Shown: piece after piece, positions 1-64,000 of the stretch
How positions within the stretch are numbered: position 1 is the stretch's first letter
Layout of the letters: every line of letters begins with the position of its first letter
Assembly: GCF_001689125.2 (NCBI RefSeq)
Contig: NZ_CP015405.2
Coordinates: 2,459,001 to 2,523,000 of the forward strand
Direction of reading: 5' to 3'
Source: Blautia pseudococcoides
GTDB taxonomy: Bacteria; Bacillota; Clostridia; Lachnospirales; Lachnospiraceae
DNA: 64,000 nucleotides
Program-made: the position numbers and the translations under genes
The notes under the pieces: model-generated
Databases searched by the model: none
The model's input: only the letters and a program-made list of their open reading frames with translations
What the model was told of the DNA's origin: nothing

Positions 1-311
1 TGATTTAATTTTCCTGCCATCTCTCCCTCCACCTGCGGAATACCGCTCCCGGAGATAAATGACTCATATTTTACCAGACGCCCCACAACACAGGCCAGAA
101 TAAATAATACCAAAAACCAGCCCCCTGCAACCAGGGGATATTTTCTTCCGTAATCAAGGACCATGTTCATGCCCCTGCCCGCGTACTCCAGCAGTACCCG
201 GTACAAAAGGACCACAAGTCCGGCCACAATTCCCACCAGAAACCCTTCTGCTGTCAAAATAGACTTAAAATGCTCTGCTCTCTTAATCACATAGGAAGTG
301 TCCCGCTTCAC
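1..311 (-). CDS. ClC-family chloride channel/antiporter, N-terminal part (runs off the window)
   Basis: Partial membrane protein whose first 103 residues are visible. Two hydrophobic segments (about residues 22-42 and 60-77) are followed by G-S-G-I-P-Q at residues 88-93, the anion-selectivity signature of ClC channels and H+/Cl- exchangers; this motif decides the call. Translation most likely starts at GTG (309-311), preceded by GGGAGGAATCATT. The 3' part lies left of base 1, so channel versus exchanger (gating glutamate) and any C-terminal regulatory domain cannot be judged. It is divergent from the DUF1292 gene, with about 260 bp between them. Confidence 0.85.
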   Translation of the reverse strand, partial: MKRDTSYVIKRAEHFKSILTAEGFLVGIVAGLVVLLYRVLLEYAGRGMNMVLDYGRKYPLVAGGWFLVLFILACVVGRLVKYESFISGSGIPQVEGEMAGKLN

Positions 312-441
312 AATGATTCCTCCCTCTTTGGTACCTCGCCTTTTACAAAAGACTACCCGCAACTGTTCCGTACGTTCACAGTTACGACTATTCTCATTAT
401 ACGTGTGCCCCCATAAAATTGCAATCGCCAATTCGTAACAG

Positions 442-470
442 TTGCAATCTTTTCCTTAATCTGATAGTAT
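442..470 (+). promoter_or_regulatory. Sigma-70 type promoter for the DUF1292 gene
   Basis: TTGCAA (442-447) and TAGTAT (465-470) are separated by exactly 17 bp. The expected transcription start near 476-478 puts a strong hairpin at the very 5' end of the mRNA. Confidence 0.6.
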
Positions 471-478
471 GAAAGCAG

Positions 479-507
479 TCCAAATGCGGTGCAGAGCCGC
501 ATTTGGA
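479..507 (+). other. Perfect 11-bp hairpin at the predicted mRNA 5' end
   Basis: TCCAAATGCGG and CCGCATTTGGA flank a 7-nt loop. No T-run follows, so it is not a usual intrinsic terminator. Its place just after the predicted start site suggests a 5' stabilising stem or a protein-binding element. That role is inferred. Confidence 0.5.
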
Positions 508-573
508 AAACTGAAAGGTAACTGTAAAATCACTGGACAGTTACACTGAAAGAAAAGAAGAGAGGTATCACAT

Positions 574-969
574 ATGAGTGAAGAAACATTCACAGCAAAT
601 ATCGGAGGCTGCGACCCAAGCGACTGCGCTTCCTGCAGTTCTGACTGTCAAAGCGCCGGCAAAGGCTCTATCCCAAGGGTTCCGAACCCAACCATCAAGC
701 TGACCCTTGAGGACAATACGGTTTTGGAGTGTGCCGTACTCACCACTTTCCCTGTGGAGGACTTCGGCGAGTTCATTGCTCTTGTTCCCCTTGACAAAGA
801 CGGCAAGAGTACATCCGGGGAGACCTATCTGTTCCGTTATGCAGAGGATGGAGACGGCAACCCTGTTGTGACTAATATTGAACGGGAGGATGAGTACATG
901 GCTGCTGCTGAGAGCTTCCATGAATTTATCGCCAATCTTCCAAGTGAAGAGGCAACAGAAAAAGAGTAA
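574..969 (+). CDS. DUF1292 family protein with an N-terminal Cys cluster
   Basis: A 131-residue acidic cytoplasmic protein. Residues about 40-115 (I-K-L-T-L-E-D ... F-I-A-L-V-P-L-D ... V-T-N-I) fit the small DUF1292 fold, which has no established reaction. Unusually, the N-terminus carries four cysteines in a C-x4-C-x2-C-x3-C arrangement (C13, C18, C21, C25) that could hold a metal or Fe-S cluster. Start chosen at ATG 574, behind AGAGAGG. It is followed after 81 bp by the amidohydrolase gene and may be co-transcribed with it. Confidence 0.75.
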   Translation: MSEETFTANIGGCDPSDCASCSSDCQSAGKGSIPRVPNPTIKLTLEDNTVLECAVLTTFPVEDFGEFIALVPLDKDGKSTSGETYLFRYAEDGDGNPVVTNIEREDEYMAAAESFHEFIANLPSEEATEKE

Positions 970-1050
970 CGGCAGTGACGGGGGAGAGAAACCGGTAACC
1001 CCCATCTGTAAAATTACCGGGTTTGGATCGAAAGAAGCGGAGGAATTGCC

Positions 1051-1944
1051 ATGCATGATTTTAAGATCTGGGACAGCCATGTGCATCTGTTTCCCCCTGA
1101 GATTTATCAGAACTGGGAGAAATACGCTGCCAGGGATAACTGGTTTGCCCTTCTCACAAAAAAGCCGGAAAACGGCAAAGGAACGGAGGAGGCCTGGGCC
1201 AATGCGGAGGAAGCCTTGGAATGCGCGGACAAAGCCGGTATTTACGGCCTTGTTATGCAGGGTTGGTATTGGAACGATGAGGGCCTCATGACCATGCACA
1301 ATGATTACATGGCTGATATGATGAAACGTCATCCCCACAGGCTGAAAGGTTTTCTTTCCATCAACCCAAAGTTCCGTGAAAAAGCTATCGCTGAGATTGA
1401 GCGTTGTGTAAAACTGGGTTTTACCGGCATCGGTGAGCTGGGGCCGGGTGGAAATGGATATGACTTTGAGGATTCTGATTTTATAGATGTGCTGGAGTGT
1501 GCACAGCACTATGGCCTTACTGTGTGTATTCACTGCGGGGAACCGGTAGGACATGCCTATCCCGGCAGGGACTTTACCAGCCTGGCTCCTATTCCCGCAC
1601 TGGTTAAGAAATATCCCGATTTAAAGCTCATTTTGGCCCATATGGGCGGCGGACTTCCTTTCTATGAAATGAATCCCAAATACAGCGGGAACTTCAAAAA
1701 TGTCTGCTACGACACAGCCGCGAATCCTCTGCTGTATAATATCCGCAGTTTCCGGGCTGTCATCTCCATGATCGGAAGTAAACGTCTGCTTTTCGGAAGT
1801 GATTTTCCGCTGCTGCTCTATCCCTCCAAATGCAGGGAGATGGATTTTTCCATGTTTGTGGAAGATATCAGAAAACATGGAGGGCTTACGCAGGAAGAGT
1901 GGAATGATGTGATGGGCGACAATCTGATACGGTTTTTGTCATAG
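1051..1944 (+). CDS. Amidohydrolase family (Amidohydro_2, TIM-barrel metal hydrolase)
   Basis: A 297-residue protein of the metal-dependent hydrolase superfamily that includes decarboxylases and lactone or amide hydrolases. H-x-H metal ligands occur in D-S-H-V-H (residues 8-12), further His in C-I-H-C-G and L-A-H-M-G-G, and the late Asp in F-G-S-D-F-P. Length and motif order fit PF04909. RBS GGAGG lies 7 nt before ATG. The substrate is unknown; the closest genes are a DUF1292 protein upstream and a terminator downstream, which gives no pathway clue. Confidence 0.8.
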   Translation: MHDFKIWDSHVHLFPPEIYQNWEKYAARDNWFALLTKKPENGKGTEEAWANAEEALECADKAGIYGLVMQGWYWNDEGLMTMHNDYMADMMKRHPHRLKGFLSINPKFREKAIAEIERCVKLGFTGIGELGPGGNGYDFEDSDFIDVLECAQHYGLTVCIHCGEPVGHAYPGRDFTSLAPIPALVKKYPDLKLILAHMGGGLPFYEMNPKYSGNFKNVCYDTAANPLLYNIRSFRAVISMIGSKRLLFGSDFPLLLYPSKCREMDFSMFVEDIRKHGGLTQEEWNDVMGDNLIRFLS

Positions 1945-1963
1945 GCAGACCGGAAAGTAATAC

Positions 1964-2010
1964 AGCCAGCCGGAGGATAGCTGAAGCTCATCCATCCGGC
2001 CGGCTTTTCT
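1964..2010 (+). terminator. Rho-independent terminator after the amidohydrolase gene
   Basis: Imperfect GC-rich stem (AGCCAGCCGGAGGAT pairing with ATCCATCCGGCCGGCT) followed by TTTTCTT. It may also stop transcripts of the convergent decayed gene. Confidence 0.7.
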
Positions 2011-2751
2011 TATGTCTGTTTCTGTGTCATGCTTTGCAGCTCTTTAAGCCGCTCCAGCGGAATGCCTGATTTCTCTGATACTACCTGGGGGGGCAGAATA
2101 TCAAGAAAACTCACGGCCGCCTTTTCCATGCCTTTCAGTGTTCCCCGCCTTTCTCCTCTTCTTTCTCCTTCCCGTTTTGCATCCTCGGTCAGCATACTGT
2201 ACAGCCACGTCATACTAAGCACCTCCTTAATCTCTTCTAACTCCTCTTTTTCCAGAAATTTTTCTGCCAGTGTGTACAAAACACCTGTCTCTGTTTCCCC
2301 TCCAGCTTTCTTAAAAGCCCGTCTCCATCTTTTTCAGACAGTATCACAGGGACCACTTTATAAGTATTTTTACCGCATCTCATACTTGTGACAGGATGTT
2401 TTACCTGACGGCTGTACATAACATAGGTCACAACATCAATCCCAAACTGGTAGCTGATAATACTCTCATAAAGCCGGAACCACCTCATATCCTCGATTCC
2501 TCCGTCTCTGCTCTAAACTCCAGATGCCCGCAGGAATCATCCTCCAGGATCAGGTTCAGATCCTCATAGTATTTTTTCAGTTCCAGATGAACGCTCTCTG
2601 TGGGCGCTATCCTTATTACCTTCTGTTTCACGCCCACCATAGGCAGCAGTTCTTTGGCAAAAAAAGACACAGCGGTCTTCATAGCCTTGTCTTCATGCTC
2701 CGAATGGGCAGGAAACATCTGCTGTACACCGGACGGTCTGGATTTTTTCAC
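2010..2751 (-). pseudogene. Decayed Rpn-family (PD-(D/E)XK nuclease / transposase-like) gene
   Basis: Three consecutive minus-strand frames together resemble one Lachnospiraceae Rpn-type protein. The first (GTG start at 2751 behind AAGGAGG) reads M-F-P-A-H-S-E-H ... A-P-T-E-S-V-H-L ... L-E-F. The second continues M-R-W-F-R-L-Y-E-S-I-I-S-Y-Q. The third is the C-terminal segment, with A-E-K-F-L-E-K-E-E-L-E-E-I-K and a charged helix. A frame change near 2498-2502 fits loss of one G in a GAGGGA context. A second junction near 2280 also seems to have lost about 50 residues of the middle. An active nuclease is unlikely. Confidence 0.7.
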
Positions 2752-3241
2752 CGTACCTCCTTGCAGGTACTCTGAAAAAGCATCCGCTTACATCAATATC
2801 ACTGTCTCTGTATCCGTAAATATAGATACAGGTTCCCTAATAATGCAATAGCAAATTAGCGCTTTGCAGAAAACGGTTTTACCATTATTTTTCTGTTTTT
2901 TTGGAAATTCTGTCCTGAACAGGACGTGATAGATTTTAAATAAAATTGTAATAAAGCATAACAGAGCGGATAACTTACCAGAGAATACCGCAGTCCGAGA
3001 AAACCTGCCTTACAAAAGCAGATGGCCGATGCATATATGTATGCTGCAGCTGCTATGTTTAAAGTATACGAAAAAAACCGAAAAAAAGCAATCTTTATTT
3101 TCCAACAGTACCGGCAGAAAAACCATCCGCACCTTCCGCTGCGCCTACGTTTTTGTGCCGGCACTCAAAACGCCTCCCGGTCAGTCCACCCCGTGATCTG
3201 CCCGGAGTCAAAGCGTGTCTGAAAATACATCCCCGTGATCA
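2752..3241. other. 490-bp stretch without a recognisable gene
   Basis: AT-rich in its middle. Open frames on both strands (up to about 100 codons) have no good ribosome-binding site and biased, non-protein-like composition. A weak minus-strand TTGCAT/TATATT pair lies near 2810-2845 and could have driven the decayed Rpn gene. I see no repeat, tRNA or clear terminator. Confidence 0.4.
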
Positions 3242-4417
3242 TTACAGACTTGGAATCTCCACCTGTATGTCCACATCCCTGCTGTAATCTACATTGTCAA
3301 AATGGAAACCGAACATATGATAGAAATCTTCCCAGTATCCTTCTATATCTGAAAGCTTCTTTACATTCTCTGTATCCACCTCTTTCCAGCAGTCCATGAC
3401 AGCATCCTGTACCTGAGGTGCCAGTTCCCAGTCATCCATGCGGATGCGGCCCTGTTCATCCATGGGAATTTCTCCTGCAAACAGCTTGTCATGAAACAGG
3501 CGTGAAATCTGCTCAATACATCCCTCATGTGTCCCTTGCTCCTTCATTACTTTATACAGAATGGCAAAGTAAAGAGGCACAATGGGAATGGCTGCACTGG
3601 CCTGTGTCACAAGGGCTTTGTTCACTGAAATATAGGCTTGGATGCCCGGATGTTTTTCCCTGATCCTGCCAGCGGTCTCTGTGAGGTGCTTTTTCGCCTG
3701 TCCGATGGTTCCCTCTGTATAAATAGGATAGGTAAGTTCCGGCCCAATGTAGGAATAGGCCACAGTCACCGCATTCTCAGCCAGCACGCCTGCATTTGTC
3801 AGCGCGTCCATCCAGTCCATCCAGTCCTCGCCGCCCATAACTTTGATGGTGCCCTCCAGCTCCTCATCATTGGCTGACTCTACCGTCTTGGTTACAATGG
3901 TATTGTTTCTTAAATCCAAACTCTTCTCCGTGAAAGCTCCTGTTGTCGTCTTCAGTGTGGAGGACCATGTTTTATTGTCCGCAGTTGTCCTTCTTGGGGC
4001 TGCCAAACTGTAGATCACCATGTCAACCTGGCCCAGGTCCTCTTTTATCATCTCAATTGCCTGCTGCTTTACTTCCGCTGAAAAGGCATCTCCATTGATG
4101 GATTTTGCGTAGAGACCTTCCTCCTGCGCCAACGCTTCAAAAGCCGCCGTGTTGTACCAGCCGGGTGTGGCTGTTCTCTTGCCATTGGACGGTTTTTCAA
4201 ACATAATGCCAATGGTAGCTGCCTGACATGCAAAAGCTGCCGTAATCCTGCTTGCCAGCCCATATCCTGTGGATGCGCCGATTACCAACATCTTTTTCGG
4301 TCCGCATACCTGACCTTTTTCCTTCACATATGCGATCTGTCTTTTTACATTTTCCCGGCACCCTTCGGGATGTGCTGTTGTACAGATAAATTCCCTTACC
4401 TTAGGTTCAACGATCAT
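3242..4417 (-). CDS. fabV: Trans-2-enoyl-CoA / enoyl-ACP reductase, FabV (TER) type
   Basis: A 391-residue single-domain NADH-dependent reductase that reduces the trans-2 double bond of enoyl-ACP or enoyl-CoA, in fatty-acid elongation or butyrate-type chain reduction. Features are a Rossmann G-A-S-T-G-Y-G near residue 48, the FabV signature around W-Y-N-T-A-A-F, and Y-x8-K active-site spacing in P-I-Y-T-E-G-T-I-G-Q-A-K-K. Length matches FabV (about 390-400). RBS GGAGG precedes ATG 4417. It is divergent from a TetR gene. Whether it serves membrane lipid or CoA-linked metabolism cannot be told from sequence. Confidence 0.92.
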   Translation of the reverse strand: MIVEPKVREFICTTAHPEGCRENVKRQIAYVKEKGQVCGPKKMLVIGASTGYGLASRITAAFACQAATIGIMFEKPSNGKRTATPGWYNTAAFEALAQEEGLYAKSINGDAFSAEVKQQAIEMIKEDLGQVDMVIYSLAAPRRTTADNKTWSSTLKTTTGAFTEKSLDLRNNTIVTKTVESANDEELEGTIKVMGGEDWMDWMDALTNAGVLAENAVTVAYSYIGPELTYPIYTEGTIGQAKKHLTETAGRIREKHPGIQAYISVNKALVTQASAAIPIVPLYFAILYKVMKEQGTHEGCIEQISRLFHDKLFAGEIPMDEQGRIRMDDWELAPQVQDAVMDCWKEVDTENVKKLSDIEGYWEDFYHMFGFHFDNVDYSRDVDIQVEIPSL

Positions 4418-4562
4418 TTCTCTATCCTCCGACTTTTTTATTATCTGAAAGCAGAGTTTTCTTTCCGCACAAGGATTGCCTGCCCTCTGCCTGACAGGAC
4501 AGCGGCACTGGTCCCTTGCCTCTCCACTTACTTTTATTTTCTAATAGTTTGATTACCAAAGT

Positions 4563-4591
4563 ATATTATCATAAATACAGGTGAAATGCAA
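4563..4591 (-). promoter_or_regulatory. Promoter candidate for fabV
   Basis: On the minus strand TTGCAT (4586-4591) and TAATAT (4563-4568) are spaced 17 bp, about 145 bp upstream of the fabV start. Confidence 0.45.
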
Positions 4592-4662
4592 CCCGGTAAT
4601 TTTATTCCAGAGTGTAACACACATCCTGCCAAAAGCAGTTTTCAAAAAAACTCTAGTTCCCA

Positions 4663-4711
4663 TTGACAAAACGACATCCATGTCGCATAATAAAAAGCAA
4701 CACATGTGTCG
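4663..4711 (+). promoter_or_regulatory. TetR gene promoter with two palindromic operators
   Basis: TTGACA (4663-4668) and CATAAT (4686-4691) are spaced 17 bp. The palindrome CGACAT-CC-ATGTCG (4672-4685) fills the spacer. A second related palindrome centred on ACACATGTGT (4700-4709, extended with one mismatch to 4698-4711) lies just downstream of the -10. Such placement would let the TetR protein block its own promoter. A longer reading frame starting inside this promoter is therefore not the real gene start. Confidence 0.7.
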
Positions 4712-4731
4712 CAAGTGAGGTAAAATATCCT

Positions 4732-5325
4732 ATGGGAGCAAAAGGTGAAAAAACAAAACAGCTAATCTGTGAAAGCGCATTTTGTCTGTTTGCAGAAAAA
4801 GGGTTCAAAGATGTAACTATGAAGGATATCTGTGAGAGAACAAAACTCAGCCGGGGCGGGCTTTACCGCCACTATGAAAGCACTTCACAGATCTTCCTGG
4901 AAATTGTCAAAGTGCTGATGGCCAGCCAGCAAAACGAGTTTGAAGAGAAAATCAAAGCAAAGGTTCCCGCACGTGATATCCTATATGATGTGCTGGAACG
5001 CTATGAAAACGAAATGACTGACAGTGAGCATTCTCTCAGTATTGCCATCTATGAATTTTTCAGCAGCCCTTCCATGACCAAGAGCAATAACTCTATCCGG
5101 GAGCAATATGAAACGTCAAAAGACATGTGGACTGCCCTTATCCGCTACGGGATACAGACCGGAGAATTCTCTTCAGTAAACCCGGAAGCTGTTTACAACC
5201 TGATCGTGTTTTCTTATCAGGGAGTCCGCATGTACAGCAAACTTATGGAGATTGATGATCGTATTCCCAAAGGGATCACCAGTCAGATCAAAACGCTCCT
5301 GTTAAAAGACCCGGCTGGCTGTTGA
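4732..5325 (+). CDS. TetR/AcrR family transcriptional regulator
   Basis: A 197-residue one-domain regulator with an N-terminal helix-turn-helix (residues about 10-55: A-F-C-L-F-A-E-K-G-F-K-D-V-T-M-K-D-I plus L-S-R-G-G-L-Y-R-H-Y) and a helical ligand/dimer domain. ATG 4732 is chosen because upstream in-frame starts lie in the promoter. It probably represses itself through the two palindromes and perhaps the divergent fabV or the nucleoside phosphorylase gene 51 bp downstream. The ligand is unknown. Confidence 0.85.
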   Translation: MGAKGEKTKQLICESAFCLFAEKGFKDVTMKDICERTKLSRGGLYRHYESTSQIFLEIVKVLMASQQNEFEEKIKAKVPARDILYDVLERYENEMTDSEHSLSIAIYEFFSSPSMTKSNNSIREQYETSKDMWTALIRYGIQTGEFSSVNPEAVYNLIVFSYQGVRMYSKLMEIDDRIPKGITSQIKTLLLKDPAGC

Positions 5326-5376
5326 CCGGCTGTCAGGTACTGTAACCACAAATATGAATGATAGAAAGGGGAAAAC

Positions 5377-6141
5377 ATGCAAACCGTATTTTACAGAAAT
5401 GAACTTCCCGGCCAGGCCTTTATCAATCCCACGGATACCGTTCCGCGGGTGCCGGGATTTCCCAAACTATGCGTGTCCACATATTCCGAAAAAATCATCA
5501 AACACATGGCTGCCCTTGACGGTGTGGAGATCATTGCACATCTGTATACAGCCAATGGACGTATTCCAATTTATAAAATTGTCTATGGCGGCAGGGAAAT
5601 TGCATTTTATATGTCTCTGGTAGGTGCCCCTGCCTGTGTATGTGGTTTGGAGGAGGTGGCAGCCATGGGTGCAGAGAAATTTGTCTTCTTTGGATGCTGC
5701 GGTATCCTGAATGAAGAGGCTGCCCAGGACCGAATCCTTGTTCCCACAGGGGCTGTCCGTGATGAGGGGACCAGCTACCACTATCTCCTCCCGGATAATG
5801 AGATCCTTTCTGACAGCCACTCTGCAGAAATATTAAAGGGCTGCCTTGAAAAATGCGGATACCCCTATGTCTGCGGTAAGATCTGGACAACAGATGCCAT
5901 ATACCGGGAGACAACACCACAGATAAAAGCCAGGAAAAACCAGGGCTGTATTGCCGTGGATATGGAGTATTCCGCTCTGCTGGCCGCTGCACAATTCCGT
6001 AATCTGCCGTTTATCCAGTTTTTCTACGGGGCAGACAGCCTGGACAATCCCACATGGCAGCCCCGCGATCTGACCGACTACGGCCTTTCCGGAGCAAATA
6101 AGTACTTGGCCCTTGCTTTTGAATGTGCTCTTGCTATGTAA
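5377..6141 (+). CDS. Nucleoside phosphorylase family protein (PNP/UDP phosphorylase superfamily)
   Basis: A 254-residue cytoplasmic protein of the fold that cleaves nucleosides with phosphate to a base and ribose-1-phosphate. Visible family features are G-A-P-A-C-V-C-G-L-E-E near residue 83, F-G-C-C-G-I-L, and V-D-M-E-Y-S near residue 194, the M-E substrate motif of this superfamily. RBS AAAGGGG precedes ATG. It sits directly behind a TetR gene and is likely in the same transcript. Purine versus uridine specificity is not clear. Confidence 0.8.
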   Translation: MQTVFYRNELPGQAFINPTDTVPRVPGFPKLCVSTYSEKIIKHMAALDGVEIIAHLYTANGRIPIYKIVYGGREIAFYMSLVGAPACVCGLEEVAAMGAEKFVFFGCCGILNEEAAQDRILVPTGAVRDEGTSYHYLLPDNEILSDSHSAEILKGCLEKCGYPYVCGKIWTTDAIYRETTPQIKARKNQGCIAVDMEYSALLAAAQFRNLPFIQFFYGADSLDNPTWQPRDLTDYGLSGANKYLALAFECALAM

Positions 6142-6310
6142 ACTTTCCCTTTTATATTTGATATCTGCATTCTGAATATCAGAATAAAAGAAAATGCAGT
6201 GTTCAATCCGGTAAAAACCCGGCAGGCTGCGCAGATTATTGTGCAGTCTGAACAGATAGGGAAAACAATGACGGATAGGGGAAAAATCATCCAGGTTTTC
6301 TAGAAAACTA
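6142..6310. other. Convergent intergenic region with small inverted repeats
   Basis: Lies between the phosphorylase and dut stops. Contains ATTCTGA-ATA-TCAGAAT (6170-6186) and an imperfect CTGCGCA/TGTGCAG stem near 6228-6247. Neither has a T-run, so a terminator is possible but not convincing. Confidence 0.35.
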
Positions 6311-6823
6311 TTATTTCGTTGTACTGCCAAAGCCTCCGTTGCGGACTTCACATACATCATCATCCACGGTAATCCCATACTCTACGAAAATACCCTGCGC
6401 AAAGCCAGTACCTGCCTCCACGTTTACGGTCTTGCCTTCATTGGAATCATTGGTGACCTTCACAAAAATATGGCCTTCATTATCTGAATAAAAGTAATCG
6501 CTGTCAATAACACCAACCGTATTATTAAGCTGCAGGCGGTATTTGAATCCCAGCCCGCTTCTTGGATACAGCTTAAGTACCCACCCCTCATCCATCTCAG
6601 CACGCACCCCTGTGGGGATCTTCATAGTCTCACCCGGTTTCAGTTCAAATGAAAGAGGGCTGTAAAAATCATACCCTGCGCTTCCGGCGGTAGCTCTTTT
6701 TGGAAGCTTTATGCTGTCATATACTGCCACTGTCTCCGCCTCTGTCACCTGGCCAAAGGTATCCTTCCATCCTTCTGCAAACTGTTCTCTGCTCACTTTA
6801 TGAAATTTCGCGATTCTTCTCAT
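6311..6823 (-). CDS. dut: dUTP diphosphatase
   Basis: A 170-residue trimeric-type dUTPase that hydrolyses dUTP to dUMP, keeping uracil out of DNA and feeding dTMP synthesis. Conserved motifs appear in order: A-G-S-A-G-Y-D (motif 1), P-R-S-G-L-G-F-K (2), G-V-I-D-S-D-Y (3), F-A-Q-G-I-F (4) and the C-terminal R-N-G-G-F-G-S-T (5). The second ATG (6823) is preferred because AGGAG lies 6 nt before it. It follows nrdG by 27 bp, so dNTP supply and clean-up genes appear co-transcribed. Confidence 0.9.
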   Translation of the reverse strand: MRRIAKFHKVSREQFAEGWKDTFGQVTEAETVAVYDSIKLPKRATAGSAGYDFYSPLSFELKPGETMKIPTGVRAEMDEGWVLKLYPRSGLGFKYRLQLNNTVGVIDSDYFYSDNEGHIFVKVTNDSNEGKTVNVEAGTGFAQGIFVEYGITVDDDVCEVRNGGFGSTTK

Positions 6824-6850
6824 TGTCATCTCCTGTATGTTGTTTTTTAT

Positions 6851-7342
6851 TTACTCTGCGTGCAGTATTACATTCCCCTCTTTCAGGGACCTCTGTACGT
6901 CAATTACCCTTTGGTTGGAACTTCCCTTCCATTTCAGGGCAATGTCTTTCTTCTCTGTGACAAATTCGCCGTCCACCAGCACATCCAGATATTGAAGTAT
7001 CTCTTTTCCCTGGAGTTCCTCCCACAGATATCCTGTGTACAGCCATATGGTCCTGGCTGGAAACTTTTCCTTTATTTCCTTCGCCAGTGCCGTCACATCC
7101 GGCACATTTTGAAAATACAGAGGATCACCTCCGGAAAATGTGATCCCGGATATGTAATTCCTGCTCAATTGTTCAAAAACCTCTTCTTTTGCTGCCTCGT
7201 CAAAAATAAGGCCATTTCCCCAATCCCAGGTGATGGGATTCTGACAGTCCTTGCAGCAGTGAGAGCAGCCGGATACCCATAAGACTACCCGCAGGCCATC
7301 CCCGTTTAGCATGTCATCTTTTGTAATATTGTGATATCTCAT
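6851..7342 (-). CDS. nrdG: Anaerobic ribonucleoside-triphosphate reductase activating protein
   Basis: A 163-residue radical-SAM activase that generates the glycyl radical of NrdD. The cluster-binding motif C-x3-C-x2-C (G-C-S-H-C-C-K-D-C), S-G-G-D-P-L, and the N-terminal R-Y-H-N-I-T ... G-L-R-V-V-L-W-V-S-G are typical. ATG 7342 with GGAGGG 8 nt upstream is the real start; the open frame extends 40 codons further without family similarity. nrdD, usually adjacent, is not in this window; the gene lies between pnp and dut. Confidence 0.93.
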   Translation of the reverse strand: MRYHNITKDDMLNGDGLRVVLWVSGCSHCCKDCQNPITWDWGNGLIFDEAAKEEVFEQLSRNYISGITFSGGDPLYFQNVPDVTALAKEIKEKFPARTIWLYTGYLWEELQGKEILQYLDVLVDGEFVTEKKDIALKWKGSSNQRVIDVQRSLKEGNVILHAE

Positions 7343-7420
7343 GAACTTTCCCTCCATAAGCATGCAGCGGCGGCTGACAGGCCGCATGCATCCTGACGCA
7401 TGTACTGCGCCTCCGCGCAT

Positions 7421-7470
7421 AAAAGGGGAGAACCGGCGGCCCGGATACAGGCGGCTTGGCTCTCCCCTCA
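7421..7470 (-). terminator. Terminator downstream of pnp
   Basis: On the minus strand an AGGGGAGA/TCTCCCCT stem with a GC-rich interior is followed by TTTTATG. It separates pnp from nrdG. Confidence 0.6.
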
Positions 7471-7481
7471 CTATTTTTGAA

Positions 7482-9578
7482 TTACTGTGCGTCCTTCGGC
7501 ACGTCCTTGATGCTGAAGCTGATTCTTCCCATCTTGTCCTTGCCCATGCAGATTACCTTTACCTTGTCTCCAAGAGTCAGCACATCCTCAACACGGTTGA
7601 TTCTCTCTTTGGCGATCTTAGAGATATGAACCATACCTTCTTTGCCGGGAGCGAATTCCAGGAATGCACCAAAATCTTTGATGCTTACAACCTTGCCTGT
7701 ATAAATCTGGCCTTCCACAAAATCTGTGGTGATGACCTTCACATAGTGAAGCGCCTTATCCATCATCTCCTGGTCTGTGCCGCAGACAGAAACAGCACCG
7801 GTATCATCAATGTCAATCTTAACACCAGTCTCATCAATGATCGCATTGATGGTCTTTCCTCTCTGGCCTACCACATCACCAATCTTCTCAGGATCGATCT
7901 GGATCTGGATGATCTTCGGTGCATACGCATTCACGTGGTCTCTCGGAGCCGGAATACATTTTTCCATAACTTCTGTCAGGATGTACTCTCTGGCTTCTTT
8001 TGTTCTGGCAATGGCCTCCTCGATGATCGGTCTTGTCAGTCCGTGGATCTTAATATCCATCTGGATCGCTGTGATACCGTCATGTGTACCAGCCACCTTG
8101 AAGTCCATATCTCCAAAGAAGTCCTCAAGACCCTGGATGTCAGTCAGTACAAGATAATCATCATCTGTATCGCCTGTCACAAGTCCACAGGAAATTCCCG
8201 CTACTGTTTTCTTGATCGGAACGCCTGCTGCCATCAGAGACATAGTGGAAGCACAGATACTTGCCTGTGATGTGGAACCGTTGGACTCGAAAGTCTCAGA
8301 TACGGTACGGATCGCGTACGGGAACTCCTCTGTTGTGGGGAGTACCGGCACCAGGGCACGTTCAGCCAGAGCACCATGGCCAATCTCACGGCGTCCCGGT
8401 CCTCTGGATGGTTTTGTCTCACCTACGGAGTAGGATGGGAAATTATAGTGGTGCATGTAGCGCTTGCTGGTCTCAAACTCATCCAGTCCGTCCAGTCTCT
8501 GTGCCTCGGAAAGAGGAGCCAGTGTCGTGATGGTACAGATCTGTGTCTGTCCACGGGTAAACATAGCGGAACCGTGTACCCTGGGGATCAGGTCTGTCTC
8601 TGCTGCCAAAGCACGGATCTGTCTGATGTCACGGCCATCCGGGCGCTTGTGGTCCTTCAGGATCATTTTGCGGACAGTCTTCTTCTGGTACTGGTAAACA
8701 GCATCAGGAAGCAGTGCCAGCCACTCTTCATTATCAGCAAAGGCCTCTTCCAGTTTTTCTGTGATCACACGGATGTTGCCTTCTCTTGTCTGCTTGTCAT
8801 CTGAGAATACAGCTTCTTCCATGGCTTCCGGTGTGACAACTTCCTTGATCGCCGCAAACAGTTCTTCCGGAACTGCGCAACTTTCATAGGTGTGTTTTTC
8901 TTTTCCGCATTCAGCCACGATCTTATCAATAAATGTGATGATCTCACGGTTCACATCATGCGCCATGAAGATCGCCTCGATCATCTTGTCTTCCGGAATC
9001 TCGTTGGCTCCGGCTTCGATCATGATAACTTTTTCTCTTGTGGATGCAACGGTAAGCTGCAGGTCTGAGACATCCTTCTGCGCAAGTGTAGGATTTACGA
9101 TCAGCTCTCCGCCGATCATTCCGATCATAGTTGCAGCACAGGGGCCGTCAAACGGAATATCGGAAATACAGGTTGCGATGGAAGAACCCAGCATAGCAAC
9201 CACCTCAGGATTGCAGTCCGGATCAACAGACATTACCATATTGCTCAGAGTAACGTCATTTCTATAATCTTTAGGGAACAGAGGACGCATGGGACGGTCA
9301 ATGACACGTGAGGTCAGGATCGCATGTTCGCTGGCCTTTCCCTCTCTCTTGTTAAATCCTCCCGGGATTTTTCCGACTGCGTATAATTTTTCTTCGTACT
9401 CAACACTCATAGGGAAAAAGTCAATTCCCTCTCTGGGTTTGTCGGAAGCTGTTGCTGTAGATAAAACGGTGGTATCACCGTAATGCATGAAGGCTGCGCC
9501 GTTGGCCTGCTTTGCCACACGGTCAATCTCTACCGTCAGGTTTCTGCCTGCAAGTTCCATGGTAAAACTCTTGTACAT
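7482..9578 (-). CDS. pnp: Polyribonucleotide nucleotidyltransferase (PNPase)
   Basis: A 698-residue 3'-5' phosphorolytic exoribonuclease of the mRNA degradation machinery. Two RNase PH domains (about 1-210 and 310-545), a KH domain (I-G-D-V-V-G-Q-R-G-K-T-I-N) and a C-terminal S1 domain (V-E-G-Q-I-Y-T-G-K-V ... F-G-A-F-L-E) are visible, with normal length. M-Y-K-S-F at 9578 is the start, with AGGAG 8 nt upstream. It lies downstream of rpsO behind a terminator hairpin, the usual rpsO-pnp arrangement. Confidence 0.97.
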   Translation of the reverse strand: MYKSFTMELAGRNLTVEIDRVAKQANGAAFMHYGDTTVLSTATASDKPREGIDFFPMSVEYEEKLYAVGKIPGGFNKREGKASEHAILTSRVIDRPMRPLFPKDYRNDVTLSNMVMSVDPDCNPEVVAMLGSSIATCISDIPFDGPCAATMIGMIGGELIVNPTLAQKDVSDLQLTVASTREKVIMIEAGANEIPEDKMIEAIFMAHDVNREIITFIDKIVAECGKEKHTYESCAVPEELFAAIKEVVTPEAMEEAVFSDDKQTREGNIRVITEKLEEAFADNEEWLALLPDAVYQYQKKTVRKMILKDHKRPDGRDIRQIRALAAETDLIPRVHGSAMFTRGQTQICTITTLAPLSEAQRLDGLDEFETSKRYMHHYNFPSYSVGETKPSRGPGRREIGHGALAERALVPVLPTTEEFPYAIRTVSETFESNGSTSQASICASTMSLMAAGVPIKKTVAGISCGLVTGDTDDDYLVLTDIQGLEDFFGDMDFKVAGTHDGITAIQMDIKIHGLTRPIIEEAIARTKEAREYILTEVMEKCIPAPRDHVNAYAPKIIQIQIDPEKIGDVVGQRGKTINAIIDETGVKIDIDDTGAVSVCGTDQEMMDKALHYVKVITTDFVEGQIYTGKVVSIKDFGAFLEFAPGKEGMVHISKIAKERINRVEDVLTLGDKVKVICMGKDKMGRISFSIKDVPKDAQ

Positions 9579-9693
9579 ATTATATCTCCTTTTCGTTCTT
9601 CGGCGTTGCGCTGTCCGAAACAACTGAAAAATGCACTTCCAAAACAAGCCGGGAAATACCCTTTTCAGTGGTCTCGGTTCCAGTATCTTCGCC

Positions 9694-9723
9694 GTGATAA
9701 AATGGGGCGGAATACTCCGCCCC
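9694..9723 (-). terminator. rpsO terminator / attenuator before pnp
   Basis: Perfect stem GGGGCGGA-GTAT-TCCGCCCC (9704-9723) followed on the minus strand by ATTTTATC. It probably lets part of the transcription continue into pnp. Confidence 0.8.
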
Positions 9724-9736
9724 TAGGTTTGACTGA

Positions 9737-10003
9737 TTATTTTCTAAGACCTAACTTCTCGATCAAAGCACGGTATCTCTCAATATCAGTTTTCTTCAGA
9801 TAAGCAAGTAAACCACGTCTCTGACCTACCATTTTCAGAAGACCTCTTCTGGAATGATGATCTTTGTGATTTACCTTTAAGTGCTCTGTCAGTTCCTCAA
9901 TTCTTGCTGTTAAAACTGCAACCTGCACTTCCGGTGAACCTGTGTCACCCGGTGTTCTTGCATATTCTGTCATGATAGCTTGTTTCTTTTCTTTAGAAAT
10001 CAT
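9737..10003 (-). CDS. rpsO: 30S ribosomal protein S15
   Basis: An 88-residue small-subunit protein that binds the 16S rRNA central domain early in assembly. The whole sequence is typical ([24 protein letters not shown]). ATG 10003 is preferred over an upstream ATG because GGAGG is 8 nt away. It has its own promoter and a leader of about 85 nt. Confidence 0.98.
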
Positions 10004-10125
10004 TGTATGTTCCTCCATATTTTTTTATAATCGCCTCTGATTAAGAAACGGTCGGAGTTTCCAATTCCTGAATCAGGGCTGTACTCATACTTGCTTAGTA
10101 TAGCATAACAACCTATAATTGTAAA
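10004..10125 (-). promoter_or_regulatory. rpsO promoter and structured leader
   Basis: TTTACA (10120-10125) and TATACT (10097-10102) are 17 bp apart on the minus strand. The leader can fold with CTGATT pairing to AATCAG, enclosing GGAA.../...TTCC segments. S15 autoregulates through its leader in other bacteria; whether this leader does so is inference. Confidence 0.65.
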
Positions 10126-10170
10126 GTAACTTTTTATCACCAAATACAGCCTGTAAGCAGTAACCGTTTA

Positions 10171-10923
10171 TTAAAATAAACGTACGCCCCAAACGGCCTG
10201 TTCCCTGTACAGATTGGACACTTTTATACCGGTAGCTGAGCTGCTGGCATGCACCACCTGGCCGTCTCCGATGTACATGACCACATGATAAATATAACCA
10301 TTTTCCGAATAAAAGATCAAGTCCCCCGGAAGCGCTTCCTCCACAGATATCCTCTGCCCCACATTTGCCTGGTCCTCTGCCACCCTGGGGATGTGCACGC
10401 CAAAGTCACTGTAGAGTGTCTGCACAAATCCGGAGCAGTCCGCGCCGTTCGTCAGGCTTGTCCCGCCCCACACATAGGGATTTCCCACGAACTGAAGAGC
10501 ATAGTTGACGATGGATGTACGCACATCCGAAGGATTGATGACCGGCACCGGCTCCGGGTCATCCACAGGATACGCCAGAACAGGCTCTGCAAGCCCTGTC
10601 ATTTCCAGGTAATCCGTCTCATTGCTTCCAAGCATGTCCAGATACAGGTTGCACACATATCCGCTCATCTCCCCTGATGTGATATAGGACCATTCCCCCT
10701 CTGTGCTCTCCACATAGCAGAGCCCGTCTTTGGGGAGCTTGCCGATAATGGCTGCATCTGTGCCGGCGCCCTCCCTGATGTTCAGACAGGTATCCACATC
10801 CGCCACAGCGCAGCACTCCTGTTCCGGTACCTCCTCGGCAGGCTCTGCAAATACGGGCACTGCTGTCAGAAGCATACTGGTTCCTACTAATGTATAACTG
10901 ATTTTTTTCATAAAATTCTGCAT
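10171..10923 (-). CDS. Secreted SH3-domain NlpC/P60 peptidoglycan hydrolase
   Basis: A 250-residue exported cell-wall endopeptidase. It has a signal peptide (K-K-I-S-Y-T-L ... V-F-A, about residues 1-26), an SH3b domain (about 40-100, L-N-I-R-E-G-A-G-T-D), and a C-terminal NlpC/P60 domain with catalytic Cys in N-G-A-D-C-S-G-F-V and His in Y-H-V-V-M-Y-I-G-D. The start at 10923 follows AAGGAG. It probably cleaves D-Glu-diamino acid bonds in wall peptides. Monocistronic between two terminator-like regions. Confidence 0.9.
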   Translation of the reverse strand: MQNFMKKISYTLVGTSMLLTAVPVFAEPAEEVPEQECCAVADVDTCLNIREGAGTDAAIIGKLPKDGLCYVESTEGEWSYITSGEMSGYVCNLYLDMLGSNETDYLEMTGLAEPVLAYPVDDPEPVPVINPSDVRTSIVNYALQFVGNPYVWGGTSLTNGADCSGFVQTLYSDFGVHIPRVAEDQANVGQRISVEEALPGDLIFYSENGYIYHVVMYIGDGQVVHASSSATGIKVSNLYREQAVWGVRLF

Positions 10924-10986
10924 AAAATACTCCTTTTCAAAGAATCCATAAATTCCTTCCTGGCGGATTTGCTTCCGGCAGGACAC

Positions 10987-11020
10987 AAAAAGCCCGCGGC
11001 TCATCTGCCGCAGGCTTTTT
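10987..11020 (-). terminator. Strong terminator after the Na/Pi symporter gene
   Basis: Stem AAAAAGCCTGCGGC / GCCGCGGGCTTTTT with a 6-nt loop and a T-run on both strands. Confidence 0.85.
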
Positions 11021-11092
11021 CTTTGGTATTCTGAACAATAAAAGCATATCTTTTATTGTATTATAGAGTATTGCCTGTTTTTTACGATTTTA

Positions 11093-12751
11093 TTACAATT
11101 CCATTACAATTCTTTTATCTTCTTCCGGTTCTTCATCCAGAATAGAAAATGCAATGTTGGTCGCATGATCAGCCACACGTTCCAGACCGGAAATAAGGTC
11201 TGAATAGATCATGCTGGCGTCCGGTGTACATTCGTTTTTGGTAAGACGCTGTATATGCGTTGCCTGGAGATGTCTCTCCATCTCATCAATACTGTCCTCC
11301 AGCTCCAGAATCTCCTGGAGGTGTTTCTGGCTGTTATTGGAGAACATGTCCATGGAGTAGGTCATGATCCTTATAACCTTGTCCATCATTTCAGCCAGCT
11401 CCTTCTGGGCCGCCGGACTGAATTCAATATCTTTCTCCCTGCGCTCAATGGCTGAATCTGCCACATTTTCCGCATGGTCCCCGATTCTCTCAATATCGTT
11501 CACCACGTGGAAGAGACCGCCTATGCTTTTAATATCATCAATGGGCAGGGTACTCTGGTTGATGGCGATCAGATAATCCGTGATGGCATGATTCATATAA
11601 TCAATATGTTTCTCCACCCGGTACACCTCTGCGATCTCGTCCTCATCCAGCGTGATCAGAGCATTCATAGCCCTGTTTAAATTGGTGATAGCCATATTGC
11701 CCATTCTCTCCAGCTCTTTTGTAGCTTCCACTACAGCCGTGCTGGGGGAAAATACATTGGTCGGCCCTATGTATTCCAGTTGGAAACCGCCGTCCGCTGC
11801 CACTTCATCCTTTCCGGGTACGAACAGATATGTCATCTTCACAATGGCACCTGAGAACGGCAGTAAAATAAGCACCTGGAAAACTTTGAACAGGGTGTGG
11901 GCGTTTGCCACGCTCCGTCCTATGTTGCCTCCGGAAAGTGTGGTGATCGCATTCTCTATCCAAGTCTCACCTGCCAGCAGCAGCACTGCCATGATCATGG
12001 TGCCGATCACATTGAACAGAAAATGGATCAGCGCTGCGCGCTTTGCGTCTTTGTTTCCATTGAGTGCTGCCAGCAGTGCAGAGGTACACGCACCGATATT
12101 ACAGCCTAAAATAATGTAAAAGCAGATTCCCAACGGAAGCAGTCCCTGCTGCGCCATCAAAAGCAGTATACTGACCGTTACCGATGAACTTTGAACAATG
12201 GCCGTGATCAAAAATCCGATGAAGATACCTAATAACGGATTTTTCAGATTGGATAAAAGGCTGATGATAATAGGTGATTCCTTCAGACCTGCCATACTGC
12301 CCGACATAAGCGAAAGGCCCATGAACAGGATACCAAAGCCCAGAATAACTTCACCGACTTTTTTCACCTTTTCCTTCTTGCAGAACATCACTATGATCAC
12401 ACCCAGCATCAAAAATACCGGGGCGATCTGGGAAAGGTTAAACGCTACAAGCTGTGACGTGATGGTCGTACCGATGTTGGCACCCATGATCACGCCTGCC
12501 GCCTGGAAGAGATTCATCAGCCCTGCGTTTACAAAGCTGACCACCATTACTGTGGTTGCACTGGATGACTGGATAATGGCACAGAAAATCATGCCGAACA
12601 GCATTCCCACAACCTTGTTTTTTGTAAAGAAAGCCAGAAAACTACGCATCTTTGCTCCTGCGGCCTTTTCAATGCTGTCACTCATCACCCGCATGCCGTA
12701 CAGGAACAACCCTAAGCCGCCTATCAGCGTTAAAATGTTTCCTACGTTCAT
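11093..12751 (-). CDS. Na/Pi cotransporter family protein with C-terminal PhoU-like domain
   Basis: A 552-residue membrane protein for sodium-linked phosphate movement. It has two inverted Na_Pi_cotrans repeats, each with the Q-S-S-S signature (I-Q-S-S-S-A-T-T-V and V-Q-S-S-S-V-T-V), about eight hydrophobic segments up to residue 320, then a cytoplasmic helical PhoU-like region (about 340-545, M-N-H-A-I-T-D-Y-L ... R-I-G-D-H-A-E-N). RBS AAGGAG precedes ATG. It has its own terminator; no phosphate regulatory gene is adjacent. Confidence 0.9.
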   Translation of the reverse strand: MNVGNILTLIGGLGLFLYGMRVMSDSIEKAAGAKMRSFLAFFTKNKVVGMLFGMIFCAIIQSSSATTVMVVSFVNAGLMNLFQAAGVIMGANIGTTITSQLVAFNLSQIAPVFLMLGVIIVMFCKKEKVKKVGEVILGFGILFMGLSLMSGSMAGLKESPIIISLLSNLKNPLLGIFIGFLITAIVQSSSVTVSILLLMAQQGLLPLGICFYIILGCNIGACTSALLAALNGNKDAKRAALIHFLFNVIGTMIMAVLLLAGETWIENAITTLSGGNIGRSVANAHTLFKVFQVLILLPFSGAIVKMTYLFVPGKDEVAADGGFQLEYIGPTNVFSPSTAVVEATKELERMGNMAITNLNRAMNALITLDEDEIAEVYRVEKHIDYMNHAITDYLIAINQSTLPIDDIKSIGGLFHVVNDIERIGDHAENVADSAIERREKDIEFSPAAQKELAEMMDKVIRIMTYSMDMFSNNSQKHLQEILELEDSIDEMERHLQATHIQRLTKNECTPDASMIYSDLISGLERVADHATNIAFSILDEEPEEDKRIVMEL

Positions 12752-12817
12752 TCTTATCTCCTTGGTAAAAAAGATTCCGTTATAAACTATAATAGAAATT
12801 TTGAGGTTTGTCCATCA

Positions 12818-13744
12818 TTATTTGTCAAACGCCTTGAAAAATTCTCGACCTTTTTGGACATCCACATCCAATTGCCCCTTTAATTCCTGCAGGGAGGCAA
12901 ATTTTCTCTCCGGCCTCAGATAACGGTAAAAACGCACCTCCGCGTCCTGTCCGTACAAATCCTCGTCACAGTCAAACAGGTATGTCTCCACACCCAGAAA
13001 ATGTTCTGCCACTGTGGGCTTGTACCCTACGTTGGTAATTCCCTGGTATATTTTGTCTCCAATGCGGGAGCGGGTGATATAGACACCGTTGGGCGGCAGT
13101 TTTTTACAGACCGGAGGGATCAGATTGGCAGTAGGCACTCCTATAGTGCGCCCAAGCTGCCTGCCGTGTACAATCTCACCTCTGGTAAAATACACATATC
13201 CCAAAAGCTCGTTGACCTTTTCCATATTCCCTTTTTCCAGTTCTTCCCGCACATAGGTGCTGCTGATCTCCCGATTCCCGTCTTTTAATTTCTCCACTAC
13301 GTCCACAGTAAAACCATAAGTTTTTCCCATGTCATCCAAAAGCGCAGGGGAACCGGCCCTGTCGTGGCCGAATCTGAAATCAGGGCCTACTGCCAGATAT
13401 TTTACATGCATCCGGTTCACCAGAAATTCTTTTACAAACACCTCTGCCTCCATGTGCATCAGTTCATCTGTAAAGGGACACTCCACCAGAATATCCATGC
13501 CCCGCTCACAGGCCAGCTCCTCCCGCTCCTCATTGGTCAGAAGTCCCTTTGCAGGGGTATGTAGAAGTCTTACCACAGGGGATACATCAAAAGTAAAGAT
13601 AACCGCCTTACAGTTATCTTCTTTTTTTTCCCGTATGCAGTTCATGAGCTTCTGATGTCCTCTGTGCAGCCCGTCGAATTTTCCCAGGGTGACTGCACTT
13701 GTCTCCCCCCCGCCAAGCCTTGGCACATCTGTTGTATATATCAT
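12818..13744 (-). CDS. ribF: Bifunctional riboflavin kinase / FAD synthetase
   Basis: A 308-residue enzyme that makes FMN from riboflavin and FAD from FMN. The N-terminal nucleotidyltransferase has G-K-F-D-G-L-H-R-G-H-Q; the C-terminal riboflavin kinase has G-V-P-T-A-N and N-V-G-Y-K-P-T. The start overlaps the truB stop (ATGA), giving translational coupling, a common Bacillota truB-ribF arrangement. Confidence 0.96.
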   Translation of the reverse strand: MIYTTDVPRLGGGETSAVTLGKFDGLHRGHQKLMNCIREKKEDNCKAVIFTFDVSPVVRLLHTPAKGLLTNEEREELACERGMDILVECPFTDELMHMEAEVFVKEFLVNRMHVKYLAVGPDFRFGHDRAGSPALLDDMGKTYGFTVDVVEKLKDGNREISSTYVREELEKGNMEKVNELLGYVYFTRGEIVHGRQLGRTIGVPTANLIPPVCKKLPPNGVYITRSRIGDKIYQGITNVGYKPTVAEHFLGVETYLFDCDEDLYGQDAEVRFYRYLRPERKFASLQELKGQLDVDVQKGREFFKAFDK

Positions 13745-14661
13745 GGTGTCTCCTTTCTGCTCTCCGCAAAATCCTCCGGGGTGCAGAACATGGTGATCAG
13801 CCGAAACTGTTCTCTTTTCTTTTCATATTCATAGAGACCGATGAACCGCTGTCCGCTGTCATACATGCGGACCCTGGTACCGTCCTCCATCTCCTCCTGA
13901 GCAGGGACAGCATTCCCGTTGCGCAGCATTTTGTCAAATTGTGCAGGGGCGTGAATCTCCCCGTATTCGGAAAACATCTGCTCAATGGTGACAACATGGG
14001 ATAAAATACAGCCCGCTCCCACTGCCTCCTCAACCTCTGAAAGCCTCATGGCATCTTTCACATCAAAACGCTCCACCCGGGTGCGCAGCAGCCTTTCCAT
14101 ACAGCCCCCGCATCCCAGCTTCCGGCCAATATCGTGGCACAGAGTCCTGATATAGGTCCCTTTGGAACAAGCCACTCTAAACCGCACAAGCGGAAGTTCC
14201 ATCTCCAGTATCTCTATGTGGTAAAATACCACACGCCGCGGTTTTCTCTCAACTTCTTTTCCCTCCCGGGCAAGTTCGTAAAGCTTTCTGCCGTTTACCT
14301 TCAAAGCAGAATACATGGGCGGGATCTGCTGCTGCTCTCCCAGAAAACTCTCTATACAGGAACGCACTGTGGCCGGATCAACTGTAACTTCTCTTTCCAC
14401 CAGCACATTGCCTGTCATATCCTGAGTATCTGTGCTGATCCCCAGGTGCAGAACTGCCTCGTATGTCTTCCGCTTATCGGTCAGAAGGTCACACAGCTTA
14501 GTCGCCTTTCCCAAACATACCGGAAGGACCCCTTCGGCGTCCGGGTCCAGTGTGCCCGTGTGGCCTATCTTCTTTTGCCTTAAAATGCCCCGAAGTTTTG
14601 CCACAACGTCATGGGATGTATATCCCTTTTCCTTGTATATATTGATAACTCCGTTAATCAC
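13741..14661 (-). CDS. truB: tRNA pseudouridine-55 synthase
   Basis: A 306-residue enzyme that forms pseudouridine 55 in the tRNA T-loop. The catalytic Asp lies in H-T-G-T-L-D-P-D-A-E-G-V-L. Further motifs are Y-E-A-V-L-H-L-G and Y-I-R-T-L. The start is GTG 14661, overlapping the end of nrnA by 8 nt, with AAAGGA upstream. A C-terminal PUA-like region is present. Confidence 0.96.
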   Translation of the reverse strand: MINGVINIYKEKGYTSHDVVAKLRGILRQKKIGHTGTLDPDAEGVLPVCLGKATKLCDLLTDKRKTYEAVLHLGISTDTQDMTGNVLVEREVTVDPATVRSCIESFLGEQQQIPPMYSALKVNGRKLYELAREGKEVERKPRRVVFYHIEILEMELPLVRFRVACSKGTYIRTLCHDIGRKLGCGGCMERLLRTRVERFDVKDAMRLSEVEEAVGAGCILSHVVTIEQMFSEYGEIHAPAQFDKMLRNGNAVPAQEEMEDGTRVRMYDSGQRFIGLYEYEKKREQFRLITMFCTPEDFAESRKETP

Positions 14662-15619
14662 TGCATTTTTCCTTTATCTGTTTTTCGATATGTCCTGTCA
14701 GGTTGTTGATGACATCATAGACGGAACCCTGCATGGTACAGCCCGCTGCCTTCACATGACCGCCGCCGGAAAAATAGCTGGCTGCCACATTCACATCCAC
14801 AGGTCCGTTGGAGCGCATGCTCACTTTAAATTCCTGTGTTTTTACCTCGTATAAGAAGATAGCAACCTCTACGCCTTTGGTGATACGCAGCTGGTCAACA
14901 ATGCCGTCCAGATCTTTTGGTTCCACACCGTAAAACTCCATATCCCGCTTTCTGATACAGCCGATAATGCACTTACCGTCCAGCAGCATGATACTCTCCA
15001 TCAGGCATCTGCCCAGGATCTGGTTCTGTACATAGCTTTTCTGGAAAAACGTCTCATCAATGATACTGGTAAAATCAATTCCTTTTTCCATCAGCTTTGC
15101 CGCAATACGCAGAGTTTCCGGGGTTGTGGAAGAAAATTTAAACACGCCTGTGTCATGGGCCATTCCCATATAAATGGCCTCCGCCACAGACTTTGATATC
15201 TTTTCCTCATCCAGAACTCCAAACAGCACCTCAGAAGCAGAACTCACATCCGGCTTCACCACATTGATATCCCCAAAGCCTTTGTTGCTCACATGGTGGT
15301 CAATGCAGATCTTTTTCTTTGCCTTCTGGTAAGCCTCCCACGCCACACCGATACGGTCTGACGTGCTGGTGTCGATGACAAAAAACACGTCATATGCCTC
15401 CTCATCGGTGTAGGCAGTCCTTATCTCATCCAGATGTGAGATCATAGAAAACGCATCTCTTGGCTTTTCCAGATAAATATCCGTCTCGATCTCCGGATAG
15501 TTTTCCCGCAGATAGAGGTAAAGTCCCATACAGGAACCCACACAGTCACCGTCCGGACGAACGTGTCCGGCGATGGCTGCCCTCTTAATTCCTTTCAGTT
15601 CACTGGCTATCTTCTCCAT
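14654..15619 (-). CDS. nrnA: DHH-family bifunctional oligoribonuclease / pAp phosphatase
   Basis: A 321-residue RecJ-like phosphoesterase that degrades nano-RNA and 3'-phosphoadenosine 5'-phosphate. It has the DHH domain (G-H-V-R-P-D-G-D-C-V-G-S and I-D-H-H-V-S-N) and DHHA1 motif G-G-G-H-V-K-A-A-G. ATG 15619 is chosen because GGAGG is 8 nt upstream; a nearer ATG two codons before has only 3 nt spacing. It overlaps the end of rbfA by 20 nt. Confidence 0.92.
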   Translation of the reverse strand: MEKIASELKGIKRAAIAGHVRPDGDCVGSCMGLYLYLRENYPEIETDIYLEKPRDAFSMISHLDEIRTAYTDEEAYDVFFVIDTSTSDRIGVAWEAYQKAKKKICIDHHVSNKGFGDINVVKPDVSSASEVLFGVLDEEKISKSVAEAIYMGMAHDTGVFKFSSTTPETLRIAAKLMEKGIDFTSIIDETFFQKSYVQNQILGRCLMESIMLLDGKCIIGCIRKRDMEFYGVEPKDLDGIVDQLRITKGVEVAIFLYEVKTQEFKVSMRSNGPVDVNVAASYFSGGGHVKAAGCTMQGSVYDVINNLTGHIEKQIKEKCSD

Positions 15620-15995
15620 CCTCATGCACCTCCGATGCTGTGTCCTTTTTGCTGACTTCATCAATCAGCTTAGACATGGTCACGCCATATTCAATAGATT
15701 CATCCAGGATGAACCGTATTTCCGGCGTATTTCTAAGGTTCACCGTCTTGGCGAGCTGCCTGCGGATATAGCTTTCCGCACTGCGAAGCCCCGTGAGGGT
15801 GTCCTTTTTCGCTTCCGCATCGCCAAGCACACTGATATATGCTTTGCAGGTTTTAAGGTCCGGCGCCACTTCCACTGCCGTTACACTGGTCATGGGTTTT
15901 ATGCGCGGGTCCTTAATACCATTACGGATGATCTCTGCCAGTTCTTTGTGAACCTCAGCGTTCACCCGTGTATTTTTAATACTGTTTTTTCTCAT
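15600..15995 (-). CDS. rbfA: Ribosome-binding factor A
   Basis: A 131-residue KH-fold factor for late 30S maturation and cold adaptation. I-K-N-T-R-V-N-A-E-V-H-K-E-L-A-E-I, D-P-R-I and L-R-N-T-P-E-I-R-F-I-L-D are typical. It sits 10 bp after infB, in the conserved nusA-infB-rbfA operon. Confidence 0.95.
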   Translation of the reverse strand: MRKNSIKNTRVNAEVHKELAEIIRNGIKDPRIKPMTSVTAVEVAPDLKTCKAYISVLGDAEAKKDTLTGLRSAESYIRRQLAKTVNLRNTPEIRFILDESIEYGVTMSKLIDEVSKKDTASEVHEDGEDSQ

Positions 15996-16005
15996 AAAAG
16001 CTCTC

Positions 16006-19000
16006 CTATCTCGGCACTTCCACCATAATATAAGCTTCTACCCTGTCTTCCTCTTGTACGTCACTGAAGTCCTCGAATACGAGACCGCACTCATAACCTG
16101 CTTTCACTTCTTTTACATCATCCTTGAAACGCTTCAGAGATGCCAGAACACCTTCGTAAATCTGCTCTTCTCCTCTGGTAATGCGGACCTTGCAGTTTCT
16201 CTGGAACATACCGTCCAGAACATATCCGCCGGCAATGGTACCCACATCGGATGACTTGAACGTCTGGCGCACTTCCGCATGGCCGATAACCTTTTCCTCG
16301 TATACCGGATCCAGCATACCCTTCATGGCTGCTTCCACATCCTCGATGGCCTGATAGATGACACGGTACAGACGCAGGTCAACGCCTTCCTGTTCTGCAA
16401 TTGCCTTTGCTGTCACATCGGGGCGTACATTGAAGCCGATGATGATGGCATTGGATGCACTTGCAAGGGTAACGTCAGATTCATTGATGGCACCCACACC
16501 GCCGTGGATAACTTTGACCACAACCTCCTCGTTGGAAATCTTCACAAGACTCTGTTTCACGGCTTCCACAGAACCCTGTACATCGGCTTTTACGATCAGA
16601 GGAAGCTCTTTCAGATTACCTGCCTGAATCTGTGTGAACAGATCATCCAGGGACATCTTGGCTTTTGTCTCTTCCAGAAGACGGTTTTTATTTTCGGAAA
16701 CAAAGGTAGCAGCAAAATGTTTTGCCTCTTTGTCGTTTTCTGTTGCAACCAGGATCTCTCCTGCGTTTGGCACATCACCCAGACCCAAAATCTCCACCGG
16801 AGTGGACGGGGATGCCTCTTTTACTCTTCTTCCCTTGTCATCCATCATGGCACGGACTTTACCGGAGCAGGCTCCGGCAGCAATAAAGTCACCCACATGC
16901 AGGGTACCCTTCTGTACCAGAATGGTGGCAACAGGGCCTTTTCCTTTGTCAAGCTCCGCTTCGATGACAAGACCTCTTGCCATTCTCTTTGGATTGGCTT
17001 TCAGCTCTGCCACCTCGGCAGTGAGAATGATCATCTCTAACAGGGTTTCGATCCCCTCGCCAGAATGTGCGGATACCGGTACAAAGATGGTACTTCCGCC
17101 CCAGTCTTCCGGGATCAGCTCATACTCGGATAATTCCTGTTTTACTCTCTCAATATTGGCACTTGGTTTATCAATCTTGTTGATGGCAACAATAATCTCA
17201 ACTCCGGCAGCTTTTGCATGGTTGATAGCCTCCACGGTCTGCGGCATAACACCATCGTCCGCAGCTACTACCAGGATGGCAATATCGGTCGCATTGGCAC
17301 CACGCATACGCATAGCGGTAAATGCCTCGTGGCCCGGTGTGTCCAAAAACGTGATCTTCTGATCATTGACGGTAACCATATAAGCACCGATGTGCTGTGT
17401 GATACCGCCTGCCTCTCTGTCTGTCACGTGTGTATTTCTGATGCAGTCCAGAAGTGATGTTTTACCATGGTCTACATGACCCATAACACAGACTACCGGA
17501 GGTCTGGAAACCAGTAAGGATTCGTCTTCATCATCCTCTTTGAGGAGTTCTGCGATCACATCCACCTTTACTTCCGGTTCTGCGATAATATCGTAGTCCA
17601 GAGCGATCTCCTGCGCTTTCTCAAAATCAATTTCATGGTTCACGGTAACCATTATTCCGTCCATGAACAGTTTCTTGACAATAACAGAAGGCTGCATCTT
17701 CATTTTATCTGCCAGCTCACGGATCGTCATTTTCTCCGGAAGTGTGATCTCCTTTACAACTTCCTTCTTCTCTTCCACCTTAGGCTGTGTGTTTGGTCTC
17801 TGCAGAGCTCTTGGCAGTCTCTGGTTCGGACGTCTTCCGCCTCCCTGGTTGGGGCGTTTGCTGCCTGTCTTTAAGTCATCTTTCTTAACGTCCTTTTTCT
17901 TATTCTCACGGTTTAACTTGCGGCTGTCTTTCTCCACAAATTCCAGCTTGGGAGCATCTGCTTTTCCGCCTTTATCCCTGTTAAATCCGCCGCCCGGACG
18001 GTTATCCGTGCCTCTCTGCCTGTTGTCTCCGAAACGATTGGGACCGCTGCCTGTTCTTGGACGGTTATCTCCGCCTCTGTTGTCATTGTTGTAGCGCGGA
18101 CGGTCTCCCGTATTGGTCCTTGGACGGTTGTCACCGTTCCTGTTGTCGCTGTTATAGCGGGGACGGTCTCCCGTATTGGTCCTGGGGCGGTTGTCACCGT
18201 TCCTGTTGTCGCTGTTATAGCGCGGACGGTCTCCCGTATTAGTCCTTGGACGGTTGTCACCGTTCCTGTTGTCGCTGTTATAGCGCGGACGGTCTCCCGT
18301 ATTGGTCCTGGGACGGTTGTCACCGTTCCTGTTGTCGCTGTTGTAGCGTGGACGGTCTCCTGTATTGGTCCTGGGACGGTTGTCACCGTTCCTGTTGTCG
18401 CTGTTGTAGCGTGGACGGTCTCCTGTATTGGTCCTGGGACGGTTGTCGCCGTTTCTGTTGTCATTATTATAGCGGTTCTGGCCGTCTCCGCTGTTGGTTC
18501 TCGGACGGTTATCACCATTCCTGTTATCGTTGTTATAACGATTCTGCCCGTCTCCGCTGTTGTTGTATCTTGGGCGGTTATCCCCGCTTCTGTTATCGTT
18601 ATTGTAACGATTCGGACGGTCTGTGTTTCTGTTATCGCTGTTATACCGGTTTGGACGTTCCCCGTTATTGCTGCCCGGACGGTTATCTGTCCTGTTCTGA
18701 GTATTTGCTGTACTTTCCGTTTTCATTCCTCCCTGTGCCGGACGATTATTCCCCGGCTGGCTGCTGCTGTGCGCACTTCCTGCTTCCGCAGGATGATTCT
18801 GTGGTTTTTGCTTTCTCTCAGGCATATGACTTGCATTCTGCGGTCTGAATACCTGGATCAGTTTTTTCTTCGGTTTCTCTTCCGCTGACGCTGCCGGCTT
18901 TGCAGTATCCGTGCTGGCGGCTGCCATATTTCCCTTTCTCAAGTTTGAGCGTATCAGGCTCACATGATCATCCTCAAGGCTGCTCATGTGGCTTTTTACA

Positions 19001-19089
19001 TCTATATTCTTGGATTTCAAAAAATCCATGACCTCCTTGTTGCTTTTATCTAATTCTCTTGCAATTTCATGCACTCTCAGTTTTGACAT
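16006..19089 (-). CDS. infB: Translation initiation factor IF-2 with a long repeat-rich N-terminal region
   Basis: A 1027-residue GTPase that places initiator fMet-tRNA in the ribosomal P site. Domains: IF2_N helix bundle (1-52), a long basic Asn/Arg/Gly-rich disordered region (about 60-420), a second IF2_N-like domain (about 445-500), the G domain with G-H-V-D-H-G-K-T (about residue 533), D-T-P-G-H-E and N-K-I-D, then domains II, III and the fMet-tRNA-binding C domain. The disordered region contains six copies of a 21-residue unit. RBS GGAGGG precedes ATG. Confidence 0.97.
18098..18475 (-). repeat. Six in-frame 63-bp tandem repeats within infB
   Basis: The 63-bp unit (boundary GGACGGTCTCC at 18098, 18161, 18224, 18287, 18350, 18413) encodes [17 protein letters not shown](S/N)-D-N-R. 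Copies differ by few bases. More diverged relatives of the unit extend to about 18660. Near-identity at DNA level points to recent expansion or slippage. Confidence 0.95.
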
Positions 19090-19105
19090 ATATTGCCCTC
19101 CTTTT

Positions 19106-19420
19106 TTATTTACCCATCTGTTCCATCTTTTTCTTCATCGCCACTGCGAAATTATCATCCGTCACGCCCAGAGACGCGCGGTAATCCTTTCCAATGGCAC
19201 CTCCCAACTCCTCCTTTGTTCCGACAAAATAAACCGGGACCTTATAGTAGGCACACATATCGGAAAACTTTTTTTTAGAATTATCTGATGCATCACCTGC
19301 CACAAGGACAAGGCGCGCTTTTCCAGCCTTCACTGCTTTCTCTGTGGCAAACTCGCCGCTCACCACTCTCCCTGCTTTGGCCGCCAATCCCAATAGGGAC
19401 AGTTCTTTACTGATGTTCAA
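19106..19420 (-). CDS. ylxQ: L7Ae-family ribosomal/RNA-binding protein YlxQ
   Basis: About 104 residues of the L7Ae/L30e/S12e kink-turn RNA-binding fold ([16 protein letters not shown] near the N-terminus, [11 protein letters not shown]). The likely start is TTG 19420 with AAAAGGAG upstream, overlapping the ylxR end; longer in-frame starts lie inside ylxR. Part of the nusA-infB operon. Confidence 0.88.
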
Positions 19421-19685
19421 GCTTATCAAACTCCTTTTCCAGGCTCTCATATACGGATGCCGGTATGGCTGTCTTGAGAGAACGCTCCAATCCCCGGTTC
19501 TTCCTGGCCTTTCGCAGGCATTCCTTGTCAAAACACAGATATGCCCCTCTGCCGTTCTTTCTGCCGGTGGCATCCAGAATGATCTCCTCCTCCGGTGTCT
19601 TTAAAACGCGGAGCATTTCCTTCTTGTTCTTCATTTCACCGCAGCCGGTACATTTCCGCATAGGGACTTTCCTGACCGTACCCAT
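19407..19685 (-). CDS. ylxR: YlxR family RNA-binding protein (DUF448)
   Basis: A 92-residue small basic protein with R-K-C-T-G-C-G-E-M-K and G-R-G-A-Y-L-C, both hallmarks of YlxR, encoded between nusA and infB in most Bacillota. The start is 9 bp after nusA with GTAGGTG upstream. Confidence 0.93.
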   Translation of the reverse strand: MGTVRKVPMRKCTGCGEMKNKKEMLRVLKTPEEEIILDATGRKNGRGAYLCFDKECLRKARKNRGLERSLKTAIPASVYESLEKEFDKLEHQ

Positions 19686-19693
19686 ACTATCAC

Positions 19694-20929
19694 CTACTCT
19701 TCTTCACCGGGTGTCCCGGAGGCTTCCGGTTCCTCATAGGAATCCGGTGCCTCAAGAGAAGCAATGTCTTCCAGATCCTCTTCCTCGTAGGATTCCGCCA
19801 TGTCTCCCTCTTCTTCGTACCCTTGGTCTTCGTAACTGTCTTCTATATAGCCCTCTTCTTCGTAGTCTTCCTCATAGAAATCGAAATCACCGGACTCCCT
19901 TGCCTGTGTCTCACTCTTGATGTCTATCTTAAACCCTGTCAGTCTTGCTGCAAGTCTGGCATTCTGTCCCTCTTTGCCGATGGCCAGGGAAAGCTGGTAA
20001 TCCGGAACAATGACCATGGCGGTCTTCTCATCCGGATCAGCCATAACCGAAATGACCTTTGCCGGACTTAAGGCATTCTCGATCAGAAGCGCCGGGTTGT
20101 CACTCCAGTTGATAATATCAATCTTCTCGCCGCGAAGCTCTTCCACAATGGCATTGACCCTGGCACCGTTCATACCAACACAGGCACCTACGGGGTCTAC
20201 ATCCGGGTCGTTGCTCCACACAGCGATTTTCGTACGGGAACCGGCTTCTCTGGCAATACTCTTGATCTCCACCGTGCCGTCCTTCACCTCTGTGACCTCA
20301 GCCTCGAAGAGACGCTTCACCAGCTCCGGGTGTGTCCTGGACACAAGGATCTTTGGTCCCTTGGGGGTGTCTTTTACCTCCAGGATATACAGTTTGATCC
20401 TCTCTGTGGGGCGGAACACCTCTGTCTTCACTTGTTCATTTTCTGTCAGGATGGCATCGGCCTTCCCCAGATTGATGCTGTAGTTCCTGCCCAGGCTTCT
20501 CTGGACAATTCCCGTCACAACATCTTTTTCTTTTCCGTAATACTGGTTGAAGATCACTTTTCTCTCTTCCTCGCGGATTTTCTGCAGAATCACGTTCTTG
20601 GCATTCTGGGTGGCGATCCGTCCGAATTCCTTTGACTTGATCTCCACATTCACCACATCGCCCAGCTCATACTGGGAATTCATCATCTTGGCATTTGCCA
20701 GACTGATCTCCATGACCGGATCCGTCACTTCCTCAACCACAGTCTTCTCCGCATACACGCCGAAGTCACAGGTCTCAGGGTTGATATTCACGTGCACATT
20801 GTCAGCTTTGCCGAAATGGTTCTTGCACGCCTGGATCAGGGATTGTTCAATGGCTTCCAAAAGCGTATCTTTGCTGATGGATTTCTCTTTTTCCAGAATA
20901 TCCAGCGCCTCTAATAACTCTGTATTCAT
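19694..20929 (-). CDS. nusA: Transcription termination/antitermination factor NusA
   Basis: A 411-residue RNA polymerase-binding factor. NusA_N (1-125), S1 (about 135-200), and two KH domains (about 210-345, with [10 protein letters not shown] and [12 protein letters not shown]) are followed by an acidic Glu/Tyr/Asp-rich tail of about 60 residues. RBS AGGAGG precedes ATG. The acidic tail is longer than in many Bacillota homologues. Confidence 0.96.
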
Positions 20930-20973
20930 GTTTTACATCCTCCTGAATTTCTTCTATATAATATCCACTGCTG

Positions 20974-21438
20974 TTAAAAGTCAAACGCCTGCCTGATCAG
21001 TGCAATGTCAGCCTTTAAAAAGGTGCGCTCCCCATCCTCGTTTTCAATGGTCACGCTGTCCGCATCGTAGGCTTTCAGTATACCGTAGAATTCCTTCTCC
21101 CCGTCAATGGCACGGTAGGTTCTGATCTCCAGCTCCTTACCCATGTTTCTCTGGTAGTCTTTCTCTTTCTTAAGTGGTCTCCCAAGACCGGGAGAGCTTA
21201 CTTCCATAATATAAGCAGTGTCGATAAAATCTTCTTCATCCAGCTTTTCAGAAAATGCCCTGCTTACAACCTCACAGTCGTTCACAGCAATGCCGCCTTC
21301 TTTATCGATGTAGGCACGCAGATACCAGTTGCTGCCTTCCTTCACATATTCCATATCCACAAGCTCAAATCCATGGCTCTCCAGTATGGGTGTTATAAGG
21401 GCTTCTGCTTTCTGTTCGTATATTTCTCTCTGACTCAT
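20974..21438 (-). CDS. rimP: Ribosome maturation factor RimP
   Basis: A 154-residue factor for 30S assembly. G-F-E-L-V-D-M-E-Y, L-R-A-Y-I-D-K-E-G-G-I and V-S-S-P-G-L-G-R-P-L-K are typical. It is the first gene of the rimP-nusA-infB transcript; AGAAGGTG precedes ATG. No confident promoter was found in the 190 bp upstream. Confidence 0.95.
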   Translation of the reverse strand: MSQREIYEQKAEALITPILESHGFELVDMEYVKEGSNWYLRAYIDKEGGIAVNDCEVVSRAFSEKLDEEDFIDTAYIMEVSSPGLGRPLKKEKDYQRNMGKELEIRTYRAIDGEKEFYGILKAYDADSVTIENEDGERTFLKADIALIRQAFDF

Positions 21439-21537
21439 TCTTTCACCTTCTTCCGCATCTTCTGTCCGGTACTCGATAAAGTTATGAATTTAAATTTATT
21501 TGTGGTAACTTTATGGGTACTTAGTTTCCACTACATA

Positions 21538-21566
21538 ATAAGAGTGGACCGAAGGCCCACTCTTAT
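21538..21566 (-). terminator. Terminator of the transglutaminase-like lipoprotein gene
   Basis: Stem TAAGAGTGG(G)CC-TTCGG-(T)CCACTCTTA with a short T-rich tail on the minus strand. It isolates rimP from the gene upstream. Confidence 0.6.
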
Positions 21567-21629
21567 GTTATCGTGATTATCAAGTTCTATACCAGAATAC
21601 CACTAAAAGTGTGAAGTTGCAAGTCTTTT

Positions 21630-22847
21630 TTACCAATACACGGTAAGGAGCTTGTCCTCATCACTGTATCCTATATTCCACTGGTAGGTCTCACCTTCCC
21701 CGAAATGATAGGCTTCCCGCACGGCCCGTTCGATCAGATCCCCGTCCACCATGGCCGCCACCGCCTGCTGATAGCTGTCCCCATCGGCAAACTTAAAGTC
21801 CTCCCGCTCCCGTCCTTCCGATATGGAGGAGGTCAGTATATAGTAGATCTCATTTTCATCATAATAGGAGTACCAGGTGCCATTCATTTTATAGTAGTTA
21901 TAGCTGTCATCGGCGCATTCCGGCAGCGGCAGAAGCGCATCCGGTGTATGTGTGGCCAAAAGTGTGGCGGCGTCGCAGCACAGATAGGTGTAGGATATTT
22001 CCTGTACTGCTCCCTCCTGTTTTTCCGAAAATCCCGGGTTGGCCCAGGTGGTATCCACATAGTAAAAATCATCCCCTATTTTTACCAGGTTCCACGCGTG
22101 TTCTTCATTGTTGGGCGCAGCCGTTCCTGTGACCAGGGTACAGAAAATCCCCATCTTCCCAAGCAGATACTGGGTTGCCTTTGAAAATCCGGCGCATACG
22201 GTGACCTGGTTTAAAAAGACGCTCTGGATATTCTGGTTGTTGGGACTGGATTGGTCGTAAGCAATGTTCTGGCTCAGAAACTCATAGATGTATTTTATCC
22301 TGCCGTAAGTATCCGCCTCCTGGGGCACCTGGGCAAGCCACTGGTCTGCCGCTGCCTCAATGCCGGCCTTCACGGGCTCTATTTCCGACTTATCCATATT
22401 GTAAACAAGCTGCAGATCCACGCTGCTTGCCGTATCCGGGGAACCATCCCCCTGAAAGGTATAAGACTGCTGGTCCAGCCAGAAAAATTCCGGGTGGTCC
22501 ACAAACACCATATTATTGACCAGGTTGATATCCTCCTCCGTACAGGGGTCCACAGAAACCTCATCCTTGTATTCCAGGATACCGTTCAAAAGCTGCCGGT
22601 ACAGCTTCTGCTGGTTCTCTGTCAGGCTTTCATAGCCGTAAGGTATGTAATCACCGTTTACATACTGCAGGGCATCTGCCTCCTTGCTCACTTCTTTCTC
22701 CGGCTCAAAAACCTTATATATTTTCTTCTGTACCGTTTCCGTCACACTGTCTTTTGCCTCTGTGCTTATCTCCCTGCCGCAGCCGGAAACCATGAAAGAA
22801 ATCACCATTACTATGCACAGAAGCAGACTGTTTCCTTTTTTTCTCAT
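21630..22847 (-). CDS. Transglutaminase-like domain lipoprotein
   Basis: About 405 residues. A lipoprotein signal with lipobox V-S-G-C near residue 22 places it on the outer membrane face. A transglutaminase-like domain in the middle shows Cys in T-V-C-A-G-F-S-K, His in E-E-H-A-W-N-L-V and Asp in Y-Y-V-D-T-T-W, the Cys-His-Asp triad of cysteine-protease-like folds. ATG 22847 fits GGAG spacing better than ATG 22853. It lies 12 bp after corA. Substrate unknown; wall-associated proteolysis or crosslinking is inferred. Confidence 0.8.
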   Translation of the reverse strand: MRKKGNSLLLCIVMVISFMVSGCGREISTEAKDSVTETVQKKIYKVFEPEKEVSKEADALQYVNGDYIPYGYESLTENQQKLYRQLLNGILEYKDEVSVDPCTEEDINLVNNMVFVDHPEFFWLDQQSYTFQGDGSPDTASSVDLQLVYNMDKSEIEPVKAGIEAAADQWLAQVPQEADTYGRIKYIYEFLSQNIAYDQSSPNNQNIQSVFLNQVTVCAGFSKATQYLLGKMGIFCTLVTGTAAPNNEEHAWNLVKIGDDFYYVDTTWANPGFSEKQEGAVQEISYTYLCCDAATLLATHTPDALLPLPECADDSYNYYKMNGTWYSYYDENEIYYILTSSISEGREREDFKFADGDSYQQAVAAMVDGDLIERAVREAYHFGEGETYQWNIGYSDEDKLLTVYW

Positions 22848-22859
22848 AGGCATCTTCTC

Positions 22860-23780
22860 CTAGTCAAACCATTTCTTATGTTTGAAATACAAAATCTCTA
22901 TAATAACGATCAGGATCACCACACCAATGATGATAAAATAACCGCCTTTATAATGAAGCTCAGGCATATTGATAAAATTCATGCCGTACCAGCCCGTGAT
23001 CAGTGTCAGGGGCATAAATATGGTGGTCACCACGGTGAGAAACTGCATGATCTTATTCTGCCTTTCCGCAGTCCTGGCCTGGTACATCTCCCGGATCTGA
23101 AGTGTATATTCCCGCAGGTTCCTGGTATTATCCGCAAGGCGCTGGATCCTCTTCCCCATGACCCTGAAGAGACGGCAGTCCTCCTCTCCGAGAAATCCCG
23201 TGTAATTTTCTTCCAGCATTTCGCAGAAATCCACCATTTGGTCATAGTAAGTATTCATACGCAAAAGCTCTCTGCGCACAGCCAGCATCCTGGCCGGACA
23301 GTCCTTGATCTCCTCACGGAACAGCCCGTCCTCCATGTCTGTCATTTTCAGCTCATATGCCTGGAGAAAACGCACGTCATCTTCCAAAAGACGTTCCATG
23401 AACTCAAAGAGGAAATGTGCCGCATAGCTCTGCTCCTGAAACCGGATCTCTACCATACTCTTTACTATATGAGCCACAAATCCGGACTCATCCACGAACA
23501 AAAGCTTCTCTTTATCCATATAATACCCGAAAGAAACGGGTTTTTCCAGAAGTTTTTCTTTCTGGGGTATGGAAAAGGTTCCCAGCACACAGTCCTTCTG
23601 CATCTCACCCTTACAGAAATGTACATGCTCCAGGCTCCGTAGAAGCAGACGTCCGGGGCCTGTGTCCCCGTATTTTCTTTTGTAGGATTCCATGTTCAGT
23701 ATCTCAATAAGGCAGTCTCCCGGAGCGGGAATTTCTTTTTCTCCGAGACCTGACATTTTCTTATTCAAACCATATCTCAT
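22860..23780 (-). CDS. corA: CorA family divalent cation transporter
   Basis: A 306-residue protein with a large cytoplasmic N-terminal domain and two C-terminal membrane helices. The pore signature Y-G-M-N-F ends the first helix, and the second ends in a basic tail. It would carry Mg2+ or another divalent metal inward. ATG 23780 with GGGAGGGG upstream; the open frame runs further upstream without support. Confidence 0.9.
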   Translation of the reverse strand: MRYGLNKKMSGLGEKEIPAPGDCLIEILNMESYKRKYGDTGPGRLLLRSLEHVHFCKGEMQKDCVLGTFSIPQKEKLLEKPVSFGYYMDKEKLLFVDESGFVAHIVKSMVEIRFQEQSYAAHFLFEFMERLLEDDVRFLQAYELKMTDMEDGLFREEIKDCPARMLAVRRELLRMNTYYDQMVDFCEMLEENYTGFLGEEDCRLFRVMGKRIQRLADNTRNLREYTLQIREMYQARTAERQNKIMQFLTVVTTIFMPLTLITGWYGMNFINMPELHYKGGYFIIIGVVILIVIIEILYFKHKKWFD

Positions 23781-23897
23781 AGCCCCTCCCGCGTGCACTC
23801 TTCTTCCTAAAACTGTCGTATGAGCCATACCATTGGCTGGCTGTCACTGCCGGGCATCCGCACCACATCGACTCCGGCCTGCCATTAAGGCTTCCTG

Positions 23898-26144
23898 TTA
23901 CAGCCTGATTTTTGTACCCTTGGTATCGCGCTTTGCCAGCTTCAGTCTGTTCAGCGTCACATTCTTTTCTTTATAGGAAACCAAATATTCTGTCCGGTTT
24001 TCCAGAAGATACGCGTGCTCCACTTCATCATCCCCGGCAAGACGGATCCCCCGCACGCCGATGGCAGTCTTCTTTTTATCCGGAACTTCCTCTTTCATAA
24101 AGCGCAGGAAGAGGCCGTTTTTCGTCTGAAGCACCACATATTCCATGGGGTCTGCAATCTGCACCAGGATCAGCTTGTCCCCCTCCGAAAGCTTTGTGGC
24201 TGCTATGGTCCGTTTTGATACATCAAATTCCATTCCCGCCACCTGCTTGAGCATACCTGTTTTTGTAGCAAAAAACAGCATGGAATCTTTGATCCCCGAC
24301 AGGCTGGAGACAAATACCATCTGCTCCGCGGAGCTGTCAAAGTTGCTCACATTGTCAATGGGCGTCCCCTTGTCCCTGAACTTTCCAAAGGGCAGGTCCA
24401 GCACTTTGATAGTATGCATCCTGCCCGAATCGGTAAACACGCATATCTTGTCTGTGTTCAGGCAGGGGAATATATATTTGTTCTCACTGTCGGCTGTCTC
24501 CTTGTTCCGCTCATAGGCCGCCTTGTCTATGGTTCTTGCATAGCCGAAACGGTCCATCAGGAACACAACCTCCATCTCCTCGATCTTCTTTTCCTCATAT
24601 ACCGCTTCCGCCGCATTTTCAATAGATGTGAGGCGTTTTTTTCCATATTCTCTTTTCACGGCTTTCAATTCATCCATGATCACGGCAGCCATGGAATCAT
24701 AGTTGTTGAGAATATCTTCATAGCGGGCAATATTTTTAAGTGTCACCTCATGCTCCGCCATCAATGCCTGGACTTCCAGGCCAATGAGTTTATAGAGGCG
24801 CATATCCAGAATGGCTGTGGCCTGCCGCTCTGTAAACTGCAGTTTTTTGGCCTGCCGTTCGCTTGTCTTAGTCTTGAAGCGGATTCCGTCTGTTATTCCG
24901 CTTACCAGGCAGTTTTTCACCTGCTCCCTGTTCTTGCTCCCCCGCAGGATCTCAATGATCAGGTCGATCACGTCACAGGCCTTGATGAGTCCTTCCTGTA
25001 TCTCCTGTTTTTCCCGTTCTTTTGAAAGTAATGTCTGATACTTTCTGGTTGCCACCTCGAACTGAAAGTCCACGTGATACTCAATGACTTGTTTTAAGCT
25101 TAAAATTTCCGGCCTTCCGTCTGCGACCGCAAGCATATTTACGCCAAATGTGTCCTCCAGCCTGGTCTTCTTGTACAGCATATTGGTGAGATTTTCCACA
25201 TCCGCGCCCTTTTTCAGCTCCAGTACAATACGGATCCCCTCTTTTGAGGACTGGTTGGAGATATCCACAATATCCGTGGTCTTTTTCGTCTCCACCAGAG
25301 CTGCCACATCGTTCAGGAACTTGCCGATATTGGCCCCGACCATGGTGTATGGGATCTCTGTGATGACCAGAAGCATTCTTCCGGCTTTTCCCTTTTCCAC
25401 CTCCACCCTTCCCCGGAGCTTGATCTTGCCGCTCCCGCTTTCATAGATGGATGGCAGGTCATCTTTATTGACCACAATTCCACCTGTGGGGAAATCCGGC
25501 CCTTTGATGTACTTCATCAGCGCCTTTGTGGTGATGGTATTGTCCTTCATATAAGCCACAACGCCGTCGATGACCTCATTTAAATTGTGGGGGGGAATGC
25601 TGGTAGCCATACCTACAGCAATGCCGTCCGCACCGTTTAATAAAAGGTTGGGGACCTTGACGGGAAGCACTTCCGGCTCCTTCTCTGTCTCGTCAAAGTT
25701 TGGCACAAAATCCACAACATTTTTATCCAGGTCTGCCAGATAGACCTCCTGTGTTATTTTTTCCAGGCGGGCTTCCGTGTACCTCATAGCCGCAGCCCCG
25801 TCCCCTTCTATAGAACCGAAGTTTCCATGTCCGTCCACCAGTGTCTGGCCTTTCTTAAATTCCTGGGCCATGACCACCAGGGATTCATAGATGGAGCTGT
25901 CCCCGTGGGGATGGTATTTTCCCATGGTGTCACCCACAATACGGGCGCATTTCCTGTACGGCCTGTCATAGCGTATCCCCAGTTCATACATATCGTAAAG
26001 GGTCCTGCGCTGCACCGGCTTTAAGCCGTCCCGCACATCCGGAAGGGCGCGGGCAACAATGACGCTCATGGCATAGTCAATATATGACTTCTGCATGATC
26101 TCCGAATATTCTGTTCTGATGATATTGTCCTGTACGTTCGCCAT
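23898..26144 (-). CDS. Type IIA topoisomerase subunit A, ParC-like
   Basis: A 748-residue DNA-cleaving subunit. The quinolone-region sequence ([11 protein letters not shown] ... H-P-H-G-D-S-S-I-Y) and the active-site Tyr in A-A-M-R-Y-T-E-A-R are clear. The C-terminal beta-pinwheel region lacks a clear GyrA box (Q-R-R-G-G-K-G); the comparable place reads G-K-F-R-D-K-G. This points to decatenation by topoisomerase IV rather than supercoiling, but many Bacillota annotations call such proteins gyrase-like. It forms a pair with the gene 10 bp upstream. Confidence 0.85.
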
Positions 26145-26154
26145 TTCGCTCCTC

Positions 26155-28092
<1,938 letters not shown>

Positions 28093-28112
28093 CTATTTCT
28101 GATGGTAACTGT

Positions 28113-28940
28113 TCAATTTAGTATATGTTCAATTGCTTTTGCAACACCGTCATTTTCGTTGGTGTCTGTCACCGCACTGCTGATCTCCTTCACCCTGTCA
28201 CAGGCATTGCCCATTGCCACAGAGTATCCGGCATACAAAAGCATCTCATAATCATTATTACTGTCACCCACTGCCATGATCTCTTCCTGTCTGACTCCAA
28301 CCATGTCGGCCAGCTTTGCAATGGCATTCCATTTGCTCCATCTTCCCTGTACCACTTCTATATTATTGGGGATAACGGAGATGGGATGTACACCGGGGAG
28401 CAGATCGATTTCCCTTATCAGCTTATCCTTTTCTTCCATTTTGGATACCAAGATATGTACCTTTCCCACACGGATATGATCCCCTGCCAGAAGTTTCCTG
28501 TAATCTGCAGTAATTCTATTGGTGGCCAAAAGCTGGTCACAGTATTCTTTCGGAAGTCCGCATCTTCTGATCACTTCCTGTCCTTTGGCATCCATGTAGG
28601 CATCCTGACCTGCATAGATTTCCACATATGCATCATATTTTGCCGCAAGCTCATAAATTTCCCTGACATTATCCATGTCCATTTCATGAAAATACAGGAC
28701 ATCCTCTGTCCTGCCGCTTGTGATAACGGAACCGTTGCCGTTTATAAAATAGGAAATCTCTTGAAACTCTTTTAAAACAAACCGGGTATTGCGGTAGGAG
28801 CGGCCCGTGGTGGGAACGATCCGATATCCTCTTCTGCCCGCTTCCTCCACCGCCTCCCTGGTCCGCTTTGAAATGGTACAGTCGTCCCGAAGGAGTGTAC
28901 CGTCCAGGTCAATGGCTATCATTTTTAAATCTTTTCTCAT
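28113..28940 (-). CDS. Cof-type HAD-IIB sugar-phosphate phosphatase
   Basis: A 275-residue cytoplasmic HAD hydrolase. Motif I is A-I-D-L-D-G-T-L-L, motif II T-T-G-R, and motif IV G-D-S-N-N-D-Y-E-M-L. The C2b cap places it in the Cof group acting on sugar phosphates or flavin nucleotides. GGAG precedes ATG. Substrate unknown. Confidence 0.9.
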   Translation of the reverse strand: MRKDLKMIAIDLDGTLLRDDCTISKRTREAVEEAGRRGYRIVPTTGRSYRNTRFVLKEFQEISYFINGNGSVITSGRTEDVLYFHEMDMDNVREIYELAAKYDAYVEIYAGQDAYMDAKGQEVIRRCGLPKEYCDQLLATNRITADYRKLLAGDHIRVGKVHILVSKMEEKDKLIREIDLLPGVHPISVIPNNIEVVQGRWSKWNAIAKLADMVGVRQEEIMAVGDSNNDYEMLLYAGYSVAMGNACDRVKEISSAVTDTNENDGVAKAIEHILN

Positions 28941-28988
28941 CTCTGTTCTCCTGTTATTCTTCCTATAAGTCTCAGGCTTATTCTCCCC

Positions 28989-29525
28989 TTATCCTTTTGC
29001 CTCGTTCCCCCTGTTACGCTTCACACAGTCAAACACAAAGGCGGACAGAAGACCGCAGCAGATGCCAAAGACAATTCCCGCCAGCACATCTGTAGGGAAA
29101 TGTACATACAGGTACAGACGTGAAAAGGCGATCAGGGCAGCCAGCACAAAGGCGCAGATGCCTGCTTTTTTATTTCCTGTAAAAAGTGCCGTGGCCGCCG
29201 CAAAGGAAGCCTGGGTGTGCCCGGAGGGAAATGAATAATCCTTTGGCACCTGGACCAAAAGCTCCACCGTCTCGTTGATCCAGCAAGGGCGCTGCCTCGC
29301 CACAAGCGGCTTTAGAATAATATTTCCAAACAATGCGGAAAATATCAGCGCTCCCAGCACCAGGACACCGTACTTTCTGTATCGCTTCACGCAGAGCAGC
29401 ACCAGGCCCAGTACGATCCAGAACCATCCTGCGTTTCCAAGGGATGTGATAAATACTAAAATTTTGTCCAGCAGAGGGGTATGTATCTGCTGCAATGCAT
29501 CCAATATTGTAAATTCCCAACCCAT
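28989..29525 (-). CDS. PAP2 family membrane phosphatase
   Basis: A 178-residue integral membrane lipid phosphatase, possibly for undecaprenyl-PP or phosphatidate. The three PAP2 motifs are K-P-L-V-A-R-Q-R-P, F-P-S-G-H-T and S-R-L-Y-L-Y-V-H-F-P-T-D-V, between five to six hydrophobic helices. ATG 29525 with AAAGGA upstream is chosen. It is followed by the HAD gene after 48 bp. Confidence 0.88.
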   Translation of the reverse strand: MGWEFTILDALQQIHTPLLDKILVFITSLGNAGWFWIVLGLVLLCVKRYRKYGVLVLGALIFSALFGNIILKPLVARQRPCWINETVELLVQVPKDYSFPSGHTQASFAAATALFTGNKKAGICAFVLAALIAFSRLYLYVHFPTDVLAGIVFGICCGLLSAFVFDCVKRNRGNEAKG

Positions 29526-29625
29526 ACGTTTTTCCTTTCTGTTTCGGATTCGACCTATATCATAACTTATTTTGGGGATTTTTTCAAATCTATTCTGTAA
29601 ATCGGTGAATATGACGGGGGACGGT

Positions 29626-29665
29626 AAAAAGCCTCTGGCTCCCGGATGGGGAGGCAAAGGCTTTT
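29626..29665 (-). terminator. Strong terminator after the moeA-PBP fusion gene
   Basis: An AAAAGCCTTTGCCTCCC stem pairs with GGGAGCCAGAGGCTTTTT around a 5-nt loop, with T-runs on both sides. It marks the end of the tungsten-enzyme island on this side. Confidence 0.85.
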
Positions 29666-29687
29666 CGACTGTAATTTATGCTCTCTC

Positions 29688-31616
29688 TTATTCACTCTTT
29701 TTTGCCGGTTCAAGGCGTTCTCTGACTCTTCCCGGCTCTCCGATCTCATATCCTCCCATTTTTTTAAGGCTTGCCTTAAATGCATCACTCTTTAATATTT
29801 CCATAAGCGCTTGTACCATGGGCGTATCCCATGCATCATCCGGGATCAGCAGATCATACTGCTCAATACAGACAGGCAGAAAATCCAGTCCATAAAGATT
29901 TGCAGCCGAAAAAATGCCCAGCCCTGCATCTGCAGTCCCCCAGGCAATCTGTGCCGCTACGGAGGTATGTGTAAACTCCTCTCTTTCATATCCATAAATC
30001 ACATCCGTACGAATGCCCTTTTCTTTACACAGATAGTCGATCAGGATGCGGGTGCCGGAGCCTTTTTGACGGTTGACATACCGCAGTCCGCTGTGTTGAA
30101 GATCTTCTATTCCCTGTATATTGTGGGGATTCCCCGGCGCCACCATCAGTCCCTGGGTTCTCCCCACACACTCCACCAGGCGGACGCCTCCATTGGGAAA
30201 ATATTTTTTAAGAAAGCTTACATTATAACTGCCGTCCTTTACATCAAGAAGATGGATTCCGGCAATATGATTCTCCTTCCGCCGCGCAGCCATGATTCCG
30301 CCCATAGAACCTACATGGGCGGAGCTCATATACATTTCCGGATTTTTGCGGTGAAGCAAATCTGCCAGCTCATCCAGCAGCGGATCATGGCTGCCGATGT
30401 CCACCAGCATCTGCTTTAATTCTGATAAGGGACGCAGCAGCCGGACTTTGACCCGGCTTCCCGCCTCACACCCTTCCAATCCCTGAGGGATTTCCAGCAT
30501 ACCGTCCGCTTTCATAAAAGAACTGATGACTCCGCTCCCTCTGCTGAGCGGTGATGCGATCAGCCGTTCCCCCACATATCCCAGGCGCACCCGGACGAAC
30601 TCGTGATATTTCAGACCTGAGACCACTGCCCTTGAAAGGACTGCATCTGCATACGGATGCTCTTCTCCCTTTCTGTGATTCCACAGATCAATAAGCGGGT
30701 GTAGAATTTCCTCGATCACAATGATCCCGGACACAGGATATCCCGGCACACCCAGAATTGGTTTTTCCCTGCGGTAACCAAGGATTGCCGGTTTTCCCGG
30801 TTTGATGGCAAGCCCGTGATACAGCACATCCCCTATTTTATCTATGACCTGGCAGCTATAATCCTCACGGCCTGCCGAGGAACCCGCATTTAAAAGTACC
30901 ATATCACACTCTTTTACGGCCCGTTTTACCATCTCTTCAATGGCTTCAAGCCGGTCCGGCACAATGGGATAGATCACTGCCTCCCCGCCCCATTCACGTA
31001 TCATAGCCGAAAAAATGGAACCGTTGAATTCGAGGATATCCCCCTTCTTTGGACTCTTTGTGGGCGGCACAATTTCGTCTCCCGTGGGTATGATACCCAC
31101 AACCGGACGTCTGAACACATCAATTTCCAATACTCCGCCTGCGATAAGGGCTCCTATGGCAGAGGGGGTGATTTTCTGGCAGGAACACAGGATCATCTCT
31201 TCTGCACAGATATCCTCCCCGATCTGACGGACATGCTGCCATGGAGATGCCGCAGCGTAGAGACATACACCGTCCTGCTCCTGCACAATATCCTCCACCA
31301 TAATGACCGCATCGCACCCCTCAGGGATAGCATCCCCTGTATCCACAACAGTAAATTGACTGGTCTTTAAATGGACCGGGGTGGTCTCCGTGGCACCAAA
31401 TGTATCTTTGGCATTCACTGCGATCCCGTCCATGGCACTGGAATGATAATGAGGAGCACAAATCTGTGCGTAGACCGCATGGGCAGTGATTCTCCCACAG
31501 CTTTCCATAACTGAAATATTCTCCGTCTTTCCGGCAAACCCTTCCTTTATTAATACCTCTTCATACTCCGCTCTCGCCTTGGCAAGCGGAACATTCGTCA
31601 AATACTGAAACGCCAT
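29688..31616 (-). CDS. Molybdopterin molybdotransferase MoeA fused to a periplasmic-binding-like domain
   Basis: A 642-residue two-part protein. Residues 1 to about 405 are MoeA-like: S-A-M-D-G-I-A-V, P-T-G-D-E-I-V, L-N-A-G-S-S-A-G and L-G-V-P-G-Y-P-V, for inserting molybdate or tungstate into the pterin dithiolene. Residues about 420-635 form a PBP_like domain (G-S-H-D-P-L-L-D-E ... G-S-G-T-R-I-L-I-D-Y-L ... D-A-G-L-G-I), a ligand-sensor fold also found with ModE-type DNA-binding domains. No signal peptide. AAGGAGG lies 5 nt before ATG. It may match metal or substrate status to cofactor insertion; that is inference. Confidence 0.88.
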   Translation of the reverse strand: MAFQYLTNVPLAKARAEYEEVLIKEGFAGKTENISVMESCGRITAHAVYAQICAPHYHSSAMDGIAVNAKDTFGATETTPVHLKTSQFTVVDTGDAIPEGCDAVIMVEDIVQEQDGVCLYAAASPWQHVRQIGEDICAEEMILCSCQKITPSAIGALIAGGVLEIDVFRRPVVGIIPTGDEIVPPTKSPKKGDILEFNGSIFSAMIREWGGEAVIYPIVPDRLEAIEEMVKRAVKECDMVLLNAGSSAGREDYSCQVIDKIGDVLYHGLAIKPGKPAILGYRREKPILGVPGYPVSGIIVIEEILHPLIDLWNHRKGEEHPYADAVLSRAVVSGLKYHEFVRVRLGYVGERLIASPLSRGSGVISSFMKADGMLEIPQGLEGCEAGSRVKVRLLRPLSELKQMLVDIGSHDPLLDELADLLHRKNPEMYMSSAHVGSMGGIMAARRKENHIAGIHLLDVKDGSYNVSFLKKYFPNGGVRLVECVGRTQGLMVAPGNPHNIQGIEDLQHSGLRYVNRQKGSGTRILIDYLCKEKGIRTDVIYGYEREEFTHTSVAAQIAWGTADAGLGIFSAANLYGLDFLPVCIEQYDLLIPDDAWDTPMVQALMEILKSDAFKASLKKMGGYEIGEPGRVRERLEPAKKSE

Positions 31617-31732
31617 ATGTACCTCCTTAATTTCATCACGAAGCATGCTTAAAACAATTTTCTGAACTGCATTTCTTTATGGCCCTCCTTATTTTGCGCG
31701 CCATATAGTTCATATACCGAACTTTATATTTG

Positions 31733-31790
31733 CATTATGAACATTTTCTATTATAATTTGTATCCTACCATTAATAAGAAGGAAAATCAA
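31733..31790 (-). promoter_or_regulatory. Promoter of moeA-PBP with a YATTRYGAACATT box
   Basis: TTGATT (31785-31790) and TAGGAT (31762-31767) are spaced 17 bp on the minus strand. A second -10-like TATAAT lies at 31750-31755. CATTATGAACATT (31733-31745) is almost repeated at 42295-42307 and 42566-42578 near two other island promoters. GTTCATATA just downstream (31707 on) adds an inverted GTTCATA/TATGAAC pair. Confidence 0.5.
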
Positions 31791-31820
31791 GCAAAAAGCA
31801 GGAAATACTTTAATCCCCAA

Positions 31821-31850
31821 GAGGGCTCCTGTATTTTCACAGGAACCCTC
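31821..31850 (-). terminator. Hairpin after the polyferredoxin gene
   Basis: GAGGG-TTCCTGT and ACAGGAG-CCCTC form a stem around a 6-nt loop. The following T-tract is poor, so termination may be partial. Confidence 0.5.
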
Positions 31851-31868
31851 CATTTGAAGCTTATAAGA

Positions 31869-32264
31869 TTAATCCGTTTTACCATGGATTGCATGTTTCG
31901 GACAATTCTCTATACAAAGACCACATTTGATACACTTGATGCCATCAATGTAAAATGGCTGTTTTTTCACGCCTTTGATCGCATCTGCCGGACAGTTCCT
32001 CTGACATTTGGAGCATCCGATGCATGCAGACTCCTCAATCCAGACTTCTGTCCAGTGCCTTTCTTCCCGGTTGCGCTCTTCCGGTTGATCCAAAGTTATA
32101 ACTGCTACCGGACATTCTTTCACACACATGCCGCATTCCACACAATTTTCGGGATTGATCCTGCAGTTATGTTCCTCAATCACAATTTCGACGGCGTCAA
32201 ATGCACAGGCCTGATAGCAGGCCTCACATCCCACGCAAAAATACATATCAATTTTATATGCCAT
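31869..32264 (-). CDS. Four-cluster [4Fe-4S] polyferredoxin, likely electron-transfer partner of the AOR protein
   Basis: A 131-residue soluble protein with four C-x2-C-x2-C-x3-C motifs: C10/13/16/20, C41/44/47/51, C81/84/87/91 and C111/114/117/121. The first lacks the usual Pro after the last Cys. Small four-cluster subunits pair with tungsten oxidoreductase large subunits of the WorL/WorS type, so it probably takes electrons from the AOR protein. The BCCT transporter gene is interposed, 24 bp upstream. Confidence 0.9.
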   Translation of the reverse strand: MAYKIDMYFCVGCEACYQACAFDAVEIVIEEHNCRINPENCVECGMCVKECPVAVITLDQPEERNREERHWTEVWIEESACIGCSKCQRNCPADAIKGVKKQPFYIDGIKCIKCGLCIENCPKHAIHGKTD

Positions 32265-32288
32265 ATCTTATCTCCATAAAAACATCTG

Positions 32289-33920
32289 TTATTTTTTAGT
32301 GAACATTGCTTTGATTTTTTCAAATGTCTTTGAAGACTCCACTGCCGGCTCACCGGAATCCGGCGCATCGGCGATCACTTCCTCATAAATATACTCTCCC
32401 GTCTCTTTTCGCGGCCTGCGGGCCATATACTTCAGGAATCCAATGATCACCACCCAGCCGATGATGATGATCGGGAATCCTGTGAACACTTTTACGAACT
32501 TGATTCCGTCAATACCGCCGGTCAGCGTAAACACCAAGGATGCCACAGCAATGATAATACCCCAAATCAGTTTCAGCCAGAACGGCGCCTCCTCCGATTC
32601 AGAACTGCCTTTTACAGACATACTGGAAATGGTGGAGATCATGGAGTTTGCCAGGGTAACAAAGGAAATCGCTATGATCAAAAGCATAAACGGGCGGATG
32701 ATACCGGAAAACGGTACATGCTCAAACACTGCCAGCGTCATAGCCTCCGCACCTTTTTCCTGATAGAGGGCATAATAATCAATACCTTGATACATCTGTC
32801 CGTAGAGTACCGTTCCGCCAAAGATGGAAAACCAGAGAATTCCAAATGCGGATGGCATGAGCCAGTTCACTACTACGAATTGTCTTAACGTACGGCCATA
32901 ACCGAGACGTACCAGAAACAGTCCCATAATGGCGCCGTAACACAGCCAGTCAATCCACCAGTACATATCCCACCACTGAGGCCAGAGTGCACTGTCTGCA
33001 AAAGGCGCGGTAAACGTCATGGATTCAACAAAATGATTGATATAAGAACCAAATGACTGGGTAAAAAGATTCCCTATATAAGATCCGGGTCCAACCAGGA
33101 CCAGGAACAGCAGCATGAACATGAAAAACCATGAATTCTTATCTCCCAGCCATAAGATACCTTTGTTCAGTCCGCTGATACTGGTCGCTGTGTAAGCCAG
33201 GAAAATAACCACTGCGATGAGGGTGTACACCAGTACATTGGTATCAATGCCAAACACCACGGATACGCCGCTGCCCAACTGCAGAATGCCGTAACCGAGA
33301 GAACCGGCCACACCGCCTACCAGGGCAAAAACAGTCAATACGTCCACGACTCCGCCGAGTTTGCTGTTTACCACCTTATCCCCAAACATGGGCACCAAGC
33401 CGGAGCTTACATTGAATGGTTTGCGCATATTATGGATAACATATGCCATGACAATACCGAATGCAACATAAATGGCATAAGGAGTCAGGGTCCAATGTAG
33501 GAATGTGGTCCTCATGGCCCAGATCACGGCGTCATTGCTTCCGGGCACCAGTCCAAGGCTGGGCGCCGGCTCCATGGTAAATAACAACGGTTCTACGGCC
33601 CCCCAGAAGACAACGCCGGTTCCGATCCCTGCAGTCAGAGCCACTGCGAACCACTGCCAGTAACTCATCTTGGGTTTTGCATTTGGCCCTCCGAGTTTGA
33701 TTTTCCCCATGGGTCCCAACAGAACCACAAGGCAGAAAATAATAAACAAAAGCATGGTAATACTCACAACCCAGCCCAGTTTCTGCATCACTAACTCGAA
33801 AGTACTTGTAAGAGCAGCTATAAAAGCATTTCCATCTAATATGCCAAGAATCAGCACAACTGCAAAGATCAAGGTTGGCACCAACAGCACAGCATATCTT
33901 ACTTTTACTTTATTTTTCAT
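32289..33920 (-). CDS. BCCT-family transporter (betaine/carnitine/choline type)
   Basis: A 543-residue 12-helix membrane protein. W-G-A-V-E-P-L in TM3/4 and the BCCT signature M-Y-W-W-I-D-W-L-C-Y-G-A-I-M-G-L-F-L are present. Most family members carry compounds with a quaternary ammonium group. Its ATG overlaps the AOR stop codon (ATGA), so the two are translationally coupled, which argues that the oxidoreductase acts on, or downstream of, the imported compound. The substrate cannot be read from sequence. Confidence 0.92.
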   Translation of the reverse strand: MKNKVKVRYAVLLVPTLIFAVVLILGILDGNAFIAALTSTFELVMQKLGWVVSITMLLFIIFCLVVLLGPMGKIKLGGPNAKPKMSYWQWFAVALTAGIGTGVVFWGAVEPLLFTMEPAPSLGLVPGSNDAVIWAMRTTFLHWTLTPYAIYVAFGIVMAYVIHNMRKPFNVSSGLVPMFGDKVVNSKLGGVVDVLTVFALVGGVAGSLGYGILQLGSGVSVVFGIDTNVLVYTLIAVVIFLAYTATSISGLNKGILWLGDKNSWFFMFMLLFLVLVGPGSYIGNLFTQSFGSYINHFVESMTFTAPFADSALWPQWWDMYWWIDWLCYGAIMGLFLVRLGYGRTLRQFVVVNWLMPSAFGILWFSIFGGTVLYGQMYQGIDYYALYQEKGAEAMTLAVFEHVPFSGIIRPFMLLIIAISFVTLANSMISTISSMSVKGSSESEEAPFWLKLIWGIIIAVASLVFTLTGGIDGIKFVKVFTGFPIIIIGWVVIIGFLKYMARRPRKETGEYIYEEVIADAPDSGEPAVESSKTFEKIKAMFTKK

Positions 33921-35794
33921 ACTTTCCCATCCTCTCCATATAAATCTTCGATTACTTCCTCCATATGCCCCAGCCATTCCAAAGTCTCTTTATAAGGCTT
34001 TCCGTCCATATCCATCCACATTGCCTCGTAGAAACTGTCAATGGCCTGGTTCACATCATGGGTGACCCCTGCATTAGCCCCCGATTCAAGAGGTGGTTTC
34101 CCGATGATCCTGTCACTCCATGCAAAATCTCCTCTCTTCCACCCTTCCCTGACGTTAAAAGCGTTTCTCATATGGAAGATACGCATTCCCACCAGATGCT
34201 TCTCAATAGGGGTGTATGTAAATCCTGTGATAGCCTGGAGATAATCCCATTTCAGGTTTGCAATGGCCGTGTCATACATATGGCAGTAACCGCAGCATTC
34301 AGAAAACATATTTTCTGATTTTAATTTTGCATCCGTGAAACCAAGTCCCCGCTGGTTGTATCTGATCTCACGTGCCTGTCCCCGCAGGGAACCGCCCAAA
34401 GGACTCTTCATATGGCGTCCGGGCGTCGGTTCCACGGCTCCCTCTGCCAGATACCAGGGCGAGTTTCTGGGGTCATGCAGAGCCGACTCGATTCCTCCGA
34501 TCGTGAACAAATATTCATGGCCGGCTCCGATCAGATCCGCCGCAAACTGTGTCCCGTTTCTAAGAATCCTTGCCGCCTCCCCCACGTCCTGGCAGACTGC
34601 CTCAGCAACTGCCTCCATGGCTTCAGGATCTCCCCATTTAAAATCAATCCCGTTGAGCTGTTCCTTCGTCAGAACACCTTTTTCATAGCATTCACAGGCC
34701 CAGGAGAGTGTATTGATAAAAGCAATGCTGTCAAAGCCATATTCATTGGTCAGATAATTCACATAGACTACTGCGTCTCTGTCAGAATTCAGCATATTAG
34801 AGCTGAGACCTGCCTGTGACTCATATTCCGGACGGCTTGCGCCGTGTTTTGGAAGTTTTCCTTTCGGATCGTCAATCTCATATTTTGCCCCACAGCCAAG
34901 AGGGCAACAGTGACAGACGTATCTTGTCACCTTATAACCGGCTTCATAGGCGGGCTCATATATGGCATTTCCTTTATCTAAGGGATAATCCGCCTCATAT
35001 GTACTGCTCCAGTTTTTTACTCCGGCATCGTCTATAAGAAGCATTGCCCGCATCTGGCCGGCAGTTCCGTAATTTCCCCATTCACGGATATCCTTGTTAG
35101 CACCGTGCAGCATATCCTCTGCAACCTGTCTGTTGAGAGCGACCAGCCGCTCTTTGTCAAAAACCGGCACCTCCCGGTCTCCCCGCACAACCACGGCCTT
35201 CAATTTTTTAGACCCCATGACTGCGCCTGTTCCTCCGCGGCCTGCTGCCCTATGTTCATCATTCATGACACAGGCCATGTGGCTCAAACGCTCTCCTGCT
35301 GCCCCTATGATCGCCGCATTCATATCCTCACCCACTTCTGCGCGCAGGATTTCTTCTGTCTCGATCGTCCGCTTGCCCCAGAGATGGGAAGCATCACGGA
35401 TTTCCACATTTCCGTCATTCAGATACAGATAGACCGGCTTTTCCGAAATACCCTTTACAAAAATACCGTCAAAACCGGAATGTCTGAGCTTCGCCCCAAA
35501 ATACCCTCCGGAATTGGCATCATTCCACATACCTGTGACCGGGGATTTGGATACCACCATATATCTGCCCCCGAAAAATGCCCGGGATGCGCTCATAGGC
35601 CCCGCAAGAAATCCAACCATACTTTCCGGGGCAAATACATCTGTATGCGCGGGCATCTCATCATATAATATCTTGGCCCCCAGCCCATAGCCGCCTATAA
35701 AATTCCTGGCAAGTTCCTCTGTCAGCTCGCGGATCTCAAAGGTACCGTTGCTGAGATCCACAAAAAGCAGCTTGCCCATATAACCATACAGCAT
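33917..35794 (-). CDS. Aldehyde:ferredoxin oxidoreductase family tungsten-pterin enzyme
   Basis: A 625-residue enzyme of the AOR family, which oxidises aldehydes (or related carbonyls) with a W-bis-pyranopterin and a [4Fe-4S] cluster. AFOR_N spans about 1-205 (G-G-Y-G-L-G-A-K, G-P-M-S-A-S-R, A-G-R-G-G-T-G-A-V-M-G-S-K). The C-terminal domain has candidate cluster cysteines C294/C297/C301 and C504, and R-P-E-Y-E-S near the active site. Length is normal. tupABC, two moeA, a moaD-like and an E1-like gene nearby support tungsten over molybdenum. Actual substrate unknown. Confidence 0.93.
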   Translation of the reverse strand: MLYGYMGKLLFVDLSNGTFEIRELTEELARNFIGGYGLGAKILYDEMPAHTDVFAPESMVGFLAGPMSASRAFFGGRYMVVSKSPVTGMWNDANSGGYFGAKLRHSGFDGIFVKGISEKPVYLYLNDGNVEIRDASHLWGKRTIETEEILRAEVGEDMNAAIIGAAGERLSHMACVMNDEHRAAGRGGTGAVMGSKKLKAVVVRGDREVPVFDKERLVALNRQVAEDMLHGANKDIREWGNYGTAGQMRAMLLIDDAGVKNWSSTYEADYPLDKGNAIYEPAYEAGYKVTRYVCHCCPLGCGAKYEIDDPKGKLPKHGASRPEYESQAGLSSNMLNSDRDAVVYVNYLTNEYGFDSIAFINTLSWACECYEKGVLTKEQLNGIDFKWGDPEAMEAVAEAVCQDVGEAARILRNGTQFAADLIGAGHEYLFTIGGIESALHDPRNSPWYLAEGAVEPTPGRHMKSPLGGSLRGQAREIRYNQRGLGFTDAKLKSENMFSECCGYCHMYDTAIANLKWDYLQAITGFTYTPIEKHLVGMRIFHMRNAFNVREGWKRGDFAWSDRIIGKPPLESGANAGVTHDVNQAIDSFYEAMWMDMDGKPYKETLEWLGHMEEVIEDLYGEDGKV

Positions 35795-35893
35795 CGTTTC
35801 ACTTCCTCCTTTTCCTTTATCTCATACCATATTCAGCAGCCAGGCTGCGTGCAGCCCTAAGAATTTAAGTCACGATATTTCCCGGGGGTTTGT
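35795..35893 (-). other. Short leader before the AOR gene
   Basis: 99 bp between the moaD-like stop and the AOR start. It has a small GGCTG-CACG-CAGCC stem and AAGGAGGAAG about 10 nt before ATG. I could not recognise a molybdenum/tungsten-cofactor riboswitch here. Confidence 0.4.
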
Positions 35894-36148
35894 TCAGCCT
35901 CCCAGAAGTGTTTTGATGATCATAAGCGTATCACCATCTTTTAACTCTGCCTCAGGCCCAATATGTTTTGAATTGCAGATCAGCATATGCGTTTGAAGCA
36001 CCTCTGCAGCTGTCAGGCTTCCTGTCAGACCTTCTTCCTCCATCTTTTTTACAACGTCTGCCGCTGAAGCATCTGCTCCTACTTCCAGCTCATGATCCCT
36101 GCCTGATTTTGGGATGATGATGCTCTCCACAATAATCTTGATCCTCAT
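35894..36148 (-). CDS. MoaD/ThiS-like sulfur carrier protein
   Basis: An 84-residue ubiquitin-fold protein ending in L-L-G-G, the di-glycine that is adenylated and thiocarboxylated to deliver sulfur to the pterin dithiolene (or another sulfur acceptor). D-G-D-T-L-M-I-I near the end is typical. The ThiF/MoeB-like protein at 44.5 kb is a plausible activating enzyme. It lies 11 bp after the malic enzyme gene, behind AGGAGG. Confidence 0.88.
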   Translation of the reverse strand: MRIKIIVESIIIPKSGRDHELEVGADASAADVVKKMEEEGLTGSLTAAEVLQTHMLICNSKHIGPEAELKDGDTLMIIKTLLGG

Positions 36149-36159
36149 CCATTTTCCTC

Positions 36160-37335
36160 CTAAACTCTTGCGGTTCCCGAATCATAGGCCGCCTGCTTCA
36201 CTGCTTTTGCCACAGCAGTTTTTACGCTCGGATCAAATGCCTCCGGGATGATATACTCAGTATTCAGCTCCTCTTCGCTGATCAGTTCTGCCAGCGCATG
36301 TGCCGCTGCAAGTTTCATCGCATCGTTAATATCACTTGCCCTTACATCCAGCGCACCTCTGAAGATTCCCGGGAACGCAAGGACATTGTTGATCTGATTC
36401 GGATAATCACTTCTTCCCGTGGCAACAACGGCGGCACCGCCCGCTTTTGCATCCTCCGGAAAAATCTCCGGAGTGGGATTGGCACAGGCAAAGATAACCG
36501 CATCTTGATTCATTGTCCTGACCATATCTGTATTCATAGCAGCCGGAGCAGAAACCCCTATAAACACATCCGCTCCTTTTATAACGTCTTTCAGGCTTCC
36601 TGTTATTTTGTCACGGTTGGTGATTTTGGCCATCTCTTCCTTGATCTGATTCATATTTTCCCGGCGTCCTTCATAAATCGCACCTTTCCGGTCGCAGAGG
36701 ATCACATTGGTAATACCTGCAAAAATCAGCAGTTTCGTGATCGCCACTGCTGCTGCGCCAGCCCCGTTTACCACCACCTTAACACGTTCCATCTTTTTTC
36801 CTGTCACTTTCAGTGCATTCATGAGCCCGGCCAATGTGATGACAGCCGTTCCGTGCTGGTCATCATGGAAAACTGGTATATCGCAGTTCTCTTTCAGTCT
36901 CTTTTCAATTTCAAAACAGCGGGGCGCTGAAATGTCCTCAAGATTTATGCCGCCGAAAGAACCTGCCAGTAAAGTAATGGTTTCCACAATCTCATCCACA
37001 CTTTTTGAGCGGACACACAGTGGTATGGCATCCACATCTCCGAAGGCCTTGAAAAGAACACATTTGCCCTCCATAACCGGCATCCCCGCCTCTGGTCCTA
37101 TGTCTCCAAGGCCCAGGACAGCCGTCCCGTCCGTGATGACCGCTACCGTATTCCATCTTCTCGTGAGTTCAAAACTTTTATTCACGTCTTCCTGTATCTC
37201 AAGACAGGGCTGTGCTACACCAGGTGTATAGGCCAGGGAAAGCGTTTCTTTGCTGTCCACGGCAGTACGCGGTGTGATTTCCAGTTTTCCTTTCCATTCA
37301 TAATGCTTTTTTAATGATTCTTCCGCATAATTCAT
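36160..37335 (-). CDS. NAD(P)-dependent malic enzyme
   Basis: About 391 residues. It decarboxylates malate to pyruvate. Signatures: L-A-Y-T-P-G-V-A-Q-P-C, T-D-G-T-A-V-L-G-L-G-D-I-G, H-D-D-Q-H-G-T-A-V, G-A-G-A-A-A-V-A-I and C-A-N-P-T-P-E-I. It is the short bacterial type without a phosphotransacetylase-like tail. ATG 37335 is favoured by AAGGA upstream and by alignment to family N-termini; starts at 37353 or TTG 37380 are possible and would overlap the lyase gene. Co-transcribed with the lyase, it may channel a C4 product to pyruvate. Confidence 0.92.
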   Translation of the reverse strand: MNYAEESLKKHYEWKGKLEITPRTAVDSKETLSLAYTPGVAQPCLEIQEDVNKSFELTRRWNTVAVITDGTAVLGLGDIGPEAGMPVMEGKCVLFKAFGDVDAIPLCVRSKSVDEIVETITLLAGSFGGINLEDISAPRCFEIEKRLKENCDIPVFHDDQHGTAVITLAGLMNALKVTGKKMERVKVVVNGAGAAAVAITKLLIFAGITNVILCDRKGAIYEGRRENMNQIKEEMAKITNRDKITGSLKDVIKGADVFIGVSAPAAMNTDMVRTMNQDAVIFACANPTPEIFPEDAKAGGAAVVATGRSDYPNQINNVLAFPGIFRGALDVRASDINDAMKLAAAHALAELISEEELNTEYIIPEAFDPSVKTAVAKAVKQAAYDSGTARV

Positions 37336-37360
37336 CACAATCTCATCCTTCATAAAGTCT

Positions 37361-38776
37361 TTATTTGTCTTTATATTCAAGAAGCAGCTTTCCTGTCTTC
37401 AATACATCTGTGAGCATCAGCGGATCAAGCAGATCGTCTGCCTCCTCCCGGCTCAGACATCCACATGCAACCGCGGCCTCCTTTAAGGACAATCCCCTGG
37501 CGGCTGCATACTGCGCTGCCTCTGTGCCAATCTGGTACCCCTTTAAGGCCGAAATGACGGCGGCTGATGAAAGTGTATCCTCCGCTTCTTTCAGGCACCG
37601 CTCTATGTTCACTTTGATCGTTTTCACACATTTTTTGGCAAATGTCTCTATCATATCCGGCAGTATCTGTGTCATACGCAGCAGTTCTGAGATAATGACT
37701 GCCTCCCATACATTCAGCTCAAGTTCTCCGCCTTCGGCGGCTGCCGTCACCGCAGCATCCATTCCGATCACCAGATAAGAAAGGACATTCATTGATTCAG
37801 GAAGCGCCGGGTTCACCTTACCCGGCATGATGCTGGAACCGTTCTGCACCGGAGCGATACGGATTTCCCCCAGTCCTGACCGGGGACCACTGGACATAAA
37901 CCTTAGATCACGTGCCATTTTTGATATGCCGGTCATGGCTGCCTTTATGGCTGAGGAAGCCCTGATGTATATATCCGTATACTGTAGCCCGTCGAACAGG
38001 TCATGTTCCTGGGTGATCTCAACTCCGAATGTCTGTGTGAGGCTTTTCAGTACCAGCTCCGGAGTCCCCTCATACAGATTCAGACCGGTTCCTACAGCGG
38101 TGGCCCCAAGGGGGAGCGCAAGACATTCCTGCATCACAGAATCCATCTCTTCTATCTGCCTTCCAAGGAAGGATACCGCTGCCCCCCAAAATTGTCCAAA
38201 CGTGATCGGCACTGCATCCTGGATGCAGGTTCTGGACACCTTCACAGTGTCTTTGTATTCTTTTGCTTTTTGCTCATAGGCATTCTTGAGTACCATTACA
38301 GATTTTTTTACCGCAGTGAGATTCCGATACAGCGCCAGCTTGATCGCTGCCGGTATGACGTCATTGGTTGACTGCCCTTTATTTACATGGGTATTGGGAT
38401 GTATCACATCCGTGCCCTTATGTCCCGTCAGCAGTTCATTGGCTTTTTTTGCGGCAACCTCATTGACGTTCATATGGATATTGACGCATCCGCCTCCGCA
38501 GATGACATCCGACGGAAACTCACCCGCCATCTCCCCATTCATGATCATAAGGGACGCACGGGCAATACAATCCGCAGTTTTGCTGTCCAAGACCCCAAGA
38601 CTCCCGTGTGCCTGGGCATAAGCCTTTTTGATCGCCGCTATACAGTAAATCAGCTCGGGATAACACTCTAAGGTCTCTCTGGAAGTTCTGCACAGATCAA
38701 GAGATCTCTGTGTCTGAGCTCCATAATACCTGACATCCGGAACCGTGATGTTTCCCAGCAGGTCATGTTCTATCAT
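37361..38776 (-). CDS. Aspartase/fumarase superfamily lyase (aspartate ammonia-lyase-like, divergent active site)
   Basis: A 471-residue homotetrameric-type lyase. The catalytic loop G-S-S-I-M-P-G-K-V-N-P (313-323, Ser314 as base) and Q-S-T-N-D (135-139) are intact. In the motif R-T-H-x-Q-D, where aspartases and fumarases have His, this protein has Cys (T183-C184-I-Q-D), and the G-(T)-S-T-N-M-N stretch is replaced by C-V-N-I-H-M-N (97-103). Aspartate or fumarate may therefore not be its substrate. GGAGG lies 8 nt before ATG 38776. First gene of the lyase-malic enzyme-MoaD-AOR run. Confidence 0.85.
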   Translation of the reverse strand: MIEHDLLGNITVPDVRYYGAQTQRSLDLCRTSRETLECYPELIYCIAAIKKAYAQAHGSLGVLDSKTADCIARASLMIMNGEMAGEFPSDVICGGGCVNIHMNVNEVAAKKANELLTGHKGTDVIHPNTHVNKGQSTNDVIPAAIKLALYRNLTAVKKSVMVLKNAYEQKAKEYKDTVKVSRTCIQDAVPITFGQFWGAAVSFLGRQIEEMDSVMQECLALPLGATAVGTGLNLYEGTPELVLKSLTQTFGVEITQEHDLFDGLQYTDIYIRASSAIKAAMTGISKMARDLRFMSSGPRSGLGEIRIAPVQNGSSIMPGKVNPALPESMNVLSYLVIGMDAAVTAAAEGGELELNVWEAVIISELLRMTQILPDMIETFAKKCVKTIKVNIERCLKEAEDTLSSAAVISALKGYQIGTEAAQYAAARGLSLKEAAVACGCLSREEADDLLDPLMLTDVLKTGKLLLEYKDK

Positions 38777-38813
38777 GCATTTTACCTCCATTATATCTAT
38801 CCTCATTCTGTGG

Positions 38814-38863
38814 AACCGTTCAGACTATTGAACCGTTATGCTGATTCAATCAAATCAAGTCAA
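38814..38863 (-). promoter_or_regulatory. Promoter and operator candidates of the lyase-AOR operon
   Basis: TTGACT (38858-38863) and CATAAC (38835-38840) are spaced 17 bp on the minus strand. The spacer holds the palindrome TGATT-C-AATCA (38842-38852). AACCGTTCAGAC (38814-38825) followed by a degenerate second half (to 38837) overlaps the -10 and start region; the same 12-mer is part of a perfect palindrome between moeA and tupA at 48861. Confidence 0.55.
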
Positions 38864-38867
38864 AGCA

Positions 38868-38896
38868 TTGACAGACCATTCACACAATGATAGAAT
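38868..38896 (+). promoter_or_regulatory. Promoter of the IclR-family regulator gene
   Basis: TTGACA (38868-38873) and TAGAAT (38891-38896) with 17-bp spacing, back-to-back with the lyase promoter. Confidence 0.7.
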
Positions 38897-38933
38897 TTTA
38901 TAATTACCAAGAAAAAGATTAAGGATGTAACAT

Positions 38934-39725
38934 ATGAACTCATCAAACGATAGCCTTACGAAACCAGAAGCCTTTAAGTACAATATTCAGGTTCTAGAGC
39001 GGGCCCTCAAGATCTTTGAAATCATCAGCCTGTCTAAATCACCCGTAACCATCCAGGTTCTGCAGAATGCAACAGGCCTGAACCGTACCACCATATGGCG
39101 TATTCTTTCTACCATGATAGAAAGTGATTTTATCACTCAGCTCCCAAACACGAAACAGTACTGCATCTCCTGCAAAGCCTGTAACCTGCTTTCCGCCTCT
39201 TCCGCCAGCTCTGTTGCCCTGGTGGAATATTCCAGACCGGAAATGGAACAGCTCCGCCATCTGATCGGTGAAACTATTATGCTCCTGCTGCCTGAAAGGA
39301 TTGGAGCCCGGACGATTCTTCAGCTCGATTCCTTTGAAACCATACGTCTAAAAGACTACACCAACATGGTTACTCCCCTGTTCGGCACTTCCACCGGCCT
39401 TGTTCAGTTAAGCTTCATGAGCGATGAGGAGATTGAGACGGTATTCCCGGATAAACTTCCCTCCTATACCGAATTTACTCCAACAAACAGGGAGGATATC
39501 CTGCAGCGCATCGAGGAATGCCGCAGGGATGGATATGCTTATATCATTGATGAATATAATCAAGGGGACAGTGGTCTGTCTGTACCCATCTCCTTAAATA
39601 AAAAGCTGGTGGGGATTCTCAATATTGCCGGTCCTACCGTACGTTTCACAAAGGACCATATGCTTTCTTATATTCCCAAACTGAAGGCTTCCGCTGCCCG
39701 TATAGCAAGGAAGCTTTCTCATTAG
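38934..39725 (+). CDS. IclR-family transcriptional regulator
   Basis: A 263-residue regulator. The N-terminal winged helix (about residues 10-75: R-A-L-K-I-F-E-I-I-S ... T-G-L-N-R-T-T-I-W-R-I-L) is followed by the GAF-like effector domain (about 85-255). IclR proteins often control catabolism of aromatic and small acids and bind short palindromes. It is divergent from the lyase-AOR operon and is the prime candidate to control it. AAGGATG precedes ATG. Confidence 0.9.
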   Translation: MNSSNDSLTKPEAFKYNIQVLERALKIFEIISLSKSPVTIQVLQNATGLNRTTIWRILSTMIESDFITQLPNTKQYCISCKACNLLSASSASSVALVEYSRPEMEQLRHLIGETIMLLLPERIGARTILQLDSFETIRLKDYTNMVTPLFGTSTGLVQLSFMSDEEIETVFPDKLPSYTEFTPTNREDILQRIEECRRDGYAYIIDEYNQGDSGLSVPISLNKKLVGILNIAGPTVRFTKDHMLSYIPKLKASAARIARKLSH

Positions 39726-39745
39726 ACTTTAGAGCTGTCTGAATC

Positions 39746-39779
39746 ACCGGAAGCCGACAACCGTGTGCCGGCTTCCGGT
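39746..39779. terminator. Bidirectional hairpin between iclR-type gene and alcohol dehydrogenase
   Basis: ACCGGAAGCCG and CGGCTTCCGGT form an 11-bp stem with a 12-nt loop between convergent genes. T-tracts are weak on both strands. Confidence 0.6.
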
Positions 39780-39799
39780 CTCATGAAAAATAGTATCTC

Positions 39800-40915
39800 T
39801 TACTGGAAATCAATAATATAGCGTCCCATGTTCTTTGCCTTTGGATCATGGAATGCATCAAAGGCCACATTGATATCATCCAGTTTGATTTTTTTGATGA
39901 TAAGGCTGTCAAGATCATATTTTCCTTCCAGATACAACTGTGCGATCTTAGGAAAATCTTCAAATGGATTCACATCCCCATAGAAACTTCCTTTCAGGAT
40001 TTTCGCGACTCTGTGGAAACTTCCGGAGGGAAGTTCTAACGTCCCGTCAGCCGGATAGGCTCCGATCACTACATTCGTAGAACCCTTTCTGCCGCTCATC
40101 CATGCCATTCTTCCAACCATTGTGTTACCGGTACAATCAATGGTATATTCTGCTCCCACCCCTTCCGTGATCTCACGAATAGCTGCCGGAACATCTTTGA
40201 CCTCTAGTGTATTGATCGTATGGGTGGCGCCAAAATTCTTAGACAGTTCAAGGTTCTCATTCTTGATATCACAGGCAATGATAGTAGCCGCTCCACAGAG
40301 TTTTGCGGCCTGCACAGCATTGGCGCCTACTCCTCCCACACCAAAGATCGCAACAGAGGAGCCTGGGGTGACCTGTGCGGCACGCACCGCAGAACCGTAT
40401 CCGGTAGCAACGCCGCAGCCGATCATACTGGCAGGCGCCATAGGCATCTCATCGGGGATCGGCACACAGCTCATCTGGGGAACCACAGTATACTCTGCAA
40501 ACGTGGAGAGCAGACTCATATGGTAGCAGGGACCGCCGTCCAGGCTCAGTCTGCTTGTTCCGTCAAGCAAAGTGCCATTGAACATGGGGCCAAATGCCGT
40601 CTCGCAGAGATTTGTCTTTCCCGCACGGCAGAATGGACATGTACCGCAGTAAGGAACCCAGCTCAGTGCTACTTTATCGCCCACTTTACAGGTAGTGACG
40701 CTGTCCCCTACTTTTACCACCTCTCCGGCACCCTCGTGTCCCAGGACCTGGGGAATCGGTGTGGTCGGATCATTGAGTATGTTCAGATCACTGTGACATA
40801 CCGCAGTAGCCAGTATCTTTACAAGCACCTCATCTGATTTCGGTTCGGCAAGCTCTACCTCTCTTACCTCCAGCGGTTTTCCTAAAGCGGTCATTACAGC
40901 AGCTTTCATTTTCAT
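39800..40915 (-). CDS. Zinc-dependent alcohol dehydrogenase (MDR superfamily)
   Basis: A 371-residue NAD(P)-linked dehydrogenase. Catalytic zinc ligands are in V-C-H-S-D and G-H-E-G-A-G-E-V-V; the structural zinc loop C-G-T-C-P-F-C-R-A-G-K-T-N-L-C is complete. The Rossmann motif is G-V-G-G-V-G. It resembles the class III/aryl alcohol group. In this island it could interconvert the aldehyde used by the AOR protein with its alcohol; that is inference. GGAGG precedes ATG; 76 bp separate it from lyase 2. Confidence 0.9.
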   Translation of the reverse strand: MKMKAAVMTALGKPLEVREVELAEPKSDEVLVKILATAVCHSDLNILNDPTTPIPQVLGHEGAGEVVKVGDSVTTCKVGDKVALSWVPYCGTCPFCRAGKTNLCETAFGPMFNGTLLDGTSRLSLDGGPCYHMSLLSTFAEYTVVPQMSCVPIPDEMPMAPASMIGCGVATGYGSAVRAAQVTPGSSVAIFGVGGVGANAVQAAKLCGAATIIACDIKNENLELSKNFGATHTINTLEVKDVPAAIREITEGVGAEYTIDCTGNTMVGRMAWMSGRKGSTNVVIGAYPADGTLELPSGSFHRVAKILKGSFYGDVNPFEDFPKIAQLYLEGKYDLDSLIIKKIKLDDINVAFDAFHDPKAKNMGRYIIDFQ

Positions 40916-40952
40916 TTTACGTTCCTCCTTATCAGGTTTTTTAAATTTATTT

Positions 40953-40968
40953 TATAGTGTTTACTATA
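40953..40968 (-). promoter_or_regulatory. Palindrome upstream of the alcohol dehydrogenase
   Basis: TATAGT-GTTT-ACTATA, 38 bp before the start codon. It could be an operator or overlap a -10 element. Confidence 0.35.
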
Positions 40969-40991
40969 CAAAGTTGGTATTGCTTCCATTT

Positions 40992-42251
40992 TCAAGGCTG
41001 GTCAAGCTCCCCTTTCCGGATCCTCAAAACAGTCTCCTCAAAGCCATATTTCTTTACCTGTACCGCAAGCTTTTTATATCCATACTTCTCTTTGTAACGG
41101 ACGATCAGCGGGATGGAGGCCCTGGAATAACCCACGCCGGTCTCCACGTTTAGTTCTAATCCGCTGACACAGTTCCTGTGGAACAGGTCTGCCGCTTTAG
41201 AAAGCCTCATAATATTTTGAACCAGTAAAAACCCGGCCATATCCTCCCATACATTAAGGTGGACCTCTCCCTGTGCCAGTACATTCTGGATCACACTGTC
41301 ATTTCCTCCGATGAGCATATCGCACTGAATGACCATTTCTGCAATTACAGGATTGACCTTGCCGGGAAAGAAGGAGGAACCTGCCTGCACAGCCGGTATC
41401 CGCCATTCCCCAAGCCCCGTCTCCGGGCCGGATGCCAGAAGCCGTATATCTCTTGCAAACTTGGCTAGAATGGAGGAAATTATCCGTATATAGACCGATA
41501 ATACGGACAAGTCTTCTGTATACTGGGCCGCCTGATAAGCACTTTTCTTCCAGGAAAACGGATGCTCTGTCACCTCTCTGAGGGCCTCCATGATATGCCG
41601 CCTGTAACCATCCGATGCTCCGGTCCCTGAACCGATCACCGTCCATCCGAGATTGACCTTGCAAAGGGTATCCTTATAATCCTCCAACAGCTCAAGCTGT
41701 TCCGAGAGGGCATCTGCAAATCCTTTAAGCACCGCGTCTGCCGGAACAGACATCCCGTCCTGCCAGCAGGTCCTTGCAATCGTCGGATGGGGATGAAAGG
41801 CCTCAGACTTTTCTTCGGCGGTGCGAATCAACGGCCCAATGACCTTCACAAGGCTGCCGGCCTCTCTGCTGAGACATAACCGCAGTGCCGTGTGGCACAC
41901 ATCTGAGGTAGACTGGGACATATTGACATCATCCACAGACTGTACCCCATGTCCTGCAAGGCCGGCGATCACCTCATTCATGTTCATGTTAGTTCCGATA
42001 CCGCCGCCGCCATGAAAAGCATCCACAGGGAACTGTTCCGAATAATCGTGCTGCAACAGTTCATCACATGCCTGACATATTGCCTCTTTCTTCTCATCAT
42101 CCAGAAGTCCTGCCCGGTGATTTGCAATGGCACAGGCTTTCTTCACCTGGGCAAGCGCAGTGAGATAAGATGGAAACTCTGCTAGCCTGACGCCTGAGAA
42201 ACTCATATTTTCCAGTGTCAGTCTTGTCTGTTCACCATATAATGCAATCAT
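40992..42251 (-). CDS. Second, divergent aspartase/fumarase superfamily lyase
   Basis: A 419-residue lyase with G-S-S-F-F-P-G-K-V-N-P (291-301) as the catalytic loop. It is shorter than typical family members (460-480). It has S-Q-S-T-S-D instead of Q-S-T-N-D, and T161-C162-W-Q-D where the family has T-H-x-Q-D. It keeps G-T-N-M-N-M-N-E-V (86-94), which lyase 1 has lost. An elimination on a substrate other than aspartate, fumarate or argininosuccinate is likely. GGAGG lies 8 nt before ATG 42251. Confidence 0.82.
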   Translation of the reverse strand: MIALYGEQTRLTLENMSFSGVRLAEFPSYLTALAQVKKACAIANHRAGLLDDEKKEAICQACDELLQHDYSEQFPVDAFHGGGGIGTNMNMNEVIAGLAGHGVQSVDDVNMSQSTSDVCHTALRLCLSREAGSLVKVIGPLIRTAEEKSEAFHPHPTIARTCWQDGMSVPADAVLKGFADALSEQLELLEDYKDTLCKVNLGWTVIGSGTGASDGYRRHIMEALREVTEHPFSWKKSAYQAAQYTEDLSVLSVYIRIISSILAKFARDIRLLASGPETGLGEWRIPAVQAGSSFFPGKVNPVIAEMVIQCDMLIGGNDSVIQNVLAQGEVHLNVWEDMAGFLLVQNIMRLSKAADLFHRNCVSGLELNVETGVGYSRASIPLIVRYKEKYGYKKLAVQVKKYGFEETVLRIRKGELDQP

Positions 42252-42294
42252 TGGTTTTGCCTCCATTTTGTTTGTAATATGAACTAAAAATTTG

Positions 42295-42356
42295 TATTAT
42301 GAACATTTTCCTATTTTTACTGATTTAAATTTATCACTTAACAAAATAGAAATCAA
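42295..42356 (-). promoter_or_regulatory. Promoter of lyase 2 with a YATTRYGAACATT box
   Basis: TTGATT (42351-42356) and TAAATT (42328-42333), 17-bp spacing, minus strand. TATTATGAACATT (42295-42307) lies downstream of the start site. A second ATATGAAC lies at 42277, 20 bp from the first TATGAAC. Confidence 0.5.
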
Positions 42357-42520
42357 GAAAGCCACTGCCATTTATCATTCTAATTTCAAATTAAAAATTA
42401 TGGAAAACATAGAGCAAAATCATGTAATTACCCAATTTCATTGTTGAATATGCACTATATTTATTGTCTTTTTGATTAATATTTCACATTTTTACCATTC
42501 CAAAATAGAATATATCCTTA

Positions 42521-42578
42521 TTGACATTCAAATGGGATTTTGCTAAATTCGTAACATAAAGTACACATTGCGAACATT
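42521..42578 (+). promoter_or_regulatory. Promoter of the GTPase-LysR genes with a YATTRYGAACATT box
   Basis: TTGACA (42521-42526) and TAAATT (42544-42549) with 17-bp spacing. CATTGCGAACATT (42566-42578) lies just downstream of the expected start, the third member of the box family. The rest of the 353-bp gap (42252-42604) is very AT-rich and without a gene. Confidence 0.6.
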
Positions 42579-42604
42579 CAACTGACATGATAAAGGAGTT
42601 TACA

Positions 42605-43561
42605 ATGAACAGCATGAAGCGATTTATTCCGGTAACACTTATAAGAGGATTTCTGGATGCGGGAAAATCCACATTGATCAACCGGCTGGCCCAAGGCGGC
42701 ACTCTGTGTCCGGAGAAAGAAGACATACTGCTCCTCTCCTGCGAGGAGGGTGAAACTGCATATGACGACACTTGCCTTAACCAAAAGAACATAACCGTGA
42801 TCGGGCTTGAAGACGAATCCCGCCTGAACCGGGAGTACCTGGAACGTCTTGATGCGCTCTATGCTCCGAAAAGAATCATCCTTGAATGTAATGCCATGTG
42901 GGATCTGGTCGAATTCGAGCTGCCACAGAACTGGAAGGTAGAGAAAAGAATTGCCGTATTATGTGGGCCTACACTTGGTCTGTACCTTGATAACATGAGA
43001 GCATTTCTGGGACCTATGCTGAGTCGGTGTGATCAGATCTTCATCAACAGATGTGACAGCGGCGGCACCGGTATGCTCAGTCCTGTAAAGGCAAAGCTGA
43101 GACCGCTTCTTGATGATACTTCCGCTGTCATGATTGAATCACAAGGAAGTCTCTATGCCTTTGACGATATCAGAGATATCCTTCCATACACACTGGAGGC
43201 AGATCCTGTGGTCATCACACCTGAAAACTATGTCTGCTGGTTTTATGACTGCCAGGATCACCAAAACAGATACAAGGGCAGGCGGATATCCATGAATGCC
43301 AGCGTAAAAAAATCACCGGTCCTTGGAACCGGCGGCTTTGCGCTTGGAAGGATTGCCATCACCTGCTGTGAGGCAGATATGGAGTTTCTGGGCTATATGG
43401 CACATTACGACCTGATTGATTCCATTCCTCAGTTTGCCCATGTACACGCTGAGGCCATGGTCCGCTACCGCTTTATGCAGAAATACAATGCCGTAATGCC
43501 GTATCTGGAGGTGCTCCGTATGGAACCACTCAATCCTGATGACAGTATTGTAACCTTTTAA
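42605..43561 (+). CDS. CobW/COG0523-type G3E GTPase (putative metal chaperone)
   Basis: A 318-residue GTPase. Walker A is G-F-L-D-A-G-K-S-T (near residue 14), with I-L-E-C-N-A-M as the counterpart of the family's E-x-x-G region and N-R-C-D as an unusual G4. The C-x-C-C metal motif of ZNG/CobW proteins is not obvious; the C-terminal domain is shortened and diverged. COG0523 proteins insert or traffic metals. Its place among tungsten cofactor genes suggests service to one of the metalloenzymes. AAAGGAG precedes ATG 42605; it is followed 15 bp later by the LysR gene. Confidence 0.75.
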   Translation: MNSMKRFIPVTLIRGFLDAGKSTLINRLAQGGTLCPEKEDILLLSCEEGETAYDDTCLNQKNITVIGLEDESRLNREYLERLDALYAPKRIILECNAMWDLVEFELPQNWKVEKRIAVLCGPTLGLYLDNMRAFLGPMLSRCDQIFINRCDSGGTGMLSPVKAKLRPLLDDTSAVMIESQGSLYAFDDIRDILPYTLEADPVVITPENYVCWFYDCQDHQNRYKGRRISMNASVKKSPVLGTGGFALGRIAITCCEADMEFLGYMAHYDLIDSIPQFAHVHAEAMVRYRFMQKYNAVMPYLEVLRMEPLNPDDSIVTF

Positions 43562-43576
43562 TACCAGGGGGATAAA

Positions 43577-44461
43577 ATGAAAATATCACAATTAAGCTAC
43601 TTTATAACCATTGCACAGCTTGAAAATATGTCAAGGGCTGCGGAATTGCTCCATATATCCCAATCCTCTCTGTCTAAAACCATTGCTGCGCTGGAGTCAG
43701 AGCTTGAGACACCGCTTTTTGACCGGACATCCAAGCAGCTCTCACTCAATCCTGCCGGAAAACGCTTCTTAAAGAGCTGTGATCTTATACTGCAGGAATA
43801 TCAAACTCTGAAAAACGACATCCAGCTCATGACCACAGGATCCGATACCCGGATAAAGATCGGGAGCTGCGGGTCCATTGACAGGCTGTACCCCTGTATG
43901 GCAGGTTTTAAGAATATCCATGCGGAAACAGAATATACGCTTAACAGCTATATCGAGGATGTGGAGTATCTGGACATCAATGAATACGATGTCCTCATCT
44001 ATCCCGCAGAACTTCAGTATGACCGGTTCACCGGCTTCGGTTTTAGCACAGAAAATTACATGCTGGCCGTCCCCACAGTGCACAGTCTCTCCAAAAGTAC
44101 GGCAGTCAGCCTGAAAATGCTGAACGAACTTGATTTTGTCTTTCTCCGCCATAAGAAGTCCTTCCCTGAACATGCTTACAAAATCTATAAGGCGCTGACC
44201 ATCCGGGGGGCCTCCCAGTCCTTTGTCGATTCGCGTGAGATGCACCGGCAGATAATCGCCTCCGGCATCGCTGTCGGTTTTGTTTCCGAAAACTGCTCTG
44301 ATTTTTACCGTTCCAAAAACATACGGCTGATCCCTCTGCTGGACCACCGTTTCTCGCGTGAGCTCAGGATCTGCTTCAAGCGGGATAAACATCTGACAGA
44401 TTTCGGCCGCAGTTTCAGGGATTTTACTATAAACTATTTTTCCTTAAAGGAGATATCGTAG
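43577..44461 (+). CDS. LysR-family transcriptional regulator
   Basis: A 294-residue regulator with a winged helix in residues 1-60 (L-S-Y-F-I-T-I-A-Q-L-E-N-M-S-R-A-A-E-L-L-H-I-S-Q-S-S-L-S-K) and a periplasmic-binding-like effector domain. Co-transcribed with the GTPase. The three YATTRYGAACATT boxes could be its sites, since one lies in its own promoter. Confidence 0.9.
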   Translation: MKISQLSYFITIAQLENMSRAAELLHISQSSLSKTIAALESELETPLFDRTSKQLSLNPAGKRFLKSCDLILQEYQTLKNDIQLMTTGSDTRIKIGSCGSIDRLYPCMAGFKNIHAETEYTLNSYIEDVEYLDINEYDVLIYPAELQYDRFTGFGFSTENYMLAVPTVHSLSKSTAVSLKMLNELDFVFLRHKKSFPEHAYKIYKALTIRGASQSFVDSREMHRQIIASGIAVGFVSENCSDFYRSKNIRLIPLLDHRFSRELRICFKRDKHLTDFGRSFRDFTINYFSLKEIS

Positions 44462-44513
44462 CTATCCGTTATCCTCATAGCTGCAAGAGTAAAGAAAGGA
44501 TGGTATCAGAATT

Positions 44514-45203
44514 ATGGAGAAACGTTACGAAAGAAATATACCTTCCATAAGTGAAGAAGAACAGGCTGTACTTGTCTCAAAAAAAGTTCTGGTCATTGGC
44601 TGCGGAGGCCTGGGGGGATATGTTCTGGAATATCTTGCCCGGCTTGGGGTTGGGCATATTACGGTTGTCGACAACGATGTATTCGAGGTGAGCAATTTGA
44701 ACCGTCAGCTTCTCAGCGCCCCTGATCTGATCGGACACAGAAAAGCTGCTGCTGCCGCCCAGCGCATGAAGCGAATAGCGCCCGGCATAGATATCCTACC
44801 GGTGGAGGCTTTCTTTGGTGAAGAGAATGCTGACCGTCTCATCCGAAACCAGGATCTGGTCATAGATGCGCTTGACAATATCCCCTCCCGCTTTCTGATG
44901 GAGGATGCCTGTGAAAGGCAGGGGGTAACTTTCATCCACGGTGCTGTTCTGGGATGGAATCTGCAGGTCACCGTGGGGCGTCCGGGCAGCCGGGTACTGC
45001 ACCGTATCTATGGCACAGGCACAGCCCCTTCCTGCACAGATGCGGTCTCAAAAACCAGCCTTCCCATGACCCCGGCAGCCTGCGCTGCTGTACAGACCGC
45101 ACAGGCAGTCAAAATACTCACAAGCCATGAGCCTTCTCTGTGCGGCAGACTTCTGCTTTTCAATCTGGAAACTATGGAACAAAGAATGATCCCGGTGGAT
45201 TAG
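44514..45203 (+). CDS. ThiF/MoeB/HesA-type E1 adenylyltransferase
   Basis: A 229-residue ATP-dependent activator of ubiquitin-like sulfur carriers. It has G-C-G-G-L-G-G-Y near residue 29, V-D-N-D-V-F-E-V-S-N-L-N-R-Q (nucleotide site) and D-A-L-D-N-I-P-S-R. The C-terminal region has Cys in P-S-C-T-D but no C-x2-C zinc pairs, so it is the short type. The MoaD-like protein at 36 kb ends in Gly-Gly and is its likely partner. Located in the LysR direction, 52 bp after it. Confidence 0.88.
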   Translation: MEKRYERNIPSISEEEQAVLVSKKVLVIGCGGLGGYVLEYLARLGVGHITVVDNDVFEVSNLNRQLLSAPDLIGHRKAAAAAQRMKRIAPGIDILPVEAFFGEENADRLIRNQDLVIDALDNIPSRFLMEDACERQGVTFIHGAVLGWNLQVTVGRPGSRVLHRIYGTGTAPSCTDAVSKTSLPMTPAACAAVQTAQAVKILTSHEPSLCGRLLLFNLETMEQRMIPVD

Positions 45204-45236
45204 CGTGTGTCAGCATGACAGTCTACCGCCGGGATA

Positions 45237-46115
45237 TTATTTTTTCATTCTCACACAGGCAGCGGCCCCAGCCTGTTTTCCCTCTGCAGTCACTGCCTCC
45301 ACCATGGGGTGTACTCTACGGCAGTTACCGCAGAGATGCACCCAGTCCGGACTGCCAAGCCCCAGCAACAGGGACCTGTCCGGGCGCAGTCCCGCAGCTA
45401 CCAACAGACTGCTGCATGGGATGATCTGTTCCTCCCCTGTGTCTGATCTGCTGACCTTCACTGCGGTCAGAACCTCCTGCCCCAGCACCTCCGTAACCGT
45501 GGAGGAACAGAGGAGGGGAATATGATACGTTTCAAGACATCGCTGGTTTCTGGCCAGACCGCCGCAGACAGCCTTCTGTTCAATCATTGCTGCGACTTTT
45601 ACCCCTTCCAGACTTAATTGTTCCGCCATGATCAAGCCCAAATCCCCGCTTCCCAGGATCACGGACGGTCCCTTTGGCAGTTTGTGACAGATATTCACCA
45701 GTTCCTGGGCCTGACCAGCTGTATAAATCCCTTCCGGACGTGTCCCCCCAATCGGCAGGGCTCCTATTGGAATCTCCTGGCAGCCTGCAGCCAGGATCAA
45801 TTGCTCAAACCGGATTTTTTGAAGGCCGCAAGACGGACTTGACAACACCATAGTACGGTCAGAGGAGACCGACACAACCGTGGTTCCCAGCATGACTTTG
45901 ATTTCTTTTGGAAACTGTTCCAGCAGTTTTTGCACATACTCCACACCGGTAAGCTGCGGGCCGAAGCCATGGTGAGCGCACTGTAGCAGGACCCCTCCCA
46001 TCTTCTGTTTGCTGTCAACCAGTAGGATACTTTTGCCTCCCGCTTCATCAGCAGAGCGCGCAGCGGCGATCCCGGCAGCGCCGGCACCCACAATTACTAT
46101 ATCACAATGCTCCAT
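45237..46115 (-). CDS. Short FAD/NAD(P)-dependent oxidoreductase (GlpB-like pair member)
   Basis: A 292-residue flavoprotein. The N-terminal FAD motif is I-V-G-A-G-A-A-G; the second dinucleotide site is L-G-S-G-D-L-G-L. G-G-V-L-L-Q-C-A-H-H-G-F-G is typical of the oxidoreductase that accompanies GlpA-like proteins in Clostridia, but those partners are usually above 400 residues, so this copy is shortened. Its start overlaps the end of the GlpA-like gene by 14 nt. No glycerol-uptake or kinase gene is near. Confidence 0.8.
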   Translation of the reverse strand: MEHCDIVIVGAGAAGIAAARSADEAGGKSILLVDSKQKMGGVLLQCAHHGFGPQLTGVEYVQKLLEQFPKEIKVMLGTTVVSVSSDRTMVLSSPSCGLQKIRFEQLILAAGCQEIPIGALPIGGTRPEGIYTAGQAQELVNICHKLPKGPSVILGSGDLGLIMAEQLSLEGVKVAAMIEQKAVCGGLARNQRCLETYHIPLLCSSTVTEVLGQEVLTAVKVSRSDTGEEQIIPCSSLLVAAGLRPDRSLLLGLGSPDWVHLCGNCRRVHPMVEAVTAEGKQAGAAACVRMKK

Positions 46116-47508
46116 ATCCCTCTTCCTCCAACAATGCAGCGATGACCCGGCTGCATCGGCTGCTCTGGCACCTTCCCATACCAGCCCCCACTCTCCGCTT
46201 TACCCCGGCAGCCGTAACTGCTCCCCGGCGGATAGCTTCCAATATCTCTGCTCTGGATATATCCTCGCATGGACATACAATGTCTCCGTAATCCGGGTCT
46301 TGTTTGACCAGAGATGCTCTGGACGCAAAGTCCATGCCGTGAACCCTCCGGATCGCCCTTCGCTTAGGATCAAACGCCCGGTTCGGCTCCGCATCTAAAT
46401 ATGCTGCCAGGCACCGGGCAAGATATTTCCCCAACTCATTGGCACATGTCAGTCCCGGCGTCTTAATTCCGATCAGGCTGTAAAAACCGGCAGCAGGATT
46501 TTCAATAACAAAACTTCCAATACTTTTCCCGTCCGAAACAAATCCCCCCTCTTGTTTCTTCACCTGATATGGGTTCGGACGGACCGCGCCGAAAGCGCGG
46601 ATCACCTGGTTCAGATCCACCTTTGGCAGCACGCAGGCCGCACTGTGGCGCAGACGTTCTATGCTGCCAGAGGCCACCGCAAAATACGCTCCGTCAAAGG
46701 CCCGCTTAGAAGAGCCAAGCAGCAGGTTTCCCTCCACAGTGGGCACTGCGGTGATGCCTTTCCCTTTTTCTTCAGATTCATGGAAAATGATATATTTTGG
46801 AACATCTGCCTCCCTGTCCAACACCAGAAAGTCTGTCCCGTCAAGAAATAACCGAACGGATGGCAAAAACAGCATTTCCTGTATCTTATCTGCCAAAATC
46901 CCTGCACAGTTCAGGACCGCCCTGCATGCGATCCCTTCTCTGTCCGTTTCAATGAGATATCCCTTCTCTCTTTTTTGGATTCCCAGCACTTTTGTATTCA
47001 ACAGGATATCACATCCATTCTGTACCGCATTTTCATAAGCTGCAATCCCCAGCTGCCAGGGATTCACCGTCCCGGTGGTGGGGGCATAGAGTGCCGCCGT
47101 CACATGGGGAGCCAGATGTGGCTCCATTTTACAAGCTTCCTTTCCTGAAAGCAGTTTAAGTCCCGGTACCTGGTTTTTCTGGCCATTGCTGTATTTTTTC
47201 TGTAACACTTTTTCAGCCCGCGGCCCAAAGGCAGCCATCAAAGATCCTCTTCGCAGAAACGGCACTTCCAGTTCCTCACACAAGACATCAAACGCTCCAT
47301 TGCCCCGAACCGTCATGGCCGCTTTCAAGCTTCCCGGCGGATTATCATAACCGGCATAAACCACAGCGCTGTTTGCTCTGGTGACACCTGTGCAGATATC
47401 CTCTTTTTCCTCGATCAGTATTGTCCGTATCTTCCATCGCATCAGTTCACGCGCTGCCATACATCCCAGGATGCCGCCGCCTATCACGACTGTGTCAACC
47501 GTTCTCAT
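46102..47508 (-). CDS. GlpA-like FAD-dependent dehydrogenase with C-terminal BFD-type [2Fe-2S] domain
   Basis: A 468-residue flavoprotein. FAD motif V-I-G-G-G-I-L-G near residue 8, a DAO-type catalytic domain to about 350, and a C-terminal BFD-like domain with C-P-C ... C-Q-S-S-R-C ligands. Relatives oxidise glycerol-3-phosphate or 2-hydroxyacids. The moeA gene directly upstream (17-bp gap) and absence of glycerol genes make another substrate possible. ATG 47508 fits GGAGG with 8-nt spacing. Confidence 0.82.
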   Translation of the reverse strand: MRTVDTVVIGGGILGCMAARELMRWKIRTILIEEKEDICTGVTRANSAVVYAGYDNPPGSLKAAMTVRGNGAFDVLCEELEVPFLRRGSLMAAFGPRAEKVLQKKYSNGQKNQVPGLKLLSGKEACKMEPHLAPHVTAALYAPTTGTVNPWQLGIAAYENAVQNGCDILLNTKVLGIQKREKGYLIETDREGIACRAVLNCAGILADKIQEMLFLPSVRLFLDGTDFLVLDREADVPKYIIFHESEEKGKGITAVPTVEGNLLLGSSKRAFDGAYFAVASGSIERLRHSAACVLPKVDLNQVIRAFGAVRPNPYQVKKQEGGFVSDGKSIGSFVIENPAAGFYSLIGIKTPGLTCANELGKYLARCLAAYLDAEPNRAFDPKRRAIRRVHGMDFASRASLVKQDPDYGDIVCPCEDISRAEILEAIRRGAVTAAGVKRRVGAGMGRCQSSRCSRVIAALLEEEGYGAL

Positions 47509-47525
47509 ACCAGGCACCTCCAATC

Positions 47526-48752
47526 TCAAACACGCTCTAATACCACGGTCACTTGTACCTCGGCGCCTTTTGCTACCCCTTCACAGTCTCTGTCGATACA
47601 GAAATAACCATCCGTTCCCGCCAGCGTTGTGATCAGGCCCGACTTTCCGCGGATAGGGAATGCAAACAGTTCTCCGTCTCTCTTTTCAAGACGGACACAG
47701 TGGTACTGCGCCCTGCCATGATTTGCACTGACATTCTCCGATATCCTTGCCGTGACCGTATAGCTGCTCATATCCCGGCAGGACAGTCTTCCAAGCAGCG
47801 AAAGGACAAAAAGTTTTGTGACAAAATAGGCAGCCACAGGATGCCCCGGCAGACCTACAAGGGGTTTGTTCCCCGCCTTTCCCAAAATGGTAGGTTTTCC
47901 GGGCTTGATGGCAATACCATGCAGCAGCAGTGTTCCCATGGATTGGATGATCCTGCAGGAGGCATCCTTGATCCCCACACTGCTTCCTCCTGAGAGCAGT
48001 ACGGCATCGCATTTCGAGACCGCTTCCTCCATCACGGCGGCAAGCCGTTTCTCATCATCTTTGACTATGCCGTAGTTTTTCACCTCTGCCCCAAAAAAAG
48101 TGAGCATGGCTTCCAGCATTGGACCATTTACATCCCTGATCTGTCCGGCTTTTGGACTGTTCTCAGGCGGGACCAGTTCATCCCCGGTGGATATCACCCC
48201 CACCACCAGCTTTTTCCTGACAGGTACCCGGACACAGCCCACAGCGGCCAGTGCTCCTATATCCTGGGCCCCAAGAACCCGTCCTTTCCTCAGAACCACT
48301 TTTCCCGGTTCCACATCATCTCCCCTGAAGATCATATTCTCTCCCGGTGCGGCTGGCTTTGTAATCCCCATAGTACCGTCACTGTAATCCTCCGTATATT
48401 CAACCATGACCACACAGTCTGCACCTTTCGGTACAGCACCGCCTGTGGGAACTGCACAGCAGGTTTCCGGCTGCAGTTCAAATTCTGCCCCTTCCCCCAT
48501 CAGCACCTCCCCTGCAAGAGGCAGGATGGCGGGAATGGCATCAGAGCAGCCAAAAGTGTCCCTGGCACGGATCGCAAATCCATCCACAGTGGACCGGTTA
48601 AAATCCGGAACATATTCCTTTGCCAAAATATCTTCCCCCAGTACCCTGCCTATGGCAGACAGAAGCGGTACCGTTTCCATACTCTCTTTCAGAGGAACGA
48701 ACTCCTGCTCTATGAGCTCCAGGACCTCCTCCGGCGTTTTTACTTGCAGCAT
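47526..48752 (-). CDS. moeA: Molybdopterin molybdotransferase MoeA
   Basis: A 408-residue stand-alone MoeA for ligating molybdate or tungstate to adenylylated pterin. S-T-V-D-G-F-A-I, S-T-G-D-E-L-V-P-P, L-S-G-G-S-S-V-G and G-L-P-G-H-P-V-A are intact. It is the second moeA of the island and divergent from tupA. Paired MoeA proteins occur in organisms that handle both Mo and W; which metal each serves is inferred only. GGGAGG precedes ATG. Confidence 0.93.
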   Translation of the reverse strand: MLQVKTPEEVLELIEQEFVPLKESMETVPLLSAIGRVLGEDILAKEYVPDFNRSTVDGFAIRARDTFGCSDAIPAILPLAGEVLMGEGAEFELQPETCCAVPTGGAVPKGADCVVMVEYTEDYSDGTMGITKPAAPGENMIFRGDDVEPGKVVLRKGRVLGAQDIGALAAVGCVRVPVRKKLVVGVISTGDELVPPENSPKAGQIRDVNGPMLEAMLTFFGAEVKNYGIVKDDEKRLAAVMEEAVSKCDAVLLSGGSSVGIKDASCRIIQSMGTLLLHGIAIKPGKPTILGKAGNKPLVGLPGHPVAAYFVTKLFVLSLLGRLSCRDMSSYTVTARISENVSANHGRAQYHCVRLEKRDGELFAFPIRGKSGLITTLAGTDGYFCIDRDCEGVAKGAEVQVTVVLERV

Positions 48753-48860
48753 ACTATTTACCTCCCATTAAAATCCACAGTTTTTATGGAACTGAAATCT
48801 ATGATATCACACAACCCGCTTTTTTGAACAAATATTTTTCAAGACTTTGAAAATATCTAT

Positions 48861-48884
48861 AACCGTTCAGACATCTGAACGGTT
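48861..48884. promoter_or_regulatory. Perfect 24-bp operator palindrome between moeA and tupA
   Basis: Arms AACCGTTCAGA and TCTGAACGGTT are separated by CA. It lies upstream of the -35 of tupA and in the moeA upstream region. The 12-mer AACCGTTCAGAC recurs in the lyase-AOR promoter at 38814. Confidence 0.7.
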
Positions 48885-48930
48885 ACTAATATCAATCAAG
48901 CATAATATACAATACGAAATGATAAAACTA

Positions 48931-48959
48931 TTGAAATTGTATAAAGCCTATGCTATAAT
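48931..48959 (+). promoter_or_regulatory. Promoter of tupABC
   Basis: TTGAAA (48931-48936) and a consensus TATAAT (48954-48959) with 17-bp spacing. The start near 48966 leaves a leader of about 170 nt. Confidence 0.75.
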
Positions 48960-48965
48960 CATTTT

Positions 48966-49137
48966 CAAAAGATGACTGCCTGTACGAATCAAAAGTCAGA
49001 ATCACAGCAGTTCTATATTATTTTTGTAAAGCGGTGGACGAGCCTCTTTCCAAAGCCAAGAAATTTGCACGATATTTATGCTCTTTTGGTATTGGAACGG
49101 CTGGTCATTTTTTATTACACATTTTTGGAGGAAGATC
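48966..49137 (+). other. Long tupA leader, about 170 nt
   Basis: Contains a GC-richer central part (AAAGCGGTGGACGAGCCTC ... CCAAAGCC, about 49027-49063) in AT-rich flanks, then GGAGG before the start codon. I could not match it to the known Moco/Tuco RNA motif, but its length allows a regulatory RNA. Confidence 0.35.
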
Positions 49138-50166
49138 ATGAAAAAAAACATCGCATTACTACTAACTCTGGCTTTGAGCTTCACTATGCTGACAGGCTGT
49201 TCCGGCGGGGATCATAGCAAGCCAAAGGCTGACGCGGCCGCCGCAGAAACGGAAACAAAGGACGACACAGACGCAGCAACACAATCTGCTCCCGACACTG
49301 TCATCCTGAAAGAAACTGACGAGAGCATGATCAATACCTATACGCTTATCGCAGTAAATCCGGATGCACCATTTGCTGACGCCGACGGAAATGCTGTTTC
49401 TGATGTTGCCATCAACACAGAAGGCGCCGATGCTCTGATTGACTGGTTTCTGACACAGGAAGCCCTGGATCTGGCTGCTGACTATGGCGTTGCTAAATAC
49501 AATGACCATTTATTTTATGTGAAGGACGATGCCCCAGCCTACTCTGGGGAGATCACCCCCGCAGCGGAAGAAAACAAAATCATCCGTCTCTCCACGACTA
49601 CTTCTGTGAACGATTCCGGTCTGCTTGGATATATGCTCCCAACTTTTGAAGAAAAGTATGGATATACGGTTGAAATACAGTCTGCAGGCACGGGAAAGGC
49701 GATTGCCGCCGCACAGTACGGCAATGCTGACCTCATCCTCGTCCATGCAAAATCACAGGAGGAGGTATTTGTAGCTGACGGTTACGCACGTACGGTTGAC
49801 GGCTTTGCATCCGAACGTCTTTCATTCCTCTACAATTACTTTGTGCTCTGCGGCCCATCGGCTGACCCCGCAGGAACTGCTTCCTGTGAAAATGTCTTAG
49901 ATGCCTTTGCCGCCATTGCTGAGACAAAAAGCGTCTTTATCTCCCGCGGTGACGGTTCCGGAACCCATACAAAAGAATTGTCCCTATGGCCAAAAGACCT
50001 GGGGATCACGGATCAGCCGGATTCCTTTGCCTCTTATACAGACTGGTATACATCAGCGAATGCCGGCATGGGAGCATGTCTGGTCATGGCCGAAGAGATG
50101 GGCGGTTATATCCTGACAGATAAAGCCACCTTCCTGGTATTTGTTCAAAACAACGGCGAAATGTAA
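49138..50166 (+). CDS. Tungstate ABC transporter substrate-binding lipoprotein, TupA-like, apparently circularly permuted
   Basis: A 342-residue lipoprotein (signal 1-20, lipobox L-T-G-C). Residues about 149-336 match the N-terminal and middle part of TupA: L-S-T-T-T-S-V-N-D-S-G-L-L-G-Y, S-A-G-T-G-K-A-I, A-D-L-I-L-V-H-A-K, S-R-G-D-G-S-G-T-H, and T-D-K-A-T-F-L near the end. The part that normally follows (I-L-x-E, N-T-Y-x-L-I-A-V-N-P, A-x-x-x-I-D-W, Y-G-x-x-K-Y, L-F) is instead at residues 55-128. The protein stops where that part should begin. GGAGG precedes ATG 49138. Confidence 0.85.
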   Translation: MKKNIALLLTLALSFTMLTGCSGGDHSKPKADAAAAETETKDDTDAATQSAPDTVILKETDESMINTYTLIAVNPDAPFADADGNAVSDVAINTEGADALIDWFLTQEALDLAADYGVAKYNDHLFYVKDDAPAYSGEITPAAEENKIIRLSTTTSVNDSGLLGYMLPTFEEKYGYTVEIQSAGTGKAIAAAQYGNADLILVHAKSQEEVFVADGYARTVDGFASERLSFLYNYFVLCGPSADPAGTASCENVLDAFAAIAETKSVFISRGDGSGTHTKELSLWPKDLGITDQPDSFASYTDWYTSANAGMGACLVMAEEMGGYILTDKATFLVFVQNNGEM

Positions 50167-50182
50167 GGCATTACTCTGCAGT

Positions 50183-50219
50183 GACATACGCATGGAAGAA
50201 ATTCTTCCATGTGTATGTC
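50183..50219 (+). other. Strong hairpin between tupA and tupB
   Basis: GACATACGCATGGAA and TTCCATGTGTATGTC pair around a 7-nt loop with no T-run. It could protect the tupA message or reduce read-through, giving more binding protein than permease. Confidence 0.6.
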
Positions 50220-50299
50220 CTTAACACGGCAGGAAGCACCCTCTGCGGACTTTTTACCGGGATGCATTAAAATCAAAAAACGGAGGAAAAGGCAGAAAA

Positions 50300-50986
50300 A
50301 TGCAGTCTGCATTTGAAAAAGCAATACACTTAATTATGACCGGAGATGCGGAGCTGTGCAATATCCTCTTCGTAACAGCAAGAATGAGTCTCACCAGTTC
50401 TATCATTGCCCTCCTGATCGGAGTTCCGTTTGGAATCTGGCTTGGAGCCTGCCACTTCCGGGGAAAAGGCCTTATACTCATAATGAATCGCACACTCATG
50501 GGCATGCCGCCTGTGGTCTGCGGTCTTTTGTTTTATATCCTATTCTCCGGCGTTGGCCCCCTTCGCCGCGGAAAGCTCCTGTTCACTGTAAACATTATGA
50601 TCCTGGCACAGGTGGTTCTGATTACCCCCATCGTGATTGGAAACATGGAAACTTACGTCTCCGGAATCGCCCCCGCCATACAGGAAACCACCAGAGGTCT
50701 GGGGCTTACCAGAATCAAAACCCTTTTGCTGCTGGCCAATGAATGTATCTATCAGATTTTTTTTGTCTATATGCTGTCCTTCGCCAGAGCAATCTCAGAA
50801 GTGGGGGCTGTTTCCATGGTGGGCGGCGCCATTGCCTGGAAGACGAATGTAATGACCACGGCTATCATGCAATATACCAACCGCGGCAATTTCTCTCTCG
50901 GCATCGCACTGGGCATGATCCTGCTTACCATTTCCCTGCTTGTAAATACCGCGATCACTTTACTGCAAAGGAGGTTAAGCAAATGA
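50300..50986 (+). CDS. tupB: Tungstate ABC transporter permease
   Basis: A 228-residue inner-membrane permease with five to six helices and the ABC coupling loop E-x-x-R-x-L-G-x (E-T-T-R-G-L-G-L-T-R). The sequence M-G-M-P-P-V-V-C-G-L and A-I-S-E-V-G-A-V-S-M-V-G-G are typical of TupB/ModB-like permeases. GGAGG lies upstream; the stop overlaps the tupC start. Confidence 0.9.
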   Translation: MQSAFEKAIHLIMTGDAELCNILFVTARMSLTSSIIALLIGVPFGIWLGACHFRGKGLILIMNRTLMGMPPVVCGLLFYILFSGVGPLRRGKLLFTVNIMILAQVVLITPIVIGNMETYVSGIAPAIQETTRGLGLTRIKTLLLLANECIYQIFFVYMLSFARAISEVGAVSMVGGAIAWKTNVMTTAIMQYTNRGNFSLGIALGMILLTISLLVNTAITLLQRRLSK

Positions 50987-51639
50987 AGATTTCTGCCTTT
51001 TCCAAGACCTATCACGGCGTAACTGTCCTGGATGTTCCCGAACTAGAACTGCATCCCGGAAAAATCTACAGCATTATCGGCTCCAACGGCAGCGGAAAAT
51101 CCACGTACGCAAAAATTCTGGCAAAAGTCCTCCCCGCAGACCAAAAAGGTCCTCAGCTTGACGCCGGCATCACCGTTGGCTACATCCCCCAGAAGAACTA
51201 CGCCTTTCGGATGAGCACAAAAGCCAATATCCTCCTGGGCGGTTCTGACAGCGCAAAAGCAGAACGCTTAATGGAGGTTCTTCAATTGGACAGTCTTGCA
51301 TCCCAGCGTGCAGACCGGCTTTCCGGGGGAGAGACGTCCCGCATGGCACTGGCACGGCTGATGATGAAACACTTTGACCTGGTGATCCTGGATGAACCCA
51401 CCGCCGCCATGGATGTGGAAACCACTTTTTTATCGGAAAATCTCATTTGGGAGTATGCCAAGAAAAGCGGCTGTGTGCTGCTCCTCATAACCCACAGCCT
51501 TCAGCAGGCCAAAAGAATCGCCGATGAAATCCTGTTTTTCCACAAAGGACAACTTTTTGAATCCGGGCCGAAAGAAAGGCTGCTCTTTGCTCCCACCCGC
51601 CCGGAAACCAGACAATTTCTGGAATTTTATGGTATTTAA
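50983..51639 (+). CDS. tupC: Tungstate ABC transporter ATP-binding protein
   Basis: A 218-residue ATPase. Walker A G-S-N-G-S-G-K-S-T, Q-loop P-Q-K-N, signature L-S-G-G-E, Walker B L-V-I-L-D-E-P and H-switch L-I-T-H-S are all present. ATG 50983 overlaps the tupB stop (ATGA) and has AAAGGAGG upstream. It completes the tungstate importer that would feed the AOR protein. Confidence 0.92.
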   Translation: MKISAFSKTYHGVTVLDVPELELHPGKIYSIIGSNGSGKSTYAKILAKVLPADQKGPQLDAGITVGYIPQKNYAFRMSTKANILLGGSDSAKAERLMEVLQLDSLASQRADRLSGGETSRMALARLMMKHFDLVILDEPTAAMDVETTFLSENLIWEYAKKSGCVLLLITHSLQQAKRIADEILFFHKGQLFESGPKERLLFAPTRPETRQFLEFYGI

Positions 51640-51678
51640 CACTACTTATAATCTCTCACCTATTAAGGAGGAAGTCAT

Positions 51679-52203
51679 ATGAGCTTATTAGAAATCCTGC
51701 AGAACAGACATAGCGTAAGAAAATACACGAAAGAACCAATCCCGGAAGAGACTTTGATGACCGTTTTACAGGCCGGTCTCCTTTCCGCATCCAGCCGTTC
51801 TATCCGCCCATGGGAAATTATCGTGGTAAAAGAGAGAGCCGTCCTGGAAAAATTATCCGACTGCCGTGTGGGTTCAGCCAAAATGCTGGCCGGCGCCCAG
51901 GCAGCAATCGTAGTGGTGGCTGACAGCACCGCCTCTGATGTCTGGATTGAAGACTGTTCCATCGTAATGTCCAATATGCACCTGATGGCTGACAGCCTGG
52001 GTCTTGGAAGCTGCTGGATCCAGGGAAGGCTTAGGGTGACGCCAAATGGAGAGACCACGGAGGATTATTTGAGAAAATTCCTGGGGTATCCAAAAACGTA
52101 TGTTTTAGAGGCGGTTCTTTCACTGGGTATGCCGCAGAATCATCCGGCGAAACAAGAATTGTCAGCACTTCCTTTGGATAAAATACATTGGGAGAAATTT
52201 TAA
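51679..52203 (+). CDS. Nitroreductase-family flavoprotein
   Basis: A 174-residue FMN-dependent oxidoreductase. R-H-S-V-R-K-Y at the start, A-S-S-R-S-I-R-P-W near residue 38, and G-L-G-S-C-W-I-Q-G are family signatures. It follows tupC by 39 bp behind AAGGAGG, so it is probably the last gene of the tup operon. The natural substrate is unknown. Confidence 0.9.
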   Translation: MSLLEILQNRHSVRKYTKEPIPEETLMTVLQAGLLSASSRSIRPWEIIVVKERAVLEKLSDCRVGSAKMLAGAQAAIVVVADSTASDVWIEDCSIVMSNMHLMADSLGLGSCWIQGRLRVTPNGETTEDYLRKFLGYPKTYVLEAVLSLGMPQNHPAKQELSALPLDKIHWEKF

Positions 52204-52209
52204 AAGTAC

Positions 52210-52239
52210 ACCGGGGCATGACTGATGTCACGCCCCGGT
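52210..52239. terminator. Terminator between convergent nitroreductase and mttB-like genes
   Basis: Stem ACCGGGGC ... GCCCCGGT with an inner TGAC-TGAT-GTCA extension, followed by a T-rich tail on the plus strand. Confidence 0.8.
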
Positions 52240-52290
52240 TCTGTCTCATTCTATTATAGCTGCTCTCTTCTGCTGCATCTCGCTTCTTTC

Positions 52291-53709
52291 TCACACCTTT
52301 GCAATATCTTTCTCTTTCATTCCCAGTTTTCTCATGATTGCGTCCAGTGCATCCCTTTTTTCCTGTGACAAAGTGGGATATTCATATTCCTCTAAAACCT
52401 TTTCAATTCTTTTCTGCGCAGAGGCATACAATTCTTCATTAGGATTACCTCGCCCGTTATCATGAACGGAAACCGTACTAAACCATGGATCCATTCTGCA
52501 CCGTTCAAAGGTATGTTCGACCGTAATAAAGTTGCTGCCTTCCTCCGCAACCTCCTGAATCGCATCAAAAGCCAGAGCATCGTCATCATCCGGAAGGTCA
52601 CTGAAATAGTAACGCATACGGTCAATGGTCTCAATATCCATAATAAATTTCTCGTAACTTACCGTATTAAAGGAATGCAGTGATCCTGTCGCATGCATGA
52701 CCAGATTGGCCTTTTCCGAAAACGATTCAAACAGACTCATGGCGCTTTCCACTCCGGCCTGAGCAGTCAGACCATTTGCATTGGACATTCCTCCGCCGCT
52801 TCTACATGCAAGGCCATATTTCTTGGACAACAACGCCCCATAACGTGCCTCCTTCAGGAAACCAGGGCAGGCATTGGATACATTCATATTTTTCATATCG
52901 CTGACAGTGGCGGCGAACCCGTAGACAATAGGCGTACCCGGATGAACCAACTGCGCATAGACATTCGTGGCTAAAATCTCAGCATTGGCAAGGGAGGTAT
53001 TGCCGGCAAGTGAGATGGGACCGGTACCGCCTGCCATAGGTCCAGGCGCAATTACCAGCGGCTGGCCGTTTTTGGCACAAACGTTTATGGTGTCAAGAGT
53101 GCCTTTTGTGATTCCCAGCGGACTTAACGTGGAAATCAAGTTAAAGCAGCATGGAATCTTTTCAATGTCACCCCCAAACACGATCCGCAGCATTTCCATA
53201 ATATGTTCCGCCTGCTCACCGCCTCCGCACACGGAAAAAAGCGCTTTATCGGAACGGCAGAGTGTAGTATAAACCATTGCTTCTACAGAAATATCGGCAT
53301 CAATGTCCGATGGCTGGGCAAGAATACCGCCGTTGATTGAAAATGCGTCACTGGACTGCACGATCATGGCAAGTTTCAGAAAGTCATCAAAAGTCGCTGT
53401 TCTGACCTTGCCGTCTGCTTCACAAATACTCGGGCTTCCATACCCCGGAGTGATATACAGGTCCTCTGTATTCATTTTCACATTGTAGGTACTGTTTCTT
53501 GCATATACGGTAAAATCTTTCACCGCAGTATCCAACGCATGCATCACCTGCTCCTCGGTAAAATAAGCACGATTTTCTTCCACCCGTATGCCGCCTTTAC
53601 GAAGGATCTCCAAAGCCTCCTCGGAAAGAAAAGCCATACCTACTTCCTCCAGGATACGAAGCGTATTCTGGTGAATCCGTTCCACGATCTGCTCATCACG
53701 TTTTGTCAT
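52291..53709 (-). CDS. MttB-superfamily methyltransferase (non-pyrrolysine)
   Basis: A 472-residue TIM-barrel protein of the trimethylamine methyltransferase superfamily. Members lacking pyrrolysine demethylate quaternary amines such as glycine betaine, carnitine or proline betaine, passing methyl to a corrinoid protein. N-terminal R-I-H-Q-N-T-L-R-I-L-E-E-V-G, G-Y-G-S-P and H-P-G-T-P-I-V-Y-G fit the family. The frame is uninterrupted, so there is no amber-encoded pyrrolysine. No corrinoid protein or MtgA-type partner is in the window. AAAGGAG precedes ATG. Confidence 0.88.
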   Translation of the reverse strand: MTKRDEQIVERIHQNTLRILEEVGMAFLSEEALEILRKGGIRVEENRAYFTEEQVMHALDTAVKDFTVYARNSTYNVKMNTEDLYITPGYGSPSICEADGKVRTATFDDFLKLAMIVQSSDAFSINGGILAQPSDIDADISVEAMVYTTLCRSDKALFSVCGGGEQAEHIMEMLRIVFGGDIEKIPCCFNLISTLSPLGITKGTLDTINVCAKNGQPLVIAPGPMAGGTGPISLAGNTSLANAEILATNVYAQLVHPGTPIVYGFAATVSDMKNMNVSNACPGFLKEARYGALLSKKYGLACRSGGGMSNANGLTAQAGVESAMSLFESFSEKANLVMHATGSLHSFNTVSYEKFIMDIETIDRMRYYFSDLPDDDDALAFDAIQEVAEEGSNFITVEHTFERCRMDPWFSTVSVHDNGRGNPNEELYASAQKRIEKVLEEYEYPTLSQEKRDALDAIMRKLGMKEKDIAKV

Positions 53710-53843
53710 AAATTTCTCCTTTTCTGCTGTGCACTTTTTTTCACAACAAATTATATGTTAACAGTTACATGTGAAACAAAAGAATATTCCCCGCAGCCAT
53801 AAAATAACTGCGGTTAAATTGGAATCTAAAAGTAATCATTTAT

Positions 53844-53857
53844 GTAATCGCGATTAC
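53844..53857 (-). promoter_or_regulatory. Palindromic operator upstream of mttB-like gene
   Basis: GTAATCGCGATTAC, a perfect palindrome followed by CTTTA. The same pattern (GTAATC-TT-GATTAC then CTTTA) lies at the tetR promoter at 54651. Confidence 0.7.
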
Positions 53858-53875
53858 CTTTAAGGTTTAAAGCAT

Positions 53876-53898
53876 AGCTGATACCTTGCGTATCAGCT
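53876..53898 (-). terminator. Inverted repeat after the tetR gene
   Basis: AGCTGATAC and GTATCAGCT (9 bp, perfect) around a 5-nt loop, between the tetR stop and the mttB-like gene. The weak T-tract leaves terminator versus operator undecided. Confidence 0.45.
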
Positions 53899-53959
53899 CT
53901 ACTTTGTGTATCTCATTTATAATACAATCGTCAAACCAGGGTTTTTCATGTAAATCTCC

Positions 53960-54637
53960 CTAATCCGCATCCAGGACAGTTTCCGGTTCAACAAATTTTC
54001 GGAAGAGTTCATATATCAGACGATAACAGTCCTCAATAGCCATCTCCATTGCAGCCTTATTATCTTTCATTTCAGAATAAGGATACAAAATAAAAAGTCC
54101 ATGGAAAACGGCAGTTGCCAGACGACTCAGAAGGGAAGCGTTATCCAGAGTGATCAATCCGGCATTTGCAGCTCTTCTGAGCCGGATAAACTCACGCTCT
54201 GTCAGATTATTGCTGAAAATAATACTGGCACTGAATCCATCGAAATCCCGCTGCTGCTCCGGAAACAACTGGTAATACTCATATACACAGTCTTCCAGCT
54301 TATCACGTTCCGGACTGAAAAACATCTGCTCATAATATGGCTTCTTCGTAAACGCTTCACGAATAAAGAATTTCCAGAGGATCAAGTCCATCTGAATGGA
54401 CGTGATATCTTTTCGTCTGGTCTGTTTGCGGAACTCCTGTATGTAATTCTCCAGAAACTTGACAGAGGCCAGCATGATCAGATGATCTCTGTTCTCAAAG
54501 TGCTTATAAAGAACAGCGCTCGTACATCCGGCTTCCTTGGCAACACGCCGGATGCTCACACCCTCTATGCCTTCTTCCTCCAGAATCCGGCTGGTAATGG
54601 TAATATATTTGATCTTTCTGTCAGGGTTTATATTCAT
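53960..54637 (-). CDS. TetR-family transcriptional regulator of the mttB-like gene
   Basis: A 225-residue regulator with an N-terminal helix-turn-helix (G-V-S-I-R-R-V-A-K-E-A-G-C-T-S-A-V-L-Y-K-H-F, about residues 25-47) and an all-helical effector domain. ATG 54637 with GAGG upstream is chosen; the longer frame runs into the promoter. It sits upstream of mttB in the same direction, and both carry the GTAATC palindrome, pointing to self-control and control of mttB. Confidence 0.88.
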   Translation of the reverse strand: MNINPDRKIKYITITSRILEEEGIEGVSIRRVAKEAGCTSAVLYKHFENRDHLIMLASVKFLENYIQEFRKQTRRKDITSIQMDLILWKFFIREAFTKKPYYEQMFFSPERDKLEDCVYEYYQLFPEQQRDFDGFSASIIFSNNLTEREFIRLRRAANAGLITLDNASLLSRLATAVFHGLFILYPYSEMKDNKAAMEMAIEDCYRLIYELFRKFVEPETVLDAD

Positions 54638-54650
54638 GATATCTGCCTCT

Positions 54651-54697
54651 GTAATCTTGATTACCTTTATAATACGGTATTGGGAACGGTTTGTCAA
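54651..54697 (-). promoter_or_regulatory. tetR promoter with operator
   Basis: TTGACA (54692-54697) and TATTAT (54669-54674), 17-bp spacing, minus strand. GTAATC-TT-GATTAC (54651-54664) covers the expected start point. Confidence 0.75.
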
Positions 54698-54734
54698 GTA
54701 TTTCTTCTTTTAGAGATGAATCTGCCGTTACCCT

Positions 54735-54773
54735 AAAAAGACAGAGGCCCCACATGAGACACCTCTGCCTTTT
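54735..54773 (-). terminator. Terminator after the arylamine N-acetyltransferase gene
   Basis: AGGCAGAGG and CCTCTGTCT form the stem, followed by a T-run on the minus strand. Confidence 0.7.
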
Positions 54774-54775
54774 CT

Positions 54776-55561
54776 CTATAACAAAATACCAAAATACTTC
54801 TCCAAAATCCCAGCCACTTTCTCCTCCCCAATCTCCGTTTCCTGCACCACTGCCCCATTCTCCACTTCTGTAAAGATATTCCCCACAACCGAAACACTCC
54901 CATTTTCCGTCCTCATATTCACATAAAGCCTCTGACAAAACACCGAATTCTCATTCTTGGAACAGTATTCATTCATGGGAATATAATCCACTGCCTCCTG
55001 AGGCATAGTATAAAACTGCAGCATGGATTCCATGGCCCCGCTGCTTGTCCTTCTCTTCATGGTCCACCAGGGTACCACATCCTTGTACATATAATACTTC
55101 TCTCCACGGATATCCGCCTCTGCCCCGTCCTGCACCGGTACCGCTCCCGGAGGCATGGGACCGCCATAGCCCACATCACAGAAATACTTCATGCCATCCA
55201 GTTCCACAAGGATCCCCCTGTGAAGCACCAGCGGTACATAGTTATTATTCCTGGTGATCCGGCACATGCAGGAATAGGCATGGAATCCCAGGTCCTTTAG
55301 CAGGGCAGTAAACAGGGCATTCAGCTCAAAGCAGTAGCCGCCCCTGTGCTTAACCACCACTTTTTCATAAATAGATGCAATATCCAGCGGTATATCTTTT
55401 TTAAACATCCAGACATCCAGATTCTCAAAAGGTACATGAATCTGATGTCCATAGATCAAATCGTCCAGATACTCTTTCGTAAGCGCAGTCCGGCGCTTCC
55501 TGTGGATCCGTTCCAGATAGGCGTCCGCATCGGGAACAGACGCATACAGTGCTTCATACAT
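54776..55561 (-). CDS. Arylamine N-acetyltransferase
   Basis: A 261-residue acetyl-CoA-dependent enzyme. The Cys-His-Asp triad is in R-G-G-Y-C-F-E (catalytic Cys), L-H-R-G-I-L-V (His) and C-D-V-G-Y-G (Asp). P-F-E-N-L-D near residue 44 is also conserved. It acetylates arylamines and hydrazines and is relevant to xenobiotic change. GAAGGAGG precedes ATG. Its promoter closely resembles that of the PucR gene. Confidence 0.93.
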   Translation of the reverse strand: MYEALYASVPDADAYLERIHRKRRTALTKEYLDDLIYGHQIHVPFENLDVWMFKKDIPLDIASIYEKVVVKHRGGYCFELNALFTALLKDLGFHAYSCMCRITRNNNYVPLVLHRGILVELDGMKYFCDVGYGGPMPPGAVPVQDGAEADIRGEKYYMYKDVVPWWTMKRRTSSGAMESMLQFYTMPQEAVDYIPMNEYCSKNENSVFCQRLYVNMRTENGSVSVVGNIFTEVENGAVVQETEIGEEKVAGILEKYFGILL

Positions 55562-55600
55562 ATCCTTTCCTCCTTCGGCAGTATACCACCTAATACTTTT

Positions 55601-55630
55601 ATTATATACAGGTATATTTTTATTTGTAAA
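55601..55630 (-). promoter_or_regulatory. Promoter of the N-acetyltransferase gene
   Basis: TTTACA (55625-55630) and TATAAT (55601-55606), 18-bp spacing. The promoter and upstream CGAAGGTTTTTT are nearly repeated at 61300-61345. Confidence 0.7.
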
Positions 55631-55712
55631 GCGAAAAAACCTTCGCTTTTATGATTACAAGGTATGCTGTCAAAAGCAGAATACGAAAGTCAGGCTCCAT
55701 AATATGAATCAT

Positions 55713-56984
55713 TCAAACTATTCTCCAAATTACCGGGCACAAAACTACGCAGATTGTGGTTGTCAGGACTAATAAGGGAATTCCCACTTTAAGATAGTCC
55801 AAAAAACCGCAGCCGGAGACAGACATTAAATATGCATTCAGCGGAGTCGCCATGGGCGTTGCGAAAGAGCTCCCTGCAGCCACACAAACCATCATCAGTG
55901 TTGCTACAGGACTGACATGCAGCTGCTGCGCAACTGACAGACCGATTGGATAGAAAACAGCCGCAGTGGCTCCATTGGACATAAATTGCGTTATGATAAC
56001 GATCATAACAAAGAATATACTTAGAATGAACATTTTATTTGTCCCTTCACCAAATAATCCCAAAAAATTCTTTGAGATCAAGGAAGCTGCTCCAGACTTG
56101 GAAATTGCGCTTCCAAGAGTCAAAAGGCTTGCAAACATAAGTGTAGTCGGCCAATTCACATATGAAAAAGCCTCCTTCTCGGTAATTGTCCTGCTTACGA
56201 TCAGTATCAGGCTTCCGAAAAAAGCGGTCATATGAATGGGCAGATGGATCACATTTTCCAGCATCATGCAAATAATAACCATCCCAAAAACAAACAGAGT
56301 AAAAAAACATGGTCCCTTACTGTAAGTATCTTCCTGATGTTCCGTATGAACTATATACGTGTCATTGGCAGATTTGGCTGGTGACAGCCGATAACCGGCA
56401 AAATACATGTAAAGATAACCTGCAATACACAACGGGAGTCCGATTTTTCCGAAATCCCAAAATCCCACACTCCCTGCTCCGGACTCTTCCAGAAATGTTT
56501 TCACCATAACATTTCCGGAAACTCCGATCATAGTGAGCATCCCTCCAAGAATACTCCCCACTGCAATACTCATGGTCATTTTCGGAAGATGATAATCTTT
56601 ATGCGATTCTGCTATGCCGGCCGCAAAGGCAGCCACCACAACAGCAGTTGCCATATTGCTGAAAAAGGCTGACAAGAGCATAGACAGCAATAACAGGCGC
56701 ATGACAATCTGCTTTTCGGTCTTAGCCTTCCACACCAGCCATTTTCCAATCAGCGCAGACGCACCGGATTTTAAGAGAGAACCGCTGATAACAAACATAA
56801 AAATCACTAAAAGAGTAGAGCCGTTCACCAGATTGATAAATAGTTCTGAAACAGTCACGATCCCGGAAAGATAAAGGGCTGCCAGAATAAGAAGGGATGT
56901 CGCAGTCACATTCATCCATGATGTAGAATAAAACAGCACTGCACAAAGGAGAATGATCAATGTAATCAGAATTTCTGTATCCAT
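55713..56984 (-). CDS. SLC13/DASS-type anion permease
   Basis: A 423-residue membrane protein with 10-12 helices. S-N-M-A-T-A-V and S-N-G-A-T-A-A-V-F correspond to the two S-N-T-type carboxylate motifs of divalent anion:sodium symporters. Dicarboxylates, citrate or sulfate are typical substrates. It lies 39 bp after the DcuC-like gene, so it is probably the last gene of the PucR-controlled operon. Confidence 0.82.
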   Translation of the reverse strand: MDTEILITLIILLCAVLFYSTSWMNVTATSLLILAALYLSGIVTVSELFINLVNGSTLLVIFMFVISGSLLKSGASALIGKWLVWKAKTEKQIVMRLLLLSMLLSAFFSNMATAVVVAAFAAGIAESHKDYHLPKMTMSIAVGSILGGMLTMIGVSGNVMVKTFLEESGAGSVGFWDFGKIGLPLCIAGYLYMYFAGYRLSPAKSANDTYIVHTEHQEDTYSKGPCFFTLFVFGMVIICMMLENVIHLPIHMTAFFGSLILIVSRTITEKEAFSYVNWPTTLMFASLLTLGSAISKSGAASLISKNFLGLFGEGTNKMFILSIFFVMIVIITQFMSNGATAAVFYPIGLSVAQQLHVSPVATLMMVCVAAGSSFATPMATPLNAYLMSVSGCGFLDYLKVGIPLLVLTTTICVVLCPVIWRIV

Positions 56985-57023
56985 AACACTTTACCTCCCA
57001 AATTCCAGTTCTGCAGTGTTTCA

Positions 57024-58400
57024 TTACGGAATCAAAATGCAGACAATGATTTCAGTGAGCAGACAGGCTAATGCAGGGATGATCGTCCTTTTGATGATCG
57101 TAGTGATCGGCACGTTACAGCCGCCGCTGACGATCATGGTAGTAGGTGCGATCGGATTGACAGCACTTGCCAGACTTCCTCCGAAGATCAGAATGCGTAC
57201 CATATTGACCAGTTCACCCTCTGAAGCCGCAAAAGCTGCATACAGAGAGGAAAACAAAGGAAGCGTTCCGCTGATAGAACTTCCGATGCCAATCAGAATA
57301 AAAGCTGCCGCCGCACCGATAACAGCAATGGTGATCGTTCCCCCTCCTGCACTTGCAAAGGCACCGGCCAGTATTTTCAGCCCCCCTACCTGATTCAGTG
57401 CGGCAGAGAATACATTGATACCGATAAGGATTGATACTACACTGACAAAAGCTTTGCCCATCCCCTCAAAAAGAGCTTTGGAGTCATCAAAAGTCTGACG
57501 GATATTGTGTTTCCGAATGATCTCGATTACCATAACCAGCAGGAAGGACATAAAGTTGGCGGCTACTACTGAGATTGTAATGTATTTTTGTACTATAGGG
57601 CTGAAGATAATGACCAGCAAAACAGGAAGTACCGGAAAAATTGCATAGAATTTGGGGATTCCCAGTTCTTTTACATCCTTTAATTCCGGAAGTTCCGAAC
57701 GGCTTACCAACACACCTTCTTTTTTATCAAAATATTTATTTACAAGGATAAATACAATGGTCCCCACTATGATCATACAGATTACAGGCAGTATTTCTTT
57801 TGTTACAAAATAAACAGGAATTGAGATATTTTCAAGCCCTGCGCCATTGAATGCGGTCAGAGCCAGTGTATTGGATGGTCCCCACACAATGGCCGTCGCA
57901 ACCATCAGAAGGGCTGCCGAAGTCTCTTTGCTGATCCCCACCGCGATCAGAACCGGAAATACCGTGGCGATCAAAAGAGAAACCTCACTTGAGCTTGAAG
58001 GTATCGCAAGCTTAACGATCACAACCAATACAAAGGTCGCAAAAATCAGTATTTCAGAATGTTTTATTTTACGAAGAGGTCCTGCCACTACAATACTGAA
58101 TAGTTCTGCGGCCTTTATATGCGTCATATAGCCTACATATCCCATAACTACCATAATAACAAGACCGGTAGAACCAAGGGACGTTGTAATGGCATTTGCC
58201 ATCACTTCAAATACGTCCACAAGGGCATTGCCTGAACCTCCCTCAGCGATTGCGCTCTGTCCGGTCACCAAAGTTGTTACCAGCAGAACCACAAAACCAA
58301 TGCCTAGAAAAGCAGTAGCCGTATAATATTTTCTGGCCACGATCACCAATATCATGACAATCATTACTAATGTTACAAAAATGCGGATCGCTTCACCCAT
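57024..58400 (-). CDS. DcuC-like C4-dicarboxylate carrier
   Basis: A 458-residue membrane protein with about 12 helices. I-P-S-S-S-S-E-V-S-L-L, W-G-P-S-N-T and G-S-L-A-S-A-V-N-P-I-A-P resemble DcuC exchangers for C4-dicarboxylates such as fumarate and succinate. ATG 58400 with AGGAGG 7 nt upstream. It sits between the UroD-type gene (21 bp upstream) and the SLC13 permease. The true substrate may be the compound processed by the UroD-type enzyme. Confidence 0.78.
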   Translation of the reverse strand: MGEAIRIFVTLVMIVMILVIVARKYYTATAFLGIGFVVLLVTTLVTGQSAIAEGGSGNALVDVFEVMANAITTSLGSTGLVIMVVMGYVGYMTHIKAAELFSIVVAGPLRKIKHSEILIFATFVLVVIVKLAIPSSSSEVSLLIATVFPVLIAVGISKETSAALLMVATAIVWGPSNTLALTAFNGAGLENISIPVYFVTKEILPVICMIIVGTIVFILVNKYFDKKEGVLVSRSELPELKDVKELGIPKFYAIFPVLPVLLVIIFSPIVQKYITISVVAANFMSFLLVMVIEIIRKHNIRQTFDDSKALFEGMGKAFVSVVSILIGINVFSAALNQVGGLKILAGAFASAGGGTITIAVIGAAAAFILIGIGSSISGTLPLFSSLYAAFAASEGELVNMVRILIFGGSLASAVNPIAPTTMIVSGGCNVPITTIIKRTIIPALACLLTEIIVCILIP

Positions 58401-58421
58401 ATCCACCCCTCCTAAATCGTC

Positions 58422-59513
58422 TTAGTTGTTTTCATATATAAGGCGGGAAGCCTTATAAAGTTCTTCTGCGTATGTTCTTTGCAGATATGGTCCAAAGTAA
58501 CGGTTGATAATACATATCTTATTAGGGTCACAACAAAACTTTTGAACAAATGCATCTGCTTTTTGACGGATAGTTTCTTCGGAATCTTTCTCCGGATCAT
58601 AAATATCCGGTGTTACCCCCAGGATGATTTTATCTCCATATTTTTCAAAGAGTTTCTGTGTGTCATTAATATTGCTCATAGGCCCCCAGATATCCCATCC
58701 CGCAGCAATATAGTTTTCTATCTGCATCTCATTACACCCACAGCTGTGCAGTTCCGCCACTTTTCCTTTGGAATGGATATGGTCTGTTACTTTTTTCATA
58801 TATGGTACAAGCAGATTCCTGCCTGTTTCAAAAGAAAAAAACGGCGCTCTCTGTGTTCCCCAGTCATCATGAACCATAAACCCATCAATATCGTATGCCT
58901 CACAACATTTATCCACGATTCTGCAATACAGATCAGAAAGTCTGTCAAATAGGCCCTTTAAAGCATCCTGTTGTTCCTCGTCAACCAGCGCCATTGCAGC
59001 TGCCTCAAACCCCATGAAAGAAATCAGACGTTCAAAACCAAAACCATTTAGAAATGTTATGTACCTGAACTGGCTGTTTTTCAAAAATTCTTCGTTTAAT
59101 TTTTTACTCCCCTCCCAATCCCAGGAATCTATATCCGGCCATTTTACAGATGATCCCCAGTCATTGGCGTCTTCAAACAAATGTGGGCAGCCCGGCTTTT
59201 CCATAGATCCTTCAGCCACAGGAACATAGATCCACTCTATGCCAAACATGTCTGTTCCGCCCTTTTCTTCCTCTGTAATACGGCATCCGCCGTCATTGAC
59301 ACAGCCTCTTGCACGATTGTCAGGAATTACATCCGGATAAAAACTGAAGGCCTCCACACCGGTGCACAACCAGACCGGTTTTTTATCAATGGCCATACGT
59401 CTCCAGGCCTCTCTCATGGTGACGGGATAATGAAATACAGGAACGCTGGCATCGCGGAATGCTTTTGAGATTTCCACTATAGCAAGTTCATTTGTACTAA
59501 AAGGAATCGCCAT
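58422..59513 (-). CDS. Uroporphyrinogen decarboxylase/MtaA-family protein, putative methyltransferase
   Basis: A 363-residue TIM-barrel protein of PF01208. L-H-S-C-G (near residue 254) is the zinc-binding H-x-C of corrinoid methyltransferases (MtaA, CmuA type) rather than of haem-pathway decarboxylases. V-H-D-D-W-G-T-Q is typical of this uncharacterised gut subgroup. GGAGG precedes ATG. It is first in an operon with two carboxylate carriers. No corrinoid protein is nearby, so the methyl acceptor is unknown. Confidence 0.8.
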   Translation of the reverse strand: MAIPFSTNELAIVEISKAFRDASVPVFHYPVTMREAWRRMAIDKKPVWLCTGVEAFSFYPDVIPDNRARGCVNDGGCRITEEEKGGTDMFGIEWIYVPVAEGSMEKPGCPHLFEDANDWGSSVKWPDIDSWDWEGSKKLNEEFLKNSQFRYITFLNGFGFERLISFMGFEAAAMALVDEEQQDALKGLFDRLSDLYCRIVDKCCEAYDIDGFMVHDDWGTQRAPFFSFETGRNLLVPYMKKVTDHIHSKGKVAELHSCGCNEMQIENYIAAGWDIWGPMSNINDTQKLFEKYGDKIILGVTPDIYDPEKDSEETIRQKADAFVQKFCCDPNKICIINRYFGPYLQRTYAEELYKASRLIYENN

Positions 59514-59548
59514 ATCTTTACCTCCACATACTAAAATTTTATAAAAGA

Positions 59549-59624
59549 ATTATATCTTTGACAGGAGGATATGTAAATCCGCCGATTTTTTAAAATACTC
59601 CTTAAATTTCCGCAAAATGCGGAA
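59549..59624 (-). promoter_or_regulatory. Promoter and PucR-site candidate of the UroD-carrier operon
   Basis: TTTACA (59572-59577) and TATAAT (59549-59554), 17-bp spacing, minus strand. TTCCGCA-AAA-TGCGGAA (59608-59624) lies about 30 bp upstream of the -35, a place suited to activation. Confidence 0.6.
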
Positions 59625-59639
59625 GGAAAGGAAGCAAAA

Positions 59640-59685
59640 AAATAAAGGGTAACAGGAAAAAAAACTGTTACTCTTTATTTTTTCG
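59640..59685. terminator. Bidirectional terminator after the PucR gene
   Basis: AATAAAGGGTAACAG pairs with CTGTTACTCTTTATT, flanked by A-runs and T-runs. Confidence 0.8.
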
Positions 59686-59691
59686 GCTTAT

Positions 59692-61248
59692 TTATGTAAT
59701 ATAACCCAGCAGGCGCATGGAAATTTCTATAAAAAGCCTGGTATCAGGGTCTTCCAGATTGATCCCCGTTAGTTTTTGAATGCGTTCCAGCCGGTACATC
59801 AACGTACTTCGATGTATATATAATTCATTGGCGGTAGGGGTCTGATTGCAGCCATGCTTCAAATAACAGGTAAGTGTTTCGATATATTCGGTCCCTTTCT
59901 CATGGTCAATTTGATCCAGGGCCATGATGGAATCCGAACATATGGAACGAATACTGAACTCTTCTGTAAAATGACCTATAATATAATCCAGCACATATTC
60001 AGAAAAGCAGAAAAAATTCCCCATACTATTTCTCTGTAAACTCAACAAAATCGCTTTTTCTGCCTGCCTGCTGTACTCCCTAATCTCCGTAAAATCATGA
60101 AAGTGATTACTGCATCCAATGATCAGGTCCATCTCTCTGCATAGGCTGTCTAATTTCATTGCAAGCTCATTACGGGTATATTGAGATAAAGAAAGATTAC
60201 AGATGGAAAAGGCTCCGTTTTCTACTGATATAGACAGGGCATCTTTTAATATTATATTCACAGAACTGCAGATTTTCTGGTGTCTGAGAATCTCTTTGCT
60301 GTCCTTTTGTATTTCTAACTTTAAACAGATATATTCATTTGTAAGCTTCCAGCCCAGCATTTCCAGACGTTTTACTAAATATGGTTGTTCTACAGGCTCG
60401 CCTTTGATCAGTTTGATAATAATTTTCTCAAAAGAGGTTACATCATTTCGTTTAAAAAGATTTCGGTCAAACGCCATTCGCAGGAATGTGGCAAAATAAT
60501 TGACCATAAGGAAATCACCCGGTTTAATGGAACGGTTAAGTTCATGGAGCAAAAAACGCCCGCAATAAATATCATTGCTTGTCCAGATATTTGCATAAAG
60601 CATGCGATGCGTTCCGTATATGGGTTCCCATATATTTGCCCCTCTTGTGGAAAGTGTTTGTATGTATTCGGGACTATTCTGCAGCTTTTCTATCTTTTCC
60701 TGAGAAAAGAATATGTTACCCGAATTTTCATCCACCTGAATATTTCCCATGCCCACAACCCATGTAGGCATAGCAAGAACATGAAACGTATTATCATGGA
60801 TATAGAGTGGATTTTGAAAAAAATCCATAGCGGAAACGCATAATTCATGCAGCCCTCCGCCGCTGTTTAGAATATCCTCCAGCTTCTGGGACCATGATGC
60901 ATAGCGGATAAAAATTTCCTGTATATAATTAAAGATGCTTTCCCAGCATCCCGATTCGTCTATTTCGATCACAGAGCACAATATTGAATCCACGTCCTCT
61001 TTTGATTTTCCGACCATGATCCGGCTTATACCGTTTTCTGTAATTGGGTATTGGTCGAATATCTCCCCTTTTGCCACATAGACCAATTGGGGAGACAATT
61101 CCTTCTGCCCATAATATATACCGGCGCCGGTTAGCCGCTGTTCATCATGCCATCTGCGAAAGAAGGTAATATTATAATCATCCTCCAGATTATCCACAAG
61201 GATCTGCATATTTAACAGGAGCTTGGTATCATAATTATATATCTGCAT
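59692..61248 (-). CDS. PucR-family transcriptional regulator
   Basis: A 518-residue regulator. The C-terminal PucR helix-turn-helix (C-N-Q-T-P-T-A-N-E-L-Y-I-H-R-S-T-L-M-Y-R-L near residue 478) is clear; the N-terminal and middle parts are a large sensor with a GGDEF-like remnant region (about 300-400). PucR proteins often activate purine or nitrogen catabolism genes. It lies between the UroD-carrier operon and the GPH-UroD operon, both with the same inverted repeat, and probably controls both. Confidence 0.87.
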   Translation of the reverse strand: MQIYNYDTKLLLNMQILVDNLEDDYNITFFRRWHDEQRLTGAGIYYGQKELSPQLVYVAKGEIFDQYPITENGISRIMVGKSKEDVDSILCSVIEIDESGCWESIFNYIQEIFIRYASWSQKLEDILNSGGGLHELCVSAMDFFQNPLYIHDNTFHVLAMPTWVVGMGNIQVDENSGNIFFSQEKIEKLQNSPEYIQTLSTRGANIWEPIYGTHRMLYANIWTSNDIYCGRFLLHELNRSIKPGDFLMVNYFATFLRMAFDRNLFKRNDVTSFEKIIIKLIKGEPVEQPYLVKRLEMLGWKLTNEYICLKLEIQKDSKEILRHQKICSSVNIILKDALSISVENGAFSICNLSLSQYTRNELAMKLDSLCREMDLIIGCSNHFHDFTEIREYSRQAEKAILLSLQRNSMGNFFCFSEYVLDYIIGHFTEEFSIRSICSDSIMALDQIDHEKGTEYIETLTCYLKHGCNQTPTANELYIHRSTLMYRLERIQKLTGINLEDPDTRLFIEISMRLLGYIT

Positions 61249-61299
61249 AGTTTTTCCTCAGTATTATAAAGTACAAAGTGCAGGACTGCTGCCATTATC

Positions 61300-61329
61300 A
61301 TTATATACAGGTATTTTTTTGTTTGTAAA
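61300..61329 (-). promoter_or_regulatory. Promoter of the PucR gene
   Basis: TTTACA (61324-61329) and TATAAT (61300-61305), 18-bp spacing; nearly the same sequence as the N-acetyltransferase promoter. Confidence 0.7.
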
Positions 61330-61369
61330 GCCCCAAAAAACTTTCGTCATTTTGATCACCCCATATGCT

Positions 61370-61494
61370 ACAAAAAGTAGGAATCTATTTTCCGCAAATG
61401 GAACCCTGTGCGGATTTACGCAAACCGTGACCTGTTATATACTTGTTTTATGAATTTATTACAGCATACCGGTATCTGAACAAAAAGTAGGAAT
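61370..61494. repeat. 15-bp direct repeats 110 bp apart in the pucR-GPH intergenic region
   Basis: ACAAAAAGTAGGAAT occurs at 61370-61384 and 61480-61494, flanking the plus-strand promoter. Confidence 0.8.
61390..61443 (+). promoter_or_regulatory. Promoter of the GPH-UroD operon with a PucR-site candidate
   Basis: TTTACG (61415-61420) and TATACT (61438-61443), 17-bp spacing. TTCCGCA (61390-61396) and TGCGGAT (61409-61415) form a spaced inverted repeat directly upstream of the -35. Confidence 0.6.
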
Positions 61495-61536
61495 GGGCAA
61501 GTGCGCACGATGTCCAAAACGAAGGGAGAGATTCAG

Positions 61537-62955
61537 ATGAGTAGTAAAACCAATCCTGACACTGAAAAACCCGGCAAAAAGGGACTGAGCAAGGCGCTGA
61601 AGCTGTTCTACGGCGTGGGTGACTGCGGCTTTACCCTGATGACCAATGTGGAGAGTTATTATTTTAACTTTTTCCTCACCAATCTGGCGCAATTCGGACT
61701 TGCCACCGTCTCCTTTATAACCACCACCGCGAGCATCATTGATGCCCTCCTGTCCTGGATATACGGAGCCATCTTAAACAGCATCAAACCGAAAAAATGG
61801 GGCCGTTACCGTTCCTGGCTGATCCTTCTGCCGTGGCTGGTACCTTTTCTCTACGCGTTCCAGTTTTTAAAGATCGGTGACGGGCCTCTTTCCATAGCGA
61901 TCATTATCATAGCTGCCGTTGTCAGCCATATTGTATGGAACTTCCCCTATGTAGCCAATGTATCCATGATCGCCGTAGCCGGAAAAACACCGGACGACAG
62001 GGCACATCTGGCTTCCACCAGAGCTGCATGGGCCAACTTTTCAAAGGTTATCTTCTCCTATGTGGGACCGCCTCTGGCAGCTCTCTTTGCAGGCATGATC
62101 GGAGAGAAAAGCCAGTACGGAGCAACTGCTTTTGTACTGGGCTGTATCATGGCAGTGCTCTATTTCACACACTTTAAAATGTTTGACGGCTACGAAGAAA
62201 CAGAAGCCGCCGCAAGCAGCACCACAGCAAAAAAAGACACTACAAAAACAGGAGGCATGGATCTGGTCAAAGCTCTTTTACAGAACCCGCCCCTCCTCTC
62301 TTTACTGCTTGCAGACCTGGCCAAATGGATGTTTAACTTTGTATGCTCCGGTGTCGCCATCTACTATTTTACATATGTGGCACAAGATTCCGGTCTGCTG
62401 GCAAGGTACATCCTGATCTCCAATATCCTGTGTGTCATTGGCTCCTACCTGGCAAAAAATATGGCGAAAAAGATTTCCACCAGATCGACTACCATTGTCA
62501 CCTTTTTCGCTATGGCGGTCATCCTGATCGCAGCCAACTTTACCTATGCCAACGTAACCCTGGTCATTATCCTTATGTCTGTGGCACAGTTCGGATACGG
62601 CATTGCATACGCATGTACCCCTGCCCTCTATGCAGATACCATCATCTACTCTGAGTGGAAAACAGGGAAAAACGCCACCGGATGGATCAGCGGCCTTCAA
62701 AATGTACCTCTGAAGGTGGGCGTCATGACAAGAGGTATTATCATCTCCGCCTGCCTTGCCTTCGCTGCCTTTGACCCGAGTATTGACGCTGCAATGGCAT
62801 CCGTAGAGCTGAAAAAGGGAATCTGCATGGCATTTATGATCATACCGGCACTGGCTCTCATCGTGGCCGCTGTACTTCTTCTCTTCGGCTTTTGCCTGAC
62901 AAAAGAGAAAGTAGAACAGTATTCCGCAGAGATCGCCGCAAGAAATAACAATTGA
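61537..62955 (+). CDS. GPH-family (MelB-like) cation symporter
   Basis: A 472-residue 12-helix MFS protein of the glycoside-pentoside-hexuronide group. K-L-F-Y-G-V-G-D at the start, K-P-K-K-W-G-R-Y-R-S-W loop, and D-D-R-A-H-L-A-S-T-R are typical. ATG 61537 with GGGAGAG upstream is preferred over a longer frame. It is followed 17 bp later by a UroD-type gene, so it probably imports that enzyme's substrate, perhaps a methylated or glycosylated compound. Confidence 0.88.
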   Translation: MSSKTNPDTEKPGKKGLSKALKLFYGVGDCGFTLMTNVESYYFNFFLTNLAQFGLATVSFITTTASIIDALLSWIYGAILNSIKPKKWGRYRSWLILLPWLVPFLYAFQFLKIGDGPLSIAIIIIAAVVSHIVWNFPYVANVSMIAVAGKTPDDRAHLASTRAAWANFSKVIFSYVGPPLAALFAGMIGEKSQYGATAFVLGCIMAVLYFTHFKMFDGYEETEAAASSTTAKKDTTKTGGMDLVKALLQNPPLLSLLLADLAKWMFNFVCSGVAIYYFTYVAQDSGLLARYILISNILCVIGSYLAKNMAKKISTRSTTIVTFFAMAVILIAANFTYANVTLVIILMSVAQFGYGIAYACTPALYADTIIYSEWKTGKNATGWISGLQNVPLKVGVMTRGIIISACLAFAAFDPSIDAAMASVELKKGICMAFMIIPALALIVAAVLLLFGFCLTKEKVEQYSAEIAARNNN

Positions 62956-62972
62956 CAGGAGGGAATCAGGAA

Positions 62973-64000
62973 ATGAAATTTGATGAAAAAGAACTGGAGA
63001 TCATAGGTGAATACAACATGCCCGGAATTTACGGTGCACCGGACAGTATTGTACCTAAATACAACCGTCCCATCACCCCAAAAGAAAATATGCTCCGCAT
63101 GCTGGACGGTAGAATGCCCCTTTGGGTCCCCAACCAGACCCTTGACAACAATGCCATTCAGCCCCTGGTCATGCCTGATGCAAAGGCCCGCAATTTCGGC
63201 GGTACGGACTGGTTTGGTATTGAATGGGAATATGAGCCTAACACAAAGGCTGCCATGGTAAAGCCAGGCACCCGCAGACTGTCTGATATTACAAAATGGC
63301 GGGAAGAACTGGAATTTCCCGATTTATCCGCCATAGACTGGAAGAAAGACTTTGAAGAAAACTACAAAGGACGGATTGCCGAAGACCGCTTTTCCTACTT
63401 TGTCATTGTAAACGGATTTTTTGAAAGAACGGCTGATCTTATCAGCTTTGAGGATGCCTTCTGCGCCCTCCTTGAGGAGCCTGACGAGCTTACGGCATTT
63501 TACGACAAACTGGCGGACTGGCATATAGAACTGATCAAGATCGCACATGAGGTTTATCACGCGGATATGATCCTCTTCCACGATGACATGGGCACCCAGA
63601 TCAGCACCTTTTTCTCACCCTCCACCTATGAGGAGCTGTTTGTCCCCCAGTACAAAAAAGTCACCAAAGCAGCCCACGATATGGGAATGCACATCTGCCT
63701 CCACTCCTGCGGGTGCATTAAAACACTGATGCCTCTCATGATCGAGGCGGGATTTGATGCCTGGGAGGGACAGGACAGTGCCAATGACAAAGCAGCTATC
63801 ATGAAGGAATACGGAAAAGACCTGGCACAGTGCACTCTGTATATCATCCCCGCAGACATGAGCGACGAGGACGCGGTTGCGGATATACACAAAAAAGTAG
63901 ATGAACTGGCTATGACAGGCCGCTTTGCCTGCCGCTTAAAAGATGAAAAGCCTGACCGTGCAGTAAATCTGGCCGACGAACTGTACCGTTACAGCAGAAT
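62973..64000 (+). CDS. Second UroD/MtaA-family protein, putative methyltransferase (runs off the window)
   Basis: The first 342 residues are visible. F-H-D-D-M-G-T-Q and L-H-S-C-G-C repeat the motifs of the protein at 58.4 kb, with low overall identity. The H-x-C of L-H-S-C-G again points to a zinc methyltransferase of the MtaA type. ATG 62973 has AGGAGGG upstream. Near full length, so only a short C-terminal part is missing. Co-transcribed with the GPH symporter. Confidence 0.82.
   Translation, partial: MKFDEKELEIIGEYNMPGIYGAPDSIVPKYNRPITPKENMLRMLDGRMPLWVPNQTLDNNAIQPLVMPDAKARNFGGTDWFGIEWEYEPNTKAAMVKPGTRRLSDITKWREELEFPDLSAIDWKKDFEENYKGRIAEDRFSYFVIVNGFFERTADLISFEDAFCALLEEPDELTAFYDKLADWHIELIKIAHEVYHADMILFHDDMGTQISTFFSPSTYEELFVPQYKKVTKAAHDMGMHICLHSCGCIKTLMPLMIEAGFDAWEGQDSANDKAAIMKEYGKDLAQCTLYIIPADMSDEDAVADIHKKVDELAMTGRFACRLKDEKPDRAVNLADELYRYSR

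Follow-up and report, generated by a model that had tools for sequence, protein, structure and literature searches.

The window analysed here, a 64,000-nucleotide stretch of the Blautia pseudococcoides genome, encodes a TupA-like protein (hereinafter P0001) for which a sequence-only reading placed the segment that ends ordinary TupA proteins (residues about 55-128) ahead of the segment that begins them (residue about 152 onward). The locus raises the questions of whether this order is real, how it arose, and whether a protein so rearranged could still serve tungstate uptake.

Order of the TupA segments in P0001

The open reading frame of P0001 starts with an ATG at 49138, preceded by a ggagg stretch, and ends with a TAA at 50164-50166 (Table 1). 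Against a profile of 246 positions built from 84 ordinary TupA rows and no permuted row, P0001 gives two domains, with residues 47-130 matching positions 172-244 (40.4 bits) and residues 149-337 matching positions 2-175 (212.2 bits). The two domains lie in the swapped order that had been proposed, and the pieces jointly span positions 2-244, the extent of a full-length TupA homologue. Residues 50-135 on their own score 43.5 bits against the same profile, compared with 5.1 bits for the best of 500 shuffles, which bears out their likeness to the C-terminal segment of TupA, and when the pieces are rearranged in silico to the ordinary order they give a single domain over positions 2-244 with 263 bits. 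A phmmer comparison with PDB sequences finds the same arrangement in 3muq, where P0001 residues 148-336 match chain positions 6-179 and residues 49-101 match 179-232; the second match starts where the first stops, in swapped order, and is weak when taken alone (9.8 bits, i-E 4.4). The linear order of TupA, N-terminal and then C-terminal piece, is swapped in P0001 as in the 79 permuted frames described below. P0001 is circularly permuted relative to ordinary TupA. It scores 129.3 bits with the NCBIfam TupA model NF041772 (cut-off 400), and L152, an ordinary TupA of the sister lineage, also falls below the cut-off (207.7 bits). The sequence-only reading had the protein stop right after TDKATFL, which is nearly the case, since nine more residues (VFVQNNGEM) follow.

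Table 1. Coordinates of the permuted tupA gene, its parts and neighbouring genes in the window
Feature	Position	Strand	Basis
Permuted tupA (P0001), 342 aa	49138..50166	+	Swapped two-domain match to ordinary TupA profile; ORF read
Signal peptide with lipobox-like LTGC (Cys 21) and acidic, alanine-rich linker, residues 1-50	49138..49287	+	Sequence
Moved segment, residues about 51-132, equivalent to the C-terminal end of ordinary TupA	49288..49533	+	Profile 172-244 of 246, 40.4 bits
11-residue insert A-D-A-D-G-N-A-V-S-D-V, residues 80-90, inside the moved segment	49375..49407	+	Alignment
Linker from old C-terminus to old N-terminus, residues about 133-147	49534..49578	+	Lies between both profile matches
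N-terminal three quarters of ordinary TupA, residues about 148-337; TTTS 153-156, H203, R270, T276, D328	49579..50148	+	Profile 2-175, 212.2 bits
tupB-like permease, 228 aa	50300..50986	+	Pfam BPD_transp_1; NCBIfam ABC_perm1 170.7 bits (above cut-off 100); TupB model 135 bits (below cut-off 320)
tupC-like ATPase, 218 aa	50983..51639	+	Pfam ABC_tran on longer frame; TupC model 89.8 bits (below cut-off 400), among many ABC ATPase models
Divergent moeA	47526..48752	-	Pfam MoeA_N, MoCF_biosynth and MoeA_C, all above cut-off
Aldehyde ferredoxin oxidoreductase family protein	33917..35794	-	PF02730 above cut-off at G000:C1:2494180-2494776 (window 35180-35776); NCBIfam PRK09849 211 bits (below cut-off 868)
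MoeA-type molybdopterin biosynthesis protein, 652 aa	29688..31646	-	NCBIfam PRK14498 745 bits (above cut-off 534)

The insert within the moved segment resembles a calcium-loop motif of the DxDG kind or a tight hairpin. Its residues D81 and D83 are kept in 199 and 189, respectively, of the 199 rows of an alignment of P0001, its best 120 relatives and 78 permuted DNA frames. The span from N-x-Y to W measures 38 residues in 71 of 77 permuted rows (the pattern finds no match in the remaining 6) and 22-31 residues in the 53 of 84 ordinary rows that the pattern matches.

Distribution and origin of the permuted form

A protein search that scored 7999 candidates found 5223 relatives at E <= 0.001, and in all of the best 120 of these 5223, which entered the 199-row alignment, the moved segment keeps its N and Y, ahead of TTTS. 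A pattern scan of species genomes for the permuted family yielded 74 loci, 73 in permuted order and one a contig-end fragment; since the patterns came from the permuted family, ordinary TupA is not expected among them. These loci stem mainly from uncultured Oscillospiraceae, Lachnospiraceae and other Clostridia, many of them from animal gut samples. Together with frames from genome surveys, 171 TupA frames were collected, of which 79 (73 scan loci, the window's gene and five survey frames) have the moved piece first, 90, all from the surveys, have the ordinary order, and two are unclassed (L095, the contig-end fragment, and L132, in which the second part was not found). Homologues with the order of P0001 are thus among these frames, and the profile domains are swapped in all 79 permuted frames versus none of the 90 ordinary ones, which disposes of the possibility that ordinary TupA proteins share this order. 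Both counts include repeats (76 permuted and 85 ordinary frames are distinct by their last 180 residues), three ordinary entries (L014-L016) are second fetches of one gene, and some survey genomes may duplicate other genome records (L050 and L096 are alike). As permuted queries were used to collect the permuted set, its size is no measure of the share of the permuted form among all TupA.

Both pieces of the permuted protein are under purifying selection, with dN/dS of 0.10-0.37 for the moved part plus linker and 0.03-0.34 for the rest over 15 pairs, the first 15 among 52 looked at whose synonymous differences were not near saturation. A further reading would be a mis-assembly, a frameshift or a decaying gene; it has a negligible probability and is refuted by the relatives with the same order, 79 frames (76 distinct) from many assemblies, and by the selection acting on both pieces, and we found nothing in its support.

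A TupA match (E <= 1e-8) occurs in 33 of 392 genomes sampled from the window's order, the permuted form being found in four (G000, the window's genome, G109, G329 and G416, the last with two permuted copies), and in 47 of 391 genomes sampled from the class, again with four carriers (G000, G109, G459 and G770). In the phylum sample 187 of 398 genomes have a match, and among the matches listed, ordered by E-value, only that of G000 is permuted. Among 19 other genomes of the window's genus, three have an ordinary TupA and 16, some of them incomplete, have no match. No ordinary TupA was listed in the six permuted-carrying genomes, where scoring in the order and class samples was limited to five candidates per genome; G000, with all 28 candidates scored, has a single TupA match at E <= 0.001.

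Phylogenetic trees were built from 31 permuted representatives below 86% identity and 84 ordinary rows no shorter than 230 residues, each distinct sequence being taken once; the permuted row L086, which lacks the TTTS pattern, was left out. In the tree of the common part, which has 30 permuted rows and 71 ordinary ones (14 rows, 1 permuted and 13 ordinary, having been dropped where the pattern missed the end of lobe B), the permuted proteins form one clade (SH-aLRT 99) adjoined by the ordinary rows L152 and L153 (90). The tree of both parts, made from 17 permuted rows and 40 ordinary ones (10 chosen and 30 drawn, with the long-branched L155 and L160 left out), gives the permuted clade support of 100/100 and places L152 and L153 as its sister pair (98/93). 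As there is one permuted clade nested among ordinary TupA, a single ancestral permutation would be enough to account for the trees. Those ordinary TupA of the window's genus and family that the trees include are placed away from the permuted clade in both trees, and the permuted gene therefore most likely reached the genus by transfer. The genomes of L152 and L153 (G1076 and G1156) belong to the same phylum and are listed outside the class. Compared with P0001, their TupA proteins show 58% and 55% identity in the common part and 38% and 42% in the moved part.

The moved part could in principle be a similar piece from a different binding-protein gene, the original TupA tail having been lost. 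It is short and carries an insert, a foreign source has been discussed for the permuted protein TpMglB-2 (PMC4990184), and a profile of the moved part ranks L153 first and L152 only tenth, so that the moved part by itself does not fix the sister. We nevertheless consider a foreign piece quite improbable: the match to the C-terminal segment of TupA is specific, as the shuffles above illustrate; N-T-Y, found in 70 of 77 permuted rows, is confined to L152 and L153 when the 54 of 84 ordinary rows with the pattern are considered; and the trees of both parts and of the common part, made from different row sets, share the sister pair.

With the moved part taken as TupA's own tail, the rearrangement would have arisen through a tandem duplication and a fusion, with the outer parts being lost. 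One cassette of G1076 (L181) holds a tupA, a permease gene, an ATPase gene and then a second tupA, and two copies so placed may represent the raw material for a permutation by duplication. An alternative route, in which the segment was cut and pasted or the gene was split and re-fused, keeps a real though minor share of the probability. It accords with the observation that none of the 169 classed frames is an intermediate with the moved piece at both ends; what speaks for tandem duplication with trimming instead is that same-cassette copies do exist in the sister lineage and that the linker before the TTTS strand resembles, by eye, the mature N-terminus of L152. The second tupA of G1076 (L181:4781-5653) has, by eye, an altered ligand site (TTET for TTTS, SPS for GTG and SEVY for SGTH) and may be a non-binding or differently binding paralogue.

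Ligand site, lobes and genomic neighbourhood

In TupA of Desulfovibrio alaskensis G20 (DaG20) the ligand site has been described as residues T9-T11, S12, H59, R118, T124 and D170, and mutation of R118 showed its importance for oxyanion binding (PMC5517513). Matches to PDB sequences identify the counterparts in P0001 as T153-T155, S156, H203, R270 (equivalent to R118), T276 and D328, and all eight residues are kept in 198 or 199 of the 199 rows. P0001 would accordingly be expected to bind tungstate and to close on its ligand like ordinary TupA.

The structure model of P0001 is confident overall (pLDDT 90.0, pTM 0.81), and structure aligners that keep chain order match only its residues about 137-341 to TupA. 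The alignment behind the model contains ordinary C-terminal fragments in rows of their own, and in many of these the final residues are misplaced. Lobe A of DaG20 TupA comprises A2-R76 and Y201-E251, and lobe B comprises A91-Q200 (PMC5517513). When P0001 is mapped on 5my5 and these limits, the cut falls at about TupA residues 178-185, within lobe B and roughly 15-20 residues ahead of the Q200/Y201 crossing, and the old ends that were joined are both part of lobe A. Taken alone, the second match to 5my5 scores low (2.9 bits), but it is gap-free and aligns N-x-Y on N-x-Y. The suggestion that both break points meet at the hinge therefore finds no support in that form. Because the cut falls inside lobe B, both chain ends and the membrane tether would have shifted from lobe A to lobe B, leaving lobe A as one continuous stretch.

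Residues 1-50 have low model confidence, as of a disordered tether, and a loose lipobox pattern is found in 176 of the 199 related rows. Some permuted TupA proteins (P0037 and its relatives; L041, L044 and L071) have signal peptides that lack a clear lipobox, so that lipid anchoring may not extend to every permuted TupA.

Genes for a TupB-like permease and a TupC-like ATPase, which score below the NCBI TupB and TupC cut-offs, lie beside that of P0001. The TupC-like protein has 218 residues against a 319-position model, and its best stretch reaches position 209, so that it seems to be without a C-terminal extension. A tupB gene lies directly downstream in 72 of the 74 loci with at least 900 bases there, the exceptions being L056, whose tupB frame begins inside tupA, and L093, which has none; tupC is present in 72 of 73 loci (51 by script, and 21 of the remaining 22 when longer stop-to-stop frames are read), L093 again being the only one without. 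The diverged permuted tupA at L093:5797-6867 has neither gene beside it and, by eye, another ABC transporter downstream on the opposite strand.

Enzymes of the aldehyde oxidoreductase (AOR) family use tungsten. An AFOR_N match lies 2.9 to 14.4 kb from the permuted tupA on the same contig in five of the six permuted-carrying genomes examined, G416 having none, and within flanks of up to 6 kb a side AOR is found at 27 of 73 loci and AOR or MoeA at 54. One 13 kb stretch of G459 holds AOR and the permuted tupA together with, by eye, two moeA genes, tupC, tupB and a moaA-like gene, and the window has the same kinds of genes except moaA. Tungsten-containing oxidoreductases and TupABC have been described in gut microbes (PMC11980592).

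Other genes were noted in passing. The window encodes at 42587-43561 a CobW-like protein with a weak match (below cut-off) of its C-terminal part to TIGR03943, a family of putative permease subunits, and at 52291-53709 what we take to be a member of the trimethylamine methyltransferase (MttB) family. In G416 (C6:22953-24218), a molybdopterin oxidoreductase match contains one internal TGA, possibly for selenocysteine.

A permuted yet plausibly working protein, as the sequence-only reading had it, agrees with the swapped-order matches, the kept ligand residues, the purifying selection, the operon and the confident model. P0001 is very probably a naturally permuted, lipid-anchored, two-lobed TupA, predicted to bind tungstate and to serve a TupB/TupC importer, and it and its relatives likely retain the ordinary function. 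It would catch tungstate outside the cell and hand it to the TupB/TupC encoded just downstream, and the imported tungsten would feed the products of the nearby cofactor genes and the aldehyde oxidoreductase. That a working permuted protein instead binds a changed ligand (molybdate or another oxyanion), or acts as a sensor rather than in uptake, is unlikely. The scores below cut-off for the NCBIfam TupA, TupB and TupC models and the new, conserved insert would fit such a change, and weighing against it are the eight published ligand-site residues, all kept, the downstream tupBC with AOR and moeA as neighbours, and the absence from the genome of a second TupA match that could serve for tungstate.

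We regard it as doubtful that the rearrangement was adaptive rather than neutral, an idea suggested by the move of the tether and ends from lobe A to lobe B and by the conserved DxDG-type loop. If it was, the opening and closing balance or the docking on TupB might have changed, and one ancestral tupABC cassette might have spread through gut Firmicutes, replacing ordinary TupA. Many gut bacteria are likely tungstate users, and the binding protein of carriers may score below the NCBI TupA cut-off, as seen among permuted proteins for P0001 only.

Comparison with known binding proteins

DaG20 TupA (5MY5; PMC5517513) and the proteins of 3LR1, 3MUQ and 3KN3 belong to the same family over both pieces and share the TTTS, H59, R118, T124 and D170 set; P0001 differs from DaG20 TupA in its swapped order, its 11-residue insert and, as predicted, the position of its ends and tether on lobe B instead of A. 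The closest unpermuted relatives in the trees, L152 and L153, share STTTSVNDSGLL and N-T-Y with P0001, but have the ordinary order and no insert; G1076 carries a further copy, whose ligand site is altered.

Circular permutation has been described in other kinds of binding protein. TpMglB-2 (Tp0684) of Treponema pallidum, designated Type Ic, is likewise a natural circular permutation of a lipid-anchored ABC binding protein, and its relatives occur in treponemes and gut Gram-positives; unlike P0001, it has a glucose-binding Type I fold and its N-terminal piece moved to the end (PMC4990184). Its permutation added a fourth crossing, and its moved part is 13% identical to its counterpart, a foreign source having been considered (PMC4990184). 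P0001 shares with Type Ic the permuted order relative to ordinary relatives but not the Type I/Cluster B sugar-binding character, its sequence and fold matches being TupA and PBP_like_2. Glycine betaine- and molybdate-binding proteins and CysB, in the CPSARST work, form one permutation family, which thus includes molybdate binders; unlike P0001, they were found by structure, are less than 24% identical in any pair and are permuted between families, not within one, and TupA is not named in the parts of that source available to us (PMC2395249).

The literature searched, which mostly left subscription papers aside, likewise yielded no permuted TupA, in line with the sequence-only reading, which knew of none. 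We therefore rate as new the permutation of a TupA, with unusually clear sequence evidence, and not that of a binding protein as such. The permuted TupA is a real and widespread form that lends itself well to experiment. The known cases retain little resemblance at the sequence level (13% for the moved part of TpMglB-2, below 24% in the CPSARST set; PMC4990184, PMC2395249), whereas here the identity between permuted and ordinary forms is still 55-58% in the common part and about 40% in the moved one, the sister is known and one event is needed. The locus amounts to a natural protein-rearrangement experiment whose closest unrearranged relative is also known, so that the effect of moved ends and a moved membrane anchor on ligand affinity, closing and handover in an ABC importer can be tested directly.
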